DNA from: Bacillus sp. Cs-700
Lineage (GTDB): Bacteria > Bacillota > Bacilli > Bacillales > Guptibacillaceae
Direction: 5' to 3'
DNA: 64,000 nt
Assembly (NCBI RefSeq): GCF_011082085.1
Contig: NZ_CP041063.1
Span: forward strand, 3,520,001-3,584,000
Positions 1 through 64,000 of this stretch are shown here, one piece after another (within the stretch, counting starts at the first letter, position 1; the number at the start of each line of letters is the position of its first letter). The translations under genes were made by a program, and so were the position numbers. Below the pieces are notes generated by a model. The model saw only the letters and a list, made by a program, of their open reading frames with translations. It searched no databases and was not told the DNA's origin.

Positions 1-1535
1 CCTTGTTGGCGGCCAGTTTCAGCAAGGTCACGAGCAATTCCTTCAGCTGTGCCTAGATTGGATCCATATAAGACAAGAAGAGGAGTTCCATGCGCATTTT
101 CGACGGGTGCTGGTGCTGTTTTCTTTTCTTTTTCAACAGGTTCAGCTTGTGTAACAAAAGAGATCGATTCCTTCCTTTGCTTCACTTTCATTTTAAGACC
201 ATCGGGTTTGAGCGTTAATGTTTCTTTCACATCAAGTTGATAGTTCGAATGATCGATAAGATCAAAGTGCTGAATAACCATACCGAGAACGAGCGTCGCT
301 TCATGTAGTGAGAATTGTTGTCCGATACATGCGCGCTGCCCATTTCCGAACGGCTTATAAGCGTGTTGGGGGATAGAAGACGGGTCTTCAAAGCGTTCAG
401 GTACGAATTCTTCCACGTTATCACCCCAAATGGATTTATCACGATGTAGTTCGGGGAGTAGAAGCGTGAACTCGTCACCTTTTTCTACATCATATTCACC
501 ATTCAATGTTGTATCTTCCTTCGCATAGAGAGAAAAGGCAGGAGCGGTTGGCCATAAGCGAAGGGATTCATTAAGAATCATTCGAACATATTTGAGCTGC
601 TTCACCTGCTTATAATCAGGAATAGCATCGCCAACGACACGGTCTACTTCTTCTTGAGCTTTGGCAAGCTTATCTGGATTATTCATTAGGTAGTAAAGTG
701 TAAAGGAAAGCAATCCACTTGTCGTTTCATGTCCAGCGATTAAGAATGTGATAATTTGGAAACGAATATTCTCATCATCAAGCGGTTCACCTGTTTCAGG
801 GTCTTTTCCTTTCAACATATGTGCTAAAAGATCGTCCTCGCCTTGATCACCATTCTTCTTACGGTCTGCGATTAAGCCATCGACAAGAGAAAACATATAG
901 TCAATATCATCTTTAAATTGTTTTTTGGAGCGTACCATTAGTTTATCTTGAACCCCTAGACGCTGTGATTGATTCATCGCTTCATCCAAAGCACGAACCA
1001 TCGCATCAACAAATTCATGGTTGGTTTCTCTGTAAAAGCTATTAAAGCGAAAATCGAATCCACAAAGGCCAATCGTATCAAGAGTTAAACGCGTCATATC
1101 TTCGGGAACATCAATTTCTTCATCATGGTTAAGGCGTGCCCACTTCTGAATAAGCTGTGTAGCAAGATCCACCATTTTATTATGATAGCCTTTCATTGCT
1201 TGTTGACTAAAGCTTGGAAGGAGGATGTTGTGGGCTTTTTTCCAATTCTGTTCGTTCGTCTCACTTGTAAATAAGCCATCTCCACCAAAAGCGCGAACTT
1301 TTTGAAGAACGGGTCCTACTTTTTTGTCGAAGCGTTTTTCATCTGTTATTTCCGATACAAGTGATGCACTAGAGACAAACGTACTGGTGCGTCCAGGAAA
1401 TTGAAACTGATAAATTGGCCCCAGTTCTTTAGCAAGTTTCATAAACGATTGAATGGGTTTTTCTTTATCAATAAGAGGAAGGCTTCCTAAAGGTCCATAA
1501 GTTTTTGGCTGTGGGAACGATTTCTTAATAGTCAA
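1..1535 (-). CDS. P450 BM3-type cytochrome P450/NADPH reductase (N-terminal part; runs off the window)
   Basis: The visible 511 codons cover a whole P450 domain and the first residues of an FMN flavodoxin domain ([20 protein letters not shown]), so this is a self-sufficient CYP102A fusion that hydroxylates medium and long fatty acids in the cytoplasm using NADPH. Seen: I-helix AGHETT with Glu270/Thr271, ExxR as ESLR, and the heme loop [12 protein letters not shown] with the ligand Cys403; the offset from BM3 (Cys400) is only 3. The start is TTG at 1535, seven bases after GAGGTG; no ATG fits this spacing. The C-terminal reductase lies beyond base 1. It follows its repressor gene by 75 bp, as in the bm3R1-P450 BM3 operon. 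Very confident in family; substrate range is inferred. Confidence 0.95.
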
Positions 1536-1565
1536 GATGAATCACCTCATTAGTAATTTTTGGAT

Positions 1566-1583
1566 CGGAATGAACGTTCATTC
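1566..1583. promoter_or_regulatory. BM3R1-type operator between repressor and P450 genes
   Basis: CGGAATGAACGTTCATTC contains a perfect 16-bp palindrome and matches 18 of the 20 bases of the BM3R1 operator known from the Priestia megaterium P450 BM3 system. It lies 31 bp upstream of the P450 start codon. Known: BM3R1 is released by fatty acids and some drugs. Inferred: the same control here. Confidence 0.85.
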
Positions 1584-1610
1584 ATTATCTTGTATGAAGA
1601 GACTTGCTCT

Positions 1611-2153
1611 TCATTGATGGGATCTAACTGAGTCCCATAAGCATTCTTCAATATTTGACAGGAGCTCTGGATCTGGATCGAGCTCACCTGCTCTTACAAG
1701 GTTCTGAAGTTCAAGAAATGCGCCATATACAATAGCGATTAGGGCTTCAGAAGGCAGGTTTCGAATAACAGCATGTTGTTTACCAGTATCAAAGAAATTT
1801 CTTAATAAGTTCAGCAATTGATCAAAATCAGTCCGACTTTGTTGATCCAAAAAGTGAGATGCACTATGTTTTTTAATAAAATATAGTGCGTGTTCATTCT
1901 GGTTTGTAAACAAAATCATTGCCTTAAAAATATGATGAAACTGATTCCGTATAGGCTTATGAAATGGAAATTGATCCTTAATCGTATTTGTAAATGTTTC
2001 TACATAATCTTGAAAGAGAGTGTTAACAAGAACCTCTTTATTCTCGAAATAACGATAGATGGTGCCTGCTCCAACATTTGCGGAAGTGGCAATCATCGGA
2101 ACTGTGGTTGCATTGAACCCTCGCTCTGCAAATAAAGCAAGAGCGCTTGTCAT
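1611..2153 (-). CDS. TetR-family repressor, BM3R1/FatR-like
   Basis: The N-terminal HTH (ALALFAERGFNATTVPMIA ... GAGTIYRYFENKE) and the C-terminal part (FFDTGKQHAVIRNLPSEALIAI) resemble BM3R1 throughout, so it should repress the adjacent P450 gene and itself and respond to fatty acids. The first ATG is used here, but it removes most of helix 1 of the HTH. The frame stays open upstream and an ATT codon at 2177-2175, eight bases after GAGAGGGG, would restore the missing eight residues (IQTKRESI); no ATG, GTG or TTG is available there. Operators flank it on both sides. Family call is firm; the start is open. Confidence 0.9.
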   Translation of the reverse strand: MTSALALFAERGFNATTVPMIATSANVGAGTIYRYFENKEVLVNTLFQDYVETFTNTIKDQFPFHKPIRNQFHHIFKAMILFTNQNEHALYFIKKHSASHFLDQQSRTDFDQLLNLLRNFFDTGKQHAVIRNLPSEALIAIVYGAFLELQNLVRAGELDPDPELLSNIEECLWDSVRSHQ

Positions 2154-2208
2154 AATGCTTTCTCGTTTCGTTTGAATTGTTACGAGCCCCTCTCTAAAAA
2201 AATAATAC

Positions 2209-2226
2209 GGAATGAATATTCATTCC
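2209..2226. promoter_or_regulatory. Second BM3R1-type operator, upstream of the repressor gene
   Basis: GGAATGAATATTCATTCC is a perfect 18-bp palindrome. It differs from the site at 1566 only in the central bases. Its place about 32 bp upstream of the repressor ribosome-binding region indicates autoregulation of the repressor-P450 operon. Confidence 0.8.
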
Positions 2227-2404
2227 TTTCTCATTTTAAACCTATTGGAAAAGCTTAACAATAAAGCAGAGGTCCTAAAAAGATTGAAGATCCTGTTAAC
2301 TAGAGGGTCTAATCCCCTATTTTAATGTTAAAAAATGGTATGAAACGGCATATGAAAGAACAATTTCCATCTGAGAAGTGTACTCCCGTTTGTTGTATCC
2401 TTAT

Positions 2405-2447
2405 AAATCAGTGGAGGCTTCTTACTAGTAAAAGCCTCCACTGATTT
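2405..2447. terminator. Strong hairpin, 3' of the minus-strand metalloprotease-like gene
   Basis: Sixteen-base perfect inverted repeat (arms 2405-2420 and 2432-2447, 11-base loop). The T tract is weak on both strands, so it may act as terminator or as an mRNA-stabilising end. Confidence 0.6.
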
Positions 2448-2458
2448 TCACTATTTAT

Positions 2459-2938
2459 TTAGTCGATTGGATCTTGCGCTTTTCCGTATCGAATGACATC
2501 GATAATCGCCATGCCATCACTCGGTTTACCGGCATCATTTCGATAAGGCATTAGGGAGAAGAAAATAAAATAAATCGAGAAGTAAGTAAATTGATAGAAA
2601 AAGAGATCAACTGGAAGGATGTCAGCATAAATTAATGCGTTTAGAATGAGAATAACAATAATGTTGAATAGACTACCAGCCGCATAAATGGCAACATGAG
2701 CCCAAGTTTTGTTATAGCTTAAATCTTCGTATTGGCACCAGCCTTCCATAAAATATTTCTTTTTTACTTCAAGAGGACCGATATGAAAAATGGTCTTCCC
2801 AGTACCGATACAGAATTTGATTTTGCCTCCAAAAACTCTTGCTACAAGAACATGGCCAGCTTCGTGTAGGAGAGTGATGATTGGTAATATGATAAAAAAG
2901 TTCACGAAGAACATTGGAATATCACTTAAAGTAAACAT
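2459..2938 (-). CDS. Small membrane zinc-metalloprotease-like protein (M50-like)
   Basis: A 159-residue protein with about four hydrophobic segments. The first carries LLHEAGHVLVA, an HExxH zinc-binding motif placed within the membrane as in site-2 proteases. A classical distant Asp motif (LDG/NxxPxxxLDG) of S2P is not evident; a late Asp-rich stretch (YRNDAGKPSDGMA) could supply the third ligand. It stands alone, with a hairpin downstream, so its substrate is unknown. Bacillus genomes carry many such short M50-like proteins; the protease activity is inferred only from HExxH. Confidence 0.6.
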   Translation of the reverse strand: MFTLSDIPMFFVNFFIILPIITLLHEAGHVLVARVFGGKIKFCIGTGKTIFHIGPLEVKKKYFMEGWCQYEDLSYNKTWAHVAIYAAGSLFNIIVILILNALIYADILPVDLFFYQFTYFSIYFIFFSLMPYRNDAGKPSDGMAIIDVIRYGKAQDPID

Positions 2939-3074
2939 TGAGAACCTCCAAATAAATCGTTTAATAATCGCTCTTTTTGTAAATAGTACACTGAGATAGT
3001 GCGTTCCCGATTAAAGGAATTCCAAACATGTATGAAGAAGTTTCTTTCAGATATGAGCAATAAAAGCATGTGGG

Positions 3075-3103
3075 TTGCTGAAAAATGAAAAAGGGTTTAT
3101 GAT
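3075..3103 (+). promoter_or_regulatory. Sigma-A promoter of the CstB-like gene
   Basis: TTGCTG (3075-3080), 17-base spacer, TATGAT (3098-3103). Start of transcription would fall near 3110, directly on the inverted repeat at 3113-3126, as expected for repression. Confidence 0.65.
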
Positions 3104-3112
3104 GGTTGTAGA

Positions 3113-3126
3113 TACCCCGAGGGGTA
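3113..3126. promoter_or_regulatory. CsoR/CstR-type operator
   Basis: TACCCCGAGGGGTA: six-base arms around a two-base centre. CsoR-family repressors (CsoR for Cu, CstR for persulfide) bind short TACCC/GGGTA repeats of this form. In front of a persulfide dioxygenase gene, CstR is the natural candidate; the repressor gene itself is not in the window. Confidence 0.6.
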
Positions 3127-3157
3127 ATTTAAAAACTGTTACTAGGAGGATAATGAC

Positions 3158-4567
3158 ATGTATTTACGTACGTTTTTTGATGAAAAATTGGCACAGTATT
3201 CTTATATGATTGGCTGTCAACGAACTGGTGAAGCGCTTGTAATTGATCCAGCGCGAGACGTTACACCGTATTTAGAAACAGCGAAAAAGGAAGGCTTTCA
3301 TTTAGCGGCAGCAGCAGAGACGCACATTCATGCTGACTTTGTCTCAGGCGCAAGACAACTAGCTGAAAAGCATGACGTAAAGCTGTACTTATCCGATGAG
3401 GGAGATCAAGACTGGAAATATGGTTATCTCGATGGTTTGAATGTGGAACTTGTAACTGATGGTTCTATAATTCATGTAGGTAACGTTGAACTTCGTGTCA
3501 TGCATACCCCTGGGCATACCCCGGAAAGTATTTCGTTCGTTCTTACAGATCGTGGAGGCGGCTCTGAGGTACCAATGGGAATTTTCACTGGTGATTTTGT
3601 ATTCGTAGGTGATATTGGTCGCCCGGATCTGCTTGAAAAAGCCGCCGGAGCTGTTGGTACAGCTGAAACGGGAGCAAAATCAATGTTCAAATCGCTACAA
3701 AAATTTAAAGAGCTACCAGAATTTATAACAGTCTGGCCTGGTCACGGCGCAGGTAGCGCATGTGGAAAGTCACTTGGTGCTGTTCCTCAGTCAACAGTTG
3801 GTTATGAACTTCGCAATAACTGGGCATTGAAGGAAGAGAAGGAAGAGACATTCGTCAAAGAACTATTAAATGAACAGCCTGAAGCTCCAACGTACTTTGC
3901 TGTGATGAAGAAAGTAAATAAAGAAGGCCCAAACGTCTTAACAGGTGAAGAACTTGAAAAGGTTGAAAGTGTTGATGAAGTTCGTGCGCTTGCAACGAGT
4001 GGGAATACGACAATCGTGGATACGCGACCAGCAGAGGATTTTGCGGATGGACATATTGATGGCGCGATTAACCTTCCATTCAATAAAGCATTTACGAACT
4101 GGTCAGGTTGGGTATTAAATTATGAAAGAGACTTGCTTCTTATCGCAGAGGATGATCAAAAAGAAGAGATTGTAAAAGCATTACACTCCATTGGCATTGA
4201 TCGGATCAAAGCATACGCTGGTCCTGAGCTTCTCTCTCAATGGGATGATCTTGAAGGCTATTCCTTTGTGACAACGGAAGAATTGAAAGATGTTTATGAT
4301 AAAGAAGACGTTTATGTGGTAGATATTCGAAAAGAAAACGAATGGAATGCGGGCCACATCCCTGGGGCCAATCATCACATGCTTGGCTATTTAGAAGATC
4401 AAGCGAAGGATATTCCAGAAGATAAAACAGTGGTGGTGCACTGCCAATCAGGAACTCGTTCAGCAATTGGAACAAGTTTACTGCAGTCCCTTGGTTTCAA
4501 GGACATTTTGAACTATAGCGGTGGTTTTGCTGCATGGGAAAAAGACGGAGATAAAATTGAGAAATAA
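3158..4567 (+). CDS. Persulfide dioxygenase-sulfurtransferase, CstB-like (MBL plus two rhodanese domains)
   Basis: Residues 1-240 form an MBL-fold ETHE1-like domain with HxHxD (His56, His58, Asp60), a C-x-x-x-x-G-E-A-x-x-x-D-P start typical of the family and the HTPGHTPES motif. Residues about 270-360 are a rhodanese-like domain without a catalytic Cys; residues about 375-469 are a rhodanese domain with active Cys429 in HCQSGTRS. This order matches CstB (444 residues in Staphylococcus), which oxidises glutathione- or coenzyme-type persulfides and releases thiosulfate during sulfide detoxification. Alone in its transcript, with promoter, operator and a strong terminator. RBS AGGAGG sits 8 bases before the ATG. 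CstB-like function is well supported; the persulfide substrate in this cell is inferred. Confidence 0.88.
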   Translation: MYLRTFFDEKLAQYSYMIGCQRTGEALVIDPARDVTPYLETAKKEGFHLAAAAETHIHADFVSGARQLAEKHDVKLYLSDEGDQDWKYGYLDGLNVELVTDGSIIHVGNVELRVMHTPGHTPESISFVLTDRGGGSEVPMGIFTGDFVFVGDIGRPDLLEKAAGAVGTAETGAKSMFKSLQKFKELPEFITVWPGHGAGSACGKSLGAVPQSTVGYELRNNWALKEEKEETFVKELLNEQPEAPTYFAVMKKVNKEGPNVLTGEELEKVESVDEVRALATSGNTTIVDTRPAEDFADGHIDGAINLPFNKAFTNWSGWVLNYERDLLLIAEDDQKEEIVKALHSIGIDRIKAYAGPELLSQWDDLEGYSFVTTEELKDVYDKEDVYVVDIRKENEWNAGHIPGANHHMLGYLEDQAKDIPEDKTVVVHCQSGTRSAIGTSLLQSLGFKDILNYSGGFAAWEKDGDKIEK

Positions 4568-4570
4568 TCT

Positions 4571-4606
4571 AAAAAGAGCGTAAAGCCACTGCTTTACGCT
4601 CTTTTT
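4571..4606. terminator. Bidirectional terminator between convergent genes
   Basis: Sixteen-base arms (4571-4586 and 4591-4606) with loop CACT and A/T tracts on both sides serve the CstB-like gene on the plus strand and the MFS gene on the minus strand. Confidence 0.9.
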
Positions 4607-4607
4607 C

Positions 4608-5771
4608 TTATGCACTCATTTCCGTTTCTAACGTAGCCGGTTTAGGCTTTATTAGCATTAATCCAATCCCTCCAACACTAAGGACAGCTGCAACGAGGAA
4701 CGGTGCGTGAGCTGATACTCCCTGGCCGATCAAGCCAGAAAGAACTGGGGCAATTGCAGCACCGAGCCAGCGGAGGAAATTGTATCCTCCTGACGTTATG
4801 CTTCTTTCATATGGAGAAACTTCCATCACGTAGCTTGTAAAGAGGGCGTTATTGAGTCCTGAAGCAAGTCCTGAAACGATAACCACAGTAATCAGAAGTG
4901 GTGTCGTTGGAACAACAAATAGTAAGGCTAGTAAGAGAGCAAATATCAGTAGGCTATAAGGAAGAATCTTCTTCGGTAGAAACTTTTTCTCAAGTTGGTG
5001 ACTTAGAATGGCTGAACCGTAGGCGAGCATTAATCCCCACCCAAAGAATACAAATCCAATCTGAATCGCATTAAGTCCGATAATGAGTGGCGTATAAGCC
5101 AGCACTACGAAAAACCCGTAGTAATAGAGCATCGCTGCAAGAGCGGACGTTAGGAATGGTTTGAATGAAAAGAGCCCTTTTAACTCATTCATTCCAACAG
5201 GTTTACGTTTTTGTTTGCCATTTGGTTCAAACACAAAGAAGAGAACAAGGCAAAATGCAGCTAAAATTAGGATCGACGTTGCAAAGAAAGGAAATCTCCA
5301 TGAATAACCACCGAGAACACCACCTACAAGGGGTCCGCCTGCCATTCCTAGTCCAATCGCTGCCTCATAGTAGCCAACGGCTTTTTGTGGGTCTTTAGAT
5401 AAAGCGATTAATAACGTCATGGCTGTCGCGAAGAACATAGAATTACCAAATCCCCAACCTGCTCTAAAAATAGAGAGACTTGCGATTCCGTTTGAAAGCG
5501 CACAGAGGAGGGCAAAGACGGTCACAATACATAACCCAAATACCATCATGCGCTTATCACCAAATCGACTTGCAAAAATACCGGCTGGAATCATCATAAT
5601 TGCCATTGTTAAAATGTAGGCAGTAAACAGCATCTCTACTTGCCAGTGGTTTGCACCAATTTGTTCCGCAATCGTTGGAAGTATCGGATCGACAATTCCT
5701 ATACCCATAAAAGCAAGAAAGGTTGCTGCAATTGTAATCCACCGGGCTTTTGTGAATTTCTTCTCATTCAT
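4608..5771 (-). CDS. MFS transporter, DHA1-type drug/metabolite efflux
   Basis: A 387-residue protein with 12 predicted membrane segments. The conserved loop between TM2 and TM3 reads GIFASRFGDKRMM (MFS motif A) and TM5 carries a GMAGGPLVGGVLGG motif C typical of antiporters. I start at ATG 5771 because AGGAGG lies nine bases before it; the longer frame from 5801 would run through that ribosome binding site. A TetR gene is transcribed divergently 230 bp away and probably controls it. Substrate not predictable. Confidence 0.85.
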   Translation of the reverse strand: MNEKKFTKARWITIAATFLAFMGIGIVDPILPTIAEQIGANHWQVEMLFTAYILTMAIMMIPAGIFASRFGDKRMMVFGLCIVTVFALLCALSNGIASLSIFRAGWGFGNSMFFATAMTLLIALSKDPQKAVGYYEAAIGLGMAGGPLVGGVLGGYSWRFPFFATSILILAAFCLVLFFVFEPNGKQKRKPVGMNELKGLFSFKPFLTSALAAMLYYYGFFVVLAYTPLIIGLNAIQIGFVFFGWGLMLAYGSAILSHQLEKKFLPKKILPYSLLIFALLLALLFVVPTTPLLITVVIVSGLASGLNNALFTSYVMEVSPYERSITSGGYNFLRWLGAAIAPVLSGLIGQGVSAHAPFLVAAVLSVGGIGLMLIKPKPATLETEMSA

Positions 5772-5866
5772 TCCATTTAACCTCCTATAAAAATCGTTCA
5801 AAAAAGAACAACGGTTGTTATTTATCTCACCTTAAGGGGAAATAAAACCCACTCTGATGAAAGTTT

Positions 5867-5968
5867 CACTTTATACAACAAGTGTCGTAAAATATTTTAA
5901 CAGAGCCATGAAATTGAGCAATAATCAAGTTTTCGAAGAACGTGGTCTAAACGACAAGTTATAAAGTG
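5867..5968. promoter_or_regulatory. Candidate operator region between MFS and TetR genes
   Basis: CACTTTATA at 5867-5875 is repeated inverted as TATAAAGTG at 5960-5968, each next to an ACAAG-type stretch (ACAACAAGTGTCG; CGACAAGT). Two inverted copies of a composite site in the divergent gap suggest binding of the TetR regulator, but the match is imperfect. Confidence 0.35.
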
Positions 5969-6003
5969 TTGTTGAGAAAAAGTTTAATTTGGAGGAGATT
6001 TTT

Positions 6004-6603
6004 ATGAGAAAAAAGGAAGACCCGCGCGTTACGCGAACTCGAAAGCTCTTGCAAGATTCGTTTATCCATCTGATGTCAGTAAAAGAATATGAGAAAATCA
6101 CGATTGCCGATATTACAACAGAAGCAACGGTTAACCGCGCTACTTTTTATTTGCATTATCAGGATAAAGAAGAGTTACTACTTCAAACGGTTGATGAAAT
6201 GCTTCGGCAGCTGTTTGGCGAGGCACTGATTATTCCTCCTGGTAATTTATCAATTGATGAACTTCAGCGTTATATCGCAGAACATATTTTCTCAAGTATT
6301 GCAGAATACGATAAATTCTTTCACGTGATGTTAATCAAAAAAGGAATGCCGAACTTTCTTGATCACATGCGTAGCTTCTTCTTTGATTTCTATGACAATC
6401 GAATTGCAAAGGGGAGATTCGATCCTCTCCCGTTACCAAGTGAAGTGATCGCAAGCTATATCGCATCTGCTTATACAGGCATGATTTCCTGGTGGCTTGA
6501 AAATGAGATGCCTTATACACCGAAAGAGATGGCTGAGCAAATGATTCAGTTAAATCAGAAGGGACCTACGGGGATATTGAAAATGCATGTAAGGAAGCCT
6601 TGA
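6004..6603 (+). CDS. TetR/AcrR-family transcriptional regulator
   Basis: A 199-residue regulator: N-terminal HTH (residues about 8-55, TIADITTEATVNRATFYLHYQDKEEL) and a C-terminal ligand domain ending in ISWWLENEMPYTPKEMA, the pattern of the TetR C-terminal subfamily common in Firmicutes. ATG 6004 follows GGAGGAG; the TTG at 5989 would overlap that site. It is divergent from an MFS exporter gene, so it is the likely local repressor of that exporter. Ligand unknown. Confidence 0.88.
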   Translation: MRKKEDPRVTRTRKLLQDSFIHLMSVKEYEKITIADITTEATVNRATFYLHYQDKEELLLQTVDEMLRQLFGEALIIPPGNLSIDELQRYIAEHIFSSIAEYDKFFHVMLIKKGMPNFLDHMRSFFFDFYDNRIAKGRFDPLPLPSEVIASYIASAYTGMISWWLENEMPYTPKEMAEQMIQLNQKGPTGILKMHVRKP

Positions 6604-6618
6604 AGAGAGTACGGTGTG

Positions 6619-6647
6619 TTGACAGAAAATTCAATTCATTGTAATCT
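6619..6647 (+). promoter_or_regulatory. Sigma-A promoter of the csiD-lhgO transcript
   Basis: TTGACA (6619-6624), 17-base spacer, TAATCT (6642-6647). A near-consensus promoter placed about 215 bases before the csiD start, so the mRNA has a long leader. Confidence 0.7.
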
Positions 6648-6653
6648 TAACTT

Positions 6654-6861
6654 ACTAGCTCATACTTCCCTTTAGAAAGGCATCCCCTTTCAAATTCAGG
6701 ACAGTAGGGCATCGACTGAATGATAACAATCACAATAACTGATAAAACTGTTGAAGCTCTTGCCAGAGTTTCGTGCGCAGTTTAAAGCCAGTATATTTTT
6801 TCCGTAGGACGGGAGAAGTGTGCTGGCTTTTTTGTTTTTCTTGTCATTCTACAAACAATAA
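6654..6861 (+). promoter_or_regulatory. Long structured leader with terminator ahead of csiD (attenuator candidate)
   Basis: The leader contains a hairpin AAACTG (6745-6750)/CAGTTT (6778-6783) enclosing GAAGCTCT (6753-6760)/AGAGTTTC (6765-6772). Directly after it comes a terminator-like stem AAAGCCAG (6784-6791)/CTGGCTTT (6823-6830) followed by a run of T. GCCAG occurs twice (6762-6766 and 6787-6791), so the 3' arm CTGGC has two possible partners. I do not recognise a known riboswitch class. A plain terminator of the upstream TetR gene is the alternative, though the promoter at 6619 argues against it. Confidence 0.45.
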
Positions 6862-6878
6862 AAGGAGAGATGCGTGCA

Positions 6879-7811
6879 ATGGAACTTACAAGGATGAAGC
6901 AGGACGAAAGAAGTGTGAAAAAAGGTAAAGGGTATGAGATTAAACCGAGTGCAGTTCATGAACGACTTTATGTAGTGGAGCTGGAAGAGGGAGTGATCAC
7001 TCGTTTTTTTGAAGACGTTCGTGAGATTAGTAGTCAGCAGTTAGCGTATATCCCTTACATGCGATTTATTTTGACAGAGAAGCTCTCACGGCTTCTAGAT
7101 GAAAACTTTCAAAAAGCGGTTCGAGCAATTCTCCATGATCGACAGACGGGTGGATTTACCGTTGGGGTTAACAAGCAAACGACTGATCCAGAGGACTATG
7201 TAAAGTTTTCAACCGCATTTTCTCACCTTGTTGGCATTCCTAATTTCGATGCGATGTCCGGAAATTACTATGCTCGCTTTTCAGTGAAACATACGGATAC
7301 GAGTGATTCTTATCTTCGTCAGGCGTATCGTCTTTTTACACTCCATACAGATGGAACATATGTAGATGAAGCGACGGACTGGTTGTTGATGATGAAGTTT
7401 GAGGAGCAACATGCGGTTGGCGGACGTTCGCGACTTCTTCATCTTGATGATTGGGAAGAGCTTGAGCGGTTTTATCAGCACCCGATGGCATCACAGCGAT
7501 TGATTTATAAGGCACCGCCAAGCAAAAATGTCGTGAAGGAAGTTTTCCGTACAACGTTCTATGAACAAAACAATGAACCTTGTATTTGTTTTATCGATCA
7601 GTTCGTTCATCCAGAAAACATTGCGCAGGCAACTTATTTACAGGAATTATCACGTTCAATGGAGAATTCTTCTGCCACAAAAGGACTTGAGCTACCAGCA
7701 GGAGAACTGATTATGTTAAATAACCGATTCTGGCTTCATGGAAGAGAAGCCTTTGAAGAAAATACTGGACTTCACAGAGAGCTTTTACGCCAGCGTGGTC
7801 GATTTGCTTGA
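6879..7811 (+). CDS. csiD: Glutarate 2-hydroxylase (CsiD/GlaH family), Fe(II)/2-oxoglutarate dioxygenase
   Basis: CsiD/GlaH hydroxylates glutarate to L-2-hydroxyglutarate with O2 and 2-oxoglutarate. Seen: the metal motif HTDGTYVD (His155, Asp157), a distal His (about 287) in FWLHGREAF, and the C-terminal arginine-rich LHRELLRQRGRFA, all as in E. coli CsiD (325 residues; here 310). AAGGAG lies 11 bases before ATG 6879; the ATG at 6870 is only two bases from it and is less likely. It is followed 20 bp later by lhgO, the enzyme that consumes its product, which fixes the pathway: glutarate to 2-oxoglutarate via L-2-hydroxyglutarate, usually as part of lysine/cadaverine breakdown. No gabDT-type genes are nearby. 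Confidence 0.93.
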   Translation: MELTRMKQDERSVKKGKGYEIKPSAVHERLYVVELEEGVITRFFEDVREISSQQLAYIPYMRFILTEKLSRLLDENFQKAVRAILHDRQTGGFTVGVNKQTTDPEDYVKFSTAFSHLVGIPNFDAMSGNYYARFSVKHTDTSDSYLRQAYRLFTLHTDGTYVDEATDWLLMMKFEEQHAVGGRSRLLHLDDWEELERFYQHPMASQRLIYKAPPSKNVVKEVFRTTFYEQNNEPCICFIDQFVHPENIAQATYLQELSRSMENSSATKGLELPAGELIMLNNRFWLHGREAFEENTGLHRELLRQRGRFA

Positions 7812-7831
7812 GTTGAATTGGAGGAAACAGC

Positions 7832-9043
7832 ATGTATGATTATCTCGTGATTGGCGGCGGAATCGTTGGTTTATCCACAGCGCTTTCGATTCGACAGCGT
7901 TACCCAAATGCAACGCTTGCAATTGTTGAAAAAGAAAAGGAATGGGCTAGTCATCAAACAGGCAGGAATAGTGGTGTGATTCATTCAGGAATTTATTATA
8001 AGCCTGGTAGCTTGAAAGCGACATTAGCGAAGCGGGGCAGTGAGTCGATCGTTCGCTTTTGTCAGGAGAATAATATTGCACATGATGTGTGTGGAAAGGT
8101 TATCTTAGCTGTTGATGAAACGGAAAAAGGTAATCTAAATCATTTGTATGAACGTGGATTGGAAAACGGTCTTGACGTACAAAAGCTCACAAAAGAGGAG
8201 CTTAAAGAGGTCGAACCTCATGTAAATGGTATAGGTGGGATCTGGGTGCCGTCTACTGGGATCGTGAATTATAAGAAAGTGACTGAGAAATTAGCGGAAA
8301 TTCTATCGAACCAGGAAGTTGATTTGTTTCCGGGGACCAGAGTAACAAATATCGAAGAAAGTCTTGATGAAGCGGTGGTTGATACGTCTAAAGGAACGTT
8401 TAAAGCAAAGTATATAATTAATTGTGCTGGTCTTCAAAGTGACCGTATTGCAAGGCTGGCGGATATTTATACCGATTTAAAGATTGTTCCATTTCGAGGC
8501 GAGTATTTTGAATTGAAGAAAGAGAAAAGTTATCTGGTTAAAAACTTAATTTATCCTGTACCAAATCCAGATTTTCCGTTTCTTGGTGTTCATCTCACTC
8601 GTATGATGGATGGCTCGATTCATGCTGGACCAAATGCGGTACTTAGCTTGAAGCGTGAGGGCTATCATAAGCTGTCGTTCAATCCAAAAGATGCCCTCGA
8701 TGTGCTGGCATTTGAGGGGTTTTGGAAAATGGCGGGAAGTAACATGAAAGAAGGACTAAAAGAAATGGGACGGTCCTTTCACAGAAAATCATTTGTGAAA
8801 AGCCTCCAGAGACTTGTACCAGAAATTCAAGAGGAAGACGTCATTCCAACTCACTCGGGAGTAAGGGCTCAGGCTCTCCTTAAGAATGGTCAACTTGTTG
8901 ATGATTTCTTTATTATTCCTGGCAAAAGATCCATTCATGTTTGCAACGCACCGTCTCCTGCTGCGACAGCATCATTAGAGATTGGAAAAATCATTGCAGG
9001 GAAAGTGCCTTCGCCTACGAGAAAGATGATTCGATTATCCTGA
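7832..9043 (+). CDS. lhgO: L-2-hydroxyglutarate oxidase/dehydrogenase
   Basis: A 403-residue FAD enzyme of the DAO family. Seen: the dinucleotide fold YLVIGGGIVGLSTALSI at the N-terminus, the LhgO signature TGRNSGVIHSGIYYKPGS (residues about 45-62), a FRGEYFEL segment and the C-terminal FAD contact HVCNAPSPAATASLEIG. It oxidises L-2-hydroxyglutarate to 2-oxoglutarate and passes electrons to the membrane quinone pool. It is co-transcribed with csiD, spaced 20 bp, with its own GGAGG site. Length and motifs agree with E. coli LhgO (422). High confidence. Confidence 0.95.
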   Translation: MYDYLVIGGGIVGLSTALSIRQRYPNATLAIVEKEKEWASHQTGRNSGVIHSGIYYKPGSLKATLAKRGSESIVRFCQENNIAHDVCGKVILAVDETEKGNLNHLYERGLENGLDVQKLTKEELKEVEPHVNGIGGIWVPSTGIVNYKKVTEKLAEILSNQEVDLFPGTRVTNIEESLDEAVVDTSKGTFKAKYIINCAGLQSDRIARLADIYTDLKIVPFRGEYFELKKEKSYLVKNLIYPVPNPDFPFLGVHLTRMMDGSIHAGPNAVLSLKREGYHKLSFNPKDALDVLAFEGFWKMAGSNMKEGLKEMGRSFHRKSFVKSLQRLVPEIQEEDVIPTHSGVRAQALLKNGQLVDDFFIIPGKRSIHVCNAPSPAATASLEIGKIIAGKVPSPTRKMIRLS

Positions 9044-9051
9044 ACGAAAAG

Positions 9052-9078
9052 CCATCGAGGAAACTCGGTGGTTTATTT
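9052..9078 (+). terminator. Terminator-like hairpin after lhgO
   Basis: CCATCGAG and CTCGGTGG around a GAAA loop, followed by TTTATTTTA. Short but correctly placed at the end of csiD-lhgO. Confidence 0.6.
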
Positions 9079-9141
9079 TATGGAAGAGGGAAAAGGAGGC
9101 TACTACGAGAAGAATAGTTCTAGAAGTGGAGGGGATGGAGC

Positions 9142-9918
9142 ATGTTAGTAACGAAACAATATTGGATTCCAGTGTTTAATGAAGAAAGAACGGTTAGAAT
9201 TTATTTACCAGATACATATGAACAAACGAATCAAGATTACCCAGCTCTCTATATGCACGATGGACAAAATGTGTTTGAAGATAAGGACGCAGTAGGGGGA
9301 AGGTCGTTGCGTTTAAAGGACTATCTCGAGCAGAATCATGATCAGGTTATTGTTATTGCGATTGATTCGGGCGCTAATCGGATGGAGGAATATCGCCTAT
9401 GGGCGCCGGGAAAGATGAGCGATGAACTTACAGGAAAAAGTGATTCTAGGGAAGCGAAGGGTAGGGATTATCTGGATTTTATCGTGAGGGATTTAGTACC
9501 GTCAATTAATGATACGTATCGCATACAGGTGGAATCGAATTATATGGCTGGTATTTCACTTGGCGGTTTGCTCACAGTCTATGCGCTATGTCGCTATCCA
9601 ACTGTTTTCACAAGAGGAGCTGGGATCTCTTCCGCTTTTTTTCGTAATCTGGAAAAGTTAGAGCAGTATATCTTAGAATCCGAACAAGTTGTATTTGACG
9701 GTCTTTATTTGGATTGCGGAGATAAGGAATCAGGTGAAGAGCGGATCGATCGAGCGTTTCTGAAATCGAATGAACGGATTTTTGGATTGTTAGAGGAAAG
9801 AGGGAGTAGTGTTGAATTTAAAGTGGTTAAGGATGGCAAGCATCACTATGAGTCATTTTCTCATAGAGTACATGATGTCATGACTTTTTTGCTAGGGTGT
9901 AGAGGTTACAAGCATTAG
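9142..9918 (+). CDS. Alpha/beta-hydrolase, esterase D/Fes-like
   Basis: A 258-residue cytosolic hydrolase. The nucleophile elbow GISLGG (Ser at about 147) and the C-terminal acid/His (DGLYLDCGDKESGEE ... KDGKHHYESF) form the expected triad. The N-terminal RIYLPDTYEQ...YPALYMHDGQNVF is typical of the putative esterase (Fes/IroE, YbbA) family, whose members cleave enterobactin-type trilactones or other esters. No siderophore genes are near, so the substrate stays open. No signal peptide. Monocistronic, with a terminator downstream. Confidence 0.8.
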   Translation: MLVTKQYWIPVFNEERTVRIYLPDTYEQTNQDYPALYMHDGQNVFEDKDAVGGRSLRLKDYLEQNHDQVIVIAIDSGANRMEEYRLWAPGKMSDELTGKSDSREAKGRDYLDFIVRDLVPSINDTYRIQVESNYMAGISLGGLLTVYALCRYPTVFTRGAGISSAFFRNLEKLEQYILESEQVVFDGLYLDCGDKESGEERIDRAFLKSNERIFGLLEERGSSVEFKVVKDGKHHYESFSHRVHDVMTFLLGCRGYKH

Positions 9919-9926
9919 TAACTTAA

Positions 9927-9950
9927 AAAGGACCCTGGATGAGGTCCTTT
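9927..9950. terminator. Bidirectional terminator
   Basis: AAAGGACC and GGTCCTTT with an eight-base loop between the plus-strand esterase gene and the minus-strand sigma operon. Confidence 0.8.
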
Positions 9951-9961
9951 ATTGATAGAAT

Positions 9962-10207
9962 TTACATGAATAATAGTAATCCTGCCGATATTCCAATCGT
10001 AAGACCAATCGGGACTAATTGGATTTTCAGTAACAAACCAGATGTACTATCATGGTGATCAAGTGGATTTTGAACGGGTGCACTCATAAAATCAGCTACT
10101 CGGTCTGATATCTTCTTCTTGAAGGAAAGAGGGGGAACGTCAACGGTGTACTGATCAAGTTGTTCACGCAGTTCTTTCGGTAGCGAATGGTTATTGTGTG
10201 ATTTCAT
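9962..10207 (-). CDS. Small membrane-anchored protein, putative anti-sigma factor
   Basis: An 81-residue protein: about 60 soluble residues, then one C-terminal membrane segment (LVPIGLTIGISAGLLLFM). It overlaps the end of the ECF sigma gene by 17 bp, which implies coupled translation. One-TM proteins encoded directly after an ECF sigma gene are usually its anti-sigma factor. It lacks the HxxxCxxC zinc motif of ZAS-type anti-sigma factors and is short. The role is inferred from place and topology only. Confidence 0.6.
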   Translation of the reverse strand: MKSHNNHSLPKELREQLDQYTVDVPPLSFKKKISDRVADFMSAPVQNPLDHHDSTSGLLLKIQLVPIGLTIGISAGLLLFM

Positions 10208-10727
10208 CGTAATGTCCCTCCAATAAATCTCTTAATCGTTTAATGGCTGTCGATAATCTTGACTTAACCGTTCCAACCGGAATATCTAAAATGTTTGCGG
10301 TGTCTTCTTGAGTCATGTCGTGATAATAGATTAAGAGGATAACCGCTCGCTGCTTTTCAGGTAGCTGTTTAATTGCCCACTGAATCGTCATCTTCTCCAC
10401 AGAATCGTTTAAAAAAAATTCTTCTTTTTTAATCAGAAAAGGGAGCAGCGTTTGCCATTTTGCTCTTCGTTTTATTTTGTTAATCATGAGTTGATAACCG
10501 ATTTTGAAAAGATACGTTTTTAGAGACGCCCGTGTGACATCATAGCGATTCTGGTACTTGTGAAATTTAACGAATGTATCCTGAACAAGATCGATACTAA
10601 GCTGCTCATCACGAGTATAGCGAAATAAGAAACGGTAGAGTGAATCTTTGTGTGTAAGGTAAATGGTTTCGAACGTCATAGCCAATGATGTCTCGAAAGG
10701 AATCGATTCGCGTTCGTTAAAATTCAT
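10191..10727 (-). CDS. ECF-type RNA polymerase sigma factor
   Basis: A 178-residue sigma-70 family protein of the extracytoplasmic function class: region 2 (YRFLFRYTRDEQLSIDLVQDTFVKFHKY, residues about 31-60) and region 4 (LPEKQRAVILLIYYHDM ... TVKSRLSTAIKRLRDLL, residues about 120-170), no region 3. The second of three overlapping genes: the preceding membrane protein gene overlaps it by 11 bp, the likely anti-sigma follows. No clear Shine-Dalgarno precedes ATG 10727, which agrees with translational coupling. Target promoters cannot be assigned; I see no close copy of a named Bacillus ECF factor. Confidence 0.9.
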   Translation of the reverse strand: MNFNERESIPFETSLAMTFETIYLTHKDSLYRFLFRYTRDEQLSIDLVQDTFVKFHKYQNRYDVTRASLKTYLFKIGYQLMINKIKRRAKWQTLLPFLIKKEEFFLNDSVEKMTIQWAIKQLPEKQRAVILLIYYHDMTQEDTANILDIPVGTVKSRLSTAIKRLRDLLEGHYDEITQ

Positions 10728-11082
10728 TTGGCCAGCGCTCTTTTATCCCTTTGTAAGTGTAAGCGAGTCGGAAAATAAACCAGAGAAATGTGAGAAGTGG
10801 AAAAACAAAGGTCTGGTGCAGAAAGAACTGCACAAATGGATTTTCAATGTTTTCTCCTTTAATTAGAAAAACAAATAAACCTGTAATACATAAGAAAGAA
10901 TACGCTGAGGAAGCAATCATGACATAATCCCACCGCGACCAATAGAAATAGAGATTTGTCTTCTGAAAATCAATTCTTCCATTTGTTTTGTGAACATGTT
11001 TTTGAAGCGTTGCAATTAAGACGGCAAAAATGGTTCCCAGAACTCCTGCCATCACTAACCCCATGATCCACCCGATTGCCAT
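10717..11082 (-). CDS. Three-segment membrane protein, first gene of the ECF sigma operon
   Basis: A 121-residue protein of unknown family with three hydrophobic segments (residues about 2-25, 50-75, 85-108) and basic ends (KERWPNEF). I start at ATG 11082, eight bases after AAAGGTG, rather than at 11100. Its last 11 bases overlap the sigma gene. The operon order membrane protein, sigma, one-TM protein suggests that it senses or transmits an envelope signal to the sigma factor, but nothing in the sequence shows this. Confidence 0.65.
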   Translation of the reverse strand: MAIGWIMGLVMAGVLGTIFAVLIATLQKHVHKTNGRIDFQKTNLYFYWSRWDYVMIASSAYSFLCITGLFVFLIKGENIENPFVQFFLHQTFVFPLLTFLWFIFRLAYTYKGIKERWPNEF

Positions 11083-11213
11083 GTATGTCACACCTTTCAT
11101 TTCTATATTTTCACATATTTATACAAATATAGGAGTGGTAAAGTTCATTTTCATGATGAGATTTTTTATACTGGGTAAACTATAGGCTAAGTGAAATACG
11201 AAGGCGGGTAATA

Positions 11214-11789
11214 ATGATTAGAAAAAAATGGTGCGTGGGTCTTATTTTTGCGTTGCTTCTAGTTATGAATAACGCATATCCGGTTCAAGCAGAGCAAGAA
11301 ACGAATTTAAATGAAGTTACCTATCTCAAATCAGAAACGAAAAAAGACGCTGTCCTTGAAAAAGCGTTTGCTAAAGAGTTCGGTCTTACGAAGGGGACAG
11401 ACTCCATTCGTTATTACTACAATAAAATAGACTTAAACGATGATCAGATACCTGAAACATTTGTCTATTTAGTCGGTCGAATGGTTTGTGGAACAGGAGG
11501 ATGCAGTGGTCTGTTGTTAGAAGAAAAGAACGGGGATTATAAGGTGAAGTCTCGATTTTCTTTAGTCAGAACCCCAGTCATCATTCAAAATGAAACAACA
11601 AACGGGTGGAAGGACATCGTCATGTATGTAACAGGTGGAGGAATCGAGCCTGGCTATCACCAGCTGAAATTTAATGGAGAAAGCTACCCTTCCAATCCAT
11701 CTGTTCAACCGATTGTGGAAGAGGATAAGATAAAAGGGATAGGGATCATAAACGATGAAATTGCTGAAGATACTGGCATTGTTTTTTAA
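11214..11789 (+). CDS. Secreted protein of unknown function
   Basis: A 191-residue protein with a clear signal peptide (MIRKKWCVGLIFALLLVMN..., probable cleavage after VQA at residue 26). The mature part has an acidic, repeat-free fold with KIDLNDDQIPETFVYLVG, which resembles a calcium-type DxNxDxxxE turn, and two cysteines in MVCGTGGCSGLLL that could form a disulfide. No enzymatic motif recognised. Single gene, closed by a strong terminator. Confidence 0.75.
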   Translation: MIRKKWCVGLIFALLLVMNNAYPVQAEQETNLNEVTYLKSETKKDAVLEKAFAKEFGLTKGTDSIRYYYNKIDLNDDQIPETFVYLVGRMVCGTGGCSGLLLEEKNGDYKVKSRFSLVRTPVIIQNETTNGWKDIVMYVTGGGIEPGYHQLKFNGESYPSNPSVQPIVEEDKIKGIGIINDEIAEDTGIVF

Positions 11790-11794
11790 AGAGA

Positions 11795-11828
11795 AGTAGA
11801 GGACAAATGAGATAATTTGTCCTCTACT
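11795..11828. terminator. Bidirectional terminator
   Basis: AGTAGAGGACAAA and TTTGTCCTCTACT around an eight-base loop, with T6 on the plus strand; it serves the secreted protein gene and the convergent DUF3870 gene. Confidence 0.9.
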
Positions 11829-11833
11829 CTTTT

Positions 11834-12154
11834 TTATGTGTTAAGAGGTTCAGGATGAAGCTCGTATTGCTTGTGAGCATCCTTAAGAGCAGCAGCAAGT
11901 GCATTGCCGGCTTTTCCAAGATAGCCCTCTTTTAACTGATGGAGAGGGTCTGTAATACCATCTTTTAAACTGAATCCTTTGAGTAATTGTTTAACGAACT
12001 GTTTGCTATGTTCCGTTGCGAGTGTGCAAGATGCGTCGACGATCACGCCATACTTTTTATCAACTTCAAGAGTGAGTGTTAAGGTGTCTGAAATGTTGTT
12101 AGCGGCCATGCCAGTTGGGAGTTTTGAGTGGCCGGCGACGAAAAGGGTGTTCAT
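11834..12154 (-). CDS. DUF3870 domain protein
   Basis: A 106-residue soluble protein of the DUF3870 family: N-terminal LFVAGHSKLPTGMAA, central GVIVDASCTLATEH and C-terminal GKAGNALAAALKDA. The family is widespread in Firmicutes and often sits near redox or aromatic-degradation genes; its function is unknown. The Cys in DASCTLA and the His in AGHSKLP are conserved positions and could be a reactive or metal site. It is divergent from an SDR gene with an 112-bp gap. Confidence 0.75.
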   Translation of the reverse strand: MNTLFVAGHSKLPTGMAANNISDTLTLTLEVDKKYGVIVDASCTLATEHSKQFVKQLLKGFSLKDGITDPLHQLKEGYLGKAGNALAAALKDAHKQYELHPEPLNT

Positions 12155-12266
12155 GAATCAAATCATCTCCTTTCATTTGGTAACGTTTTCAATAGTGTAG
12201 CATAACAAGACTTGTTATCGAGTGTTAGAATAGTAGAAAATGGAATTTAGAATGGAGTGGATAGGA

Positions 12267-13058
12267 ATGGATCTCAATCTAAAAGGAAAATCAGTCGTCG
12301 TAACAGCTGCAAGCAAAGGACTTGGAAGAGCTTCTGCCCTTGCATTTGCGAAAGAAGGTGCGCATGTCATTTTATCAAGTAGAAGTGATGATGAACTTAC
12401 AAAAGCATGCGAAGAAATCATCGAAGAGACAGGGAATGAGCACGTTACCTGGATCGTTTGCGATATGACAAAAGCGGATGATATTAATCGATTGATGACG
12501 TTTGCCGCAGAAACGAATGGTACAGTCGATGTGTTAATTAATAATGCGGGCGGTCCTCCGGCTGGGGAATTTGAGGATTTTAGTGATGATGATTGGCAAA
12601 ATGCGTTTGAACTAAATCTATTAAGTTTTGTTCGAACGTCAAGAGCAGCCATTCCATATATGAAAGAAAATAGATGGGGACGGATCTTGAACATTGCTTC
12701 ATCCTCCATTAAACAGTCACTAGATAACTTGATCCTCTCGAACACATTTCGAGCAGGGATTGTGGGACTAGCTAAAAGTCTTTCACAAGAATATGCCGAG
12801 CATAATATTCTTGTAAATACCGTCGGTCCTGGACGGATTGCTACTGATCGTGTGGAGCAACTTGATCAAATCAAGGCAGATCAGTTAGGCATCAATGCTG
12901 CTGAATTAAAGAGTCAGGCGGAGCAATCCATTCCAATGAAAAGATACGGGAAACCTGATGAATTTGCAAAGGCGATCGTATTTCTCGGATCAGATGCTAA
13001 TACGTATATGACCGGGCAATCACTCGTTGTGGACGGCGGCCTTGTGAAGGCATTATAA
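12267..13058 (+). CDS. SDR-family protein with altered catalytic residues
   Basis: A 263-residue Rossmann protein: nucleotide motif TAASKGLGRA (variant of TGxxxGxG), NNAG at about residue 92, SSS around 145 and a C-terminal GRIATDRVEQ ... GQSLVVDGGLV as in 3-oxoacyl-ACP reductases. The active site YxxxK is replaced: aligning GLAKSL with its usual place gives Ser158 and Arg162 (LSNTFRAGI). Similar SDRs with LSNxxR occur in databases under reductase names. I start at ATG 12267 (GGAG and AGGA upstream) since 12240 has no ribosome binding site. Cofactor binding is probable; a normal reductase reaction is doubtful. Confidence 0.8.
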   Translation: MDLNLKGKSVVVTAASKGLGRASALAFAKEGAHVILSSRSDDELTKACEEIIEETGNEHVTWIVCDMTKADDINRLMTFAAETNGTVDVLINNAGGPPAGEFEDFSDDDWQNAFELNLLSFVRTSRAAIPYMKENRWGRILNIASSSIKQSLDNLILSNTFRAGIVGLAKSLSQEYAEHNILVNTVGPGRIATDRVEQLDQIKADQLGINAAELKSQAEQSIPMKRYGKPDEFAKAIVFLGSDANTYMTGQSLVVDGGLVKAL

Positions 13059-13222
13059 AGAAGTGAGGGGCGCGCTGCGTCCTTTTTTCTTTGAGAATCT
13101 CCCCCTAATCATTTTTCTTTTAGGAAGAAACCGATATAATAGAAGAAGATGAAAATGACTAAATCTGGTGTTGCTAAACCCTTTGGTTTCAAAGCAATTG
13201 TCGGTACAGGGAGGGTGATTGG

Positions 13223-14509
13223 ATGGTAGATGCGAAAGAACGGATTCTAGAAGCGACGGATATTCATAAAGCAACTGAGATGATTAGCATTGCGACGAAT
13301 AAGCCAGTTATTATTGAGAACAAAAATTTTGAGCTTATTTCTTATAGCACAGCATCGGAAAGTTTTGATCAAACGCAGCAAAAAACCATTTTATATAAAA
13401 AATGTCCCGTTTTTATTATTGATCGTTTGAAAAAAGAAGGGATTGTCCAGCAGCTTGAGAGTAATGAAGCTCCCATTCGCATTGCTCCTATTGAGGAAAT
13501 CGGTTTTTATCAGCGTGTTGTGGTGAAAGCCATCTATGAAGAGCGGACAATGGGATATCTGTGGGTACAAGAAACAAATAGTCCGCTTACGGAAGAAGAG
13601 GTTGATTTTCTTACTGAAATCACCCCTCACGTTGGCAAGCTTATTCATGATTCGTATCAAAAAGGGAAAGAGCATGAGGGGAAGCAGGAAAAATTGCTTT
13701 GGAACGTGCTTCTTCATGAATATGAAAGCGAAAATCAAATGAGGCGTAAGGCCCAGGTGGCAAGCTTGCCATTGCCTGAGCGCTTTTCTGTACTTGTTAT
13801 GTCAATTGCAGAGCCATCTCAAGAACCGCTTTTGAATGAAGTGCTCGAGCTTCTATCTCGGTTTAAGCGTCATAAAATTCAGGTACTGAAAACCGAGCTT
13901 CAAGTGGTTGCTGTCATTTCTGGTGATAAAAGTATGAAGGGATCTGCTATTGAGCATAGCCGTGAGCTTGTAGAGTACGTGAAGAGTGCGTTAACGCACG
14001 AAGAGTTTTATTCTTTCTTGATTGGAATTGGAAAAGAATACGTGGAACTCATTGATATGAGGAAAAGTTTTCTAGAAGCACTGGAAGTCATTGAGACAGC
14101 TGACTTTATTGGTCCAAGGCCAGATGTGATGCCGCGAGAGTTCTCAAAGCTTGGAGTATACCGGTATCTCGCCGCTCTTTATGAGAAAAACAATACGGAG
14201 CATTACTTTAATCAAAATTTACTTAACTTGATGGAAAAAGACTCGGTTAGCCATTCTAGTTTGTTGAAGACACTAGAGGTGTATTTATCGAACAACGGTA
14301 AGGGTAAAAGCACGGCCGCTGAACTGTTTATTCATCCCAATACGCTGAATTATCGCATGAAACAAATACAGGATTTAACCGACATTGATTTTGATGATTT
14401 TAATATGAAAAGCCACATTTATATTGAGTTGTTGTTGTTAAACAACATACCGTCTTACTATAACCGGTACCTTTCGGCTGTAGAGGAGCAGAAAAGTACG
14501 ACGAAATAG
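13223..14509 (+). CDS. putR: PucR-family activator, probable proline-responsive PutR
   Basis: A 428-residue regulator. The N-terminal part (to about 150) is GAF-like (NKPVIIENKNFELISY ... GYLWVQE); the middle is a CdaR-GGDEF-like region; the C-terminus is the PucR-type HTH (LLKTLEVYLSNNGKGKSTAAELFIHPNTLNYRMKQI). It lies just ahead of putB and putC, as PutR does in Bacillus, where it activates putBCP with proline. A TTGTG-N6-CCACAAA box stands before the putB promoter. Start ATG 13223 after GGGAGGGTG. Strong terminator downstream, so it is not co-transcribed with putB. Confidence 0.85.
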   Translation: MVDAKERILEATDIHKATEMISIATNKPVIIENKNFELISYSTASESFDQTQQKTILYKKCPVFIIDRLKKEGIVQQLESNEAPIRIAPIEEIGFYQRVVVKAIYEERTMGYLWVQETNSPLTEEEVDFLTEITPHVGKLIHDSYQKGKEHEGKQEKLLWNVLLHEYESENQMRRKAQVASLPLPERFSVLVMSIAEPSQEPLLNEVLELLSRFKRHKIQVLKTELQVVAVISGDKSMKGSAIEHSRELVEYVKSALTHEEFYSFLIGIGKEYVELIDMRKSFLEALEVIETADFIGPRPDVMPREFSKLGVYRYLAALYEKNNTEHYFNQNLLNLMEKDSVSHSSLLKTLEVYLSNNGKGKSTAAELFIHPNTLNYRMKQIQDLTDIDFDDFNMKSHIYIELLLLNNIPSYYNRYLSAVEEQKSTTK

Positions 14510-14550
14510 CCGTTTTGAGTGGGTATCTGGATAGGTTTTGTTCAAATTGA

Positions 14551-14578
14551 GAAGCTGCACATGGTGCAGCTTCTTTTT
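14551..14578 (+). terminator. Terminator of putR
   Basis: GAAGCTGCAC, loop ATG, GTGCAGCTTC, then TTTTT. Confidence 0.9.
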
Positions 14579-14669
14579 GTGTTTTTGAGAGTGCTAAGTA
14601 GCTCGTTACGAGAGGCGTGTGGTAGGTTTATTGGCCAAATCCGAAATATATTGACTTAATAGGAAAATC

Positions 14670-15118
14670 AGTGACGCTCGTCTCCGCTTTACCAGTGCCT
14701 GTCGTTGTGGGGCTCCAGCGCTTGTCGCCCCTAGGCGCCCACTTCCGCTTTTCCAGACCCAGCTACGCCTCGCAGAAACTTCGATATTTCACTCTTTCAC
14801 AAGAACACAAAAAGCGTGTTCTAGTTCAAGAGTTCCAATATCTCCGTTTCTAAACGCTCGTCTCCGCTTTTCCCGAGATCCAGCTGCGCAGGCCAAATCC
14901 TCCGGCTGTTTCACCCAATCGAATGAGACAAAAAGCGTCTCACTCTTATGGGCTCCAACATCCTGCGGATGTAAACGGGTCCACTCCGCTTTTCTTGAGA
15001 TCTAGCTGCAGTGGGCAGACACTCGGTCACTTCACCATTTCATCCGAACACAAAAAGCGTGTTCAAATGAAATGGCTCCAGTGCCTGCCGTGTCTAAACG
15101 CCCACTTCCGCTTTTCCC
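14670..15118. repeat. Three tandem copies of a ~120-bp palindromic intergenic repeat
   Basis: The cores ACAAAAAGCGTGT (14805-14820), GACAAAAAGCGTCTC (14926-14941) and ACACAAAAAGCGTGTTC (15047-15063) are 120-121 bp apart. Each core is a hairpin whose arms differ between copies but stay complementary (for example AGAACAC/GTGTTCT; TGAGAC/GTCTCA; CATTTCAT...GAACAC/GTGTTC...ATGAAATG). Between them recur GATCCAGCTGCG-like, GGCTCCAG and CCACTTCCGCTTTTC segments. Compensatory arm changes show that structure is kept. It resembles a dispersed repeat family I recall from other Bacillaceae genomes; its function is unknown. It fills most of the 777-bp putR-putB gap. Confidence 0.85.
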
Positions 15119-15119
15119 A

Positions 15120-15137
15120 TTGTGTTTAAACCACAAA
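15120..15137. promoter_or_regulatory. PutR-type box upstream of putB
   Basis: TTGTGTTTAAACCACAAA is a near-perfect inverted repeat (TTGTG/CACAA). The described PutR targets in Bacillus are TTGTGG/CCACAA-type repeats. Centred about 76 bp before the expected transcript start, it fits an activator site. Confidence 0.65.
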
Positions 15138-15168
15138 ATCTCTGCTGAACTATTGTGCTTTGACCACG

Positions 15169-15198
15169 TTGCCAGATGACCCTTAAAATCGATATAAT
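15169..15198 (+). promoter_or_regulatory. Sigma-A promoter of putBC
   Basis: TTGCCA (15169-15174), 18-base spacer, TATAAT (15193-15198). A perfect -10 with a weak -35 and long spacer suits activator-dependent expression. Confidence 0.65.
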
Positions 15199-15286
15199 TT
15201 TCACAAGAAAACAAAAACTTTCTTTGAAGTATTACACAAGCTTGATGAATGATTGGAGATATAGGGTGAAAAGGAGCGTGGTAGAG

Positions 15287-16204
15287 TTGGAAGCCATCAA
15301 CAAGAGTTTTTTCCTTTTTCTCGCTAGTAGGCCCTCGCTTGATCGGCTCGCCAAACGATGGGGTAGTAAGTTTGGGGCAGACAAGATTGTTGGGGGTGAA
15401 ACCTTTGAGCATGCGGTGCCTCTTATTCAGAACTTGAATAGTCAGGGACTTCGGGTCACGGTGGATCATCTTGGGGAATTTGTTTCTTCTGAAACAGAAG
15501 CAAAGGAGCGGACTCAGGAGTGTATCGATACAATCCGCATGATTCGTGCTCATCAACTAAATTCTCAGATGTCTTTGAAAGTCACTTCACTTGGTCTTGA
15601 TATTAGCCATGATCTCGTCCGGCGTAACATGATTGAGATAATGGAAGAAGCGGTGAAACATGATGTGTTCGTTACGATCGATATGGAAGATTCGACACGA
15701 ACGGAGGCAACGCTTCAGCTTTACAAAGATCTGAAGAGAAAGTACGAAAATATTGGAACGGTTGTTCAGTCTTATTTATACCGATCCGACCAAGATTTAG
15801 ATGATTTAAATGAAGTTAACCCTAATTTACGCCTTGTGAAAGGGGCGTATAAGGAAGCCGCAAAGGTTGCTTTTCCAGCGAAATCAGATGTCGATCATAA
15901 TTTGAAGCAGCTGATTAAGAAGCATTTATTAAATGGGAATTATACAGCCGTTGCTAGTCACGATGACGCCATCATTAACTTTACAAAAGAATTCGTGAAA
16001 GAGCATAATATTCCGAAAGATCAATTTGAGTTTCAAATGCTGTACGGCATGCGAAGCCAGAGTCAGCTCGATCTTCTAGCTGAAGGTTATACGGTAAGAG
16101 TATACCTACCTTATGGTAATGATTGGTATGGATATTTTATGCGGCGGTTGGCGGAACGACCTGCGAACATCGCCTTTGCTTTTAATGGCATCTTTAAAAA
16201 ATAA
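15287..16204 (+). CDS. putB: Proline dehydrogenase
   Basis: A 305-residue FAD enzyme that oxidises L-proline to pyrroline-5-carboxylate. Seen: the beta/alpha-barrel motifs LRVTVDHLGEFV, VTIDMEDS, VQSYLYRSDQDL, RLVKGAYKE and the C-terminal VRVYLPYGNDWYGYFMRRLAERPAN, which binds proline and FAD. I place the start at TTG 15287, ten bases after AAGGAG, giving MEAINKSFFLFLASRPSL as in other Bacillus enzymes; the ATG at 15176 lies inside the promoter region. First gene of putBC, with putC 30 bp downstream and regulator PutR upstream. Confidence 0.95.
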   Translation: MEAINKSFFLFLASRPSLDRLAKRWGSKFGADKIVGGETFEHAVPLIQNLNSQGLRVTVDHLGEFVSSETEAKERTQECIDTIRMIRAHQLNSQMSLKVTSLGLDISHDLVRRNMIEIMEEAVKHDVFVTIDMEDSTRTEATLQLYKDLKRKYENIGTVVQSYLYRSDQDLDDLNEVNPNLRLVKGAYKEAAKVAFPAKSDVDHNLKQLIKKHLLNGNYTAVASHDDAIINFTKEFVKEHNIPKDQFEFQMLYGMRSQSQLDLLAEGYTVRVYLPYGNDWYGYFMRRLAERPANIAFAFNGIFKK

Positions 16205-16234
16205 ACTTCTTATATTTGAAAGGGGAATTTACTC

Positions 16235-17782
16235 ATGGTAGTACCATACAAACACGAACCGTTTACTGATTTCACTGTTAAGGAAAATAAGAAGGCTTTC
16301 GAAGAAGCACTGAAACTAGTAAAAGAAGAGCTCGGAAAAGATCACGATCTTCTTATCAATGGTGAACGTGTCAGTACGGAAGATAAAATTGTTTCCATTA
16401 ACCCTGCGAACAAAGAGCAAATCGTTGGCCGCGTATCGAAGGCAACGAAAGAGCATGCGGAACGCGCGATTCAGTCTGCAGATGAAGCGTTTGAAGGCTG
16501 GAGAAAATGGTCGGCTCGCTCTCGTGCTGAACTTCTGTTCCGAGCTGCTTCAATTGTTCGTCGCCGTAAGCATGAATTCTCTGCTTATCTTGTCTACGAA
16601 GCAGGTAAGCCATGGAAAGAAGCGGATGCAGATACAGCTGAAGCAATCGACTTCATGGAATACTATGCGCGTCAAATGATCGAGCTAGGGGAAGGCAAAG
16701 CGATTGAAAGCCGCCCTGGTGAGCAAAACCGTTACGTTTACACGCCAAGTGGTGTTGCACTCGTTATTCCACCATGGAACTTTGCATTTGCGATTATGGC
16801 AGGTACGACGGTAGCTCCTCTTGTAACAGGAAACACAGTTCTCCTTAAGCCAGCAAGTGCAACTCCGGTTGTTGCAGCGAAGTTTGTTGAAGTACTTGAA
16901 GAAGCTGGTCTTCCTAAAGGCGTATTGAACTTTGTGCCAGGTAGCGGAGCTGAAGTAGGGGATTATCTAGTTGATCATCCGAAAACATCGATCATCACAT
17001 TCACAGGTTCACGTGAAGTCGGTACACGTATTTATGAGAGAGCTGCGAAAGTACAGCCAGGTCAACAACACCTCAAGCGAGTGATCGTTGAAATGGGTGG
17101 TAAAGATACGATCGTTGTGGATAAAGATTCAGATCTAGAACTTGCTGCACAGGCGATCGTTGTCTCAGCATTCGGTTTCTCAGGTCAGAAATGTTCTGCA
17201 GGCTCACGTGCGGTCATTTTGAAAGAGGTATACGATCAGGTTCGTGATCGCGTTGTTGAATTAACAAATGAACTTACACTAGGCGAAACGACAGGTCCAG
17301 ATGTGTACATGGGACCAGTTATTGATCAGGCATCATTTGATAAAATCATGAGCTACATTGAAATCGGGAAAGAAGAAGGACGTCTCGTTGCTGGTGGAGA
17401 AGGCGATGATTCGAAAGGGTTCTTTATCAAGCCAACCGTGTTTGCAGACCTTGCTCCGAAATCACGCATGCAGCAAGAAGAAATTTTCGGGCCAGTTGTT
17501 TGCTTAACGAAAGCAGATAACTTTGATGAAGCGATTGAGATTGCGAACAATACGGAGTACGGTTTAACGGGTGCGGTGATCACGAATAACCGTGCACACA
17601 TTGAGCAAGCGAAAATGGACTTCCACGTAGGTAACCTATATTTCAACCGTAACTGTACAGGAGCAATTGTTGGATACCACCCATTCGGCGGGTTTAAAAT
17701 GTCCGGTACAGATTCAAAAGCAGGTGGACCAGATTACCTTGGCCTTCACATGCAGGCAAAAACAGTTTCTGAAATGTTTTAA
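16235..17782 (+). CDS. putC: 1-Pyrroline-5-carboxylate dehydrogenase
   Basis: A 515-residue aldehyde dehydrogenase of the PutC/RocA type, which turns glutamate semialdehyde into glutamate with NAD+. Seen: [15 protein letters not shown] (Asn of the oxyanion hole), the NAD motif [15 protein letters not shown], Glu in [12 protein letters not shown], the catalytic Cys in [12 protein letters not shown] and the C-terminal [19 protein letters not shown]. It is coded directly after putB and completes proline catabolism to glutamate. The same enzyme class also serves arginine breakdown (rocA); the put context decides the symbol. Confidence 0.96.
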
Positions 17783-17795
17783 TCGGATAGGCTAA

Positions 17796-17828
17796 AAAGG
17801 CTGTCACCTAAAGTAGGTGACAGCCTTT
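17796..17828 (+). terminator. Terminator of putBC
   Basis: Fifteen-base arms AAAGGCTGTCACCTA and TAGGTGACAGCCTTT with loop AAG, followed by GTTTTG. Confidence 0.9.
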
Positions 17829-17878
17829 GTTTTGTTCTAAAGTAGAAGGGAAAGTGATGAGAAAGGAAGTGGTTTTAT

Positions 17879-18061
17879 ATGGCTATTTTAGCGGCTGTTG
17901 TGATCATGATCGGGATTATTTTAGTTCGCGTGATTGGTTTCTTTTATCCATCTTTTCTTGAGATAAAAGGAAAACCGTTAACGGAAGGGCAAAAGTATGC
18001 CATCGACGCATTAGCGATTGGAATTTTGCTCGTTACGTTTATCATTGTGTGGACGTTGTAA
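17879..18061 (+). CDS. Small two-segment membrane protein
   Basis: A 60-residue protein with two hydrophobic helices (residues 2-21 and 44-60) joined by a polar loop (LEIKGKPLTEGQKY). AAAGGAAG precedes the ATG. No family recognised. It lies between the putC terminator and a convergent kinase gene. It could be a stress-type or regulatory membrane peptide; no function is claimed. Confidence 0.6.
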   Translation: MAILAAVVIMIGIILVRVIGFFYPSFLEIKGKPLTEGQKYAIDALAIGILLVTFIIVWTL

Positions 18062-18078
18062 GAGGTAGGAAGAGATAC

Positions 18079-19671
18079 TTAGCTTTCTTCCTTGTGAAGT
18101 GGGATAAAGAGGTTGGCCATTGTACCGGCACCTTTATCAGAATCAATGACAATTTTTCCGTTATGAGCTTTCATAATATCAAAGCAAATCGAAAGTCCAA
18201 TTCCAAGCCCACTGCTTTTCGTACTAAAAAAAGGCGTTCCGAGCTGTTTCACCTCTTCTTCACTCATCCCCTTGCCATTATCTTTAACTGCAATGATAGC
18301 GTGTTGCTCTTTTTTAGATAAAGAGACCGTAATTTCTCCACCCTGAGGCATTGCTTCAATGGCGTTTTTAATAAAATTAATAAGCACTTGTTTGATTTGA
18401 GAGGCATCCATCCAAACGGTTATTTGCTCCTCTTCGGCATGAAAGTTAATCTCAACATTATGTAGATGAGCATTGCTTTTCATTAATTCAACCGTTTCAA
18501 ATATGAGAGGATATAATTGGCCGGCTTTTCGTTCGCTAATTGTTTGTTTTCCCATCATGACGAATTGGTTGACGAGGTTTTTCATTCGTTCAAGCTCAGT
18601 TCTAATAATATCGATATAATGTGTTTGTTTTTTATCCACATCCAATAGCTGTGTAAAGCCGATGATGGATGTGAGAGGATTGCGGATTTCGTGTGCTAAT
18701 CCAGCTCCTAATTTCCCGATAGCAGATAGTTTCTCAGATTGAATGACCTGTTCTTGTAGTTGATAATAAGAGGTCATATCGCGGAACTGAGCAAAAGCAC
18801 CGCTTAGCCGCTGATTGTGATCATATAGAGGTAAAATATCAAGTAAACACTTGCGTTCATCAAGCCTTGAGAAGGTGATTTCAATATCCTCGATTCCTTT
18901 TTCTTTCGTAAGAACATGATCGAAAAATGGTTTAAGAACAGAAACCTCTGATATATGAGACCCGATCATGTTTCGCTTATTCATGCCTGTTAGTTGAGCG
19001 GCGCTTTGATTAAATTCTCTTATATGACCAGCCTGATCTGAAATAACAATGCCAATTGGCGTGGTGCTCATTAGCATTTGATTGTAGAGATGAAGCTGTT
19101 CGTTTTGTTCATGAACCCGAATCTCGCGTTCAATGGTGTCGATTGAAGATGAAAGCAAGCCAAGGTGTAACGGTGAGGCGTGCTCTTTTGGTGTCATAAT
19201 TGAAATGGTTCCGATCACTTCTCCGTTACGATAACGATACGGTGCCGAGTAGCACGCTACCTCGCTAAAACAATAATGGTAATGATCCTCTCCAATTAAA
19301 TGAAAGGGCTCGTTGTGTTCTAGTGCAAGGGTAATAGCATTCGTCCCTGCCGTTTCTTCATCAAATTTAACGCCGCTTTGAATGCCGAGTGACGTTGTCA
19401 TTTGTTTAAGACGTTCGTCTCCATAGGAATCTAACACAAACCCCTGGTCATCGGTTGTTACGATAACAGTAGGGATGTCGGTTAGAAAGCTTAAAAGCTT
19501 TGTCATGAATGTTTGAATGATGGAAAGCGCACGTTCGTAATGGTGCATGCGCTGTTTTAACTCTTCTTCCGTTAATAAAACGTGAAGAACAGGAACTGAG
19601 TTTGGATCCATACGGTAAACATGCTCGCAGGTGGTTTTTGAGTTTTTGATGTACGTTTCACGTTGCGTCAT
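18079..19671 (-). CDS. Orphan GAF-PAS sensor histidine kinase
   Basis: A 530-residue kinase without membrane segments, so a cytoplasmic sensor. Residues about 50-200 form a GAF-like domain as in AcoR-type activators (DEETAGTNAITLALEHNEPFHL); 205-310 a PAS domain (IGIVISDQAGHIREFNQSAA); 315-380 the phosphoacceptor domain with LAHEIRNPLTSIIGFTQLL (His about 325); the rest the HATPase (NFIKNAIEAMPQGG, DNGKGM, GLGIGLSI). Start ATG 19671 follows AGAGG. No response regulator is adjacent, as for sporulation-type kinases. The GAF/PAS input is unknown. Confidence 0.88.
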   Translation of the reverse strand: MTQRETYIKNSKTTCEHVYRMDPNSVPVLHVLLTEEELKQRMHHYERALSIIQTFMTKLLSFLTDIPTVIVTTDDQGFVLDSYGDERLKQMTTSLGIQSGVKFDEETAGTNAITLALEHNEPFHLIGEDHYHYCFSEVACYSAPYRYRNGEVIGTISIMTPKEHASPLHLGLLSSSIDTIEREIRVHEQNEQLHLYNQMLMSTTPIGIVISDQAGHIREFNQSAAQLTGMNKRNMIGSHISEVSVLKPFFDHVLTKEKGIEDIEITFSRLDERKCLLDILPLYDHNQRLSGAFAQFRDMTSYYQLQEQVIQSEKLSAIGKLGAGLAHEIRNPLTSIIGFTQLLDVDKKQTHYIDIIRTELERMKNLVNQFVMMGKQTISERKAGQLYPLIFETVELMKSNAHLHNVEINFHAEEEQITVWMDASQIKQVLINFIKNAIEAMPQGGEITVSLSKKEQHAIIAVKDNGKGMSEEEVKQLGTPFFSTKSSGLGIGLSICFDIMKAHNGKIVIDSDKGAGTMANLFIPLHKEES

Positions 19672-19885
19672 GGGGCATCCTCTTTTCCTGGTCATAATAG
19701 TAGCTTTATATAAAAAGTATTGAAAGTATGAGATTGAAGCGTTTTTTTATAGATTATCATACTTTTGTATGGGTTGGTTCGTTTTTACCATAAATAAGGA
19801 TGAATGAAAATCAGGTGAAGGGTGATGGCCCCTTATAAAAAAGGACGACAAGATAAGCCATCATTTATGAAGGAGGAGATAACGG

Positions 19886-20206
19886 ATGAGGACAATTCTC
19901 TTATTTACTTTAGCAGGTCTTGCTGAAATTGGTGGAGGCTATCTAATATGGCTTTGGCTTCGAGAAGGATATTCAAGCTTACTAGGTTTAGCAGGAGGAC
20001 TTGCTTTGGTTCTATATGGTGTCATTGCCACCTGGCAAGTTTATCCTGATTTCGGTAGGGTGTATGCGGCATATGGAGGGGTGTTTGTCGTGATGTCAGT
20101 TCTGTGGGGATGGGGATTTGATAAAAAAGTTCCTGATCTTTATGACATACTTGGAGGTGCGATTTGCCTTATAGGTGTAGCTGTTATGCTCCTCCCCCGT
20201 CATTAG
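19886..20206 (+). CDS. YnfA family (UPF0060) membrane protein
   Basis: A 106-residue protein with four hydrophobic segments. The N-terminal [23 protein letters not shown] and the central [22 protein letters not shown] are the UPF0060/YnfA signatures. The family is distantly like small multidrug resistance pumps; the physiological role in bacilli is not settled. GGAGGAG precedes the start. It stands about 80 bp ahead of two methyltransferase genes but has no evident link to them. Confidence 0.88.
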
Positions 20207-20284
20207 CAGGTTATAAATGAGAAAAGGATTTTCATCACATGAAGAAGAAGGAAAGAGAAGGGGATGAAAGGAGAGTAAAGATCG

Positions 20285-21061
20285 ATGAAAATCAATGAGC
20301 ACAATCGCATTGTATGGGATAAAAAAGTGGCCGATGGCGTTTCATATACAAAGCCTGTCACAAGTAAAAGGATTGAAGAAAGTAAGAAAGGAAATTGGCA
20401 CATCACCGTAACGACAGAAAAGCCTGTCCCACGTGAGTGGTTTCCCACTACGCTAAACGGGGTTAAGATTCTTTGTCTCGCTTCTGGCGGTGGGCAACAG
20501 GGACCAATCCTTGCCGCTGCAGGAGCTGAAGTAACCGTTGTTGATCTTTCTGAAAAACAATTGGAGCAAGATCGTTTTGTTGCTGAAAGGGATCATTTGC
20601 AACTTACGATCGAAAAAGGAGATATGACGGACTTATCATTTATTCCTAATAACACCTTTGATATGATTGTTCATCCAGTCTCAAATGTATTTGTGGAACA
20701 TATTTGGCCCGTTTGGAAAGAGGCAGCTAGAGTACTAAAAGACGGAGGTACGCTTATTTCAGGATTTACAAATCCTTTGCTTTACCTTTTCGATGATGAG
20801 CAGGAGGAGAAAGGGATTCTTGATGTAAAAAACAGCATTCCGTATTCCCCGCTCGATCAATTAAGTAAAGACGAGCTTCAACTATACAAGGAAAGCAATC
20901 AAGCACTTGAATTCGGTCATACGCTAGAAGATCAAATTCAGGGACAGATTGATGCAGGATTTTTGATCGCTGGTTTCTATGAGGATGATTTTGGGGGAAG
21001 GCGCCTGATCGACCGCTATACTCAAACGTTTATTGCTACAAAGGCGATAAAAACAAGATAA
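20285..21061 (+). CDS. Class I SAM-dependent methyltransferase
   Basis: A 258-residue methyltransferase. Motif I is VKILCLASGGGQQGPILAAAGAEVTVVD (residues about 60-88), then GDMTDLSFIPNNTFDMIVHPVSNVF as motifs II/III and the acceptor region WKEAARVLKDGGTLISGF. An N-terminal extension of about 55 residues (WDKKVADGVSYTKPV) is typical for a Bacillus family annotated only as methyltransferase. Substrate unknown. Its stop is 38 bp before the next methyltransferase start, so the two may be co-expressed. Confidence 0.85.
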   Translation: MKINEHNRIVWDKKVADGVSYTKPVTSKRIEESKKGNWHITVTTEKPVPREWFPTTLNGVKILCLASGGGQQGPILAAAGAEVTVVDLSEKQLEQDRFVAERDHLQLTIEKGDMTDLSFIPNNTFDMIVHPVSNVFVEHIWPVWKEAARVLKDGGTLISGFTNPLLYLFDDEQEEKGILDVKNSIPYSPLDQLSKDELQLYKESNQALEFGHTLEDQIQGQIDAGFLIAGFYEDDFGGRRLIDRYTQTFIATKAIKTR

Positions 21062-21099
21062 AGTTGCCAGTTAGATACTATGTACAAGGGGGATTTAAA

Positions 21100-21825
21100 A
21101 TGGAATACGGTGGATCATCGGTATACGACCATAATGATTTCTATGAGCAATATATGGCTAGGCGCCATCGAGAAGAAAGCCCAAATAAGGTGATCGAATA
21201 TCCTGCGCTAATGTCTTTACTCGGAGATGTTATCGATCAGACAATTCTTGATCTCGGTTGTGGAGACGCCTCGCTTGGAGAATCATTACTAGGCAAGCAG
21301 TGTGAAGAATATGTCGGTGTGGATGGCTCTCAGAACATGGTGAAGCAAGCGGAATTAAAGCTACAAGGGACGAAAGGAAGCGTTGTACACACATCCTTAG
21401 AAACCTATTCTTATCCAGCAACCGCTTTTGATCGGGTTGTTTCCCAATTAGTCCTCCATTACATAGAAGATCTAGAATCGATTGTTAAGAACGTATATGA
21501 GACGTTAAAACCTGGAGGGAAGTTCGTTTTCAGCGTTCTTCATCCCGTTATGACGGCTTCTTTCAAAAGCATGACGGGAAAACGAACGGATTGGATTGTT
21601 GATGATTATTTTGACACAGGGAAGCGAATTGAACCATGGATTGGGGAACAAGTGGTGAAATACCATCGGACGATTGAAGACTATTTTCTTATCCTTCAAG
21701 GCGCTGGATTTACGATACAGGGCTTAAAAGAAGGAACGCCACAACGAGATAATTTTCAAAATGAAGAAGAGTTTAAAAGAAGGCAGCGTATTCCGTTATT
21801 TTTAATCATTTCCTGCATAAAATAA
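21100..21825 (+). CDS. Class I SAM-dependent methyltransferase
   Basis: A 241-residue methyltransferase: motif I TILDLGCGDASLGESLL (about 46-62), YVGVDGSQNMV, LQGTKGSVVHTSLETY, FDRVVSQLVLHYIEDL and the LKPGGKFVFSVLHPVMT strand typical of small-molecule (UbiE/BioC-like) methyltransferases. ATG 21100 follows AAGGGGGA; the upstream TTG at 21064 lacks a site. It may be a tandem partner of the preceding enzyme but shows little similarity to it. Substrate unknown. Confidence 0.85.
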   Translation: MEYGGSSVYDHNDFYEQYMARRHREESPNKVIEYPALMSLLGDVIDQTILDLGCGDASLGESLLGKQCEEYVGVDGSQNMVKQAELKLQGTKGSVVHTSLETYSYPATAFDRVVSQLVLHYIEDLESIVKNVYETLKPGGKFVFSVLHPVMTASFKSMTGKRTDWIVDDYFDTGKRIEPWIGEQVVKYHRTIEDYFLILQGAGFTIQGLKEGTPQRDNFQNEEEFKRRQRIPLFLIISCIK

Positions 21826-21828
21826 CAA

Positions 21829-21857
21829 TTGACAGCGATGAAGAATTGAATTATGAT
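21829..21857 (+). promoter_or_regulatory. Sigma-A promoter of the riboswitch-ykoY transcript
   Basis: TTGACA (21829-21834), 17-base spacer, TATGAT (21852-21857); it begins four bases after the preceding methyltransferase stop codon. Confidence 0.75.
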
Positions 21858-21879
21858 CATCTCAACTAATTAAATAACG

Positions 21880-22042
21880 CAACTCCTAAAGGGGAGTAGC
21901 TTTTACAGCAAAGTCGTCATTCCAGAGCATTTTAGCTCTCGGCTTTGTTGGCAACATTCGTGTTGTTAGCAAGACCTTTACTTTTTCGGTAAAGGTCTTT
22001 AATTGTTTCAATAGACCTTTTGCCAAGCGGCAGAGGTCTTTT
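21880..22042 (+). ncRNA. yybP-ykoY manganese riboswitch with transcription terminator
   Basis: The class hallmark AAAGGGGAGTAGC is at 21888-21900, followed by a hairpin pair (AGAGC...GCTCT) and the second conserved part GGCAACATT ... TTAGCAAGACC. The switch region has hairpin AAGACCTTTAC (21971-21981)/GTAAAGGTCTT (21989-21999) and terminator AGACCT..TGCC/GGCA..AGGTCT (22013-22039) with T7. The arm AAAGGTCT can pair with either AGACCTTT copy, giving an antiterminator. This class senses Mn2+ and turns on export genes; the downstream gene is the eponymous ykoY. Confidence 0.93.
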
Positions 22043-22084
22043 TTTATTCAACATCATTTATTTTAAAATAAGGGGGATTTAGTA

Positions 22085-22864
22085 ATGGATGTGTCAATGT
22101 TGTTGGAATACGGATGGGTTTTGTTACTTCTCATTGCACTTGAAGGGCTGCTTGCGGCAGATAATGCTCTCGTATTGGCGATTATGGTAAAACATTTACC
22201 AGAAGAAGAGCGTAAGAAAGCATTGTTTTACGGGCTAGCTGGTGCCTTTGTTTTTCGCTTTGCCTCCCTATTTGCGATTTCTTTTCTCGTTGGTGTGTGG
22301 CAGGTGCAAGCGATCGGTGCGCTTTACCTTTTATTCATTGCCATCAATCATATTGTTCGAAAGCAGCTGATGAAGAAGGGGAAAAGCGATGTTGAGAAAA
22401 AAACCAAAAAGCAGTCTGGGTTTTGGGGAACAGTCATTAAAGTGGAACTAGCAGATATTGCTTTTGCAGTCGATTCTATATTAGCTGCCGTTGCTTTAGC
22501 CGTTACGCTTCCCAATACACCTCTTCCACAAATCGGTGGACTAGACGGCGGGAAATTTCTTGTTATCTTTGCAGGTGGACTAATCGGATTAATTGTGATG
22601 CGATTCGCGGCCAATTATTTTGTAACACTTCTAAAAGCAAAGCCTGGGTTGGAGATTGCTGCTTTCATGATTGTCGGTTGGGTAGGTGTGAAATTGTCTG
22701 TTTACACTCTTTCTCACCCAGAATTAAGCATTCTACCTGAATCATTTGCGAAGTCACCTGAATGGAAAGTAACGTTCTATGCGGTATTGCTACTCATTGC
22801 AATCGGAGGTTGGTTTTTATCTAGTTCGAAAAAAACTGAAGTGTCAAAAGGAGAACCAATGTGA
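22085..22864 (+). CDS. ykoY: TerC-family manganese exporter YkoY (MeeY)
   Basis: A 259-residue protein with seven to eight membrane helices. The TerC signature acidic motifs ALEGLLAADNALVLA (helix 1-2) and VELADIAFAVDSILAAVAL (helix 4) hold the Asp residues thought to bind metal. It is close to B. subtilis YkoY along its length. YkoY/MeeY exports Mn2+ and helps to metalate secreted enzymes. Control by the yybP-ykoY riboswitch directly upstream supports the role. Start ATG 22085 after AAGGGGGA. Confidence 0.94.
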   Translation: MDVSMLLEYGWVLLLLIALEGLLAADNALVLAIMVKHLPEEERKKALFYGLAGAFVFRFASLFAISFLVGVWQVQAIGALYLLFIAINHIVRKQLMKKGKSDVEKKTKKQSGFWGTVIKVELADIAFAVDSILAAVALAVTLPNTPLPQIGGLDGGKFLVIFAGGLIGLIVMRFAANYFVTLLKAKPGLEIAAFMIVGWVGVKLSVYTLSHPELSILPESFAKSPEWKVTFYAVLLLIAIGGWFLSSSKKTEVSKGEPM

Positions 22865-22951
22865 TTTACGAGCGCTTTCCTCCAAATCAAGCAGCGAATC
22901 TGGTAAATTAGATAGTAGAAAATGGTAACGATTCAGATGAGGAGGAAGCAA

Positions 22952-23359
22952 ATGATAAGAGTGGATGTGGTGTATACGCTTCTTTATAACGAAAGGGACG
23001 ATCAAGTGTTAATGGTTCAAAATAAGAAGCATGACAATTGGTCACTACCTGGTGGAGCCGTCGAAGAAGGAGAGACGCTCGTGCAGGCGGCTAGTCGTGA
23101 AATGAGAGAAGAAACGGGATTAACGGTGGAAGTGGGAGACGTGTTGAGTGTAAATGAAGCATTTATAGGGAATCATCACGCTCACTTCTTTACCTTTCAA
23201 GGCAAAATCACGAACGGAACGATCGCCATTCAAGACACAGAGACGATTGCGGATGCAAAGTGGATGAATCCTAATGAAGCGGATGAGTGGATGCCTTATT
23301 ATCAAGGGGGAATTCAGACATTACTTAAAGCGTCTGTGCCATACGTCTTTCAAGGTTAA
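22952..23359 (+). CDS. Nudix hydrolase
   Basis: A 135-residue Nudix protein with the box G-x5-E-x7-REVxEExGx as GGAVEEGETLVQAASREMREETGLTVEV (consensus residues Gly, Glu, Arg-Glu, Glu-Glu all present). It should hydrolyse a nucleoside diphosphate linked to some moiety with Mg2+; the substrate cannot be read from the sequence. ATG 22952 follows AGGAGG; the earlier start at 22922 would contain that site. Terminator shared with convergent hisS. Confidence 0.9.
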   Translation: MIRVDVVYTLLYNERDDQVLMVQNKKHDNWSLPGGAVEEGETLVQAASREMREETGLTVEVGDVLSVNEAFIGNHHAHFFTFQGKITNGTIAIQDTETIADAKWMNPNEADEWMPYYQGGIQTLLKASVPYVFQG

Positions 23360-23363
23360 ATGG

Positions 23364-23396
23364 AACAGTGGTAAGGGCAAAACCCTTACCGCTGTT
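23364..23396. terminator. Bidirectional terminator between Nudix and hisS genes
   Basis: AACAGTGGTAAGGG and CCCTTACCGCTGTT with a five-base loop; one G-T pair. Confidence 0.85.
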
Positions 23397-23409
23397 TTCA
23401 TATGAAAGT

Positions 23410-24690
23410 TTAAAAACGGAAGGAGATACGTTCTTCTTTTCCTTCATTTAGTGACTTCACGATAATCTCGTTATTTATTACTTCTTCGTTTCCAATAAGG
23501 ATGACTTTTTCGATCCCTCTTTTACTCGCTCGCTCAAGAGATTTCCCTATTCTCTTTTCACTCATATCAACTTCAATTCGATAACCTAATTTCCGATAAG
23601 CCGATGCAACAATTAACGCTTCTCGCTTTGCATCGATCGGAATAATAACATAGTCAGGTTTTTCATCTTTAACGATTGCTGACTCCCTTCCTTTTAATGC
23701 AGTGAAAATCACATCAAGACCGAACGAAATGCCAACAGTTGAAAAGGACTCTTCACTGCCAAGTAAACCACCGATGGCACGATCATAGCGACCGCCACTG
23801 CCAATGCTGGATGAGATGGATTGATCATTGAGAAAAATCTCGTAAATCGTTCCGGTATAAATATCAAGGCCTCTTGCAAGAAACGGGTTAAAGGAACAAT
23901 TTTGAAGAACGTTAAGGCCATCCAAATAGGATGTCAGTTCGGAAAGCTCATTTAATCCTTTTTGCACATTCTCATTCTCGATGACAAGTTGTTCAAAATA
24001 AGTGAGGTCTTGACCGAGCCACTCCTGTGCGTAGCGCTCAACGTTACGAATTGCTTCCGGGGAGATGTTTTTTTGTTGAAGCTCCTTTTTTACACCGTCT
24101 ATTCCAATTTTCTCAAGTTTGTCCATTGTAAGAATGACCTCATTTAATCGCGAGATAGGGATCGATAGGGTCTGTAGCATCCCAGCGAGGAGCTTGCGAT
24201 TGTTATATTGAATCGTTACGTTAAGTCCAAGTTGATTAAAACCATCAAGCGCCATTTCCATTAATTCGGCTTCAGCCATCTGCGAACTTACCCCGGTGAT
24301 ATCGACATCACATTGAGTAAACTCCCGGAATCGCCCTGGTTTCACAGGTCCATCTCGAAATACTTTTCCGATTTCATATCGCTTGAAGGGCATGCGTAAA
24401 CCCGGATTCATTGCGACTACTTTAGCGAATGGAATCGTAAGGTCGTAGCGAAGAGCAAGCTCTCTTTTCCCACGATCGGTGAGTGTGTACATTTCTTCTA
24501 AAATTTCATCACCACCAGCGTATTTAGAAGCCATTAGGGTTTGTTCATTCAGAATAGGCGTTTCGATCGGAAGACAGTTATATTGGATAAACGTATCTTC
24601 AAGGATTCTCCTCACTTGTCTGCGTATTCGCTCATCCTCAGGTAAATAATCCATTGTTCCTTTTACATTTTGATTTTTTAGCTTTTTCAA
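23410..24690 (-). CDS. hisS: Histidyl-tRNA synthetase, second-type (HisS2-like)
   Basis: A 426-residue class II synthetase that charges tRNA-His. Motif 2 is KRYEIGKVFRDGPVKPGRFREFTQCD; the His-specific motifs are ARGLDIYTGTIYEIF and GGRYDRAIGGL; motif 3 is VGISFGLDV; a C-terminal anticodon-binding domain follows (about 325-426). Catalytic residues look intact, so it is a synthetase and not the HisZ regulator. It stands alone and not next to aspS, which is the normal hisS place in bacilli, so I infer a second copy. I start at TTG 24690 (AAAGGA eight bases upstream). It is preceded by a His leader peptide and attenuator. Confidence 0.9.
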   Translation of the reverse strand: MKKLKNQNVKGTMDYLPEDERIRRQVRRILEDTFIQYNCLPIETPILNEQTLMASKYAGGDEILEEMYTLTDRGKRELALRYDLTIPFAKVVAMNPGLRMPFKRYEIGKVFRDGPVKPGRFREFTQCDVDITGVSSQMAEAELMEMALDGFNQLGLNVTIQYNNRKLLAGMLQTLSIPISRLNEVILTMDKLEKIGIDGVKKELQQKNISPEAIRNVERYAQEWLGQDLTYFEQLVIENENVQKGLNELSELTSYLDGLNVLQNCSFNPFLARGLDIYTGTIYEIFLNDQSISSSIGSGGRYDRAIGGLLGSEESFSTVGISFGLDVIFTALKGRESAIVKDEKPDYVIIPIDAKREALIVASAYRKLGYRIEVDMSEKRIGKSLERASKRGIEKVILIGNEEVINNEIIVKSLNEGKEERISFRF

Positions 24691-24722
24691 AACGCTCATC
24701 CTTTCGTTTTTTGAATACAAAA

Positions 24723-24765
24723 AACCGCATGAATGGGAGAAGATTTCTTCTCAAATCATGCGGTT
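24723..24765 (-). terminator. Attenuator terminator in the hisS leader
   Basis: Arms AACCGCATGA/TCATGCGGTT (24756-24765 and 24723-24732 on the minus strand) enclose GAGAAG/CTTCTC; six T residues follow. It lies between the leader peptide and hisS, so it must be read through for hisS expression. Confidence 0.88.
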
Positions 24766-24816
24766 ACGAGTAATAGCCTTCCTATACGCGATTTTTTTAT
24801 CAATCGGATAGCAAGG

Positions 24817-24858
24817 CTAACTGTGATGATGAAGTTGTACGATGATTAACTGTTGCAT
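24817..24858 (-). CDS. His leader peptide (13 residues, three consecutive His codons)
   Basis: Translation: MQQLIIVQLHHHS. ATG 24858 has GAGGTG seven bases upstream. The three His codons (CAT CAT CAC, 24831-24823) end four residues before... directly ahead of Ser and the TAG stop at 24819-24817. The stop is part of the 5' arm TAGCCTT (24819-24813) that pairs with AAGGCTA (24780-24774); a ribosome stalled on His codons would cover that arm. Together with the terminator this has the form of a classical ribosome-mediated attenuator. Too short for ORF callers. Confidence 0.8.
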   Translation of the reverse strand: MQQLIIVQLHHHS

Positions 24859-24882
24859 ATCGCTCACCTCTTATTTCCAAAT

Positions 24883-24911
24883 ATGGTAGCATACGAAAAT
24901 AGTTAAGGCAA
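24883..24911 (-). promoter_or_regulatory. Sigma-A promoter of the leader peptide-hisS transcript
   Basis: TTGCCT (24911-24906), 17-base spacer, TACCAT (24888-24883) on the minus strand. Transcription would start about 20 bases before the leader peptide, leaving no room for a T-box. Confidence 0.55.
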
Positions 24912-24971
24912 TCTTTCTTTTCTTCTGAATATTTGATAGGATAATATTTCCTTTAGAAAGGCGGGTAGTAA

Positions 24972-25895
24972 ATGAAAAACCTTACAAAAGAAAAGATCAT
25001 CACTAGGATCCCTGAATTAACTGATGAGACACTGATTCCAATTACAAAAGAATATTCGTTTGATTTAAAATACGTAACACATTGGAAGGGACAGCGAGTG
25101 TTGCTTCGGATCTATGACCTCGCTTTAAGTGAGCGCGTACAAGAAAAAGTAGCAAAGATGCGTGCGTTCAGGGAGCGTGGTGTTCGATGTCAGGAAGTGT
25201 ATGCCTTTGGTGTAATACCGGAAGAAAATTTCTGTTACACGATTTTTTCTTTTCTTGAAGGAGAAGATGGCGAGGTGGCGTTACCTAGCTTAACGGAGGC
25301 TGAACAATACAGAGCGGGGTATGAAGCGGGAGTAGATCTTTTGAAGATGCACGAATTGCCCATCGTTTCCTCTAAATCCGAGCATATAGCTTTTGTGAAA
25401 ACGAAGTTTGAGAAGGCGGTGGAGCGGCATTTGAAACTCGAAACACGTATTCCACATGATCAAGAGATAATAGATTATGTGAGGAGAAACTTGCCACTTA
25501 TTGGAGAGAGTAAGCTTGTATTTGCGCATCATGATTATCATGCAGGAAACCTGATTATTCAGCATGGAAAGTATGCTGGTGTGATTGATTTTAACCGATG
25601 TGGTGTAAACACAGCTTATTCTGAGTTTGATAAGCTTGAATTGTTTTCGAGTCGCTTGAGCATTCCTTTTTCAAAAGGGATGATTCAAGGATACTTTTCT
25701 GACGAAGTTCCTGATCTCTTTTGGAAGATTCGTTCGGTACATATGGCACAGATTCTGATCTATCATATGAATTGGGCAACGGATTTCTTTCCACAAGATC
25801 TTTCACTTGCCGAAGAAGCAATAGAATATGTTCTAGAGACATATGATGGTTTTCATCGAATGGTTCCAAAATGGTATGAAGAAAGCCAGGCATAG
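24972..25895 (+). CDS. Aminoglycoside-phosphotransferase-family kinase
   Basis: A 307-residue APH/choline-kinase-fold protein. The catalytic loop is LVFAHHDYHAGNLIIQ (Brenner-type HxDxxxxN, Asp about 199) and the metal loop is GVIDFNRCG. The family phosphorylates small alcohols or sugars, and resistance enzymes are only a small part; nothing points to a drug. GAAAGGCGGG precedes the ATG. It is divergent from the hisS leader. Function beyond kinase fold is unknown. Confidence 0.82.
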   Translation: MKNLTKEKIITRIPELTDETLIPITKEYSFDLKYVTHWKGQRVLLRIYDLALSERVQEKVAKMRAFRERGVRCQEVYAFGVIPEENFCYTIFSFLEGEDGEVALPSLTEAEQYRAGYEAGVDLLKMHELPIVSSKSEHIAFVKTKFEKAVERHLKLETRIPHDQEIIDYVRRNLPLIGESKLVFAHHDYHAGNLIIQHGKYAGVIDFNRCGVNTAYSEFDKLELFSSRLSIPFSKGMIQGYFSDEVPDLFWKIRSVHMAQILIYHMNWATDFFPQDLSLAEEAIEYVLETYDGFHRMVPKWYEESQA

Positions 25896-25905
25896 GCCTG
25901 GCTTA

Positions 25906-26568
25906 TCACATCGCTTCTTTTATCCCCTTTTTAACGAGCCACCAATTTGCTGGATAACTTGTCGCAAATCCAAGAATCATCGCAATTTGCATCATAAACC
26001 AGTATACGGCTGAGTTAGGCTTTGGAGGTTCGGCAAAGAGGACGAAGTGTACGATAGCCATCCAGCCAAACATCCCAACTTCAAAAGCAATTAAGGAAAG
26101 CGTGTCTGCTTTGGCGGCTTCTTTAATCGCACTCCACGCGCCATCTTCTTTGTTCATTGGATAAATCGCATAAAATTGAAAAAGAATACCAAATCCATAT
26201 GCCAGTATAAATTCAACGAGATAGTGAGTGTAAAGAACAGAGCCCAGGAGAGCAAATCCAGTTAAGGCAACGATCGGAACGCCGACGGCATCTCCTAATG
26301 TGCAGCCTGCTGAGCAATGACTCGTAGACATAAAAACTTTTGCAGGTTCACCACGATGATCATCATAATCCAGATTTTTTGCCTTCAAGCGTCCCCATTT
26401 AAAATATGACCAGATGGCAAATGGACCAAGAAACCACCCGTTAATTGGCCAAACGACGTTCATAATTCGCATCATTTGTGGATGACGGATAATATCAACA
26501 AGAATCACAAGCGATGAGAGTAATCCAATCGACAGAGCAACAATTGAAATAAGCTGAAGTGTGGTCAA
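25906..26568 (-). CDS. DUF4396 membrane protein with CxxxC motif
   Basis: A 220-residue protein with about six membrane helices and the motif SHCSAGCTLGD (residues about 82-92), which gives HxxxxxC-type metal or thiol ligands; the family is DUF4396. I start at TTG 26568, nine bases after AAGGGG, since the ATG at 26577 touches that site. Its promoter region carries TACCCCTAGTGGGTA (minus strand), a CsoR/CstR-type repeat like that of the CstB-like gene at 3158. This suggests a link to copper or persulfide stress. No function is established. Confidence 0.75.
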   Translation of the reverse strand: MTTLQLISIVALSIGLLSSLVILVDIIRHPQMMRIMNVVWPINGWFLGPFAIWSYFKWGRLKAKNLDYDDHRGEPAKVFMSTSHCSAGCTLGDAVGVPIVALTGFALLGSVLYTHYLVEFILAYGFGILFQFYAIYPMNKEDGAWSAIKEAAKADTLSLIAFEVGMFGWMAIVHFVLFAEPPKPNSAVYWFMMQIAMILGFATSYPANWWLVKKGIKEAM

Positions 26569-26609
26569 AGGAATCATCCCCTTGGAGTATTAAGTCTATA
26601 TACAAACTT

Positions 26610-26624
26610 TACCCACTAGGGGTA
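26610..26624. promoter_or_regulatory. CsoR/CstR-type operator of the DUF4396 gene
   Basis: TACCCACTAGGGGTA, an inverted repeat TACCC/GGGTA with one mismatch, 42 bp before the start codon. It has the same half-sites as 3113-3126. Confidence 0.55.
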
Positions 26625-26658
26625 TTTACAAAACAGGGGTTATTCTAAATAATAAAAA

Positions 26659-26685
26659 AACCGCTCTCAATGTCTGAGAGCGGTT
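26659..26685 (-). terminator. Terminator of the quinone oxidoreductase-like gene
   Basis: AACCGCTCTCA and TGAGAGCGGTT with a five-base loop; on the minus strand followed by seven T. Confidence 0.9.
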
Positions 26686-26697
26686 CTTGAGAGCAAA

Positions 26698-27681
26698 TTA
26701 TTCGCTAACTTTTGCAACAATCTTACCAGTAACATGACGCTTAGATAGTTCAACTAAAGCTTGTGGCACCTCTTCAAGAGATATGGTTTTTGAAATCATC
26801 GGATCGAGATGGCCACCTAGAAGAAGTTGAATCATTTCATCTCCCATCATAGCAAGATCAGCTTGTTCGGCTAAGTTAGAGGATTGATACACGCCTCCAA
26901 GAGCGATCTGATGGAAAGAGAGTGGTCGAGCGAAAGAGACACCCTGTTTAAAATCTGGGGCACCGGCAATATAGGCAATCTGCCCGTTAAATGTTAAGGT
27001 TTCAAGTGATTTTGTCGCATTATCTCCGCTTACAGCATCAAGAACAGCGTGAACGCCAATACCGTTTGTTAGTTCGAGCGTTCGTTCCACGAAGTCTTCT
27101 TCTTTGTAGTCAATTGCATAGTCAGAACCAAGTTTCTTTACAAAATCGTGATTGTGACGTGACGCTGTTGTAATGACGGTTAATCCCATATACTTCGCCA
27201 ACTGAATCGCAAAGCCACCTACACCACCAGCACCAGCATGAATCAGAATCGTTTGCCCCCGATGAATATGTAGCTTACGGAAAAGGGCCTGATAAGCAGT
27301 GTATCCTGCTGTTGGGAGTGCTGCAGCATCAACGAAAGAAATCGCTTCAGGAAGCTTAGCAATCGTGTGAGCTTGTGCAATCGCATATTCGGCAAATGTT
27401 CCTTTTTTCATCAAGTCGCCATGGTATACAACGCGATCACCTGGCTTCCATTCCGTTACTTCTTCGCCTACTTCCTCAATCACACCAGCGCCGTCAAGGC
27501 CAAGAATGTGAGGGTATTCCCAGTTAGGATTTCCGTTAGTAGCGGTCTTATAATCAACGGGGTTTAATCCCGCAGCCTGAATGTTAACAAGAACTTCTCC
27601 TTTTTTGGGAGATGGGGTTTCCATTTCTTTCACTTTCATGGAATCCCATTGATCTTTATCTTTAAGTAGAAGAGCTTTCAT
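26698..27681 (-). CDS. Zinc-independent MDR oxidoreductase (quinone oxidoreductase-like)
   Basis: A 327-residue medium-chain dehydrogenase/reductase: GroES-like half with GLNPVDYKTATNG, HILGLDGAGVIEEVGEEV and GDRVVYHG, and the nucleotide fold TILIHAGAGGVGGFAIQLAKYMG (NADPH type). The cysteine and His ligands of zinc alcohol dehydrogenases are absent, so it belongs to the quinone/enal reductase branch. It probably reduces quinones or unsaturated carbonyls. AGGAGG precedes the ATG. Monocistronic. Confidence 0.88.
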   Translation of the reverse strand: MKALLLKDKDQWDSMKVKEMETPSPKKGEVLVNIQAAGLNPVDYKTATNGNPNWEYPHILGLDGAGVIEEVGEEVTEWKPGDRVVYHGDLMKKGTFAEYAIAQAHTIAKLPEAISFVDAAALPTAGYTAYQALFRKLHIHRGQTILIHAGAGGVGGFAIQLAKYMGLTVITTASRHNHDFVKKLGSDYAIDYKEEDFVERTLELTNGIGVHAVLDAVSGDNATKSLETLTFNGQIAYIAGAPDFKQGVSFARPLSFHQIALGGVYQSSNLAEQADLAMMGDEMIQLLLGGHLDPMISKTISLEEVPQALVELSKRHVTGKIVAKVSE

Positions 27682-27872
27682 CTTAATTCCTCCTCGTAAT
27701 TATGAATGAATATGGATATGATTCACCTGTTTTCGTATTTGTAAACCTACTTGTTTTGCCATTATAAAATAAATGATTTTTTTTGATAAGTAGGCACTTT
27801 TTAGTAACTATTTGAAACAAAACAACTTGCACAATCGTAGAAAGAGTAGAGAGTTCAATAAGGAGTGAGTAG

Positions 27873-28043
27873 ATGACACTGATCGGATGGATATTTTGGG
27901 GAACAATTGCAACGTTTCTAGTGGTTGGCTTTCTCTTCCAAAAAGTTTTTGGAACAAAAGCACCGAATCGAACGAATAACGAACAAGCAGAAGAAGAAGT
28001 GAAAAGCCATACAAGTCAATACGTTCATAATGATTTAAACTAA
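27873..28043 (+). CDS. Small single-TM membrane protein
   Basis: A 56-residue protein: one N-terminal helix (LIGWIFWGTIATFLVVGFLFQKVFG) and a polar acidic tail (NEQAEEEVKSHTSQYVHNDLN). AAGGAG lies eight bases before the ATG. The next gene (Nudix) begins 13 bp after the stop, so they are probably co-transcribed. No family recognised. Confidence 0.65.
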   Translation: MTLIGWIFWGTIATFLVVGFLFQKVFGTKAPNRTNNEQAEEEVKSHTSQYVHNDLN

Positions 28044-28056
28044 AGGGTGAATTTTC

Positions 28057-28455
28057 ATGCGAGAATGGATTGGAGCAGCGGCAGTTTGTACAAATGATCA
28101 GGGGGATTTGCTGATGATTCAAAATGAGAAGGAGAAATGGGCCGTTCCTTCTGGAGAAGTAGAAAAAGATGAAACGCCTGAGGTGTGTTGCATTCGTGAA
28201 GTGAAGGAAGAAACAGGCTATGATGTTGCGATTGCAAAGCCACTATTTGTGAAAGATCAGGATGTGAATGGCTTTCATGTCACGACGTATTATTACGAAG
28301 TAAATGTGGTTGGAGGCATGATATCTCTACCGAAATCTGAGCAAGACGTAACCGATATTGAGTGGAAAACAGTGGAAGAAGTGGAAGCGTTAGCTCATGC
28401 TTATCCTGAAGATGCTTCTTATTTAACGAATTTCTTATATGAAAAGACTCCTTAA
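28057..28455 (+). CDS. Nudix hydrolase
   Basis: A 132-residue Nudix protein with the box SGEVEKDETPEVCCIREVKEETGYDV. The first Gly of the consensus is present (SGEVE) and the REVKEE core is complete, so Mg2+-dependent hydrolysis is expected. The N-terminal EWIGAAAVCTNDQGDLLMIQNEKEKW is typical of Bacillus members. Substrate unknown. GGGTGA before the ATG; the stop codon is inside the terminator stem. Confidence 0.9.
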   Translation: MREWIGAAAVCTNDQGDLLMIQNEKEKWAVPSGEVEKDETPEVCCIREVKEETGYDVAIAKPLFVKDQDVNGFHVTTYYYEVNVVGGMISLPKSEQDVTDIEWKTVEEVEALAHAYPEDASYLTNFLYEKTP

Positions 28456-28475
28456 CATGGTTTAAGGAGTCTTTT
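28442..28475 (+). terminator. Terminator of the small membrane protein-Nudix pair
   Basis: AAAAGACTCCTTAA and TTAAGGAGTCTTTT with a six-base loop; the 5' arm includes the Nudix stop codon. Confidence 0.9.
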
Positions 28476-28512
28476 ATGCTTCAAACTCATTTTATAAAAG
28501 GATGTGAACGAT

Positions 28513-28986
28513 TTGAAGCGGATGATTCCTTTAGTAACCTTCTTTTTAGTGATTGATCTTGTAACAAAACGTTGGATTGACTCTGTTCTAACTATCAATG
28601 AACGGATTGAAGTGATTGATGGTCTTTTAGGATTCCAGCTTTACTATAACGCTGGTGCTACGATGGGGTTATTGAAAGGATACACGGGTTTACTTCTCTT
28701 TCTACAAACAGGGATCATTCTTCTGTTGATTTACGGATACATACGTGCAACGCCAAAACGTTTTGCCATGCAAGTAGCTTTTAGCTTGTTGATTAGTGGT
28801 GGGATTGGAAATTTAGTTGATCGTATTCAATATGGTCATGTCATTGATTTTCTTTCCGTAAAGTGGAGTTCAGGTATTTTTAACGTAGCTGATATGTATA
28901 TTCGATATGGATTTATTTTAATCGTTCTTCTTTACTTTATGAAGAAATTTACGATCCAGGGGTTGGATGAAGATCTAAATCAATAG
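28513..28986 (+). CDS. Signal peptidase II-like protein (LspA paralogue)
   Basis: A 157-residue protein with four membrane helices that should cleave signal peptides of prolipoproteins. The LspA motifs are all present: YYNAGATMG, GGIGNLVDR (catalytic Asp), VIDFLSV and GIFNVADMYI (second catalytic Asp). The housekeeping lspA of bacilli lies by ileS and the pyr operon; this one stands alone after a Nudix gene, so I infer an additional copy. TTG 28513 is ten bases after AAAGGA; the GTG at 28504 is too close. Globomycin-type resistance or a special lipoprotein substrate would be possible roles. Confidence 0.85.
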   Translation: MKRMIPLVTFFLVIDLVTKRWIDSVLTINERIEVIDGLLGFQLYYNAGATMGLLKGYTGLLLFLQTGIILLLIYGYIRATPKRFAMQVAFSLLISGGIGNLVDRIQYGHVIDFLSVKWSSGIFNVADMYIRYGFILIVLLYFMKKFTIQGLDEDLNQ

Positions 28987-28993
28987 CCACAAA

Positions 28994-29024
28994 AAAGCGA
29001 GAGAGGGGAATCTTCTCTCGCTTT
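28994..29024. terminator. Bidirectional terminator between lspA-like and spx-like genes
   Basis: AAAGCGAGAGA and TCTCTCGCTTT with A and T tracts outside. Confidence 0.85.
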
Positions 29025-29027
29025 CAT

Positions 29028-29423
29028 TTATTGCGCTTCTTGAAGAATTTGTTCAAGCTGAAATGCGCGAACTTTCCTCGGTAGGAAGCTTCTTATTTCA
29101 TCTTCATGGAAACCAACCTGAAGACGTTTCGTATCAAGTAAGATCGGTCGCTTCAAAATGCCAGGGTTTTCTTTAATTAAGGTATAAAGTTCCTGAAGCG
29201 TCAGTTCATCGAGCTCTTTATCAAGTGATTCAAACGCTTTTGAGCGCTTTGAGATGATTTCTTCTGTTCCTTTTTCAGTCATACGTATAATCGCTTTAAT
29301 TTCATCCTCAGAAAGTGGCTTTGCAAACATGTTCCGCTGTTCATAAGGAAGATTGTGCTCTTCAAGCCATGCCTTCGCCTTTCTGCAAGATGTACAGCTT
29401 GGTGACGTATAAAGTGTAATCAT
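29028..29423 (-). CDS. spx: Spx-family RNA polymerase regulator
   Basis: A 131-residue protein, the exact Spx length. It has the redox switch CTSC at residues 10-13 ([18 protein letters not shown]), the RNA polymerase alpha-CTD contact region with the Gly in [10 protein letters not shown] and the C-terminal [11 protein letters not shown]. Spx binds the alpha C-terminal domain and turns on thiol stress genes when the CxxC is oxidised; ClpXP degrades it. ATG 29423 follows GGAGG. Bacilli often have two or three copies; whether this is the main Spx is open since mecA/yjbH are not near. Confidence 0.92.
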
Positions 29424-29604
29424 GTGTTTGACCTCCAAACGGATTTTACATGGTTCATCTCCATGTTAAGTATACTAAAAAAGTGGTTCGCTGACTGTAA
29501 GTTATGTTACACATTTTTGACGATTATCTATGTTAGGTTTCATTTCCTAATAATAAAATAGCAAAGTTGATGTAGGAATAAGTGTTGTTTCATTATAGCC
29601 AGGT

Positions 29605-29628
29605 TTTACTAGGGTATACCCACTAACA
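29605..29628. promoter_or_regulatory. GGGTATACCC palindrome in the spx-MFS gap
   Basis: GGGTATACCC (29612-29621), flanked as ACTA...CACTA, lies 56 bp before the MFS start codon. A perfect ten-base palindrome here may be an operator for the exporter gene. No binding protein can be named. Confidence 0.35.
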
Positions 29629-29676
29629 AGAGCAGGCAAACTACATATGAAGTAGAGATCTTAATGGAGGATGCTC

Positions 29677-30873
29677 ATGGACAATAAAAAGAAGTGGGAT
29701 TTGATTTCTCTTGCTTCAATTCCACTTGTGATGACGCTGGGGAATTCAATGCTTATACCCGTTCTGCCTCTTATTGAAAAAAAGCTAGGCATCACATCCT
29801 TTGAAGTATCGATGATCATCACGGTCTACTCAATCGCAGCTATCTTATTAATTCCGATTGCCGGGTATTTATCTGATCGATATGGAAGAAAGAAAGTGAT
29901 TATCCCCAGTTTATTTATTGCAGGAGCGGGGGGACTAGTGACGGGTTGGGCATCATGGTCTCTAGAAGATCCGTATAGCATGATTCTCATTGGAAGAGTT
30001 CTTCAAGGGATTGGGTCTTCAGGAGCAGCCCCAGTTGTGCTTCCGCTTGTAGGAGATTTATTCAAAAGTGATAAAGATGTAAGTGCAGGACTTGGTTTGA
30101 TTGAAACTTCGAATACAGTCGGTAAAGTACTTAGTCCAATACTTGGAGCGCTTCTTGCTTCTTTTCTATGGTATTTACCATTCTTAGCCATTCCGGTTTT
30201 CTCACTTATTTCAATATTGCTTGTTATTTTCCTTGTAGAGTCACCAGAGAAAAATGAGAAGCCGCAAACATTTTCATGTTTTTTGTCGTGTTTAAAAAAC
30301 ATTTTTCATAACGATGGAAAATGGCTGACAGCGATATTTGCGATCGGTGGCGTTATTATGTTTGTTTTATTTGGAATTTTATTCTACCTCGCAGGATTTT
30401 TGGAAAAGGAGTTTCAAATTGTAGGTGTCAAGAAAGGAGCAATCATTGCCATTCCGCTTGTGGCCTTATCTTTGACTTCTTATATCGCTGGAAAACGAAT
30501 TGGTGAGAACAAAACGACGATGAAATGGTGTATCTTTGCAGGTCTTTCCTTGCTCGCTGCTGCTACAATAGGTGTATCTTTTACGGAAAGACTTTGGTTC
30601 ATGTTACTAATATTGTTTGTAGCTGGGATCGGGATAGGTATGTCGCTTCCATGCCTTGATGCGCTCATAACAGAAGGCGTGAAAAAAGAAGAGCGTGGCA
30701 CGATTACATCGCTTTACAGTTCAACGCGTTTCCTCGGGGTAGCGGCAGGACCACCGATCTATGCCATTCTTATGAAGCAATCGCATGAAATCGTCTTTTA
30801 TACCTCTGCAGCTGTAACTGTAGCGGCCATTCTACTTTGTTTTGTTTCGATTAAGCCTGAAGCGGATGTTTAG
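29677..30873 (+). CDS. MFS exporter, YmfD-like
   Basis: A 398-residue transporter with 12 predicted helices. Motif A is GYLSDRYGRKKVI between TM2 and TM3; motif C-like LGLIETSNTVGKVLSPILGA in TM5 marks the drug/H+ antiporter DHA1 branch. The overall pattern resembles Bacillus YmfD (a siderophore exporter) and Bmr-type pumps. ATG 29677 lies six bases after GGAGG. It is divergent from spx. Substrate not known. Confidence 0.85.
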   Translation: MDNKKKWDLISLASIPLVMTLGNSMLIPVLPLIEKKLGITSFEVSMIITVYSIAAILLIPIAGYLSDRYGRKKVIIPSLFIAGAGGLVTGWASWSLEDPYSMILIGRVLQGIGSSGAAPVVLPLVGDLFKSDKDVSAGLGLIETSNTVGKVLSPILGALLASFLWYLPFLAIPVFSLISILLVIFLVESPEKNEKPQTFSCFLSCLKNIFHNDGKWLTAIFAIGGVIMFVLFGILFYLAGFLEKEFQIVGVKKGAIIAIPLVALSLTSYIAGKRIGENKTTMKWCIFAGLSLLAAATIGVSFTERLWFMLLILFVAGIGIGMSLPCLDALITEGVKKEERGTITSLYSSTRFLGVAAGPPIYAILMKQSHEIVFYTSAAVTVAAILLCFVSIKPEADV

Positions 30874-30959
30874 AGTGCCGAAATAACGGGTAACTATATA
30901 ATCCCCTATTAATTCCTAAAAGGGAATCGAAACAAGAGTACAAAGAGAGGGATGAAAGA

Positions 30960-31121
30960 ATGTCATTAGAATTAACCTTACAATTTTTAATGTTAAGCAT
31001 AGGGTTCATTGCAGTAGCAGCGCTATTTCTAAATGTCGATAAGAAACGAACTCAGAAACGTTTGGAAGTTGAGCTAGCTGAGTATGAACAACAGCATGAA
31101 CAAAACCAGAAGCACAAATAA
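30960..31121 (+). CDS. Small membrane-anchored protein with charged tail
   Basis: A 53-residue protein: N-terminal helix (LTLQFLMLSIGFIAVAALFL) and a strongly charged helix (DKKRTQKRLEVELAEYEQQHEQNQKHK) likely to form a coiled coil in the cytoplasm. GAGGGATG precedes the ATG. It follows the MFS gene by 86 bp. Looks like a real gene by codon use and site, but no family is recognised. Confidence 0.6.
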   Translation: MSLELTLQFLMLSIGFIAVAALFLNVDKKRTQKRLEVELAEYEQQHEQNQKHK

Positions 31122-31226
31122 GATGGAGACTCTGAAATGGGTTTTCATCTTTTTTTGTGCTTTCAGTCAGATGCGATAATTAATTCAAGCAGAAAAGTTT
31201 GATATTTGAGTAGGGTGGAATGTAAA

Positions 31227-31238
31227 GGTTAGCTAACC
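31227..31238. promoter_or_regulatory. GGTTAGCTAACC palindrome before the DUF2817 gene
   Basis: A perfect 12-bp palindrome 45 bp before the start codon, flanked by GGAAT and ATTCC. Position fits an operator; the regulator is unknown. Confidence 0.35.
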
Positions 31239-31282
31239 AATTCCGCATCGGAACAACTTAATTATAAAGGAGAGTATTCGCT

Positions 31283-32407
31283 ATGAACGATACAGACCAT
31301 TACTTTGCTAAGAATTACGATGAGTCCAGAGTAACATTTCGCAGTCATCTCGATAAAATTCAAAAGAAGTGGCCGGATGCAACTTTAACAACAAAAGCGA
31401 TTGGAAAAGAAGAAAATAACACAATTGATATGATTTATTCAGAAGCACTTAGCTCAAATGATCAGGTGCTTTTTTTTACAACTGGTGAACATGGAATTGA
31501 AGGCTATGCAGGTGCAGCCGTTATTCAACTATTCGTGGAAAATTATCTTGACCAAATTGATGCATCCAAAACAGGCATTTGCTTGATTCATGCTATTAAC
31601 CCGTGGGGGATGCGCCACTTTCGCCGCGTAACAGAAAACAACGTCGACCTTAACCGAAATTATTTCTATGATGAAAATTCCATTCGCAGAGACGTGAATA
31701 AAAATTATGCAAAAGAAAGTGACTTATTTTTACCGGATGGAAAAATCACTAATTTAAAAGAAGAAAGGCATAAGTTGTATGCCCAGTTAATGAAAGGTCT
31801 AGCAAAAGAAGGATACGGCGGACTGAAAAAGGCAAAGGGAATGGGGCAATTTGAATTTGAACGAGGGGTCTACTATGGCGGTTCTACAGCTGAAGAGTCA
31901 GCTGTCTTCTTAAAAAGTATTCAAGAAAAGTTGCTAGGCACTTACCCGAGCGTGATTCATATGGATTGGCATACGGCGCTAGGGCCAACGAATGAAATCA
32001 CAATGGTGATCTCTGAAAATGACGGCAGAAGCATAGATGAACTGAAAGAAGCTTATCAACTTAAAAATGTTGAAACCTATACCCCTGAGAAAGTAAAAGG
32101 TGATTCAACAAACCATTTCTATAAGCTCAAAAAAGAAGCGTATCCGGAAACATACCTTCTTTCCGCTCTCTTTGAGTTTGGAACATTTGGAACGGACAAG
32201 CAGGCGGAGCTTCGTGAATTTATGACGATTATTTTGGAAAATCACTTGTATCATGAAGGTGCAGAGTCTGTCGATGATATTCAGTGGATTCTTGGAGAAT
32301 TTGAAGCAATGTTTTATCCCAATGACGTAGCGTGGAAAAAATCGGTTCTAAGTGAAGCTCGTAAGGGAATGGAAGGCGTATTAAAGAAAGAAGGTATTTT
32401 AAAATAA
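31283..32407 (+). CDS. DUF2817 family M14-like metallopeptidase
   Basis: A 374-residue protein of the DUF2817 family, which is related to zinc carboxypeptidases (M14). Zinc site: TTGEHGIEGYAGAAV (His and Glu of HxxE at about 70) and the later HMDWHTALGP (third His). VDLNRNYF supplies the Asn-Arg of the substrate carboxylate site; the catalytic Glu is probably in LSALFEFGTFG. No signal peptide, so it acts inside the cell. Substrate unknown. GGAGAG before the ATG. Confidence 0.82.
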   Translation: MNDTDHYFAKNYDESRVTFRSHLDKIQKKWPDATLTTKAIGKEENNTIDMIYSEALSSNDQVLFFTTGEHGIEGYAGAAVIQLFVENYLDQIDASKTGICLIHAINPWGMRHFRRVTENNVDLNRNYFYDENSIRRDVNKNYAKESDLFLPDGKITNLKEERHKLYAQLMKGLAKEGYGGLKKAKGMGQFEFERGVYYGGSTAEESAVFLKSIQEKLLGTYPSVIHMDWHTALGPTNEITMVISENDGRSIDELKEAYQLKNVETYTPEKVKGDSTNHFYKLKKEAYPETYLLSALFEFGTFGTDKQAELREFMTIILENHLYHEGAESVDDIQWILGEFEAMFYPNDVAWKKSVLSEARKGMEGVLKKEGILK

Positions 32408-32410
32408 ATG

Positions 32411-32441
32411 AAGGAGGTAGCAGATGATCCGCTACCTCCTT
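32411..32441. terminator. Bidirectional terminator
   Basis: AAGGAGGTAGC and GCTACCTCCTT with a nine-base loop between the DUF2817 gene and the convergent YqgV-like gene. Confidence 0.85.
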
Positions 32442-32449
32442 TTGCATGT

Positions 32450-32749
32450 TTATCCAATTGAACTTCGAACTTCATTTACTTGCCCATCAATTGTAAGTGC
32501 CTTGTCTTCTCTATCCTCAATCTTAATATTTGTGATGACGCGATCTGATCCTTTCCGAAGCGCACTCGTATGAATGTCTCTTGCCAATTCAAAAAGTTCA
32601 TCTACGTTTCCTTCAAAAACGGTTGAAGTGGGTCCAATATGGTAAGTGAAGCCTTCTTTTTCAGCGATTTGAATGGCTTCTGTGACAAAATGACTCATAC
32701 TCGTCTGACTTGTTCCTACAGGTGTTACGCTGATTTCCAAAAGTGCCAT
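32450..32749 (-). CDS. MTH1187/YkoF-family thiamine-binding protein (YqgV-like)
   Basis: A 99-residue ferredoxin-like protein of the MTH1187 family (formerly DUF77): LLEISVTPVGTSQTSMSHFVTEAI and the signature YHIGPTSTVFEGNVDELFELA. Family members bind thiamine or its pyrimidine part at a subunit interface. I take ATG 32749, nine bases after GGAGG. B. subtilis YqgV is of the same size. No thiamine genes are adjacent, so the ligand is from the family only. Confidence 0.85.
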   Translation of the reverse strand: MALLEISVTPVGTSQTSMSHFVTEAIQIAEKEGFTYHIGPTSTVFEGNVDELFELARDIHTSALRKGSDRVITNIKIEDREDKALTIDGQVNEVRSSIG

Positions 32750-32923
32750 ATACAATCGCCTCCAGTTTATTCATGATAGTAGACTATTGACTGATCTGAC
32801 ATTTTTTAAACATTTATTGGTTAAGATCACGTCGAAAGTACTAAATTCCTTAATTCACAAAAAAGTGAAACGTCACAGGTTTCTTCTTCGTATTAAGAAT
32901 ATAAGCTACAGGAGGGATGCTGT

Positions 32924-33217
32924 ATGTGGAACTTTTTTCTTATGATCGCTGTTATTGTTGCTTCTTTAACTGGCTTCAACTGGCTAATGGGGTATCGGAA
33001 AAACCATCTCCAAATCGATTTGGACGATCGCTATATGGATTACAATGAATACGTGAGAGCCTTGAAAAGCGAACTGAGATCTCAAGGGAGAGAAGTGGAC
33101 TATTTAGGTGACCGAACGTTTAAAATTGATGGGAAACCGTATATGTTTATTGAACGGAACGTAACAATGGGTGGGGTGCCACTACAGAGAGCAATCTTCA
33201 AACCGATCAAATCCTAG
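32924..33217 (+). CDS. Small membrane-anchored protein of unknown function
   Basis: A 97-residue protein: N-terminal membrane helix (FFLMIAVIVASLTGFNWLMG) and a soluble domain rich in charged residues (LDDRYMDYNEYVRALKSELRSQGREVDYLGDRTFKIDGKPY). AGGAGG precedes the start. The pattern signal-anchor plus small alpha/beta domain occurs in several Bacillus hypothetical proteins. Nothing in the context suggests a role. Confidence 0.65.
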   Translation: MWNFFLMIAVIVASLTGFNWLMGYRKNHLQIDLDDRYMDYNEYVRALKSELRSQGREVDYLGDRTFKIDGKPYMFIERNVTMGGVPLQRAIFKPIKS

Positions 33218-33296
33218 CAAGCAAAAAAATTGCTTTGATAAGTTCTTGCCACTATGCTTATCCTATTCGTAAACGAGCATTGGAGGTTAGGAACAG

Positions 33297-33584
33297 ATGG
33301 AGCAAATTGCAGTTACCGCTATTTTAAAGCCAAAAGAAGGACAAGAAGAAGCCGTTTTACACGTTCTTCAGGAAGTGTTAGTAGGCTCACGAAATGAAGA
33401 AGGAAACATTCAGTATGACGTGCATCAATCAACAGAAGATTCAACGTTTGTGATTTATGAAGTGTGGAAAGATCAACAAGCCATTGAGACCCATATTAAC
33501 TCGGATCATTATGAAAAATATCGGCAGGAAATTGGTTCTTTGCTTGAGAGTAGAGAAGTATATAAAATGAAAAAGCTTGACTAA
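33297..33584 (+). CDS. Antibiotic biosynthesis monooxygenase-domain protein (YgiN-like)
   Basis: A 95-residue ABM-fold protein: AVTAILKPKEGQEEAVLHVLQE, NIQYDVHQSTEDSTFVIYEVWKDQQAIETHINSDHY. The His in the last segment is typical of cofactor-free quinol monooxygenases such as YgiN. It would act as a dimer on quinol-like compounds; the specific substrate is unknown. GGAGG before the ATG. The end lies 20 bp from the CGCGGA repeat array. Confidence 0.82.
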   Translation: MEQIAVTAILKPKEGQEEAVLHVLQEVLVGSRNEEGNIQYDVHQSTEDSTFVIYEVWKDQQAIETHINSDHYEKYRQEIGSLLESREVYKMKKLD

Positions 33585-33604
33585 CTTATTGTCCGCTTTT
33601 CATT

Positions 33605-33695
33605 TCCGCGGAAATAACTGTGAAATCGCGGATAACTTTCGATTTTCGCGGAAAAAATATCGAGATTCGCGGAATAATCTTGATTATCGCGGAAT
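33605..33695. repeat. Five-copy CGCGGA array with 20-bp period
   Basis: CGCGGA begins at 33607, 33627, 33647, 33668 and 33688: steps of 20, 20, 21 and 20 bp. The units share TCGCGGAATAA-like edges while the other bases vary and are A/T rich. The spacing is about two helix turns, so all copies face one side of the DNA. The first copy extends to the palindrome TTTCCGCGGAAA. It lies in the gap between convergent genes. Similar short phased repeats occur in other Bacillus genomes as far as I recall; role unknown. Confidence 0.8.
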
Positions 33696-33715
33696 GAACA
33701 ACTTATTTCATACAA

Positions 33716-33749
33716 AAAAGCACGCTGGATGGTCATCCAGCGTGCTTTT
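33716..33749. terminator. Terminator of the ars operon
   Basis: Fifteen-base arms AAAAGCACGCTGGAT and ATCCAGCGTGCTTTT with a four-base loop. Confidence 0.92.
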
Positions 33750-33757
33750 CCTCTAAA

Positions 33758-34180
33758 TTAGCGTCCTTCTTTCGCAAAACGAGCAATGCGTTCTTCGATT
33801 TCATCGCGTACGCGCTGAAAGAAGGCCCACTTTTCTTCTTCTGTTCCTTCTGCTTTCGCAGGATCATCAAATCCCCAGTGATCACGCTTAACATGAGGAG
33901 GTGTCATCGGACATTTGTCGTTTGCATCACCGCAAAGTGTGACAACGAAATCAGCATTGTTTAACAATTCCATATCAATTTTATCTGATGTTTGTGTTGT
34001 GATATCAATCCCAGATTCGTTCATCGCCTTCACAGCATTAGGATTAAGGCCATGTGCTTCAATACCTGCAGAATAAACATCGTACGTGTCACCGAGGTGT
34101 TTTTTGCCAAATCCTTCTGCCATTTGGCTTCGGCATGAATTACCTGTACATAAGAAATAGATTGATTTTTTAGTAGACAT
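33758..34180 (-). CDS. arsC: Arsenate reductase, thioredoxin-coupled
   Basis: A 140-residue low-molecular-weight phosphatase-fold ArsC. The P-loop [13 protein letters not shown] (Cys11, Cys16) binds arsenate; [10 protein letters not shown] holds the two further redox cysteines that pass the disulfide to thioredoxin; [11 protein letters not shown] carries the general acid Asp. It reduces arsenate to arsenite for export by the ArsB part of the preceding gene, 24 bp upstream. GGAG precedes the ATG. Length is typical (139 in B. subtilis). Confidence 0.96.
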
Positions 34181-34204
34181 AGTGAGCTCCTTTTGAATCG
34201 AAAT

Positions 34205-35854
34205 TTAAAGTATAAGTAGCCAGAAATAGAGGCCAAGTAACGTAATAAGTAACGTTGGTACAGTTAAAATGACGCCAATTTTGAAGTAGTAACCCCACGA
34301 AATTTTGACACCTTTTTGCGAAAGAACATGAAGCCATAGTAACGTTGCGAGCGATCCAATTGGCGTGATTTTTGGACCTAAGTCAGAGCCGATAATATTG
34401 GCATAAATGAGCGCTTCGCGAAGCGTACCTGAAGTGGTTGTCGCTTCAATAGCAAGAGCGTCAATCATAACCGTTGGCATATTGTTCATGATCGATGACA
34501 AGATCGCTGCGATAAAGCCCATTGAAAGGGTAGCAACAAGTAATCCCTGGTCAGCAGCAGCTTGAATCACGTTTGCGAGAATATCGGTTAGTCCTTGATT
34601 ACGGAGACCATAAACAACCACGTACATGCCGATTGAGAAGAAAACTATCGCCCATGGCGCCCCTTTAATGACCTTCTTTGTTTCTACAGCTTTGCTGCGT
34701 CTAGCCATTAATAGAAAGAAGATCGCAACGATTCCGGCTATGATTGAAACAGGTACACCGATAAACTCACTTGCGAAATAACCGATTAGAAGAACAGCTA
34801 GAACGATCCAGGAAAGTTTAAACATATGGATGTCCTTAATGGCTTGCTTTGGAATGCGAAGCTCATTGACGTCATAGTTACCTGGAATGTCTTTACGGAA
34901 GAAGAGATAAAGCACTAGAATGCTTGCTCCAAGCGAAAAAAAGTTCGGCACAATCATTCGCGAAGCATACTCAACGAATCCGATGTTAAAGAAATCAGCC
35001 GAGACGATATTAACCAGGTTACTAACAACAAGTGGTAGTGACGTAGTATCAGCTATAAAACCACTTGCCATAATAAACGGGAAAATCATTTTTTCTTTGA
35101 AATTTAAATTTCGCACCATTGCGAGAACGATTGGTGTCAAAATAAGTGCGGCTCCGTCGTTTGCGAATAATGCTGCGACAATTGCTCCAAGCAATGAAAC
35201 GTAGATAAACATACGAAGCCCATTTCCCTTTGCAGCTTTCGCCATGTGAAGAGCAGCCCATTCAAAGAAACCAATCTCATCAAGAATAAGAGAGATGAGG
35301 ATAATCGCAATAAATGCAAATGTTGCATTCCATACAATGCCTGTTACTGTGAGAACATCTTGAAAGTCAACAACACCCACAAGCAAAGCGAGTATAGCTC
35401 CCCCGCATGCAGACCAACCAATACCAAGGTTTTTAGGTTGCCAGATAACAAGCACTAAAGTTAAAACAAAAATAAGTATAGCTAGTGTAACGGTCAAACA
35501 AATTCCCCCATTAATCGCAACAAATGCGCAATCCTTTTTTTCTAGATCATTCAGTTTTTCCATTTGGTCAGGAATGATGGTTAAAATACGCTCAATCAGT
35601 AAAATAGCTTCATGATCTGAATTTAACGAATAAAATACCCACTGCCCTTTTTTCCGCTCCTTCACTAACCCAGCGTCTCTCAATTTCCTTAAATGCTGAC
35701 TAATCGAAGGTTGGCTCATTTGTAGAACTTCTACAAACTCGCACACACAGCATTCGTCATCTTTTAATAGTCCCATAATCGTTAAACGAGTTTTATCTCC
35801 AAGCAGTTTAAGAACAGAAGCTGCTGGTTCTAGTTCGATCACTGATTTCTCCAT
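34205..35854 (-). CDS. arsB: ArsR-ArsB fusion: arsenite-responsive repressor domain joined to arsenite efflux permease
   Basis: One open frame of 549 codons. Residues 1-115 are a complete ArsR regulator: HTH ([19 protein letters not shown]) and metal-binding ECCVCEF. Residues about 120-549 are a full ArsB permease with about 11-12 helices ([55 protein letters not shown]). No stop divides them. At the joint, GGGGGA stands six bases before TTG 35497 (residue 120, in GICLTVTLA), so a separate ArsB could also be started internally. RBS GGAGGTG and an operator precede the ATG. Products: a fused protein, or ArsR plus ArsB by a read-through arrangement; the sequence alone does not decide. Confidence 0.9.
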
Positions 35855-35875
35855 CGCTTCACCTCCCTGAATCAG

Positions 35876-35897
35876 TATATAAGCATACGCTTATATA
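35876..35897. promoter_or_regulatory. ArsR-type operator
   Basis: TATATAAGC-ATAC-GCTTATATA: perfect nine-base arms, four-base centre, 22 bp before the arsRB start. AT-rich imperfect palindromes with this build are typical SmtB/ArsR sites. Confidence 0.75.
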
Positions 35898-36059
35898 TGC
35901 AAGGGGATTTAATCAGATCAATACCACAAGGACAAGTTTATGGTGTTCATGAGAAGAATGAATTTAAAAGTATCGATGAAAACTAAACAAACGCCCATCC
36001 ATCAGAATGGTTTTTGCATAGTATGTATTAAATCCATGATGGAAAGGAGGTCATACTCC

Positions 36060-36155
36060 ATGGGATACGGTTACGGCAGTGGGTTTGCTCTAATTGTAGT
36101 GCTGTTTATTCTCCTTATCATCGTAGGTGCAGCTTTTGTTGGAGGAGGCTACTAA
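36060..36155 (+). CDS. YjcZ-family small sporulation protein
   Basis: A 31-residue peptide, [19 protein letters not shown]... ending in GAAFVGGGY: Gly/Tyr-rich start, one membrane helix, Gly-rich end. This is the YjcZ/YczN family whose members are made in the mother cell during spore formation in bacilli. AAGGAGG lies nine bases before ATG 36060; the longer frame from 35940 has no comparable site. Function of the family is unknown. Confidence 0.85.
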
Positions 36156-36225
36156 TTCTCGAAACATAAGCTGTATTTGACAGAACAATTCTGTTGAAAA
36201 AGCACGGGTTGAATAATAAACGCGC

Positions 36226-36262
36226 AAGAAGGCTGATATCATTCGAGTCAGCCTTTTCTTGT
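36226..36262. terminator. Terminator overlapping the end of the desaturase gene
   Basis: CAAGAAGGCTGA and TCAGCCTTTTCTTG form a stem whose right arm includes the last codons and stop of the minus-strand desaturase; it also faces the YjcZ gene. Confidence 0.65.
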
Positions 36263-37336
36263 AGGATTTTTTAGGACAGCCTTTTTTAATCGCTCACTGT
36301 TTCTAGAAATAGATTTCAAATTCAAGTTATTTCCAAGCGATCCATAGGTTTTACGGTTTTTTGGATCAATTAGGTTTGTGTGCCTTTGATAAACACGAGG
36401 TGTTTGCCAGAGTGCAATCAATGCTTCTGTCATTGGCATTTCATGGTAACGCTCTGGCCACATTGCTTTAATATGTTGTTTTACCCTTGGATAGTATTTG
36501 GGATTCATTCCAGGAAAAAGATGATGTTCTGTGTGATACGAGAAATTAAAGTGCAGGACATCTACAATTTTTGGCACCGTTACTGTGAGACTATTAGCAA
36601 GTGGATCATTGACAGGAGTCAATGGATTCAAACGATGATTTGTTGAAATGTAAGCCATCACAATAAAGTTCGCGATTAGAAGGGGGACAAGATAAGCGAA
36701 TAGCCAGTCCCGAAAACCGATGATGAAGATGAGACTAAGCCAAGAGATCCATGGAATAATCATTTGCATCCAGATATCACGTTGTTTTCTACGATTGAAT
36801 TCTTTTACATATGTAAAAAACATTTTCAAAGAATGAGCGCTAAATTGAACGGAAAGTGATGCAAAAGCAAAGAACGACCGGATAAACAGAGGAAGACCAT
36901 AAATCCACTTAAACATTCTCATTTCTGAAATACGCTCTAGTGTAGGCCAGGCGTCAGGATCGTTTTCTTCATGCTGTGTATGAACATGGTGATTGAGGTT
37001 GTGCCATTTTCTCCAAAGTGTTGGTCCTGTGTTTAGAGGCCAAAAAGCCATCGCTCCCAAAAGGTCTCGAAGCCACGCCTTTCGTACGACAGTGCCATGT
37101 AATATTTCATGTCCAAGAAAACCTAGGCCGGCAAAACAGGCACCAAGGATAAAAGAGAAAATAAGCAAAACGAGTGGATGAAAATCGTTCAAACCAATGA
37201 GAGAAATAACAGTAATCGTGATGGTGAGATATGTAAGTCCACCGAATAATCTAGTTGGAACGGGCTTAAAGGCTTCGGGTGGAAGATGCTTTTTAAGTTT
37301 AGCAGCATACCAGCTAAATGAATGCAGGTCGTCCAT
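36248..37336 (-). CDS. Membrane fatty acid desaturase
   Basis: A 362-residue desaturase with four to five membrane helices and the three His boxes that hold the di-iron centre: GHEILHG (HxxxH), WHNLNHHVHTQH (HxxHH) and YHTEHHLFPG (HxxHH). It introduces double bonds in membrane lipids. ATG 37336 follows GGAGG; the frame start at 37420 has no site. Bacillus Des (delta-5) is cold-induced by DesKR; no desKR genes are adjacent here. The C-terminus (residues 310-362) is a basic extension (KNRKTYGSLGNN ... RLKKAVLKNPTRKG). Confidence 0.9.
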   Translation of the reverse strand: MDDLHSFSWYAAKLKKHLPPEAFKPVPTRLFGGLTYLTITITVISLIGLNDFHPLVLLIFSFILGACFAGLGFLGHEILHGTVVRKAWLRDLLGAMAFWPLNTGPTLWRKWHNLNHHVHTQHEENDPDAWPTLERISEMRMFKWIYGLPLFIRSFFAFASLSVQFSAHSLKMFFTYVKEFNRRKQRDIWMQMIIPWISWLSLIFIIGFRDWLFAYLVPLLIANFIVMAYISTNHRLNPLTPVNDPLANSLTVTVPKIVDVLHFNFSYHTEHHLFPGMNPKYYPRVKQHIKAMWPERYHEMPMTEALIALWQTPRVYQRHTNLIDPKNRKTYGSLGNNLNLKSISRNSERLKKAVLKNPTRKG

Positions 37337-37661
37337 CTTAATCCTCCTAACAATTGTTGATATGGTGATGTTGTTCTTTTGAATAAAAAACATGTGAGAT
37401 AAACTAACGTTCTGATGCATGTCTTTTACATTTATAAAGCATGCCCAATTTATTTTGAAATAGCCTTTTTTCCTTAATTTGTGGGATATTTCACCAGGTG
37501 ATTAACCATTACTAAGGTGTAAATTTGTGATATGACTAATTTTAAAGAAGAATAGTATCGAAAAATCATACTTTTTCTCAAATTTCAATATTGTTATTAT
37601 AAAAGCGTTGTGTATAATTTAAAATATTAGAATATTTAAAAAATAGTTTGGGGGAAATTTG
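37337..37661. other. AT-rich intergenic region between desaturase and ABC transporter genes
   Basis: No reading frame here looks like a gene. The segment is very rich in A/T and holds the divergent control regions of the desaturase (left) and of the amino acid transporter (right, promoter at 37591-37618). I see no convincing operator palindrome. Confidence 0.6.
37591..37618 (+). promoter_or_regulatory. Sigma-A promoter of the amino acid ABC operon
   Basis: TTGTTA (37591-37596), 16-base spacer, TATAAT (37613-37618). Confidence 0.6.
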
Positions 37662-38495
37662 ATGAGAATGTTCACGAAAGGGTTATTGATTACGGTATTA
37701 GCGTGCTTGTTAGCGATTATGACGGCATGTGGTCAGAATGAAAGTAGTTCGACAAGCAATTCTGAAGGGGAAAGTGAGAAGAAAGAGAAGTTAATTGTTG
37801 GGACAGATGCTGCGTTTGCGCCATTCGAATACATGGATAAAGGCGAGATTGTTGGCTTTGATATGGACTTTCTTGATGCTGTGATGAAAGAAGCAGGTTA
37901 TGAATGGGAACCAAAAAATATAGGTTGGGATCCGCTATTTGAAGCTGTGCGCCAGGGGAAAGAGGTAGACATGGCAATCTCAGGAATCACGATTAATGAA
38001 GACCGAGAAAAAACATTTGATTTCTCGAACCCATATTTTGAATCAACGCACATGGTGATGTTCAAAGAAGGAACAGATATTCAAACGGCAAAAGATATTG
38101 AAGGGCTGACAGTAGGTGTTCAAAACGGAACAACTGGACAAGCAGCAGCAGAAAAGATTATGGGAGATAAGAGCTCTAGTATTAAAAAATTTGAAAACAA
38201 CGTTGTTGCCATTATGGCACTGAAAAACAACGATGTTGAAGCGGTAGTAACGGATAATACGGTCGTAAATGAATATGTGAAGAATAACCCGGATGATAAT
38301 TTCCAAACAATCGAAGATCCTGAAAATTTTGAATCTGAATTCTATGGCTTGATGTTCCCTAAAGACAGTGAATTGAAAGCAGAATTCGATGAAGCGATTA
38401 AAAAAGTAATCGAAAGTGGAGAATACGCTAAGATTTATGAAGAGTGGTTTGGAAAAGAGCCCAATACAGATACGTTGCTTGAGCAAGTAAAATAA
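37662..38495 (+). CDS. Amino acid ABC transporter, substrate-binding lipoprotein
   Basis: A 277-residue family 3 solute-binding protein. The N-terminus is a lipoprotein signal with lipobox IMTAC (Cys about 23) and a Ser-rich linker. The domain shows LIVGTDAAFAPFEYMDKGEIVGFDMDFLDAV and MAISGITINEDREKTFDFSNPY, typical of glutamine/polar amino acid binders; Asp and Arg of these motifs hold the alpha-amino acid. It is fixed to the outer face of the membrane by lipid. ATG 37662 lies six bases after GGGGGA. Permease and ATPase follow. Specificity is not certain. Confidence 0.92.
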   Translation: MRMFTKGLLITVLACLLAIMTACGQNESSSTSNSEGESEKKEKLIVGTDAAFAPFEYMDKGEIVGFDMDFLDAVMKEAGYEWEPKNIGWDPLFEAVRQGKEVDMAISGITINEDREKTFDFSNPYFESTHMVMFKEGTDIQTAKDIEGLTVGVQNGTTGQAAAEKIMGDKSSSIKKFENNVVAIMALKNNDVEAVVTDNTVVNEYVKNNPDDNFQTIEDPENFESEFYGLMFPKDSELKAEFDEAIKKVIESGEYAKIYEEWFGKEPNTDTLLEQVK

Positions 38496-38511
38496 ACGAC
38501 TAATTCGACTT

Positions 38512-38542
38512 ACTACGGCTTAAGTGATACAACAGCCGTAGT
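38512..38542 (+). other. Intercistronic hairpin in the ABC operon
   Basis: ACTACGGCT and AGCCGTAGT with a 13-base loop and no T tract. Such hairpins after the binding-protein gene protect its mRNA or cause partial termination so that the binding protein is made in excess. Confidence 0.6.
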
Positions 38543-38587
38543 TCATTGTCGATTAACCATCGCAGAAAATCACAAAGGAGATCGAAT

Positions 38588-39247
38588 ATGGGCGTATTTT
38601 CATTTGAAATTGTTCGGGAGTATCTTCCTTTCTTTCTTAAGGGAGCTATGGTTACGGTTGGAGCTTCGTTAGCTGGGATACTAATTGGAAGCATCTTGGG
38701 GTTATTTATGGGGATTGGACGAATCTCAAAATCATGGTGGATTCGCTATCCATTTATCTGGTACATCAATGCTTTTAGAGGAACACCGTTATTCGTTCAA
38801 ATTCTCCTCATTCATTTCGGCTTAATTCCGTTAATTATGGAATCCGTTAATCCACTTGTTTCTCTTATTGTTACATTATCCTTGAATGCCACCGCATATA
38901 TTGCTGAAATATTTCGCGCAGGAATTCAATCTATCGATCGAGGCCAAATGGAAGCAGCAAGATCGCTTGGCATGACGCATGTTCAGGCCATGCGTCATGT
39001 GATTCTGCCACAAGCATTTAAGAGAATGATTCCTCCACTTGGCAATGAATTCATTGTGCTATTAAAGGACTCTTCTCTTGGAGCGATCATCGCAGCACCA
39101 GAATTAATGTACTGGGGTAGAGCCGCTCAAGGACAGTACTATCGCGTTTGGGAACCCTACTTAACTGTAGCAATCATATACTTAATCCTTACCCTTTCGT
39201 TGACGTATTTATTGAATTACATCGAAAGGAGATTGGATACAGCATGA
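38588..39247 (+). CDS. Amino acid ABC transporter permease
   Basis: A 219-residue HisM/GlnP-type permease with five membrane helices. The ATPase-contact loop is [33 protein letters not shown] (EAA motif with the conserved Gly). ATG 38588 follows AAGGAGATCG. The stop overlaps the ATG of the ATPase gene (ATGA). It forms the channel as a dimer. Length is typical for the polar amino acid family. Confidence 0.93.
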
Positions 39248-39966
39248 TTAAAGTCGAACGGCTGAAGAAATCATTTGGTGATTTAGAAGTTTTGAAAGAA
39301 ATTAATGTCGAAATTAAACCACAAGAAGTTGTCGTTGTGATTGGTCCATCTGGCTCGGGCAAATCTACTTTTCTAAGATGTTTAAATCTTTTAGAATCCA
39401 TCACTGGTGGAAAAGTGACGATTAAGGATCAAGATTTAACAGCAAAGGGGACAAATATCAATCAAGTGCGGACGAATGTAGGAATGGTCTTTCAACAGTT
39501 CAATTTATTTCCTCACAAAACCGTTCTTGAAAACATCATGATGTCTCCCATGAAAGTGAGAAAGTGGCAGCGCAAGCAAGCTGAGGAAAAAGGCCTTGCT
39601 CTTCTTCGTAAGGTAGGTCTTTACGAAAAGGCGCATGTTTATCCTGACTCTTTATCTGGAGGGCAAAAGCAGCGTGTTGCCATTGCGAGAGCACTTGCGA
39701 TGGAACCTGAAATAATGCTGTTTGATGAACCGACTTCAGCTTTGGATCCAGAAATGGTTGGAGAGGTGCTTGAAGTGATGAAGGATCTAGCCAAAGAGGG
39801 TATGACAATGGTCGTTGTGACGCACGAAATGGGATTCGCAAAAGAAGTAGGGGATCGCGTTTTGTTTATGGACGGGGGATACATCGTCGAAGAAAATGTG
39901 CCAATTGAACTATTTGAAAACCCTAAGGAAGAGAGAACGAAAGCCTTTTTGAGTAAAGTGCTTTAA
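39244..39966 (+). CDS. Amino acid ABC transporter ATPase
   Basis: A 240-residue ABC ATPase of the GlnQ/HisP type: Walker [11 protein letters not shown]-loop [12 protein letters not shown], signature [16 protein letters not shown], Walker [13 protein letters not shown] and the switch His in [18 protein letters not shown] precedes the ATG, which overlaps the stop of the permease gene. It drives uptake from the lipoprotein encoded at 37662. No terminator with a clear T tract is seen directly after the stop. Confidence 0.95.
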
Positions 39967-39991
39967 TTAACGCAATATTTGTTAAAAAGCC

Positions 39992-40020
39992 TTGATCTTT
40001 TCTTCAGTAAGATTTAAGAT
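39992..40020 (+). promoter_or_regulatory. Sigma-A promoter of the T-box-trpS transcript
   Basis: TTGATC (39992-39997), 17-base spacer, TAAGAT (40015-40020). Confidence 0.65.
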
Positions 40021-40033
40021 GAAAAAAATAACT

Positions 40034-40296
40034 TAGCGATGAGGAAGAAGAGTAATCTTGAGTGACACTTTAGAGAGCTGATGGTTGGTGGAAATCAGCG
40101 TGTGCGACAGATGAATGGGCTTCTGAGCTTCCGAAACTGAACAATTTAGTAGGATTCGGCGGAGCGTCTTACCGATACAAAAGACACCTTATCGAAACGG
40201 GTTTCTGTAAGGGTAAGTGCGTTTACGTCTGTAAACGAATAAAGGTGGCACCACGGGGTCTCTCGTCCTTTTTTTAGAGGATGAGGGGCCTTTTTG
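40034..40296 (+). ncRNA. T-box leader of trpS (Trp specifier)
   Basis: Stem I begins with GCGATGAGGAAGAAGAGTA and AGAGAGCTGATGGTTGGTGG; the specifier bulge carries TGG at 40116-40118 (GAATGGGCTTCTGAGC), matching tryptophan. The T-box proper is AAAGGTGGCACCACGG at 40242-40257. The terminator pairs GGGTCTCTCGTCC with AGGATGAGGGGCC and ends in T5. Uncharged tRNA-Trp would favour the antiterminator and trpS expression. Confidence 0.95.
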
Positions 40297-40322
40297 TGTT
40301 GTATTTAAATGGAGGGGATCTT

Positions 40323-41327
40323 ATGGGAAAGACAATTGTAACAGGAATTAAACCAACAGGACGGGTACACTTAGGGAATTATATTGGTGCCATTAAACCT
40401 GCGTTAGAGCAAGCACGAATTGAGGAGCTAGACCCAGTCTATTTTGTTGCCGATTATCATGGATTAACGAAAGTTCGAGATCAGAAACAGATGCAAGAAT
40501 TATCATATGGGATTGCGGCCACATGGCTTGCTCTCGGGCTAGATCCGGATAAAGTTATTTTCTATCGCCAGTCAGATGTACCTGAAATTTTTGAACTATC
40601 ATGGGTTCTGGCTTGTTTTACACCTAAAGGTTTGATGAATCGGGCTCATGCGTATAAAGCCATTGTCGAAAAGAATCGTAAGGAAGAACGTGAAGAGGAC
40701 GAAGGAGTAAACATGGGGCTATTCACTTATCCGATCTTAATGGCTTCAGATATATTATTGTTTCAATCCCAATACGTTCCTGTAGGCAAAGACCAAATCC
40801 AACATGTAGAGATTGCACGTGATGTTGCGTCAACTATTAACCACCAATTTGGAGAAATATTTACAATGCCAGATCACATAGTCGATGAAAACACATCGGT
40901 GCTCCCTGGACTGGACGGTAGAAAGATGAGTAAAAGTTATCATAATACGATTCCACTGTTTGAAGAGCCTGCTAAGCTTAAGAAGTTAATCAATCGTATT
41001 ACAACGGATTCAACAGGGCCAACGGATCCAAAAAATCCAAACGACTCGACTGTTTTTACACTGTATAAGGAGTTTGCAAGTGAAGAACAGACGGTTAAAA
41101 TGAGAAAGAGATTTGAAGAAGGAATAGGATGGGGTGAAGCGAAAAAAGAGCTTTTTCTCGTAATGAATGATTTTCTTTCCGAACCACGCGAAACGTTCCG
41201 CTACTATATGTCTCACAAGGGTGAACTTGACCGCATCCTTGAAGAAGGTGCAAAGAAAGCAAGGGCAAAAGCGCAACCGTTATTACATGAAGTGAAAAGA
41301 AAGCTTGGTATTCGGGGGCACACTTAA
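40323..41327 (+). CDS. trpS: Tryptophanyl-tRNA synthetase
   Basis: A 334-residue class I synthetase: HIGH-type motif GRVHLGNYIG (residues about 11-20), specificity segment KDQIQHVEIARDVA, and KMSKS in LDGRKMSKSYHNT (about 200). It joins tryptophan to tRNA-Trp. ATG 40323 follows GGAGGGG; the frame start at 40281 is inside the leader terminator. The T-box with a Trp specifier upstream confirms the assignment. It differs in pattern (GIKPTGRVHLGN, CFTPKGLMNRAHAYK) from the usual B. subtilis TrpS and may be the second-type enzyme. Confidence 0.95.
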   Translation: MGKTIVTGIKPTGRVHLGNYIGAIKPALEQARIEELDPVYFVADYHGLTKVRDQKQMQELSYGIAATWLALGLDPDKVIFYRQSDVPEIFELSWVLACFTPKGLMNRAHAYKAIVEKNRKEEREEDEGVNMGLFTYPILMASDILLFQSQYVPVGKDQIQHVEIARDVASTINHQFGEIFTMPDHIVDENTSVLPGLDGRKMSKSYHNTIPLFEEPAKLKKLINRITTDSTGPTDPKNPNDSTVFTLYKEFASEEQTVKMRKRFEEGIGWGEAKKELFLVMNDFLSEPRETFRYYMSHKGELDRILEEGAKKARAKAQPLLHEVKRKLGIRGHT

Positions 41328-41391
41328 CCTCTGTTTCATTTATGCCGATAAATAGACTGAACAGATTTTTAAAAGTCGGAGGCACAGAATC

Positions 41392-43809
41392 ATGATTGAA
41401 ATGTCAGGACAGTACAATTGGTGGATCGTTTTACTGTCTTTAGTAATAGCCGTTTTTGCATCATATAGCGCGTTAGATCTTGCGGGTCGCGTCGCTTATT
41501 CAAAAGGAATAAGGAAATGGATATGGGTAGTTGGTGGAGCAGGTACAATGGGGATTGGAATCTGGTCCATGCATTTTATCGGTATGCTGGCTTTTTCGAT
41601 GCCAATGCCGATGACATACAACATACCGCTCGTTTTCTTATCGATAGGAGCAGCATTCTTAGGTTCATTGATCGCTCTTGTGGCTATTAGTGGAAAACAA
41701 CTATCCATAAGAAGACTAATTGTTGGAACGGTTTTTATGTCAGGTGCTATTATCGCGATGCACTATATTGGGATGGAAGCGATGGAAATGGTGGAAATCA
41801 CCTACAATCCCTGGCTACTAAGTTTATCAGCTTTAATCGCGATTGTTGCTTCGTTTGGAGCGCTGAAACTATCTTTTACACTCTCAAGACTAAAGAAAAT
41901 TCGTCATATCATTTTGTTGAAATTAGGCAGTGCAAGTGTGATGGGAATGGCGATCGCGGGCATGCATTATGTTGGGCTAGAGGCTGCCACCTTTTATATG
42001 GCACAATACCATAACCCCCTTATGAACGGATTAGATACGTCAGCTCTATCGATTGTCATTGCCATTGGCACGCTTTGTGTACAGACGATTTTAATTTTCG
42101 GTATTGTCACCGAACGTAAATTCATTAAACAGGAAACGGAGTTAAAGGGAAATGACTATCGTTTACGTTCTCTTTTAACATATAGCATCGATGCGATTTT
42201 AACGCTTACAGTAAACGGTAGAATTCGTTCGCTGAATCCTGCTGGAGAAGCGTTGTTTCAAGTGAAAAGGAATCAGCTAAGTCGTATCGATCCCATCGAT
42301 TTCTTTGGAGAAAAGGAACTTGAACGTGTACGAGAGTACTTTCTCACAGTTCACAAAACGAGGCAGGCTGTCAGTTTTAACACAAGTATTGTAACGCTTG
42401 ATAAAGAGGTGAGTGAGCTAAATGTCACGTTTGTTCCAATTTATTTAAATGAGAAACTAGATCGAATTTATGCGATGACTAAGGATATTACGAGACAACA
42501 AAAGGCAGAGAGACAGACGCATCAGATGGCTTACTACGATGCCTTAACTTCTTTACCGAATCGTCGGTCATTTATCGAACACTTAGAGGATCATCTTAAA
42601 GGTGAACATGCTGATCTGGCAGTGATGATGCTTGATTTAGATCGCTTTAAAGTGATTAATGATGCCCTTGGTCACAATACAGGAGATCTGTTCCTTTGTG
42701 CAGTAGCAGAGAGATTGACGTCTGTTGTGTCCCCATATGGTTTCCTTTCTCGGCTTGGGGGAGATGAGTTTGTTATTGTGCTCAATGGTGTTAAAGACAT
42801 CTATCCTGATGCCCTTGCTAACCAAATTATTGAAGCTTTTGAGAAGCCGTTTCGAGTAGGTTTACACGATCTATCGACTTCAGCAAGTATTGGGATTGCA
42901 GTAACGCCAGCTGATGGGAGCGATGTGGAATCCTTAATGAAGCGTGCGGACATCGCGATGTATTCAGCAAAAGGGCGCAACCGTCAGAAATATCAGTTCT
43001 ACTCAACAGCAATGGGGCAAAAAAGCGAATCAAGATTAGTGGAAGAAAGTTCGTTAAGAACGGCACTGGTTAATCAGGATTTTATTTTACATTACCAACC
43101 ACAGGTGAAATGTGAGGATGGCGCACTCTCTGGAGTCGAAGCGCTTGTGCGCTGGCAGATGAATGAGGGAGAACTCCGGTACCCAGGTGATTTTATTTCC
43201 CTGGCTGAAGAAACAGGACTAATTGTTGAGCTTGGAAGTCAAGTGCTCGCTATGGCGTGTGAGCAGGCGAAGAAATGGAGCGATCAAGGTCATCCCCTTC
43301 GCGTTTCTGTTAATCTTTCACCTAAACAATTTCAAAGTGATGAACTCATTACAACCGTAAAAGAAACGCTTGACCGTTACGAGCTTGACCCTGCGTTACT
43401 CGAGCTAGAAGTAACCGAAAGTATGACAATGGAAAATTCAACACGTTCGTCCTGGATGATTACTTCACTACGGAACCTTGGAGTGAGTATTTCAATTGAT
43501 GATTTTGGAACGGGTCACAGTTCGTTAAGTTATTTAAAAGATTTTTCGATTAATCAGGTGAAAATTGATAAAACCTTTATTGATGAACTGACTCGAAATG
43601 TGAAATCTGATCAGATTACGAGTGCCATTATCGCGATGAGCAAGCAATTAAAATTGCATGTAATCGCTGAAGGGGTGGAAACGGTTGAACAAGCTGAATT
43701 TCTATCTCAAAAAGGCTGTGATAGCATACAGGGTTATTACTACAGCAAGCCTGTTCCATCGAAGCAAATAGAAGAAAACTATTTCATGATTGACCAAGCA
43801 CCGGCTTAG
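41392..43809 (+). CDS. MHYT-PAS-GGDEF-EAL cyclic-di-GMP signalling protein
   Basis: An 805-residue membrane protein. Residues 1-240 form the MHYT sensor with seven helices and the repeated motifs SMHFIGM, AMHYIGM and GMHYVGL, thought to bind copper and sense gases. Residues about 250-375 are PAS; 385-545 GGDEF with an intact LGGDEF (about 457); 560-800 EAL with VEALVRW (about 583), ESMT, DDFGTG and the loop IDKTF. Both cyclase and phosphodiesterase sites look intact. The product and net direction in this cell cannot be predicted. GGAGG before the ATG; terminator at 43825. Confidence 0.93.
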   Translation: MIEMSGQYNWWIVLLSLVIAVFASYSALDLAGRVAYSKGIRKWIWVVGGAGTMGIGIWSMHFIGMLAFSMPMPMTYNIPLVFLSIGAAFLGSLIALVAISGKQLSIRRLIVGTVFMSGAIIAMHYIGMEAMEMVEITYNPWLLSLSALIAIVASFGALKLSFTLSRLKKIRHIILLKLGSASVMGMAIAGMHYVGLEAATFYMAQYHNPLMNGLDTSALSIVIAIGTLCVQTILIFGIVTERKFIKQETELKGNDYRLRSLLTYSIDAILTLTVNGRIRSLNPAGEALFQVKRNQLSRIDPIDFFGEKELERVREYFLTVHKTRQAVSFNTSIVTLDKEVSELNVTFVPIYLNEKLDRIYAMTKDITRQQKAERQTHQMAYYDALTSLPNRRSFIEHLEDHLKGEHADLAVMMLDLDRFKVINDALGHNTGDLFLCAVAERLTSVVSPYGFLSRLGGDEFVIVLNGVKDIYPDALANQIIEAFEKPFRVGLHDLSTSASIGIAVTPADGSDVESLMKRADIAMYSAKGRNRQKYQFYSTAMGQKSESRLVEESSLRTALVNQDFILHYQPQVKCEDGALSGVEALVRWQMNEGELRYPGDFISLAEETGLIVELGSQVLAMACEQAKKWSDQGHPLRVSVNLSPKQFQSDELITTVKETLDRYELDPALLELEVTESMTMENSTRSSWMITSLRNLGVSISIDDFGTGHSSLSYLKDFSINQVKIDKTFIDELTRNVKSDQITSAIIAMSKQLKLHVIAEGVETVEQAEFLSQKGCDSIQGYYYSKPVPSKQIEENYFMIDQAPA

Positions 43810-43824
43810 TAGACATCATGTTAT

Positions 43825-43855
43825 ACCACACTGTTCTTATTGTGTGGTTTTTTTG
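43825..43855 (+). terminator. Terminator of the MHYT-GGDEF-EAL gene
   Basis: ACCACAC and GTGTGGT with a ten-base loop, followed by T7. Confidence 0.85.
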
Positions 43856-43883
43856 TATAGTGGTGACGCTTCTTTCGACACTA

Positions 43884-43942
43884 TTGACAGTTAGTTAACC
43901 TGGTGATAGTTTAATGTTAACTTTTATTTATTTATAGTTAAC
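43884..43942 (+). promoter_or_regulatory. bioB promoter with three GTTAAC half-sites (BirA-type operator)
   Basis: TTGACA (43884-43889), 17-base spacer and TAGTTT (43907-43912). GTTAAC occurs at 43894-43899, 43916-43921 and 43937-43942, i.e. two helix turns apart. The first pair has the arrangement GTTAACC-N14-TGTTAAC of the BirA operator of bacilli and covers the promoter; the third copy lies downstream of it. Confidence 0.75.
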
Positions 43943-43962
43943 ATATTTCCGGGAGGTTTATG

Positions 43963-44958
43963 ATGCAAAAAGTAAAGGAACATATGATGGAGAGCTGGGA
44001 GCATTTTGCTGATTTGGCACTAGAGGGGAAAACATTAACAAAAGAACAGGCTTTAACGATTTTATCGTCACCAGACGAGCAGCTTTTACCCCTTATGCAT
44101 GCGGCTTTTAGAGTACGAAAGCACTACTATGGTAAGAAAGTGAAGTTAAATATGATTATTAATGCCAAAAGTGGACTTTGTCCTGAAGATTGTGGGTACT
44201 GTGCCCAATCCGCTTTTGCAAACACAAGCGTTACTAAATATCCTCTCCTTGATAAAGAGACTTTAGTTGAAGGGGCAAAAGAAGCAATGCAGCGTAAAGC
44301 GGGAACTTATTGTATCGTGATGAGTGGACGCGGTGCAACAAATCGAGAACTAGATAAAGTGATAAGTGCCGTCGAACATATAAAGTCAGAAATGCCGCTA
44401 AAGATTTGTGCGTGTCTCGGTATTCTCTCTGAAGATCAAACAGAGCGGTTAAAACAGGCAGGGGTCGATCGCTATAATCACAATGTTAATACAAGTAAGG
44501 GATACCATGAGAAAGTTACTTCAACGCATACATATGAGCATCGTGTTAAAACGGTAGAAAATGTGAAAAAGTCCGGAATCTCACCATGTTCTGGGTGCAT
44601 CATAGGCATGGGTGAGACGCATGAAGATGTGTATGAAATGGCAAACGAACTTCGTCAGATAGATGCCGATTCTATACCTGTGAATTTTCTTTATTCCGTT
44701 CCAGGGACGAAGCTTGAAAAGATGGATGAACTAAATCCACGCTATTGTCTAAAAGTACTTGCCCTTTTTCGATTCATGAATCCAACGAAAGAAATTCGAG
44801 TTTCGGGGGGGCGTGAGGTTAATCTCCGCTCTCTTCAAGTGATGGGCCTCTATGCCGCAAATTCCATCTTTGTTGGTGACTACTTAACAACAGACGGTGC
44901 GGATGCAACGGCTGATCACCAGATGATAGAAGATCTTGGTTTTGAAATAGAATCGTAG
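43963..44958 (+). CDS. bioB: Biotin synthase
   Basis: A 331-residue radical-SAM enzyme that inserts sulfur into dethiobiotin. CPEDCGYCAQS (Cys73, Cys77, Cys80) binds the 4Fe-4S cluster; CIVMSGRGATNRE, NHNVNTSKGYHEK and GEHxD-like GMGETHEDVYEMA and RVSGGREVNLRSLQ (cluster Arg) complete the family pattern. I use the second of two adjacent ATG codons, six bases after GGAGG. No other biotin gene is here, so it is an orphan bioB under a BirA-type operator. Confidence 0.96.
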   Translation: MQKVKEHMMESWEHFADLALEGKTLTKEQALTILSSPDEQLLPLMHAAFRVRKHYYGKKVKLNMIINAKSGLCPEDCGYCAQSAFANTSVTKYPLLDKETLVEGAKEAMQRKAGTYCIVMSGRGATNRELDKVISAVEHIKSEMPLKICACLGILSEDQTERLKQAGVDRYNHNVNTSKGYHEKVTSTHTYEHRVKTVENVKKSGISPCSGCIIGMGETHEDVYEMANELRQIDADSIPVNFLYSVPGTKLEKMDELNPRYCLKVLALFRFMNPTKEIRVSGGREVNLRSLQVMGLYAANSIFVGDYLTTDGADATADHQMIEDLGFEIES

Positions 44959-44962
44959 ACAA

Positions 44963-44997
44963 AAAGGACTGCCTTTATTTACAGGCGGTCCTTTTAG
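44963..44997. terminator. Bidirectional terminator
   Basis: AAAAGGAC(T)GCCT and AGGC(G)GTCCTTTT with a seven-base loop, between bioB and the convergent STAS gene, whose stop lies in the right arm. Confidence 0.8.
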
Positions 44998-45845
44998 TGT
45001 TTAATAAGCGTATATCCAATCCAATTTAATGCCTGTTGAAGATTTGACTTTACAACGATTTGGTCGAAATCACTCGTCGCTTGAATGGCTTTAATCGCAA
45101 GTTCTGGACGAATACCGGTTACAATCATCTGAACACCGATCAACTTAAGAGATTGTCCAATCTTTAGCAAGTTCGCTGCACTTTCAGTATGAATATTCGT
45201 TAATCCTGATAAGTCGAAGATCAAGTAGTCAAGCTGATTTTTTGCACTCTCAGCAAGCGCTCTTTCCATTAATCGTTCAGTTCGTATCTCATTCACGTCA
45301 CCAATAATTGGAAGGATCGCCACTTCATCTGAGATAGGAACAACAGGGACAGAGAGGGACTCAATTTCTGTGTTCGCTCGTTCTAATTCAAGAACATTAC
45401 CTAACAGATTGGCCATGGCTTTAAACAAGTCGATGTGATCCTGGGTATAGTGAAATGGTTTTAAATCGAGTCCGCAAAGCGTTCCGAAATTATCGCCATT
45501 TCGGTAATAAATCGGTGCTCCAATTAATGACCCACCACCGAGGTTTTTTGTTACTTCCATATCTCTTGTTGAATCATGAGTTGCTAAATCATCAATAATA
45601 AGGGGTTCACGACCGCCTTTCACGATGAATTGTCAGTAAGAATCTCGGTAAAGGGTTTCGAAACCTGATTCAAGAATAACTTCATCTCGGTTAAAAGAAG
45701 AAATAATGTCGACATCAGTTTTATCATTTTTGGCTATAAAAAATGTATTAACACCTACAAATTTACTAATAACTTCTAAGACATCTCTCGAAGCGTCCTC
45801 GATCGACGTGTAGGTAGGGGTAGTGGATTGAATCATTTCATTCAC
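44994..45845 (-). pseudogene. GAF-STAS protein (RsbR-like) interrupted by an in-frame UGA
   Basis: The frame from ATG 45845 reads 70 codons of a GAF domain (ASRDVLEVISKFVGVNTFFIAKND ... ETLYRDSY), then TGA at 45635-45633, then continues in the same frame (QFIVKGGREPLIIDDLATH ... GSLIGAPIYYRNGDNFGTLCGLD) and a C-terminal STAS domain (VAILPIIGDVNEIRTERLMERAL, FDLSGLTNIHTESAA) to 44994. GAF relatives usually have Cys at the broken place, so TGC/TGT to TGA is likely. All else is intact: a recent nonsense change, a sequencing error, or a stop that is partly read through. An internal GTG at 45623 has no ribosome binding site. Confidence 0.8.
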
Positions 45846-46154
45846 CTCTCTTTGTAAGACGTTAAAACGCTTCTATCTCTATAGTATCGTATCATTGGTA
45901 GGATAGATATGAAAAAAATAAATCACTATAGATGAGTCTGTCTTTTCTGACTAGAAATCAAAGAATGAAATAACCCTTCAACCATTACAAATTCATCGCT
46001 TAAATCTTGACGATTAGGGTATTAAAGGAAAAGGGAATTTTAGAATTATTCTACATAATAAGTAAACGAAAGTGATGCAATAGTAAGGGGGAAGTATGAT
46101 TTTTTCATTCGGCATCATTGGTTTTACGAAAAAGTATTGTTGAGAGGTGAGTTA
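45846..46154. other. Control region between the STAS gene and the BCCT carrier
   Basis: No gene is seen in these 309 bp. They hold the ribosome binding site of the STAS gene at the left and a candidate sigma-B promoter plus a 125-base leader of the BCCT gene at the right. Confidence 0.55.
45998..46022 (+). promoter_or_regulatory. Candidate sigma-B promoter of the BCCT carrier gene
   Basis: GCTTAA (45998-46003), 13-base spacer, GGGTAT (46017-46022), close to the sigma-B pattern GTTTAA-N12-15-GGGTAT. General stress control is plausible for an osmoprotectant carrier. Confidence 0.45.
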
Positions 46155-47672
46155 ATGAAAAAAGCAACACTTGTTTTTTGGTATAGTCTCATTGTTTGTA
46201 CGTTCGTTGTGCTATGGGGAGCCATCTGGCCAGAGCATTTACAGTCAGTAACGTCCACAGCTACAGCTTTCATATCAAGTCGATTTGGATGGTATTATCT
46301 TCTTATCATCATGGGGATACTTGTTTTTTGTGTGTACTTGATTTTTTCTAGATTTAAAGACATTAAACTTGGTAGCAAAGATGATCAACCTGAATTCAGC
46401 CTACCTACATGGTTTGCGATGCTTTTCAGTGCTGGTATGGGAATGGGGATGGTATTCTGGACGACGGCAGAGCCAATCTCTCATGCGTTCAAAAGCAGCC
46501 CAAGTGGCGAATTAGGAACGGATAAAGCAATTGTCGAATCACTTCAATACTCCTTTTTTCACTGGGGTGTTCACGCCTGGGCTGTTTATGCCCTTGTTGC
46601 GCTCGTACTTGCTTATTTTAAATTCCATAAAGGGTATCCCGGATTAATTAGTGCTACACTAACCCCCTTGTTTGGAGAAAAACGAATGCAGGGGACGCTC
46701 GGACACATGATCGATACGCTTGCTGTTGTTGCGACAGTGGTAGGTGTTGCCGCAACGCTTGGCTTCGGATCAGCACAAATTAATCAAGGACTGAAGTTTT
46801 TATTTGATGCTCCAGCGAATTTCTCAGTCCAGCTGCTTATTCTTGTGATTTCAACCGTGTTGTTTATTGCTTCGGCATGGTCTGGTTTAAAAAGAGGAAT
46901 TAAATATTTAAGTAACATTAATATGATTCTTGGCTTTGCGCTTATGATTCTTCTCCTTATTGTAGGACCAACGTTATATATCATGAACATGTTTACTGGC
47001 TCTTTAGGTGGTTACATCTCGAACTTTTTCGATATGAGTTTCCACATTGAACCGATTAATAACGATCAGCGCTCGTGGGTTGATAGTTGGACGATTTTTT
47101 ACTGGGCATGGTGGATTTCATGGTCTCCTTTCGTTGGGATCTTTATTGCGAGAATTTCAAGAGGACGAACAATCAAAGAATTTATGCTTGGTGTATTATT
47201 TGTTCCTTCGATCGTCTGCTTCATTTTCTTTGCGGTCTTTGGCGTCTCAGCTCTCGACTTGCAACAAAGTGGAATTGCGACGATTTCCGATTATTCGATT
47301 GAGACGGCAACATTTGCTGTATTACAAGAGTATCCTCTTGGGACACTCATGTCGTTTATTACGATTTTTGTTATCGCGATTTTCTTTATCACATCAGCGG
47401 ATTCGGCTACATTTGTATTAGGAATGCTTAGTACTTCAGGATCATTGGATCCTTCAGCAGTGATTAAGATCGTATGGGGATTAGCCCTTTCTGCCATGGC
47501 AGCAATCATCGTCTACTTCGGTGGAACACAAGGCTTGCAAAATATGTTAATTCTCGCAGCCTTACCATTTTCAGTCGTCGTGCTTTTGATGGGCTATTCC
47601 TTCTATCGAGCGGCGAGTAAAGAAATCTTATCGAAAAGAAAAAGAGCAAAAACACAAAAAGAAGCGGTGTAA
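46155..47672 (+). CDS. BCCT-family transporter (OpuD-like, betaine/choline)
   Basis: A 505-residue carrier with 12 membrane helices. Seen: the BCCT core FSAGMGMGMVFWTTAEPISHA (helix 3), the aromatic substrate box WAWWISWSPFVGIFIARISRGRTI (helix 8) and FITSADSATFVLGMLS (helix 10). The Gly-rich GMGMGMVFW segment marks the Na+-coupled betaine branch. It takes up glycine betaine or similar osmoprotectants. ATG 46155 follows GAGAGGTGAG. C-terminus short, basic (KRKRAKTQKEAV). Exact substrate is inferred. Confidence 0.92.
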   Translation: MKKATLVFWYSLIVCTFVVLWGAIWPEHLQSVTSTATAFISSRFGWYYLLIIMGILVFCVYLIFSRFKDIKLGSKDDQPEFSLPTWFAMLFSAGMGMGMVFWTTAEPISHAFKSSPSGELGTDKAIVESLQYSFFHWGVHAWAVYALVALVLAYFKFHKGYPGLISATLTPLFGEKRMQGTLGHMIDTLAVVATVVGVAATLGFGSAQINQGLKFLFDAPANFSVQLLILVISTVLFIASAWSGLKRGIKYLSNINMILGFALMILLLIVGPTLYIMNMFTGSLGGYISNFFDMSFHIEPINNDQRSWVDSWTIFYWAWWISWSPFVGIFIARISRGRTIKEFMLGVLFVPSIVCFIFFAVFGVSALDLQQSGIATISDYSIETATFAVLQEYPLGTLMSFITIFVIAIFFITSADSATFVLGMLSTSGSLDPSAVIKIVWGLALSAMAAIIVYFGGTQGLQNMLILAALPFSVVVLLMGYSFYRAASKEILSKRKRAKTQKEAV

Positions 47673-47682
47673 GAAGTTAAAT

Positions 47683-47716
47683 AAGCTGTGTTCCTCCAGG
47701 GGAACGCAGCTTTTTT
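47683..47716 (+). terminator. Terminator of the BCCT gene
   Basis: AAGCTGTGTTCC and GGAACGCAGCTT (one G-T pair), loop of six, followed by T6. Confidence 0.9.
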
Positions 47717-47762
47717 GCAGGAAAAAAGGAGAAGTTCGGGAATTTCTTAATGAAAGGTGACG

Positions 47763-48488
47763 ATGGAAGGAATGAGGAAGTTGAAGCAAATTATCGCGAT
47801 GGGTGGCGGAGGGTTTTCAATGGAACCCGATAATCCACTATTAGATCGCTACATCTTAAAGCAAGCTTATAGCAAGCAACCGAAAATCTGTTTTATCCCG
47901 ACAGCTAGCGGTGATGCAGACGGATACATAGCAAGATTCTATGCTTTTTTTGAAAAGCAGTTATGCGTTCCGTCTCATTTGTCCTTATTTAAACCACATG
48001 TGAAAGATATCGAAGCCTTTTTGTTAAGTCAGGATATTCTGTATGTAGGGGGAGGAAACACAAAAAATCTTCTCGTTCTCTGGAAAGAATGGGGACTAGA
48101 TCAAGTGATGAGGAAAGCTTGGGAGCAAGGCATTGTTTTAGCCGGAATAAGCGCAGGGGCGATCTGCTGGTTTGAAGAAGGCGTCACGGATTCATTTGGA
48201 GATGAGCTTCACGCGCTGGATTGTCTTGGCTTTCTACCAGGGAGTAGCTGTCCTCACTTTGATGGAGAAAAACAGCGACGATCTGCCTACCATGATTTGA
48301 TTGATTCAGGTCAAATGCAACCAGGAATAGCGCTCGACGATGGAGCAGCTGTTCATTATGTGGACGATTCGATGAAGGCGGTTGTAAGTTCACGAAAAGA
48401 AGCGTATGGCTATAAAGTTGAGAGACTGCAGGGTGTTGAGGACCGGTTGGAGACGGTTTATCTTGGCAATGAAAAGGAGAATACATAA
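47763..48488 (+). CDS. Peptidase E-like serine peptidase (S51)
   Basis: A 241-residue class I amidotransferase-fold peptidase. IAMGGGGFSMEPDNPLLDRYI opens the fold, CFIPTASGDADGY and YVGGGNTKNLLVLWK follow, and the nucleophile is Ser in LAGISAGAICWFEEG; the later His is in SSCPHFDGE. Peptidase E cleaves Asp-X dipeptides; the bacillus homologues are less specific. ATG 47763 is five bases after AAAGG. A kinase-like gene starts two bases after its stop, so they are co-transcribed. Function of the pair is unknown. Confidence 0.85.
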   Translation: MEGMRKLKQIIAMGGGGFSMEPDNPLLDRYILKQAYSKQPKICFIPTASGDADGYIARFYAFFEKQLCVPSHLSLFKPHVKDIEAFLLSQDILYVGGGNTKNLLVLWKEWGLDQVMRKAWEQGIVLAGISAGAICWFEEGVTDSFGDELHALDCLGFLPGSSCPHFDGEKQRRSAYHDLIDSGQMQPGIALDDGAAVHYVDDSMKAVVSSRKEAYGYKVERLQGVEDRLETVYLGNEKENT

Positions 48489-48490
48489 AG

Positions 48491-49579
48491 ATGGAATTCC
48501 TTTCTACACAAAACGTATCAAAAGTTGATCTGATGAATCAAGCTTTAGCTAATGAAGGGTTACGTCCCTTATCGGATCACGGTGAAATCCATCTCTTGGG
48601 AGAAGGTGCCTGGCACTTTGCTTTTTTAATAGAGCAGGAGCAACTTGTTCTCCGTATACCAAAGAGAGTGGCCTATGAAAAGGAAGTTACTTTCCAACAA
48701 AAAGAGTTAACGGCAGAATATGCTGCAACAAAAGCTTTTTATCAACATGCTAATCGAGCAAAAAAAGGCGTATGTCCTGAGTTTTTTACATTTTTCGTTC
48801 AACCAGAGTTAACGTATACGTTAGAATCGTACTTGGGGAAATCTGATAAACTTGGTGATTTGTCAACAAACCAATCACGGCAATATGGAAGGGAAATAGG
48901 AGAGTTTTTTCTCGCTCTAGAATCGATGGAATCTCCGTATAATGGGATTGGGTACTTGAAGTGTGATCAGAATGGTAAGTTAAAAGGTGAGCTAGATATT
49001 GATCAAAAAGAGTTCGTTATGGAAGAGACGAGAGAGTATGTTGAGGAGTTAAATCTTTTGCTTGCAAGTGGCTATAACTTTGATAAGCAAAGAGTTGAAG
49101 CAGTTGGAAGAGTGCTGATCCCTGCTCGTTCAGTAAGCGGTGAAAAAATAACGTTTACGAATCAAGATACGTCTCCAGAGAACCTGATCTTTTCAGAAGG
49201 TAGCTTTAAGATGCTTGATCCTTATCCGCTTCTTTCTCCAGGTGTTTCGCTAGCTGCGAATCACGTTTTCAATTACCACTATCTATTTTCTTCACTTCAT
49301 AACACGCTTAGATACGGGAAAGGAAATTATCTTCAATCTCTCCCGCAATTAAGAGCAAACGCTGAAGGTTTCAAAGAAGCCTATATAGTCCGTTCGAAAC
49401 GGGATAATCTGCACATTGAAGTTTTCTTAAAGCTTGTTACGATGACATTTGCTCATTATCAGTTACTAAATGAAAAATTATTAAGTCGTGAACAAGTGAT
49501 TCGCTATGGTACGAAAGCACAAATTGCAGATCGTTTCGTTCATTTCCTAAAACAACTTGAGCAATTTCCTGAATGGTAA
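48491..49579 (+). CDS. Aminoglycoside-phosphotransferase-like kinase with altered catalytic loop
   Basis: A 362-residue protein with the APH/kinase fold: glycine-poor N-lobe (LLGEGAWHFAFLIEQEQLVLRIPK), then the catalytic loop FTNQDTSPENLIF, where HGD/HxD is NQD (Asp and Asn kept), and metal loop FKMLDPYP in place of the common IDW. The C-terminal lobe is long and helical. It follows the peptidase E gene by two bases. Because the Asp residues remain, phosphotransfer is possible; the acceptor is unknown. It could be a sugar, choline or drug kinase. Confidence 0.7.
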   Translation: MEFLSTQNVSKVDLMNQALANEGLRPLSDHGEIHLLGEGAWHFAFLIEQEQLVLRIPKRVAYEKEVTFQQKELTAEYAATKAFYQHANRAKKGVCPEFFTFFVQPELTYTLESYLGKSDKLGDLSTNQSRQYGREIGEFFLALESMESPYNGIGYLKCDQNGKLKGELDIDQKEFVMEETREYVEELNLLLASGYNFDKQRVEAVGRVLIPARSVSGEKITFTNQDTSPENLIFSEGSFKMLDPYPLLSPGVSLAANHVFNYHYLFSSLHNTLRYGKGNYLQSLPQLRANAEGFKEAYIVRSKRDNLHIEVFLKLVTMTFAHYQLLNEKLLSREQVIRYGTKAQIADRFVHFLKQLEQFPEW

Positions 49580-49610
49580 TGCAAAGGGGACCTTTTTTAA
49601 TGTCAAATAA

Positions 49611-49634
49611 AAAACCACACCGAAGTGTGGTTTT
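49611..49634. terminator. Bidirectional terminator
   Basis: AAAACCACAC, loop CGAA, GTGTGGTTTT between the kinase-like gene and the convergent STAS gene. Confidence 0.9.
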
Positions 49635-49673
49635 AATTTGAGTCCAGTATCTCATGTCAATCGAATGGATGAT

Positions 49674-50498
49674 CTATCCTTCGACCATTCCGAGAGATTT
49701 TAAAGCTCCTTCTAAATTCTGTTTAATTGTAAGGGATTGCAAATCAAGTCCTAATGAGACAACGCCGATTGCAACTTCAGAACTAACCCCAGTTACAATG
49801 ATATCCACACCCATTACTTCTAGTGAATCAACGATTTTGAAAAGGTGTTGGGTCATCATTGTATCAAGTGTTGCGACACCTGATAAGTCAAGTATAAGAG
49901 TGCGAATCTTTTTTGCGCTTGATTCCATTAATGTTCGTTCAAGAATTAGGTTTGCGCGTTTTTCATCAATTTCTCCGATGATTGGGCAGACCGCTACACG
50001 AGAAGATAATTTAATAATTGGTACAGATAATGCATCATCTTGATAGTATTCTGATTGAAGGCTATTTGTTTTTTGTGTTAAATAGCTTTCTGTAAAATGA
50101 TGAATGAAATAATTAATCAACGGATCGACGATTTTTGTAATGACAATGACGTCTAAAACCGTTAGCGAAAAAGTATGCTGATTCTCTTCTATATAGCTAA
50201 GCAGCGATTTTTTGACGACTGAAATGCTCATTAACACCGTATCCAAATAAGCGGGAATAGCGTCCATTTCTTTAAAGCTTGAAATTTGCTCTGTTGGATA
50301 AGAAACTTCTCCAGCTTCAATCGATTCACCTAATGGTACGATGATCTGTTCGGTAAATGTGTAAGGCACAATGCTTGGAAGACCCTGTTCTTTGATGGAA
50401 ATTTCGATTTGATGCCGCGCGTTTGCTGCGATTTGATCTATGTTTTGTAGGATGGATTGCCCTATAGATTGGACATTGTGTGATATGTTTTCGGACAT
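49674..50498 (-). CDS. RsbR-like STAS domain protein
   Basis: A 274-residue stress-signalling protein: a helical N-terminal domain (residues 1-150, globin-like region of RsbR paralogues) and a C-terminal STAS domain (VAVCPIIGEIDEKRANLILERTL, LILDLSGVATLDTMM with a Thr in the phosphorylation region). RsbR proteins form stressosomes with RsbS and RsbT and control sigma-B. No rsbS/rsbT genes are adjacent. GAGGGGAG precedes the ATG. Similar in the STAS part to the broken gene at 44994. Divergent from the HxlR gene. Confidence 0.85.
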   Translation of the reverse strand: MSENISHNVQSIGQSILQNIDQIAANARHQIEISIKEQGLPSIVPYTFTEQIIVPLGESIEAGEVSYPTEQISSFKEMDAIPAYLDTVLMSISVVKKSLLSYIEENQHTFSLTVLDVIVITKIVDPLINYFIHHFTESYLTQKTNSLQSEYYQDDALSVPIIKLSSRVAVCPIIGEIDEKRANLILERTLMESSAKKIRTLILDLSGVATLDTMMTQHLFKIVDSLEVMGVDIIVTGVSSEVAIGVVSLGLDLQSLTIKQNLEGALKSLGMVEG

Positions 50499-50621
50499 AG
50501 AAACTCCCCTCTAACTTTGTAGTTAACTTATGATAAAATAAGGTTATTATATGCTATCTTACTACAATGAACGTTTTTGTGAAGAAGTATATTACTATAT
50601 ACCTGGAGGTGCAGGGGGAAT

Positions 50622-50951
50622 TTGAACAGATCCGTGGAGGATATGAAAACGACGCTTGATGTAGTTTGTGGGAAGTGGAAAGCCGTTTTGTTGCTAGAAT
50701 TAGTGGAGGAGCCTCTTCGATTTAGTGAGATAAAAAAGGCGATCCCACGCATTCCTCATCAAACGTTAATTAAACATCTCAAAGAACTCGAGCAGGATGG
50801 GTTAATTAACCGAGTAGAATCGAATGATGTACCGCCCAAAGTGGAGTATTCTTTAACTTCGTATGGTTATGCTCTTGAACCATTGCTTCAAGAAATGGAA
50901 AAATGGGGAAGAGTTCACCGTTCTCGTTCCGAAGAAACGATTGCAAACTAA
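50622..50951 (+). CDS. HxlR-family transcriptional regulator
   Basis: A 109-residue winged-helix protein with the HxlR signature VVCGKWKAVLLLELVEEPLRFSEIKKAIPRIPHQTLIKHLKELEQDGLI. The Cys in VVCGKW is the redox-sensing position of YodB/HypR-type members. Start TTG 50622, directly behind GGGGGAAT. Its targets are unknown; HxlR-type sites resemble the AAGTACGTACTT palindromes before the MFS gene at 53475, but the two are separated by the prfC gene. Terminator downstream. Confidence 0.88.
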   Translation: MNRSVEDMKTTLDVVCGKWKAVLLLELVEEPLRFSEIKKAIPRIPHQTLIKHLKELEQDGLINRVESNDVPPKVEYSLTSYGYALEPLLQEMEKWGRVHRSRSEETIAN

Positions 50952-50979
50952 AAGGAACGTGCAAATGCACGTTCCTTTT
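50950..50979. terminator. Bidirectional terminator
   Basis: AAAAGGAACGTGCA and TGCACGTTCCTTTT around AA, between HxlR gene and prfC. Confidence 0.85.
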
Positions 50980-50987
50980 GTGTATGT

Positions 50988-52562
50988 TTATCTTGACTCT
51001 CTTAGTGGAATATCTGGATTTTTATCCTGGAACCATCTAAGCGCAAAGTCGTTTTGGAACAGAAGAACAGGACGCTTAAGCTGATCGTAAACAAGCATAT
51101 TACGAACACTGTCTACTTTCTCTTCTGGATTATCCGTTTCAATCCATCTTGCATGCTGATGTGGCATTGTATCAAATTGAATATCGACGTTGTATTCACC
51201 TTTCATTCGATATTCAAAAATCTCAAACTGTAGACGTCCTACTACACCGATGACGATTTCATCCCAGTGAGCGGTACGATAGACTTGAATCGCCCCTTCT
51301 TCTGAAAGCTGCTGTACGCCCTTGTAGAAATGCTTCTGTTTCATCGCTTTTTGGGCACGAACCTTCGCGAAATGCTCTGGTGGGAAAGTTGGTAGGGCAC
51401 CGAAGGAATAGACGTTTTTCGAACCAACGAGCGTGTCGCCAATTTGATACGTTCCTGAATCATAGAGTCCAACAATATCACCGGGGTATGCTTTTTCTAC
51501 ATTGCCTCGAGAGGAGGCGAAGAAAAGTTGCCCTTGTGATAGCTTTAAGCTTTTTCCTGTACGCTCAAGCCATGCTTCCATTCCTTTTTCAAATGTACCT
51601 GACACAATACGTAAGAATGCCACGCGGTCACGGTGAGCCGGATTCATGTTCGCTTGAATTTTAAAGATAAACCCTGAGAACGTTTCGTCATCTGGCTTTA
51701 CTTCACCTTCAGAGCTCTCGCGAGGTGCTGGAGAAGGAGCTAGATCAAGAAAGTGGTTTAAGAATGTAGGTACACCAAAGCTTGAGATCGCACTTCCGAA
51801 GAAGACTGGCGTTTGCTTACCAGATTGAAGTGCTTCTTCGCTATATGTTGCGCCAGCTTCGTCAAGTAGCATCACGTCTTCTTGTAGCTGACTTACAAGA
51901 TCTTCACCGGCTTTTTCTTTCAGAACAGGGTCATCAAGATCTGAAATTTGGATCGCCTGTTTGTTGTCGCCTTCTGTATCATAAAATTCGACTGCTTTTT
52001 GATGACGATCATAAACACCCTGGAATGATTGACCGATACCAATTGGCCAGTTCATTGGATAGGATTCAATGCCTAGGACATCTTCAATTTCTTCAAGAAG
52101 CTCAAGCGGTTCGCGACCCTGTCGATCCATTTTATTAATGAAGGTAAAAATCGGAATGCCATGCTCACTAACAACTTTAAAGAGCTTCTTTGTTTGTGAC
52201 TCGACCCCTTTAGCAGCATCGATAATCATGACCACGCTATCAACGGCAAGGAGGGTACGGTACGTATCTTCACTAAAATCTTCGTGTCCTGGTGTATCTA
52301 GAATATTAATGGTATGACCTTTGTAGTTAAAGTTCATTACACTGGATGTAACGGAAATACCACGCTGTTTCTCGATTTCCATCCAGTCAGATGTGGCATA
52401 CTTAGACGATTTTCGAGATTTAACGGTTCCGGTTGAGCGAATCTGTCCACCTAAAAACAACAGTTTTTCAGTTAATGTCGTTTTACCAGCATCGGGGTGA
52501 GAGATGATCGCAAAGGTTCGTCTCTTCTTTATTTCTTCTTGTAATTCTTTATGGTTACTCAT
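50988..52562 (-). CDS. prfC: Peptide chain release factor 3
   Basis: A 525-residue translational GTPase. G1 is [15 protein letters not shown], switch 1/2 SVTSSVMNF ... [22 protein letters not shown]4 [14 protein letters not shown]2-like domains follow, ending with [24 protein letters not shown]3 frees RF1/RF2 from the ribosome after termination. I take ATG 52562 ([17 protein letters not shown]), the usual family start; AAAGGA lies 12 bases away, which is long. Not all bacilli have RF3; the call does not depend on context. Confidence 0.96.
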
Positions 52563-52708
52563 TATGTCATTTAGTCCTTTCAATATCACTTCTTATGTAA
52601 TATAACATATTCTGACGGTTGTTCCTATTGCTTGAAGGGTACGAAAAGAGAGAGAAGGGATTCCACGAACGGAGCGTGAATATGTAAGAGAAAGGAGAGG
52701 GAATTAGT

Positions 52709-53131
52709 ATGAGTGGATTTCAAGAATTTTTGGATGATTTTCTATCCAGCTGGCAGAACTCCTCGTTAGATGAAATAAAGGTTAAAATAAGTGATTCTTA
52801 TCAAGCAAGGGAGATCTCCAGTCAATCTGAATTATACGATTTTGGTTATGATGAATCGATTGAAGGCTGGGACCAAGCATTTAAAGCTTTTAAGAATGAT
52901 GGATCGACTTGGGTATTGAAGAAACTGACCGTTACGCCACTTCGAAGAAATGAAATGCTTGCGATTATTTTTGCTTCTATTGAAGTAGATGGCAAACAAA
53001 GTGAAACGGGAAATGTCTTTTTTAATACCTTTCGAAAAGAGGTACAAGGAAATTGGAAGCTTGTTAGGAGTTACATTGAAGCCGGGATTCCAGGTGAAAA
53101 TGTAAAAGCGTTTGATTTAAAAGAAGAATAG
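52709..53131 (+). CDS. Hypothetical protein, NTF2/SnoaL-like by pattern
   Basis: A 140-residue soluble protein: FQEFLDDFLSSWQNSSLDEIKVKISDSYQAREI, then ESIEGWDQAFKAFKNDGSTWVLKKLTVTPLRRNEMLAIIFASIEVDG and a C-terminal NWKLVRSYIEAGIP. The order helix pair, then strands with W and a VRSYIE end resembles NTF2-like folds. No catalytic motif is visible. AAGGAGAGGG precedes the ATG. Strong terminator downstream. Function unknown. Confidence 0.65.
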   Translation: MSGFQEFLDDFLSSWQNSSLDEIKVKISDSYQAREISSQSELYDFGYDESIEGWDQAFKAFKNDGSTWVLKKLTVTPLRRNEMLAIIFASIEVDGKQSETGNVFFNTFRKEVQGNWKLVRSYIEAGIPGENVKAFDLKEE

Positions 53132-53144
53132 AACCAGAACTTAG

Positions 53145-53178
53145 AACCTCCCGCTAAAATTAGTGGGAGGTTTTTTGT
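53145..53178 (+). terminator. Terminator of the NTF2-like gene
   Basis: AACCTCCCGCTAA and TTAGTGGGAGGTT followed by T4 to T6. Confidence 0.9.
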
Positions 53179-53224
53179 TGTGCAGTCCTTGAGTTGAGCC
53201 ATTAGGAACTTGTGGGTGCCTATA

Positions 53225-53420
53225 TTACAACAAAGTACGTACTTTTCAGAGTGATGAAACGAGCGCATAATCAGAGTCAGCTTGTTCCTGTTGTTCGGAA
53301 TGGGATGAGCAGGGTGGGTACTTGAAAGTGCCTATCGTACTTTTTAGGTACTGCGTTACAAAAAAGTACGTACTTCCATTGTTGTCTAGAAGGTTGCATA
53401 ATCAGTTGTACCGCCGAATG
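53225..53420. promoter_or_regulatory. Duplicated operator-promoter module before the YtbD-like gene
   Basis: A 20-bp segment occurs twice: TTACAACAAAGTACGTACTT (53225-53244) and TTACAAAAAAGTACGTACTT (53356-53375), 19 of 20 identical. Each holds a palindrome with core AAGTACGTACTT, is preceded by GTGCCTAT and is followed about 20 bp later by GCATAATCAG (CATAAT as possible -10). An additional TTTTTAGGTAC...GTAC pair lies in the second copy. The spacing is the same in both, so the whole module of about 50 bp was duplicated (131 bp apart). The palindromes suit an HxlR/MarR-type repressor. Confidence 0.65.
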
Positions 53421-53474
53421 GGGAGGCGCCTCCCTTTCATCTCGGCACTAAAAAATCAAGGAGGAATTCGCTTT

Positions 53475-54680
53475 ATGAGTTCTCAAACACATACAATGTC
53501 AAAATCAAAAGAAAAATCAAGCGGCACGCTTGCGCTTTTAGCTCTTGCCATTAGTGCATTTGGAATTGGAACAACCGAGTTTGTTCCTGTTGGACTTCTT
53601 TCTTCTATTGCAGATGACTTATCGATTTCAATTACACTGGCTGGCCTGCTGATTTCAGGGTATGCCATAGGAGTAGCGATTGGTGCTCCAGTTCTCACAG
53701 CGTTAACTGGAAAAATGAATCGGAAAACCCTCCTCATGTCGTTAATGGTTGTCTTTATTGTAGGTAACCTTGTAGCAGGAATATCGACATCGTTCGGTTT
53801 ATTACTCGTCGCCAGGTTTATTACGGCTTTTTCACACGGAATTTTCTTTTCAATCGGTTCAACGATTGCTGCAGATCTTGTTCCGGAAAATAAACGGGCG
53901 AGTGCAATTGCCTTTATGTTTACAGGATTAACCGTTGCCACAGTGACGGGAGTTCCGCTTGGTACATTTATTGGACAAGCGTTTGGTTGGAGAGCAACAT
54001 TTCTTGGCGTTGCCTTACTAGGTGTGATTGGGATTATCGCGAGTGCCATTCTCGTGCCAAAAGATTTGAAAGAAGCACCTCCAGCGAAATTTAGTGAACA
54101 GGTGAAGATCTTAACGAACGGAAAATTACTATTAGCTTTTGCGATTACAGCACTCGGTTACGGTGGTACGTTTGTTGCCTTTACGTATTTAGCGCCGCTC
54201 CTTGAAGATGTGACAGGATTTAGTGCGAAATTTGTTAGTGTCATTTTACTTGTGTATGGTGTGGCTGTTGCAATCGGAAATATGATTGGCGGTAAAGCGT
54301 CGGATAAAAATCCATTAAAAGCGTTATTCTGGATGTTTGTCCTGCAAGCGATCATTCTTTTCGTAATGACATTTGCACTTCCGTTTAAAGTGGCTGGTAT
54401 TATTACGATCTTCTTCATGGGGCTATTTGCCTTTATGAATGTTCCTGGGTTACAAGTACTTGTCGTTAACCTTGCTGAAAAATATGTTCCTTCAGCGGTA
54501 AACGTTGCATCAGCGCTCAATATCGCAGCATTTAACGTTGGGATTGCGATTGGGTCATTTGTCGGTGGGGTCATTGTTGATTCGATTGGATTAATTCACA
54601 CCCCGTGGATTGGTGGCATTATGGTTGTAGGAGCGGTCGGTCTTACAGGTTGGCTTCGTGCGATGGAAAGAAAAGCGTAG
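53475..54680 (+). CDS. ytbD: MFS transporter, YtbD-like
   Basis: A 401-residue DHA1-type exporter with 12 helices, close to B. subtilis YtbD: ISAFGIGTTEFVPVGLLSSIADDLSIS, motif A GAPVLTALTGKMNRKTLL, ADLVPENKRASAIAFMFTGLTVATVTGVPLGTF, LQVLVVNLAEKYVPSAVNVASALNIAAFNVGIAIGS. In B. subtilis the HxlR-type YtcD is encoded near it and controls it. ATG 53475 follows AAGGAGG; the frame start at 53322 lies in the control region. A luciferase-like gene remnant follows 12 bp later. Substrate unknown. Confidence 0.85.
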   Translation: MSSQTHTMSKSKEKSSGTLALLALAISAFGIGTTEFVPVGLLSSIADDLSISITLAGLLISGYAIGVAIGAPVLTALTGKMNRKTLLMSLMVVFIVGNLVAGISTSFGLLLVARFITAFSHGIFFSIGSTIAADLVPENKRASAIAFMFTGLTVATVTGVPLGTFIGQAFGWRATFLGVALLGVIGIIASAILVPKDLKEAPPAKFSEQVKILTNGKLLLAFAITALGYGGTFVAFTYLAPLLEDVTGFSAKFVSVILLVYGVAVAIGNMIGGKASDKNPLKALFWMFVLQAIILFVMTFALPFKVAGIITIFFMGLFAFMNVPGLQVLVVNLAEKYVPSAVNVASALNIAAFNVGIAIGSFVGGVIVDSIGLIHTPWIGGIMVVGAVGLTGWLRAMERKA

Positions 54681-54692
54681 GAGGTTCCAAAC

Positions 54693-55646
54693 ATGAATTT
54701 ATTTGAGAATCATAACGCCTATAACAGAACGTATCAGAAAGGTGAACTAACGCTTGGTCTCCATATTCCACTTGAGAATTATCAGTTCAGTACACCGACG
54801 ATGGAAAAACAAGTGGAACTCGCTCAAAGAGCCGAACAATATGGTTTCACAGCGCTATGGTTGCGAGATGTTCTCTTAAAAGATCCGCAATTTGGTGATC
54901 CTGCTACGGGTCAAATTTACGATATGATGATTTATTTAACGTATCTTGCTTCGAAAACATTGAAAATTGGTCTAGGGACGGCAGCGGCTGTTTTGCCGCT
55001 TCGCCACCCTTTGCGGGTAGCGAAGGAAGTAGCGACGATTGATCAGCTTTTCCCTGAAAGACTCTTTCTCGGTGTTTCATCAGGTGACAGACAATCGGAT
55101 TTTCGTGGATTAAATGCGTCCCATGCAAACCGAGGTCATGATTTTGTAGAGGCGTTTCACTATTTAAACGAAGCTTAATATAATGAGTTTCCATCAATTC
55201 ACTCTGAACAGGGAAAGATTCATGGAGCAAATCTTGTGCCTAAACCTACGAAAAGAGTACCTACATTTATTACAGGATTTGCGCAGCAGTCGATGGAATG
55301 GTTTGCGGAACACGGCGATGGGTGGATGTACTATCCTCGAGGCCCAGTGCAGCAAAGAGAAACGATTGCGGCTTGGCGAGAGCTTTCGGAGAAACATCAT
55401 CCTGGTGTGTTTAAACCATTCAGCCAGCCGATGCATCTTGATTTGGCAGAAGATCCGAATGAGCAGCCAACGCCGATTCGTCTTGGTTTTCGGATTGGAC
55501 GGAATGTGTTGATCGAGCTTCTCAACATCTATAAAGAATCTGGGGTTAATCATCTCTTCTTTGCGCTCTTTGACAGTAATCGTCCTGCAGATGAAGTCAT
55601 TCAAGAGCTTGGAGAAGAAGTTGTGCCATATTTTCCAGCTCGATAA
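54693..55646 (+). pseudogene. Luciferase-like (LLM) flavin oxidoreductase broken by an in-frame TAA
   Basis: The frame from ATG 54693 encodes an F420/FMN-type LLM enzyme (LAQRAEQYGFTALWLRDVLLKDP, LFLGVSSGDRQSDFRGLN) up to TAA at 55176-55178 (codon 162), and goes on in the same frame (YNEFPSIHSEQGKIHG ... KRVPTFITGFAQQSMEWFAEHGDGWMYYPR) to 55646. Only one base change (TTA to TAA, Leu) is needed for an intact 317-residue protein. It starts 12 bp after the YtbD-like gene and would be its operon partner. The GAGGTTCC start site is intact. Pseudogene, sequence error or rare polymorphism. Confidence 0.85.
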
Positions 55647-55650
55647 AACG

Positions 55651-55685
55651 AAAGCCGTTAGGGATATCCCTAACGGCTTTTTTGA
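55651..55685. terminator. Bidirectional terminator, perfect palindrome
   Basis: AAAGCCGTTAGGG, loop ATAT, CCCTAACGGCTTT; T6 follows on the plus strand. It overlaps the last codons of the minus-strand activator gene. Confidence 0.92.
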
Positions 55686-57703
55686 TAGGATTTTAGCTGA
55701 GCTAAATACTGCTCGCCTTCTAATGTAATTTGTGTTCCGGCACGACCACGTCCTTTTACGATATATCCCTTGTTTTCCAGGTCATTTAACCGCAGTCTGA
55801 TTTGCTGAGGAGAAAGAGCGTGAGATAAAGTGGCGCTTTCTTTAGAAAGTAAATCTCGACTTGCTGTTTTGCCTTCATCATTTCGGTCTTTCATGATCTG
55901 CAAGATGACGTAGTGATCCTTCGCATCAATGCTACTAACTGGAAGTGTCGCTGGCTTCTCGTTCACTGGTTTTAGGCGATGGTAGGGGAGATCCTCCAAT
56001 GTAATTGTAGAGCCGCTTGCCACAACAAGCGCGTAATCAATCATGCTTTTCAGCTCGCGAATATTTCCTGGCCAATGATGGGCCATAAACGTTTCGATCA
56101 CTTGTTGGTCCACTTTCATCCATGTGCCGCTTTTTGTAACAAAGTAGTTTGTGAGTGATTGAATATCGGTCAAACGTTCACGAAGTGGAGGGATCGCAAG
56201 TTGAAGGACATTTAATCGGTAAAATAAATCCGAGCGAAACGTACCTTCTGTGATTTTTTGTTCAAGGTTTTTATTTGTAGCGGCAATGACTCTTACATTA
56301 ATCGGCGTAATTTTTCTACCACCAATCCTTCTAATTTCTTTTTCCTGAAGAACACGCAGTAAGTGGGCTTGGACCGTTGGACTAATATCACCAATCTCAT
56401 CGAGGAAAATCGTTCCGTTATCTGCAAGCTCAAATAGTCCTTTCTTTCCTCCGCGCTGCGCTCCTGTAAATGTTCCTTCTTCATACCCAAATAATTCACT
56501 CTCTAAAAGACTCTCCGTCAAAGCGCTACAATTAATCGCGATAAACGGCCCGTTTTTTCGAAGAGAATTACGGTGAATCGCGTGTGCGAAAAGTTCTTTA
56601 CCAACGCCTGTTTCTCCGTTAATCAAAACAGGGTGCTCTGCAATGGCGAGTTTTTTTGCGATACGTACGCGTTCAAGAAGGCGGGGGTGTTCACCGAGAA
56701 TATCTTCGAAGTCATATTTTGCAGCGAATCCTTTCTTATGCTGCTCTCGCTGGGCCGTTTTTTCAATTTCAAACGCCTGATTGACGCTCTTAAAAGTAAC
56801 AACTGTCGTATGTTCCTCTGGGATTGATTGACGAAAGGCTACAACATCTACCCCGTTCATTGAAACGAATTTATTTTCCTCTAATCCGTTAATGATAAAA
56901 TCTTGAAGATCGGTATCCACTACATATGAAAGATCACGACCAATGACATCTTTTGCTGGCATCTGGAACAGTGCCTCAAGTCGGTGGTTAAACAAGGTAA
57001 TCTCTCTTTCTTTATTGATGGCAAGAATACCATCATCGACAGTATTGACGACGTTTTGATAATGTTCTGTTGTTTGAAGCGCCTCTTTTTCAGCACCAAG
57101 AATCTTGCGGTGTAAGATGATCATACTTCGAATGAAGCGCTCGGAAACTTTGGAAGAAACGGAATCGTCCAATTGAAAATAATCCATTACTTTAATAATC
57201 GTCGCCATATCAAAAGGTCTTACTCCGATATCAATGATGTGAGGAATATAAGATGGGCATAAGTGCGTTTCGCCAGGAGAAACGGCTACGTGAATATTGT
57301 CGTAAAACATTTGTCCTCGTTTAAATGGAAGAAACGTCACGTGGTTAATGCCAAGTTGGTAAAGTGATTCAATAACATCAACCGTGGATGGATCGTCATC
57401 ATTCACCATTAAGACTCTTTCGCCATGTGGAATCGTAAGGAGACGATCGATATAGTCATGGCGAATGGTTCGTTTGCCTACAATGGATTCTTTTCCTGCG
57501 ATGTTACTTATCGTAGCAGCTTCCGTTTTAGTTGCTTCGGAAGAATACAAGATAACGTGATCTTCAAGTTGATTTGGTAACGATTCGTCAATCGCAAAAG
57601 CCCTTACGACGATGTAATCACCGGCCAACTGATGCAATTGATCATAGAGTATTTTTTTCGTTTGGGTACTTCCAGCAATTAGCGTTAAGGTAGGTCGCTC
57701 CAA
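55670..57703 (-). CDS. Sigma-54-dependent transcriptional activator with winged-helix C-terminus
   Basis: A 677-residue regulator. The N-terminal part (to about 220) resembles a PrpR/phosphonate-type sensor; about 225-330 is PAS (VDDGILAINKEREITLFNHRL). The AAA+ domain (345-590) has Walker A GETGVGKE (about 360), the sigma-54 contact loop EEGTFTGAQ and LDEIGDI. The end (LSPQQIRLRLNDLENKGYIVKGRGRAGTQI) is a winged helix rather than the normal Fis-type HTH. I start at TTG 57703; a GTG 9 bases upstream is the alternative, and no strong Shine-Dalgarno is seen. It is divergent from the YfcC-IadA operon, whose sigma-54 promoter it should activate. Confidence 0.9.
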   Translation of the reverse strand: MERPTLTLIAGSTQTKKILYDQLHQLAGDYIVVRAFAIDESLPNQLEDHVILYSSEATKTEAATISNIAGKESIVGKRTIRHDYIDRLLTIPHGERVLMVNDDDPSTVDVIESLYQLGINHVTFLPFKRGQMFYDNIHVAVSPGETHLCPSYIPHIIDIGVRPFDMATIIKVMDYFQLDDSVSSKVSERFIRSMIILHRKILGAEKEALQTTEHYQNVVNTVDDGILAINKEREITLFNHRLEALFQMPAKDVIGRDLSYVVDTDLQDFIINGLEENKFVSMNGVDVVAFRQSIPEEHTTVVTFKSVNQAFEIEKTAQREQHKKGFAAKYDFEDILGEHPRLLERVRIAKKLAIAEHPVLINGETGVGKELFAHAIHRNSLRKNGPFIAINCSALTESLLESELFGYEEGTFTGAQRGGKKGLFELADNGTIFLDEIGDISPTVQAHLLRVLQEKEIRRIGGRKITPINVRVIAATNKNLEQKITEGTFRSDLFYRLNVLQLAIPPLRERLTDIQSLTNYFVTKSGTWMKVDQQVIETFMAHHWPGNIRELKSMIDYALVVASGSTITLEDLPYHRLKPVNEKPATLPVSSIDAKDHYVILQIMKDRNDEGKTASRDLLSKESATLSHALSPQQIRLRLNDLENKGYIVKGRGRAGTQITLEGEQYLAQLKSYQKSR

Positions 57704-57818
57704 GTTGTTCACATCTTTTCTATTGTTTTGGTTTATATTGTAACACCGATAAGAACTTAAAAGAACCAATTAAGGTATTTATTTAATGATTTTTCGGACA
57801 ATTCAAGTCTTCGTCAAG

Positions 57819-57836
57819 TTGGCATGAAACTTGCTT
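57819..57836 (+). promoter_or_regulatory. Sigma-54 (-24/-12) promoter of yfcC-iadA
   Basis: TTGGCATGAAACTTGCTT: GG (57821-57822), exactly ten bases, GC (57833-57834). It matches the TGGCAC-N5-TTGC pattern except one base. Confidence 0.9.
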
Positions 57837-57882
57837 CTATATGGAGTAGGTAATGATGATTAAAACGGAAAGAAGGGGAAGT

Positions 57883-59394
57883 ATGGAACAAGAAAAGAGA
57901 AAAAAAGAAATGAAGATGCCTCATACGTTTGTGATTGTATTTTTTGTCGTACTTGCTGCTGCTGCTTTAACGTACTTTATTCCTAAAGGAACGTTTGAAA
58001 CGGAGGATGTAACGTATATCCAGCAGGGAGAGGAGCAAACGAAAACGGTTCTTGTCCCGGACAGTTTCAAGTATGTAACGGACGATGGTGGAGATGCGGT
58101 GCGAGAAGGGGTTTCACTATTTGAGCCTTATGGTGGAGCGGGTTTTCTTAATTATGTGTTCGAAGGGCTAGTATCGGGAGATAAATGGGGATCTGCTGTA
58201 GGTGTTGTCGCTTTTATCTTAATTATTGGTGGTGCATTTGGGATCATCATGCGCACAAAGGCGATAGATCAAGGCATTCTCTCCATTATTGATAAAACAA
58301 AGGGTCGAGAAGTGCTTATTATTCCGATTATGTTCTTTTTATTTTCGCTTGGTGGAGCAGTTTTTGGCATGGGGGAAGAGGCGATTGCCTTTGCGATGAT
58401 ACTCATACCACTTGTCGTAGCTCTCGGGTATGATGCTATTACAGGGGTAATGATAACGTATGTTGCAACACAAATTGGATTTGCAACTTCGTGGATGAAC
58501 CCATTTAGTGTGGCGATTGCTCAAGGAGTATCCGGCATTCCAGTTTTGTCAGGTTCACCATTCCGGATGGTGATGTGGGGAGTTTTCACGATTATAGGGA
58601 TTGCGTACACAATGTGGTATGCGAATGGTGTTCGTAAGGATCCAAGGAAATCGCTTAGTACAGATGCGAATCGGTACTTTAGGGAGTACAATCAGAATCA
58701 AGACCTGGCTAGCAAATTTACGCTTGGCCATGGACTTGTTGTCCTCACCCTTGTGGCAGGAATTGGCTGGATTATATGGGGTGTTATTGAACATGCTTAT
58801 TACATTCCGGAGATTGCAACACAGTTCTTTACAATTGGGATTATTGCTGGTGTGATTGCAGTGATCTTTAAGTTAAATGCCATGACAGTAAATGATATTG
58901 CAGAAGGCTTTACGGACGGTGCAAAAGATTTGCTTCCGGCTGCGTTAATCGTTGGGATGGCCAAAGGAATTGTGATTATTCTTGGTGGCGATGCTGCTGG
59001 TGAACCTTCTGTATTAAATACAATGTTATATAGTGCAGGAAATTTAGTTGATGATTTTCCAGCTGCGCTATCAGCGTGGTTTATGTTTGTCTTCCAGTCT
59101 GTGTTTAATTTCTTTGTTGTATCAGGAAGCGGCCAAGCGGCACTCACGATGCCGCTCATGGCTCCGCTCTCTGATATTGCAGGAGTTACGCGTCAAGTTG
59201 CTGTTCTCGCTTTCCAACTAGGGGACGGGCTGACAAACATTATTGTTCCGACATCAGCGGCGCTAATGGGTACACTTGGTGCAGCTAGAATGGATTGGGG
59301 TACGTGGTTCAAATTTATTATTAAGTTTCAAATCGTGCTGTTTGTTCTTGCGTCTGTCTTTGTGATCACAGCTTCGCTCATGAACTTCCAGTAA
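57883..59394 (+). CDS. YfcC-family carrier (putative peptide/amino acid antiporter)
   Basis: A 503-residue transporter with about 12 membrane helices and two extended hydrophilic segments: LTYFIPKGTFETEDVTYI near the N-terminus and KDPRKSLSTDANRYFREYNQNQDLA in the centre. LGGAVFGMGEEAIAFAMILIPLVVALGYD and GSGQAALTMPLMAPLSDIAGVTRQVAV are hallmarks of the YfcC/AitC family related to DcuC-type carriers. ATG 57883 follows GAAGGGGA. It is coded in front of isoaspartyl dipeptidase, so I infer uptake of isoaspartyl or similar dipeptides. Confidence 0.88.
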   Translation: MEQEKRKKEMKMPHTFVIVFFVVLAAAALTYFIPKGTFETEDVTYIQQGEEQTKTVLVPDSFKYVTDDGGDAVREGVSLFEPYGGAGFLNYVFEGLVSGDKWGSAVGVVAFILIIGGAFGIIMRTKAIDQGILSIIDKTKGREVLIIPIMFFLFSLGGAVFGMGEEAIAFAMILIPLVVALGYDAITGVMITYVATQIGFATSWMNPFSVAIAQGVSGIPVLSGSPFRMVMWGVFTIIGIAYTMWYANGVRKDPRKSLSTDANRYFREYNQNQDLASKFTLGHGLVVLTLVAGIGWIIWGVIEHAYYIPEIATQFFTIGIIAGVIAVIFKLNAMTVNDIAEGFTDGAKDLLPAALIVGMAKGIVIILGGDAAGEPSVLNTMLYSAGNLVDDFPAALSAWFMFVFQSVFNFFVVSGSGQAALTMPLMAPLSDIAGVTRQVAVLAFQLGDGLTNIIVPTSAALMGTLGAARMDWGTWFKFIIKFQIVLFVLASVFVITASLMNFQ

Positions 59395-59415
59395 CAACCG
59401 TTTGGAGGAAAGACA

Positions 59416-60582
59416 ATGTTTACAGTCATAAGAAATGCTGAGATTTATACGCCGGATCATATAGGTAAGAAAGATCTGCTAATCGCGTTTGATAAAATCG
59501 CAATGATTGAGGATGAAATTAAACTACCTGATTCGATTCCGCATGAGGTAATCGATGCGAATGGGAAAATGATCTTTCCAGGATTTATCGACTCTCACGT
59601 TCACATTACAGGTGGTGGCGGTGAAGGGAGCTATCGAACAAGAACGCCCGAATTAACGCTATCGAAAGCGACGAGTGCTGGTGTAACAACGATTGTTGGG
59701 GTGATTGGAACAGATGGCACAACGCGTACAATGCCTGACCTTATTGCAAAAGCGCGGGGATTAGAAGAAGAAGGCATTACGTGCTATGTGCATACAGGAA
59801 GTTATCAGGTACCGGTAAAAACGTTAACTGGAAAAATTGAGGATGACATTATTTTGATAGATCGCGTGGTCGGAGCGGGTGAGATTGCGATTAGTGATCA
59901 TCGTTCTTCTCAGCCCACAGTAGAAGAAATGGCTAAGATTGCTTCAGCTGCAAGAATTGGTGGAATGCTTTCTGGAAAAGCGGGCATCGTCAATATTCAC
60001 CTTGGGGATAGTCCGTCTAAACTATCGCTACTCGAGCAAGTCGTCGAAACGACGGATATTCCGATTAAGACGTTTCACCCAACGCATATTAATCGGACAG
60101 AAGAACTGTTCGAAGCAGGGATCACTTATGCGAAAAAAGGCGGAAATATTGATTTTACGACAAGCACCATTCCTCAATTTCTTGAAGAAGGCGAAGTGAA
60201 ATGCAGTACGGGATTGAAGCGTGCACTTGAGGGTGGAGTCCCGGTTGAACGAATTACGTTTACATCTGACGGACAAGCAAGTTTACCTGCTTTTAATGCT
60301 TCTGGAGAGTTTGAAGGGCTACAGATCGGTTCTGTGGCTTCACTTTTTAAAGAAGTGCGAGATGCCATTGTTGAAGAAGGCGTACCCATTTCGGATGCGA
60401 TTAAAGTGATAACGAAAAATCCGGCATCGCTATTGAGGTTAAGTCAAAAAGGTGAGATTGCGGTGGAGAAGGATGCGGATCTTGTGATCGTAGACTCGAA
60501 TTTTCAGATTGATACTGTCTTTGCCCGAGGAAGAAAGATGATAGAAGCGAGAGAGTGTCTTGTGAAAGGAACGTTTGAATAG
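59416..60582 (+). CDS. iadA: Isoaspartyl dipeptidase
   Basis: A 388-residue amidohydrolase (M38). FPGFIDSHVHITGGGGEG has the HxH zinc ligands (His68, His70 region), then TLSKATSAGVTTIVGVIGTDGTTR, GKAGIVNIHLGDS (carboxylated-Lys and His region), KTFHPTHINR and the catalytic Asp in ITFTSDGQASLP. IadA cleaves beta-aspartyl dipeptides arising from damaged proteins. AGGAGGAAA... the GGAGG site lies seven bases before the ATG, 21 bp after the carrier gene stop. Operon with the carrier under sigma-54 control. Confidence 0.94.
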   Translation: MFTVIRNAEIYTPDHIGKKDLLIAFDKIAMIEDEIKLPDSIPHEVIDANGKMIFPGFIDSHVHITGGGGEGSYRTRTPELTLSKATSAGVTTIVGVIGTDGTTRTMPDLIAKARGLEEEGITCYVHTGSYQVPVKTLTGKIEDDIILIDRVVGAGEIAISDHRSSQPTVEEMAKIASAARIGGMLSGKAGIVNIHLGDSPSKLSLLEQVVETTDIPIKTFHPTHINRTEELFEAGITYAKKGGNIDFTTSTIPQFLEEGEVKCSTGLKRALEGGVPVERITFTSDGQASLPAFNASGEFEGLQIGSVASLFKEVRDAIVEEGVPISDAIKVITKNPASLLRLSQKGEIAVEKDADLVIVDSNFQIDTVFARGRKMIEARECLVKGTFE

Positions 60583-60594
60583 GATAGAAATGAA

Positions 60595-60627
60595 TCCCCG
60601 TCACTTCAATAGTAACGGGGACTTTTT
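60595..60627. terminator. Terminator of the yfcC-iadA operon
   Basis: TCCCCGT and ACGGGGA with a 13-base loop followed by CT6 on the plus strand. Confidence 0.75.
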
Positions 60628-60632
60628 TATTT

Positions 60633-61151
60633 TCATTGATACTGACTTAGCCCATTCTTAAATGCAGCAAGATGGTTTTCTGAAGCGTCTCCAAGCCGGA
60701 CCATAACGGTTCGTACATCCTGCGGCAGATCAGGAAGATCAGCTAATTTTTGATACATCGCAATGTTATCAATTTCTCCTTGTACCCCTGCTTCGAACGC
60801 TTCTTTGAGCGTTTTTGGCGTTGTTATATACTGACTTGCTTTATTATCTGGAACGCTAATGTTGTACCTTGTAAATAAGGGAAGAAGTGCAGTGATGTGC
60901 CTTTGTTCTGCCACTTTTATTTGCGTAAAGGGTCTAATCTCACCATATTCTTTAATAATGTCATCGTATCGCGCTTGAGCAAGGTACTCATCTTCCAATG
61001 CATAAGTTAATGCTTCTTCAAGCGTAATAGAAGAGTCTTGTAATGCTCCTTTTGCACCGTAGTTTTCTGGGAGTGCTTCTGCATTGACTTCAAGAAGATT
61101 GAAGTTGAAGATAATAAAGCTGATGACTGCAACAATCGCTATTTTTTTCAC
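60633..61151 (-). CDS. Secreted ferritin-like DUF2202 protein
   Basis: A 172-residue protein. GTG 61151 (AAGG eight bases upstream) gives a signal peptide MKKIAIVAVISFIIFNFN... cleaved after VNA. The mature part is a four-helix DUF2202 domain with metal-ligand patterns ALEDEYLAQARYDD, EQRHITALLPL, EAGVQGEIDNIAMYQK and ASENHLAAF, i.e. ExxH-type pairs as in ferritin-like proteins. It likely binds a di-metal centre outside the membrane. Function of the family is not established. Some relatives occur in the cell wall. An earlier start (61229) would spoil the signal peptide. Confidence 0.82.
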   Translation of the reverse strand: MKKIAIVAVISFIIFNFNLLEVNAEALPENYGAKGALQDSSITLEEALTYALEDEYLAQARYDDIIKEYGEIRPFTQIKVAEQRHITALLPLFTRYNISVPDNKASQYITTPKTLKEAFEAGVQGEIDNIAMYQKLADLPDLPQDVRTVMVRLGDASENHLAAFKNGLSQYQ

Positions 61152-61303
61152 TTTACTCACCTTGCCTTTTTGTTGATTAAGCTTCCTATAAAGGCGGAGT
61201 TTTATGTAATTTTTATCAGCCGAAGTCATTTTGTTTGATTTCCCTTTAAAAACAGCTTATGATCTAAACTGTAAAGTTAATAATTACAGTAGGAGGAACA
61301 GTC

Positions 61304-61969
61304 ATGAGCAAACGTATATTAATGGTTGTTACAACCGCAGATACAATGAATGAAGGACATAAAACAGGTTTATGGTTATCGGAGTTTGGGGAAGCATATA
61401 TCGAATTTGAAAAGCGTGGTTATCAAATCACAGTGGCAAGTCCTCTAGGTGGAAAAGCGCCAGTGGATGAACGCAGTCTAGAAGGTGGAGAAACCCCTCA
61501 AGAAATCCTCGATACGGCGAAACACCTTGAAGATACAGAAAAGCTTGAAAAAATTGTTGGGGCGTCTACGTTTGATGCGATCTTTATGCCTGGTGGACAT
61601 GGAACGATGTTTGATTTACCAGATAACGATAAGCTTCAGCATTTAATTCGTGAATTTTATGAATCAAACAAAATTGTCGCTTCTGTTTGCCATGGTCCCG
61701 CTGGGCTTGTTGGCGCTACCCTTTCAAATGGAACGCCATTAGTTTCAGGTAAAACAATTACGGCGTTCACAGACGATGAAGAAAGAGAGACAACACTTGA
61801 TCAATTCATGCCTTTCTTACTTGAATCACGCCTTCGTGAATTAGGTGCAAACATTGTAACGAAAGAGAATTGGGCAGAACATATGCAGGTAGATGGAAAT
61901 TTGATTACTGGTCAGAATCCACAATCTACAACAATCGTGGCAAAGGAAGTTGTGCAGAAATTAAGCTAA
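61304..61969 (+). CDS. DJ-1/PfpI-family protein (Hsp31-like)
   Basis: A 221-residue type-1 glutamine-amidotransferase-like protein: MVVTTADTMNEGHKTGLWLSEFGEAYIEFEKRG, DAIFMPGGHGTMFDLPDN and the nucleophile elbow VCHGPAGLVGA with Cys (about 128) followed by His. The N-terminal TGLWLSE with Glu resembles Hsp31/YajL-type deglycase or glyoxalase III proteins. It may repair or remove glycated products. GGAGGAAC before the ATG. Single gene with its own terminator. Confidence 0.88.
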   Translation: MSKRILMVVTTADTMNEGHKTGLWLSEFGEAYIEFEKRGYQITVASPLGGKAPVDERSLEGGETPQEILDTAKHLEDTEKLEKIVGASTFDAIFMPGGHGTMFDLPDNDKLQHLIREFYESNKIVASVCHGPAGLVGATLSNGTPLVSGKTITAFTDDEERETTLDQFMPFLLESRLRELGANIVTKENWAEHMQVDGNLITGQNPQSTTIVAKEVVQKLS

Positions 61970-61995
61970 CTTACCGATGAGTAGCGAGATAAGTA

Positions 61996-62023
61996 AAAAG
62001 GACTCCGATTTCGGAGTCCTTTT
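61996..62023. terminator. Bidirectional terminator
   Basis: AAAAGGACTCCGA and TCGGAGTCCTTTT with two bases between. Confidence 0.88.
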
Positions 62024-62034
62024 CGTATTTATAT

Positions 62035-62316
62035 CTACTCTTTCTCTTTTTTCTTTCCAAAAACTTTTTTAGAAGCTCCTTTAAAAACGTTTGAAGCTGT
62101 ATCAACTGATTTCCCAACCAATTTATTTCCTGTTTTACTTACATTTTTGACAAAGTCAGTGGAAGCATCAGCTGCTTTACCAACAAGGCCACCTTCTCCA
62201 CTAACTGACTTTACAATATCGTTCGCTGTGTCAGCGGATTTATTCACAAGATCACTTGCGGCTTTAGATGTCTTCTTTACGAGGTTTTCTTCCTTCATTG
62301 AATTATTTTCAGACAT
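62035..62316 (-). CDS. Amphipathic repeat protein of unknown function
   Basis: A 93-residue, Lys/Ser/Asp-rich soluble protein without Cys or membrane segment. Three near-copies follow one another: VNKSADTANDIVKSVS, VGKAADASTDFVKNVS and VGKSVDTASNVFKGAS, about 22 residues apart, ending in a basic tail KKVFGKKKEKE. Repeats of V-x-K-x-x-D-x6-K-x-x-S type should form amphipathic helices as in LEA-like or lipid-coating proteins. GGAGGGG precedes the ATG. A stress-protection role is only a guess. Confidence 0.7.
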   Translation of the reverse strand: MSENNSMKEENLVKKTSKAASDLVNKSADTANDIVKSVSGEGGLVGKAADASTDFVKNVSKTGNKLVGKSVDTASNVFKGASKKVFGKKKEKE

Positions 62317-62425
62317 CGCAATCCCCTCCCTAAGCGAATTTGATACATCTCTATGCTTATGAAGAGGTTAAAGAGAATATGATTTTTTTCGATATTAGAG
62401 GCGTCTTTAGAGACTGGAAAGAAAT

Positions 62426-62448
62426 AAACCCGCATTTGCTGCGGGTTT
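62426..62448. terminator. Terminator of the MBL hydrolase gene
   Basis: AAACCCGCA and TGCGGGTTT with a five-base loop, directly 3' of the minus-strand gene. Confidence 0.8.
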
Positions 62449-62453
62449 GTGCT

Positions 62454-63212
62454 TTAAAATGACAGGGTTTGACCGTCATCAGGAATGAGGACTTTATTTT
62501 GAAGCTCTTTTTCTTTAACGAATTGTTTTAACTCATCTCGTGTTAACAGACAGTGATTGAGTGCTTCCATATGAACGGCAACAATCGTTGCATCTGGTGC
62601 CTCTTGATAAGTTTGCACAACGTTTTCTTTCGTCATTGTAATGGGGCCGCCTTCAAGAAATTGGGCAGCACCAGCATTCACTACAATGATTTCTGGTTTA
62701 TGATGCTGAATCGCTGTTTGAACATCCTCGTTGAAGAGAGTATCGCCGGCAATATAAACGGTTTTTTCATTTGGATGAGAAAATGCAATACCGGATACTT
62801 TCCCCGTTTGCTTTAAGATTTCGCCTGCTCCGTGCTTCCCGTCTGTACGTGATAAAGTAACATCTGCAAAAGAAGATTCCATCTCAAGGGAAACGACGTT
62901 TTGAAAACCTTCTTCTTTTATCGCTTCGACATCTTCTTGGTTTTGCGCATAAATCAGGATCTCTTTTGGAAGAACCTGTTTCGCTTTCTCGTCAAAGTGG
63001 TCGGGATGCAGGTGAGTGACGATCACTGCGTCAACATCAACGATTTCATTGATTGATGTTGGTAAATCGACAGTAGGGTTTGAAAGGTGCTGGTTTGCCG
63101 TATTTGGGAAAGGCGGAATTGCTCCTTTATCAGATAGGAATGGATCGATTAGAAATTTTTTATTAGCAAAATGAAGAACGAGCGTTGCGTTACGAACAAA
63201 TTGAATTTTCAT
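62454..63212 (-). CDS. MBL-fold metallo-hydrolase (UlaG-like)
   Basis: A 252-residue hydrolase. Zinc ligands: VTHLHPDHFDE (HxHxDH), DGKHGAGEI (His), AGDTLFN (bridging Asp) and VHMEALNHC (last His). The N-terminal FVRNATLVLHFANKKFLIDPFLSD is typical of the UlaG/L-ascorbate-6-phosphate-lactonase group of proteins. GGAGGAAG precedes the ATG. It is divergent from an Lrp-type regulator. Substrate unknown. Confidence 0.86.
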   Translation of the reverse strand: MKIQFVRNATLVLHFANKKFLIDPFLSDKGAIPPFPNTANQHLSNPTVDLPTSINEIVDVDAVIVTHLHPDHFDEKAKQVLPKEILIYAQNQEDVEAIKEEGFQNVVSLEMESSFADVTLSRTDGKHGAGEILKQTGKVSGIAFSHPNEKTVYIAGDTLFNEDVQTAIQHHKPEIIVVNAGAAQFLEGGPITMTKENVVQTYQEAPDATIVAVHMEALNHCLLTRDELKQFVKEKELQNKVLIPDDGQTLSF

Positions 63213-63331
63213 TGTATCTTCCTCCTTTTGATCTGGTTCTCTTATAGGATAATATAGATGTGGACAAGGAATACATAGATGAATTCAAGTCTTTAAGAGA
63301 GGATACTTGAATTGTGAAAGGAGTTGATGGA

Positions 63332-63745
63332 ATGATCGATCAAACGGACCTATGGATTATTAAAGAATTATCGAAGAACGGACGCATCACAATGAAAGAG
63401 CTTGGTGAAAAAGTTCATTTAACGGGTCAGGCCGCTTCATCTCGAGTGTTGAGATTAGAAGAACAGGGGATCATAGAAGGTTACTCGGTTCAAGTAGATA
63501 AGTCGAAAATGGGTTATGCTGTGCATTGTTTTCTGACGATCTACACCTTAAATATTCATCATACCCCATACCTTTCTTTTATTAAGACAAAAGAAGAATA
63601 TGTTCTCAACAACTATAAAATAAGCGGTGATGGATGTTATTTGCTAGAATGTCGTTTTCCTTCCAATAAAGAACTTGATGAATTTCTTGTTCAATTAAAT
63701 GAGCACGTGAATTATAAACTGTCGATTGTGATTAAAGAAGCATAG
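63332..63745 (+). CDS. Lrp/AsnC-family transcriptional regulator
   Basis: A 137-residue regulator: HTH (LWIIKELSKNGRITMKELGEKVHLTGQAASSRVLRLEEQGIIEGY) and the AsnC ligand/oligomerisation domain (NNYKISGDGCYLLECRFPSNKELDEFLVQL). ATG 63332 is eight bases after AAAGGAG. It may control the divergent MBL gene, as Lrp proteins often act on neighbours. Effector is probably an amino acid; identity unknown. Confidence 0.9.
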   Translation: MIDQTDLWIIKELSKNGRITMKELGEKVHLTGQAASSRVLRLEEQGIIEGYSVQVDKSKMGYAVHCFLTIYTLNIHHTPYLSFIKTKEEYVLNNYKISGDGCYLLECRFPSNKELDEFLVQLNEHVNYKLSIVIKEA

Positions 63746-63860
63746 TGCTGCTAGGCTTGATAATCCTCAAATTAAATGGAAACATTAAAAAATAGGTTTG
63801 TTTACTTCTTTCCAGGGTAGTAAGAAGAAGTATTTAAAACTTTGAGGAACGGTGGCTACT

Positions 63861-64000
63861 ATGGGGTTCATTTACTATATAAAGAAATATTTGAAAATGT
63901 CGAGGCGACAGCGGAAAAGTGAATTGAACTCAACCATTTGGTTTATGCCGTTTTGGTATATTGTTGGCGCGATCGCTCTTTCTGCTTTTACCTATTATCT
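63861..64000 (+). CDS. Start of a membrane protein (truncated by the window end), DUF2254-like
   Basis: Forty-six codons are visible: a basic start (MGFIYYIKKYLKMSRRQRKSE) and a membrane helix beginning STIWFMPFWYIVGAIALSAFTYY. The pattern of a basic N-terminus and FWxxP-like first helix resembles DUF2254 proteins, but too little is visible to be sure. A GAGGAACGG stretch lies upstream. Confidence 0.4.
   Translation, partial: MGFIYYIKKYLKMSRRQRKSELNSTIWFMPFWYIVGAIALSAFTYY

Follow-up and report, generated by a model that had tools for sequence, protein, structure and literature searches.

The window, a 64,000-nucleotide stretch of Bacillus sp. Cs-700 DNA, carries on its minus strand a second histidyl-tRNA synthetase gene of the PRK12420 type, hisS2, which probably starts at the TTG at 24690, as judged from homologues. 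Read along the minus strand from 24911 to 24690, promoter-like hexamers are followed by a ribosome binding site, a short reading frame with a run of His codons, a hairpin (hairpin I), a linker, an intrinsic terminator and the HisRS gene (Table 1). The canonical hisS of the same genome lies at about 1.272 Mb and has a T-box of 129.9 bits upstream. T-boxes are the usual control of Bacillus synthetase genes, but none is present at hisS2: a search of the upstream region with the Rfam model RF00230 at its gathering threshold gave no match, in agreement with the first-pass annotation of this DNA, which had been made from the sequence alone. A hisZ-like gene is found at 1.942 Mb; the 600 nt 5' of it hold frames with two His codons, and no comparable scaffold was seen there. 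Among the matches listed, from which very near records may have been left out, the nearest named relatives of hisS2 belong to Pseudalkalibacillus hwajinpoensis strains and their neighbours, with protein identity of up to 91%. Elsewhere in the window a T-box (131.8 bits, 40030-40273, plus strand) precedes a tryptophanyl-tRNA synthetase-like gene, named by eye (trpS-like, 40281-41327, plus strand), and two types of synthetase control, T-box and leader peptide, therefore occur in one window. The gene on the other side of the leader (24972-25895, plus strand) points away from hisS2 and is distant kin of the APH(3') phosphotransferases; at 33.5 bits against a cut-off of 205 for the APH(3') model, it is not a recognised resistance gene.

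Table 1. Features of the hisS2 leader and gene in the window
Feature	Position	Strand	Basis or remark
Weak sigma-A-like promoter, TTGCCT-17-TACCAT	24883..24911	-	8 of 12 consensus letters, by eye
Ribosome binding site of the leader frame, AGAGGTGA	24864..24871	-	same or similar motif before homologous frames
Leader frame, MQQLIIVQLHHHS, 13 codons	24817..24858	-	ATG at 24858, stop TAG at 24819-24817
Three His codons, CAT CAT CAC	24823..24831	-	exactly three also in 73 of 81 recognised leaders
Hairpin I (segments 1 and 2), leader stop codon in its base	24774..24819	-	folding, covariation (helices 1 and 2)
Linker 3' of hairpin I, here TTACTCGT, eight bases	24766..24773	-	alignments, motif count
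Intrinsic terminator (segments 3 and 4) with T tract	24719..24765	-	folding, covariation (helix 3)
Second histidyl-tRNA synthetase gene hisS2 (PRK12420 type)	23410..24690	-	NF009085, 599 bits, cut-off 540

The first-pass annotation had described a 13-codon frame with a good ribosome binding site and three consecutive His codons ahead of the HisRS gene, placed between a sigma-A promoter and a strong terminator. The frame, its binding site and its His codons are all there in the sequence. The terminator has a hairpin of -22.5 kcal/mol (24765-24723) with a six-T run at its end, two T of which lie inside the stem, and a simple terminator pattern scan did not pick it up. The promoter is weak, and a scan with a limit of 9 of 12 letters found no promoter upstream of the leader. 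Hairpin I (-19.4 kcal/mol) has the proposed TAGCCTT/AAGGCTA stem as its base, and its first paired letters are the leader stop codon. The 171-nt leader as a whole is far more stable than shuffled versions of itself (z -5.55, 0 of 200 as good). As in an attenuator, an intrinsic terminator stands between leader and gene, and the His-codon run matches the amino acid of the controlled gene; that the frame is translated is suggested by its ribosome binding site and its conservation. Control of the HisRS gene by a His-codon leader and a terminator is a prediction that conservation supports well.

Among 94 hisS2 loci, several of which represent one genome sampled twice, 91 have a short frame with a ribosome binding site and at least two His codons, and the His codons are thus conserved in homologous leaders, where their absence had been named as a ground for refuting the annotation. 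The three loci without such a frame (L017, L042 and L062) had no T-box in an Rfam search either. One or the other of two text patterns recognised hairpin I at 86 of the 94 loci, and in 85 of these the frame ends at the hairpin. For further counts we reduced 124 leaders (the loci plus the hits of the covariance model R1, see below) to 81 non-redundant ones, all with a recognised leader and terminator; 61 of the 81, and the 60 sequences of alignment A1, were chosen by the hairpin I text pattern together with a recognised leader and terminator, and loci failing this selection were dropped (8 of the 94 without the hairpin I pattern, and 4 more left out). A frame with a ribosome binding site and three His codons in a row is present in 74 of the 81 leaders and in none of 4050 dinucleotide-shuffled versions of these stretches, a count drawn from loci already recognised for leader and terminator, for which 91 of 94 is the wider figure. 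The leader stop is TAG in 71 of the 81, CAT accounts for 225 of the 240 His codons within runs, and exactly two codons separate the run from the stop in 63, the window having one. A CAA codon stands two codons ahead of the His run in 47 of the 60 sequences of A1, followed in many by a Leu or Phe codon. We considered a further small frame past hairpin I (ATGAAACCGCAT) and rejected it, as it is present in some species and lost in others (CATTAAACC).

To survey the element more widely we searched 397 genomes of the order with R1, a covariance model built from 60 His leaders. A match at E 0.001 or better was found in 65 genomes, spread over 29 of 135 genera, and the element before hisS2 was the only match in the whole genome under study. 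By protein family search hisS2 itself is patchy, with 61 genes in 60 of the 397 genomes, and 59 of the 61 have the element on the same strand within 600 nt upstream, with a median of 40 nt between it and the point where the family match begins; the two genes without it are in G001 and G279. The association has a nominal Fisher p of 4e-59, which ignores relatedness and comes from a model trained on leaders of hisS2 itself, partly from the genomes in which the association was counted. Eight R1 hits fall elsewhere: two orphan His leaders (G064 and G160), two leaders with Gln codons (G215 and G238), one on the reverse strand of an element (G155) and three weak ones (G057, G276 and G319). Outside the order, a His leader precedes hisS2 in three genomes of the class. 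A further model, R2, matched 9 of 398 class genomes at E 0.01 and 75 of 397 order genomes at E 0.1; in the search for leaders of other amino acids, G467 and G492, which failed the text pattern, and further weak order-level R2 places were left unread. Twelve weak R2 places and three weak R1 places (L150-L152) look like ordinary terminators or chance and were set aside. The orphan leaders, one well kept (L125 in G064) and one decaying (L141 in G160), are in genomes without a hisS2 match and may be remnants or new uses; L125 now lies ahead of a HAD-like hydrolase gene, named by eye. One genome (G389) has two hisS2 copies (L108 and L129), each with its own His leader and each consisting of a short N-terminal frame and then a second frame that repeats part of the first, which suggests a gene that is broken or carries an internal duplication.

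The two hits with Gln codons were found by a model trained on His leaders only, at E 3.1e-12 (G215) and E 2.2e-8 (G238). In both genomes a methyltransferase gene comes next and then glnS, as identified by eye; the methyltransferase of G215, the one tested, has Pfam domain PF10672 and a PUA-like domain. We examined 35 genomes of the family of G238, which we take to contain Evansella tamaricis, since L200 (G768) and L079 share letters. All 35 have glnS, and a Gln-containing leader lies upstream of the methyltransferase-glnS operon in all nine examined genomes of the related genera g58 and g105; in genus g116, two genomes with the same gene pair showed no Gln leader. The nine frames are MNTPIRRQQQQI, MLTARSVHVQQQK, MNARLQLQQQN, MKNAHTYMTIQQQQ, MIPLIRVQFQLQR, three near-identical ones with VQFQRQ, and MILYRAQQQHKLCFFPRAEQ, and the last four of these have lost the stop codon in the hairpin. 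With filters off, R1 scored 78.0, 59.4, 31.7, 29.4, 26.1, 25.7, 22.9 and 21.2 bits in eight of the nine stretches (21,309 bases in all), each at E 0.0095 or better, and 6.9 bits in the stretch from G140 (E 8.6, not significant). By comparison, R1 gives 25.0 bits to the window element read on its opposite strand and 19.3 bits to the G215 element read likewise, so that the low-scoring Gln leaders count mainly through their place and their codons. Three Gln codons adjacent or one apart, with a ribosome binding site, occur in 8 of the 9 stretches and in 6 of 4500 shuffles, and three in a row with a binding site in 4 of the 9 and in 2 of 4500, the frames having been picked for Gln or His content before the shuffle test. 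Some of the Gln leaders also have the CAA and Leu or Phe codons ahead of the sensor run.

No hisS2 was found at E 1e-120 in the nine genomes with a Gln leader, two of which are only 80% complete, while it is present in 10 of the other 26. It is very probable that the scaffold exchanged its His codons for Gln codons, in part through changes at the third base (CAT or CAC to CAA or CAG). The simplest history would be that hisS2 was lost, the leader was captured by the glnS operon and the codons then changed. We found no report of a Gln leader of glnS in the open-access literature, which is not proof of absence. The Gln form also bears on the reading that the small frame is a matter of chance or has no regulatory role, the hairpins merely terminating an upstream unit. 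Frames predicted in silico can arise by chance, but the identity of the sensor codons follows the downstream gene, His with hisS2 and Gln with glnS; added to the counts against shuffles, the presence of the element before nearly every hisS2 gene and an upstream neighbour that points away, leaving nothing upstream that needs terminating, this makes such a reading extremely improbable.

The pairing of hairpin I and the terminator was examined in 35 diverse sequences, including two Gln forms. In the alignment 97.0% of the cells are paired and 14 of 21 pairs have changed on both sides; 0 of 500 shuffles were as good and slid versions reached 36-51%, with a structure derived from the same alignment that was used for the covariation test. 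In a swap test on 36 non-redundant sequences, where each segment was paired with its own partner or with partners from other species, segments 1:2 (z -11.4) and 3:4 (z -11.8) both co-vary strongly, with 0 of 1000 permutations as good. We take both helices as real on the strength of this sequence comparison, and the 1:2 stem over the leader stop and the 3:4 terminator of the first-pass annotation are upheld.

The same annotation had completed the classical four-segment scheme, in which a ribosome stalled on the His codons blocks segment 1 and a 2:3 antiterminator prevents the terminator 3:4. The letters proposed for the antiterminator, AATCGCG (24793-24787) and CGC-AT-GATT, are present in the window, but RNAduplex joins them by 3 pairs at -3.2 kcal/mol, against -22.5 for the terminator. 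Segments 2:3 do not co-vary in the swap test (z -0.6, own -4.42 versus swapped -4.30 kcal/mol), with 301 of 1000 permutations as good where 1:2 and 3:4 had none, and consensus folding of sub-alignments without segments 1 and 4 gave no 2:3 structure (energy 0). Nor was co-variation with segment 3 detected for segment 1 (z -0.4), the leader (z 0.1), the linker or the upstream region; the best upstream partner of segment 3 varies between sequences, and no conserved antiterminator was found. A hairpin within segment 2 (ATAG/CTAT), which forms with segment 1 covered, was rejected because by eye it is lost in the Gln leaders and in some others.

We placed a ribosome on the leader, assuming from general knowledge that its footprint ends 12 nt beyond the first base of the A site. 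Over the 81 leaders the footprint covers on average 1% of the hairpin I pairs when the A site holds the first His codon, 12% at the second, 28% at the third, and 68% with the ribosome at the stop codon. At the first His codon no pair is covered in 67 of the 81 leaders, and one pair in the window; with this footprint, a ribosome stalled there does not break the hairpin. A ribosome at the second or third His codon would partly open it, and with the third codon in the A site scattered 2:3 pairs do appear (mean 4.6 per sequence over 60 sequences), as the classical scheme would have it. The terminator pairs, in contrast, keep a mean probability of 0.94-0.95 across all modelled ribosome states, and since the terminator forms in every state, thermodynamics alone gives no switch. 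The classical 1:2, 2:3, 3:4 switch is therefore not borne out, and we regard it as quite improbable. It needs a stalled ribosome to break hairpin I, while here it is the ribosome that finishes the leader which does so, and this leads us to suggest, tentatively, hairpin I as the read-through state.

The best explanation overall, to which we give a probability of roughly 70%, is a His-tRNA-sensing attenuator along the lines set out here. Taken by itself, that the element is a ribosome-mediated transcription attenuator sensing charged tRNA-His is very likely on the sequence evidence. With enough His-tRNA, the ribosome would reach the UAG stop, its footprint would open hairpin I and the polymerase would end at the terminator. 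When His-tRNA is scarce, the ribosome would wait at the first His codon, hairpin I would stay closed and more transcripts would read through into hisS2. The closed hairpin may act on the polymerase that has just made it, as a signal for pausing or antitermination in which the conserved linker takes part. We suggest this since the search for an antiterminator found none, and we only tentatively propose hairpin I as the state that the polymerase reads. The direction of the response, with starvation turning the gene on, is assumed from biology. With the leader's stop codon forming part of the base of a hairpin that would promote read-through, it would be finishing and not stalling that rearranges the RNA, and an untranslated leader would be on, unlike in classical attenuators; taken by itself, such a reversed switch is on the unlikely side. 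The wider picture, that of an attenuator scaffold which lacks an antiterminator, can exchange its sensor codons, moved from hisS2 to glnS and is rearranged by finishing of the leader, is rather unlikely as a whole.

The linker and the lower arm of the terminator keep letters beyond the needs of pairing. Across the 35 diverse sequences, among them the Gln forms L144 and L146, conservation reaches 90% or more in CTATT, which follows hairpin I, and in most of AACCGCA; that CTTGCT and AGGAAG never vary in A1 is of no use here, because its 60 sequences were picked with those letters. In most relatives the linker reads TTT-n-TCAT following CTA. Its likeness to TTNTTT, the NusG pause motif, is loose: the motif is present in strict form in 8 of the 81 leaders and as YTNTTT in 58, and the window linker, CTATTACTC, does not have TTNTTT. 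From its sequence the linker is a possible RNA polymerase pause region. Letters kept in this way would also be expected if a protein or other trans factor bound, for example, hairpin I or the linker and the leader ribosome merely competed with it, but they may also reflect polymerase pausing, and we consider a trans factor distinctly unlikely.

The first-pass annotation had called ribosome-mediated His attenuation rarely described for such genes, which is nearly right. In a screen for premature terminators, Naville and Gautheret (2010, PMC2965389) arrived at a predicted His leader for hisS*, a Bacillus hisS paralogue, and for hisZ of bacilli, and Ashniev et al. (2022, PMC9413887) described His attenuators before the his operon in the B. 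cereus group. From the text of the 2010 paper, hisS* appears to be the PRK12420-type gene. Its leaders and those of hisS2 have in common a short His-codon frame and a premature terminator before a bacilli hisS paralogue, a match by description and not by letters. The window element is not a new kind, as a His leader of the hisS paralogue had already been predicted. Section 10 of that paper names neither an antiterminator nor a Gln form and does not say where the stop codon lies; the Gln relative before glnS is apparently new, and it and the unusual geometry with the hairpin at the stop codon go beyond the known kind. A search of the open-access literature for hisS2 in Bacillus returned nothing relevant, which is not proof of absence, and the literature consulted showed no experiment on the hisS2 leader.

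Other systems share parts of the arrangement. In the B. subtilis leaders of vmlR, tlrB and bmrCD a ribosome on a short frame likewise controls a terminator, as described in the sections consulted, though these answer to antibiotics and not to one amino acid (for bmrCD see PMC4191407). For vmlR, leader translation and a NusG-dependent pause are reported to control the terminator, with GCUAUUU and UUAUUU among the letters tested (PMC9226507). We count this as a B. subtilis precedent that supports leader translation plus a pause for the hisS2 leader, although for vmlR, unlike here, an antiterminator was proposed in the same report. The uORFC-8-2 motif before cysS in Rhodobacterales (PMC8632094) is, in the part consulted, also a codon-matched leader frame before a synthetase gene; it belongs to another phylum and another amino acid, and the comparison covers the frame and the gene behind it.

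Enterobacterial hisL has in common with the hisS2 leader a His-codon run, a leader stop TAG and then a hairpin. In the E. coli his leader (L241, 401-468), TAGTCTTTCAG and CTGGAAGAC are placed much as in the Bacillus hairpin I. Homology between the two was considered and set aside, as R1 gave 8.1 bits (E 0.2 in 866 bases, next best 7.2), which is not significant, and the likeness is perhaps convergence. The E. coli his leader works by mutually exclusive hairpins, which we did not find in the hisS2 leaders.

PMC9226507, as far as consulted, reports that in B. subtilis the RNA polymerase runs ahead of the first ribosome, and leader-peptide sensing of an amino acid should therefore be hard. That the His leader is present across 29 genera suggests that selection keeps such a device nonetheless, and raises the question of how the ribosome catches up. 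With its Gln codons, the glnS leader amounts to a natural codon-swap experiment, with the same RNA, another codon and another synthetase, and makes both the sensing and the geometry of a hairpin at the stop codon directly testable in Bacillus.

One further signal came from the swap test. The region before and around the leader start appears to co-vary with segment 2 plus the linker (z -3.7; none of 1000 permutations did as well), and in windows (z -5.0 and -2.9) the signal exceeded that of every other non-overlapping combination among the 36 compared, in a set where relatedness was not separated from it, single linkage having put 80 of the 81 sequences in one cluster. It is a hint from sequence that pairing of the leader start and ribosome binding site region with segment 2 and the linker could shut off re-initiation, a step that the mechanism proposed here does not use.
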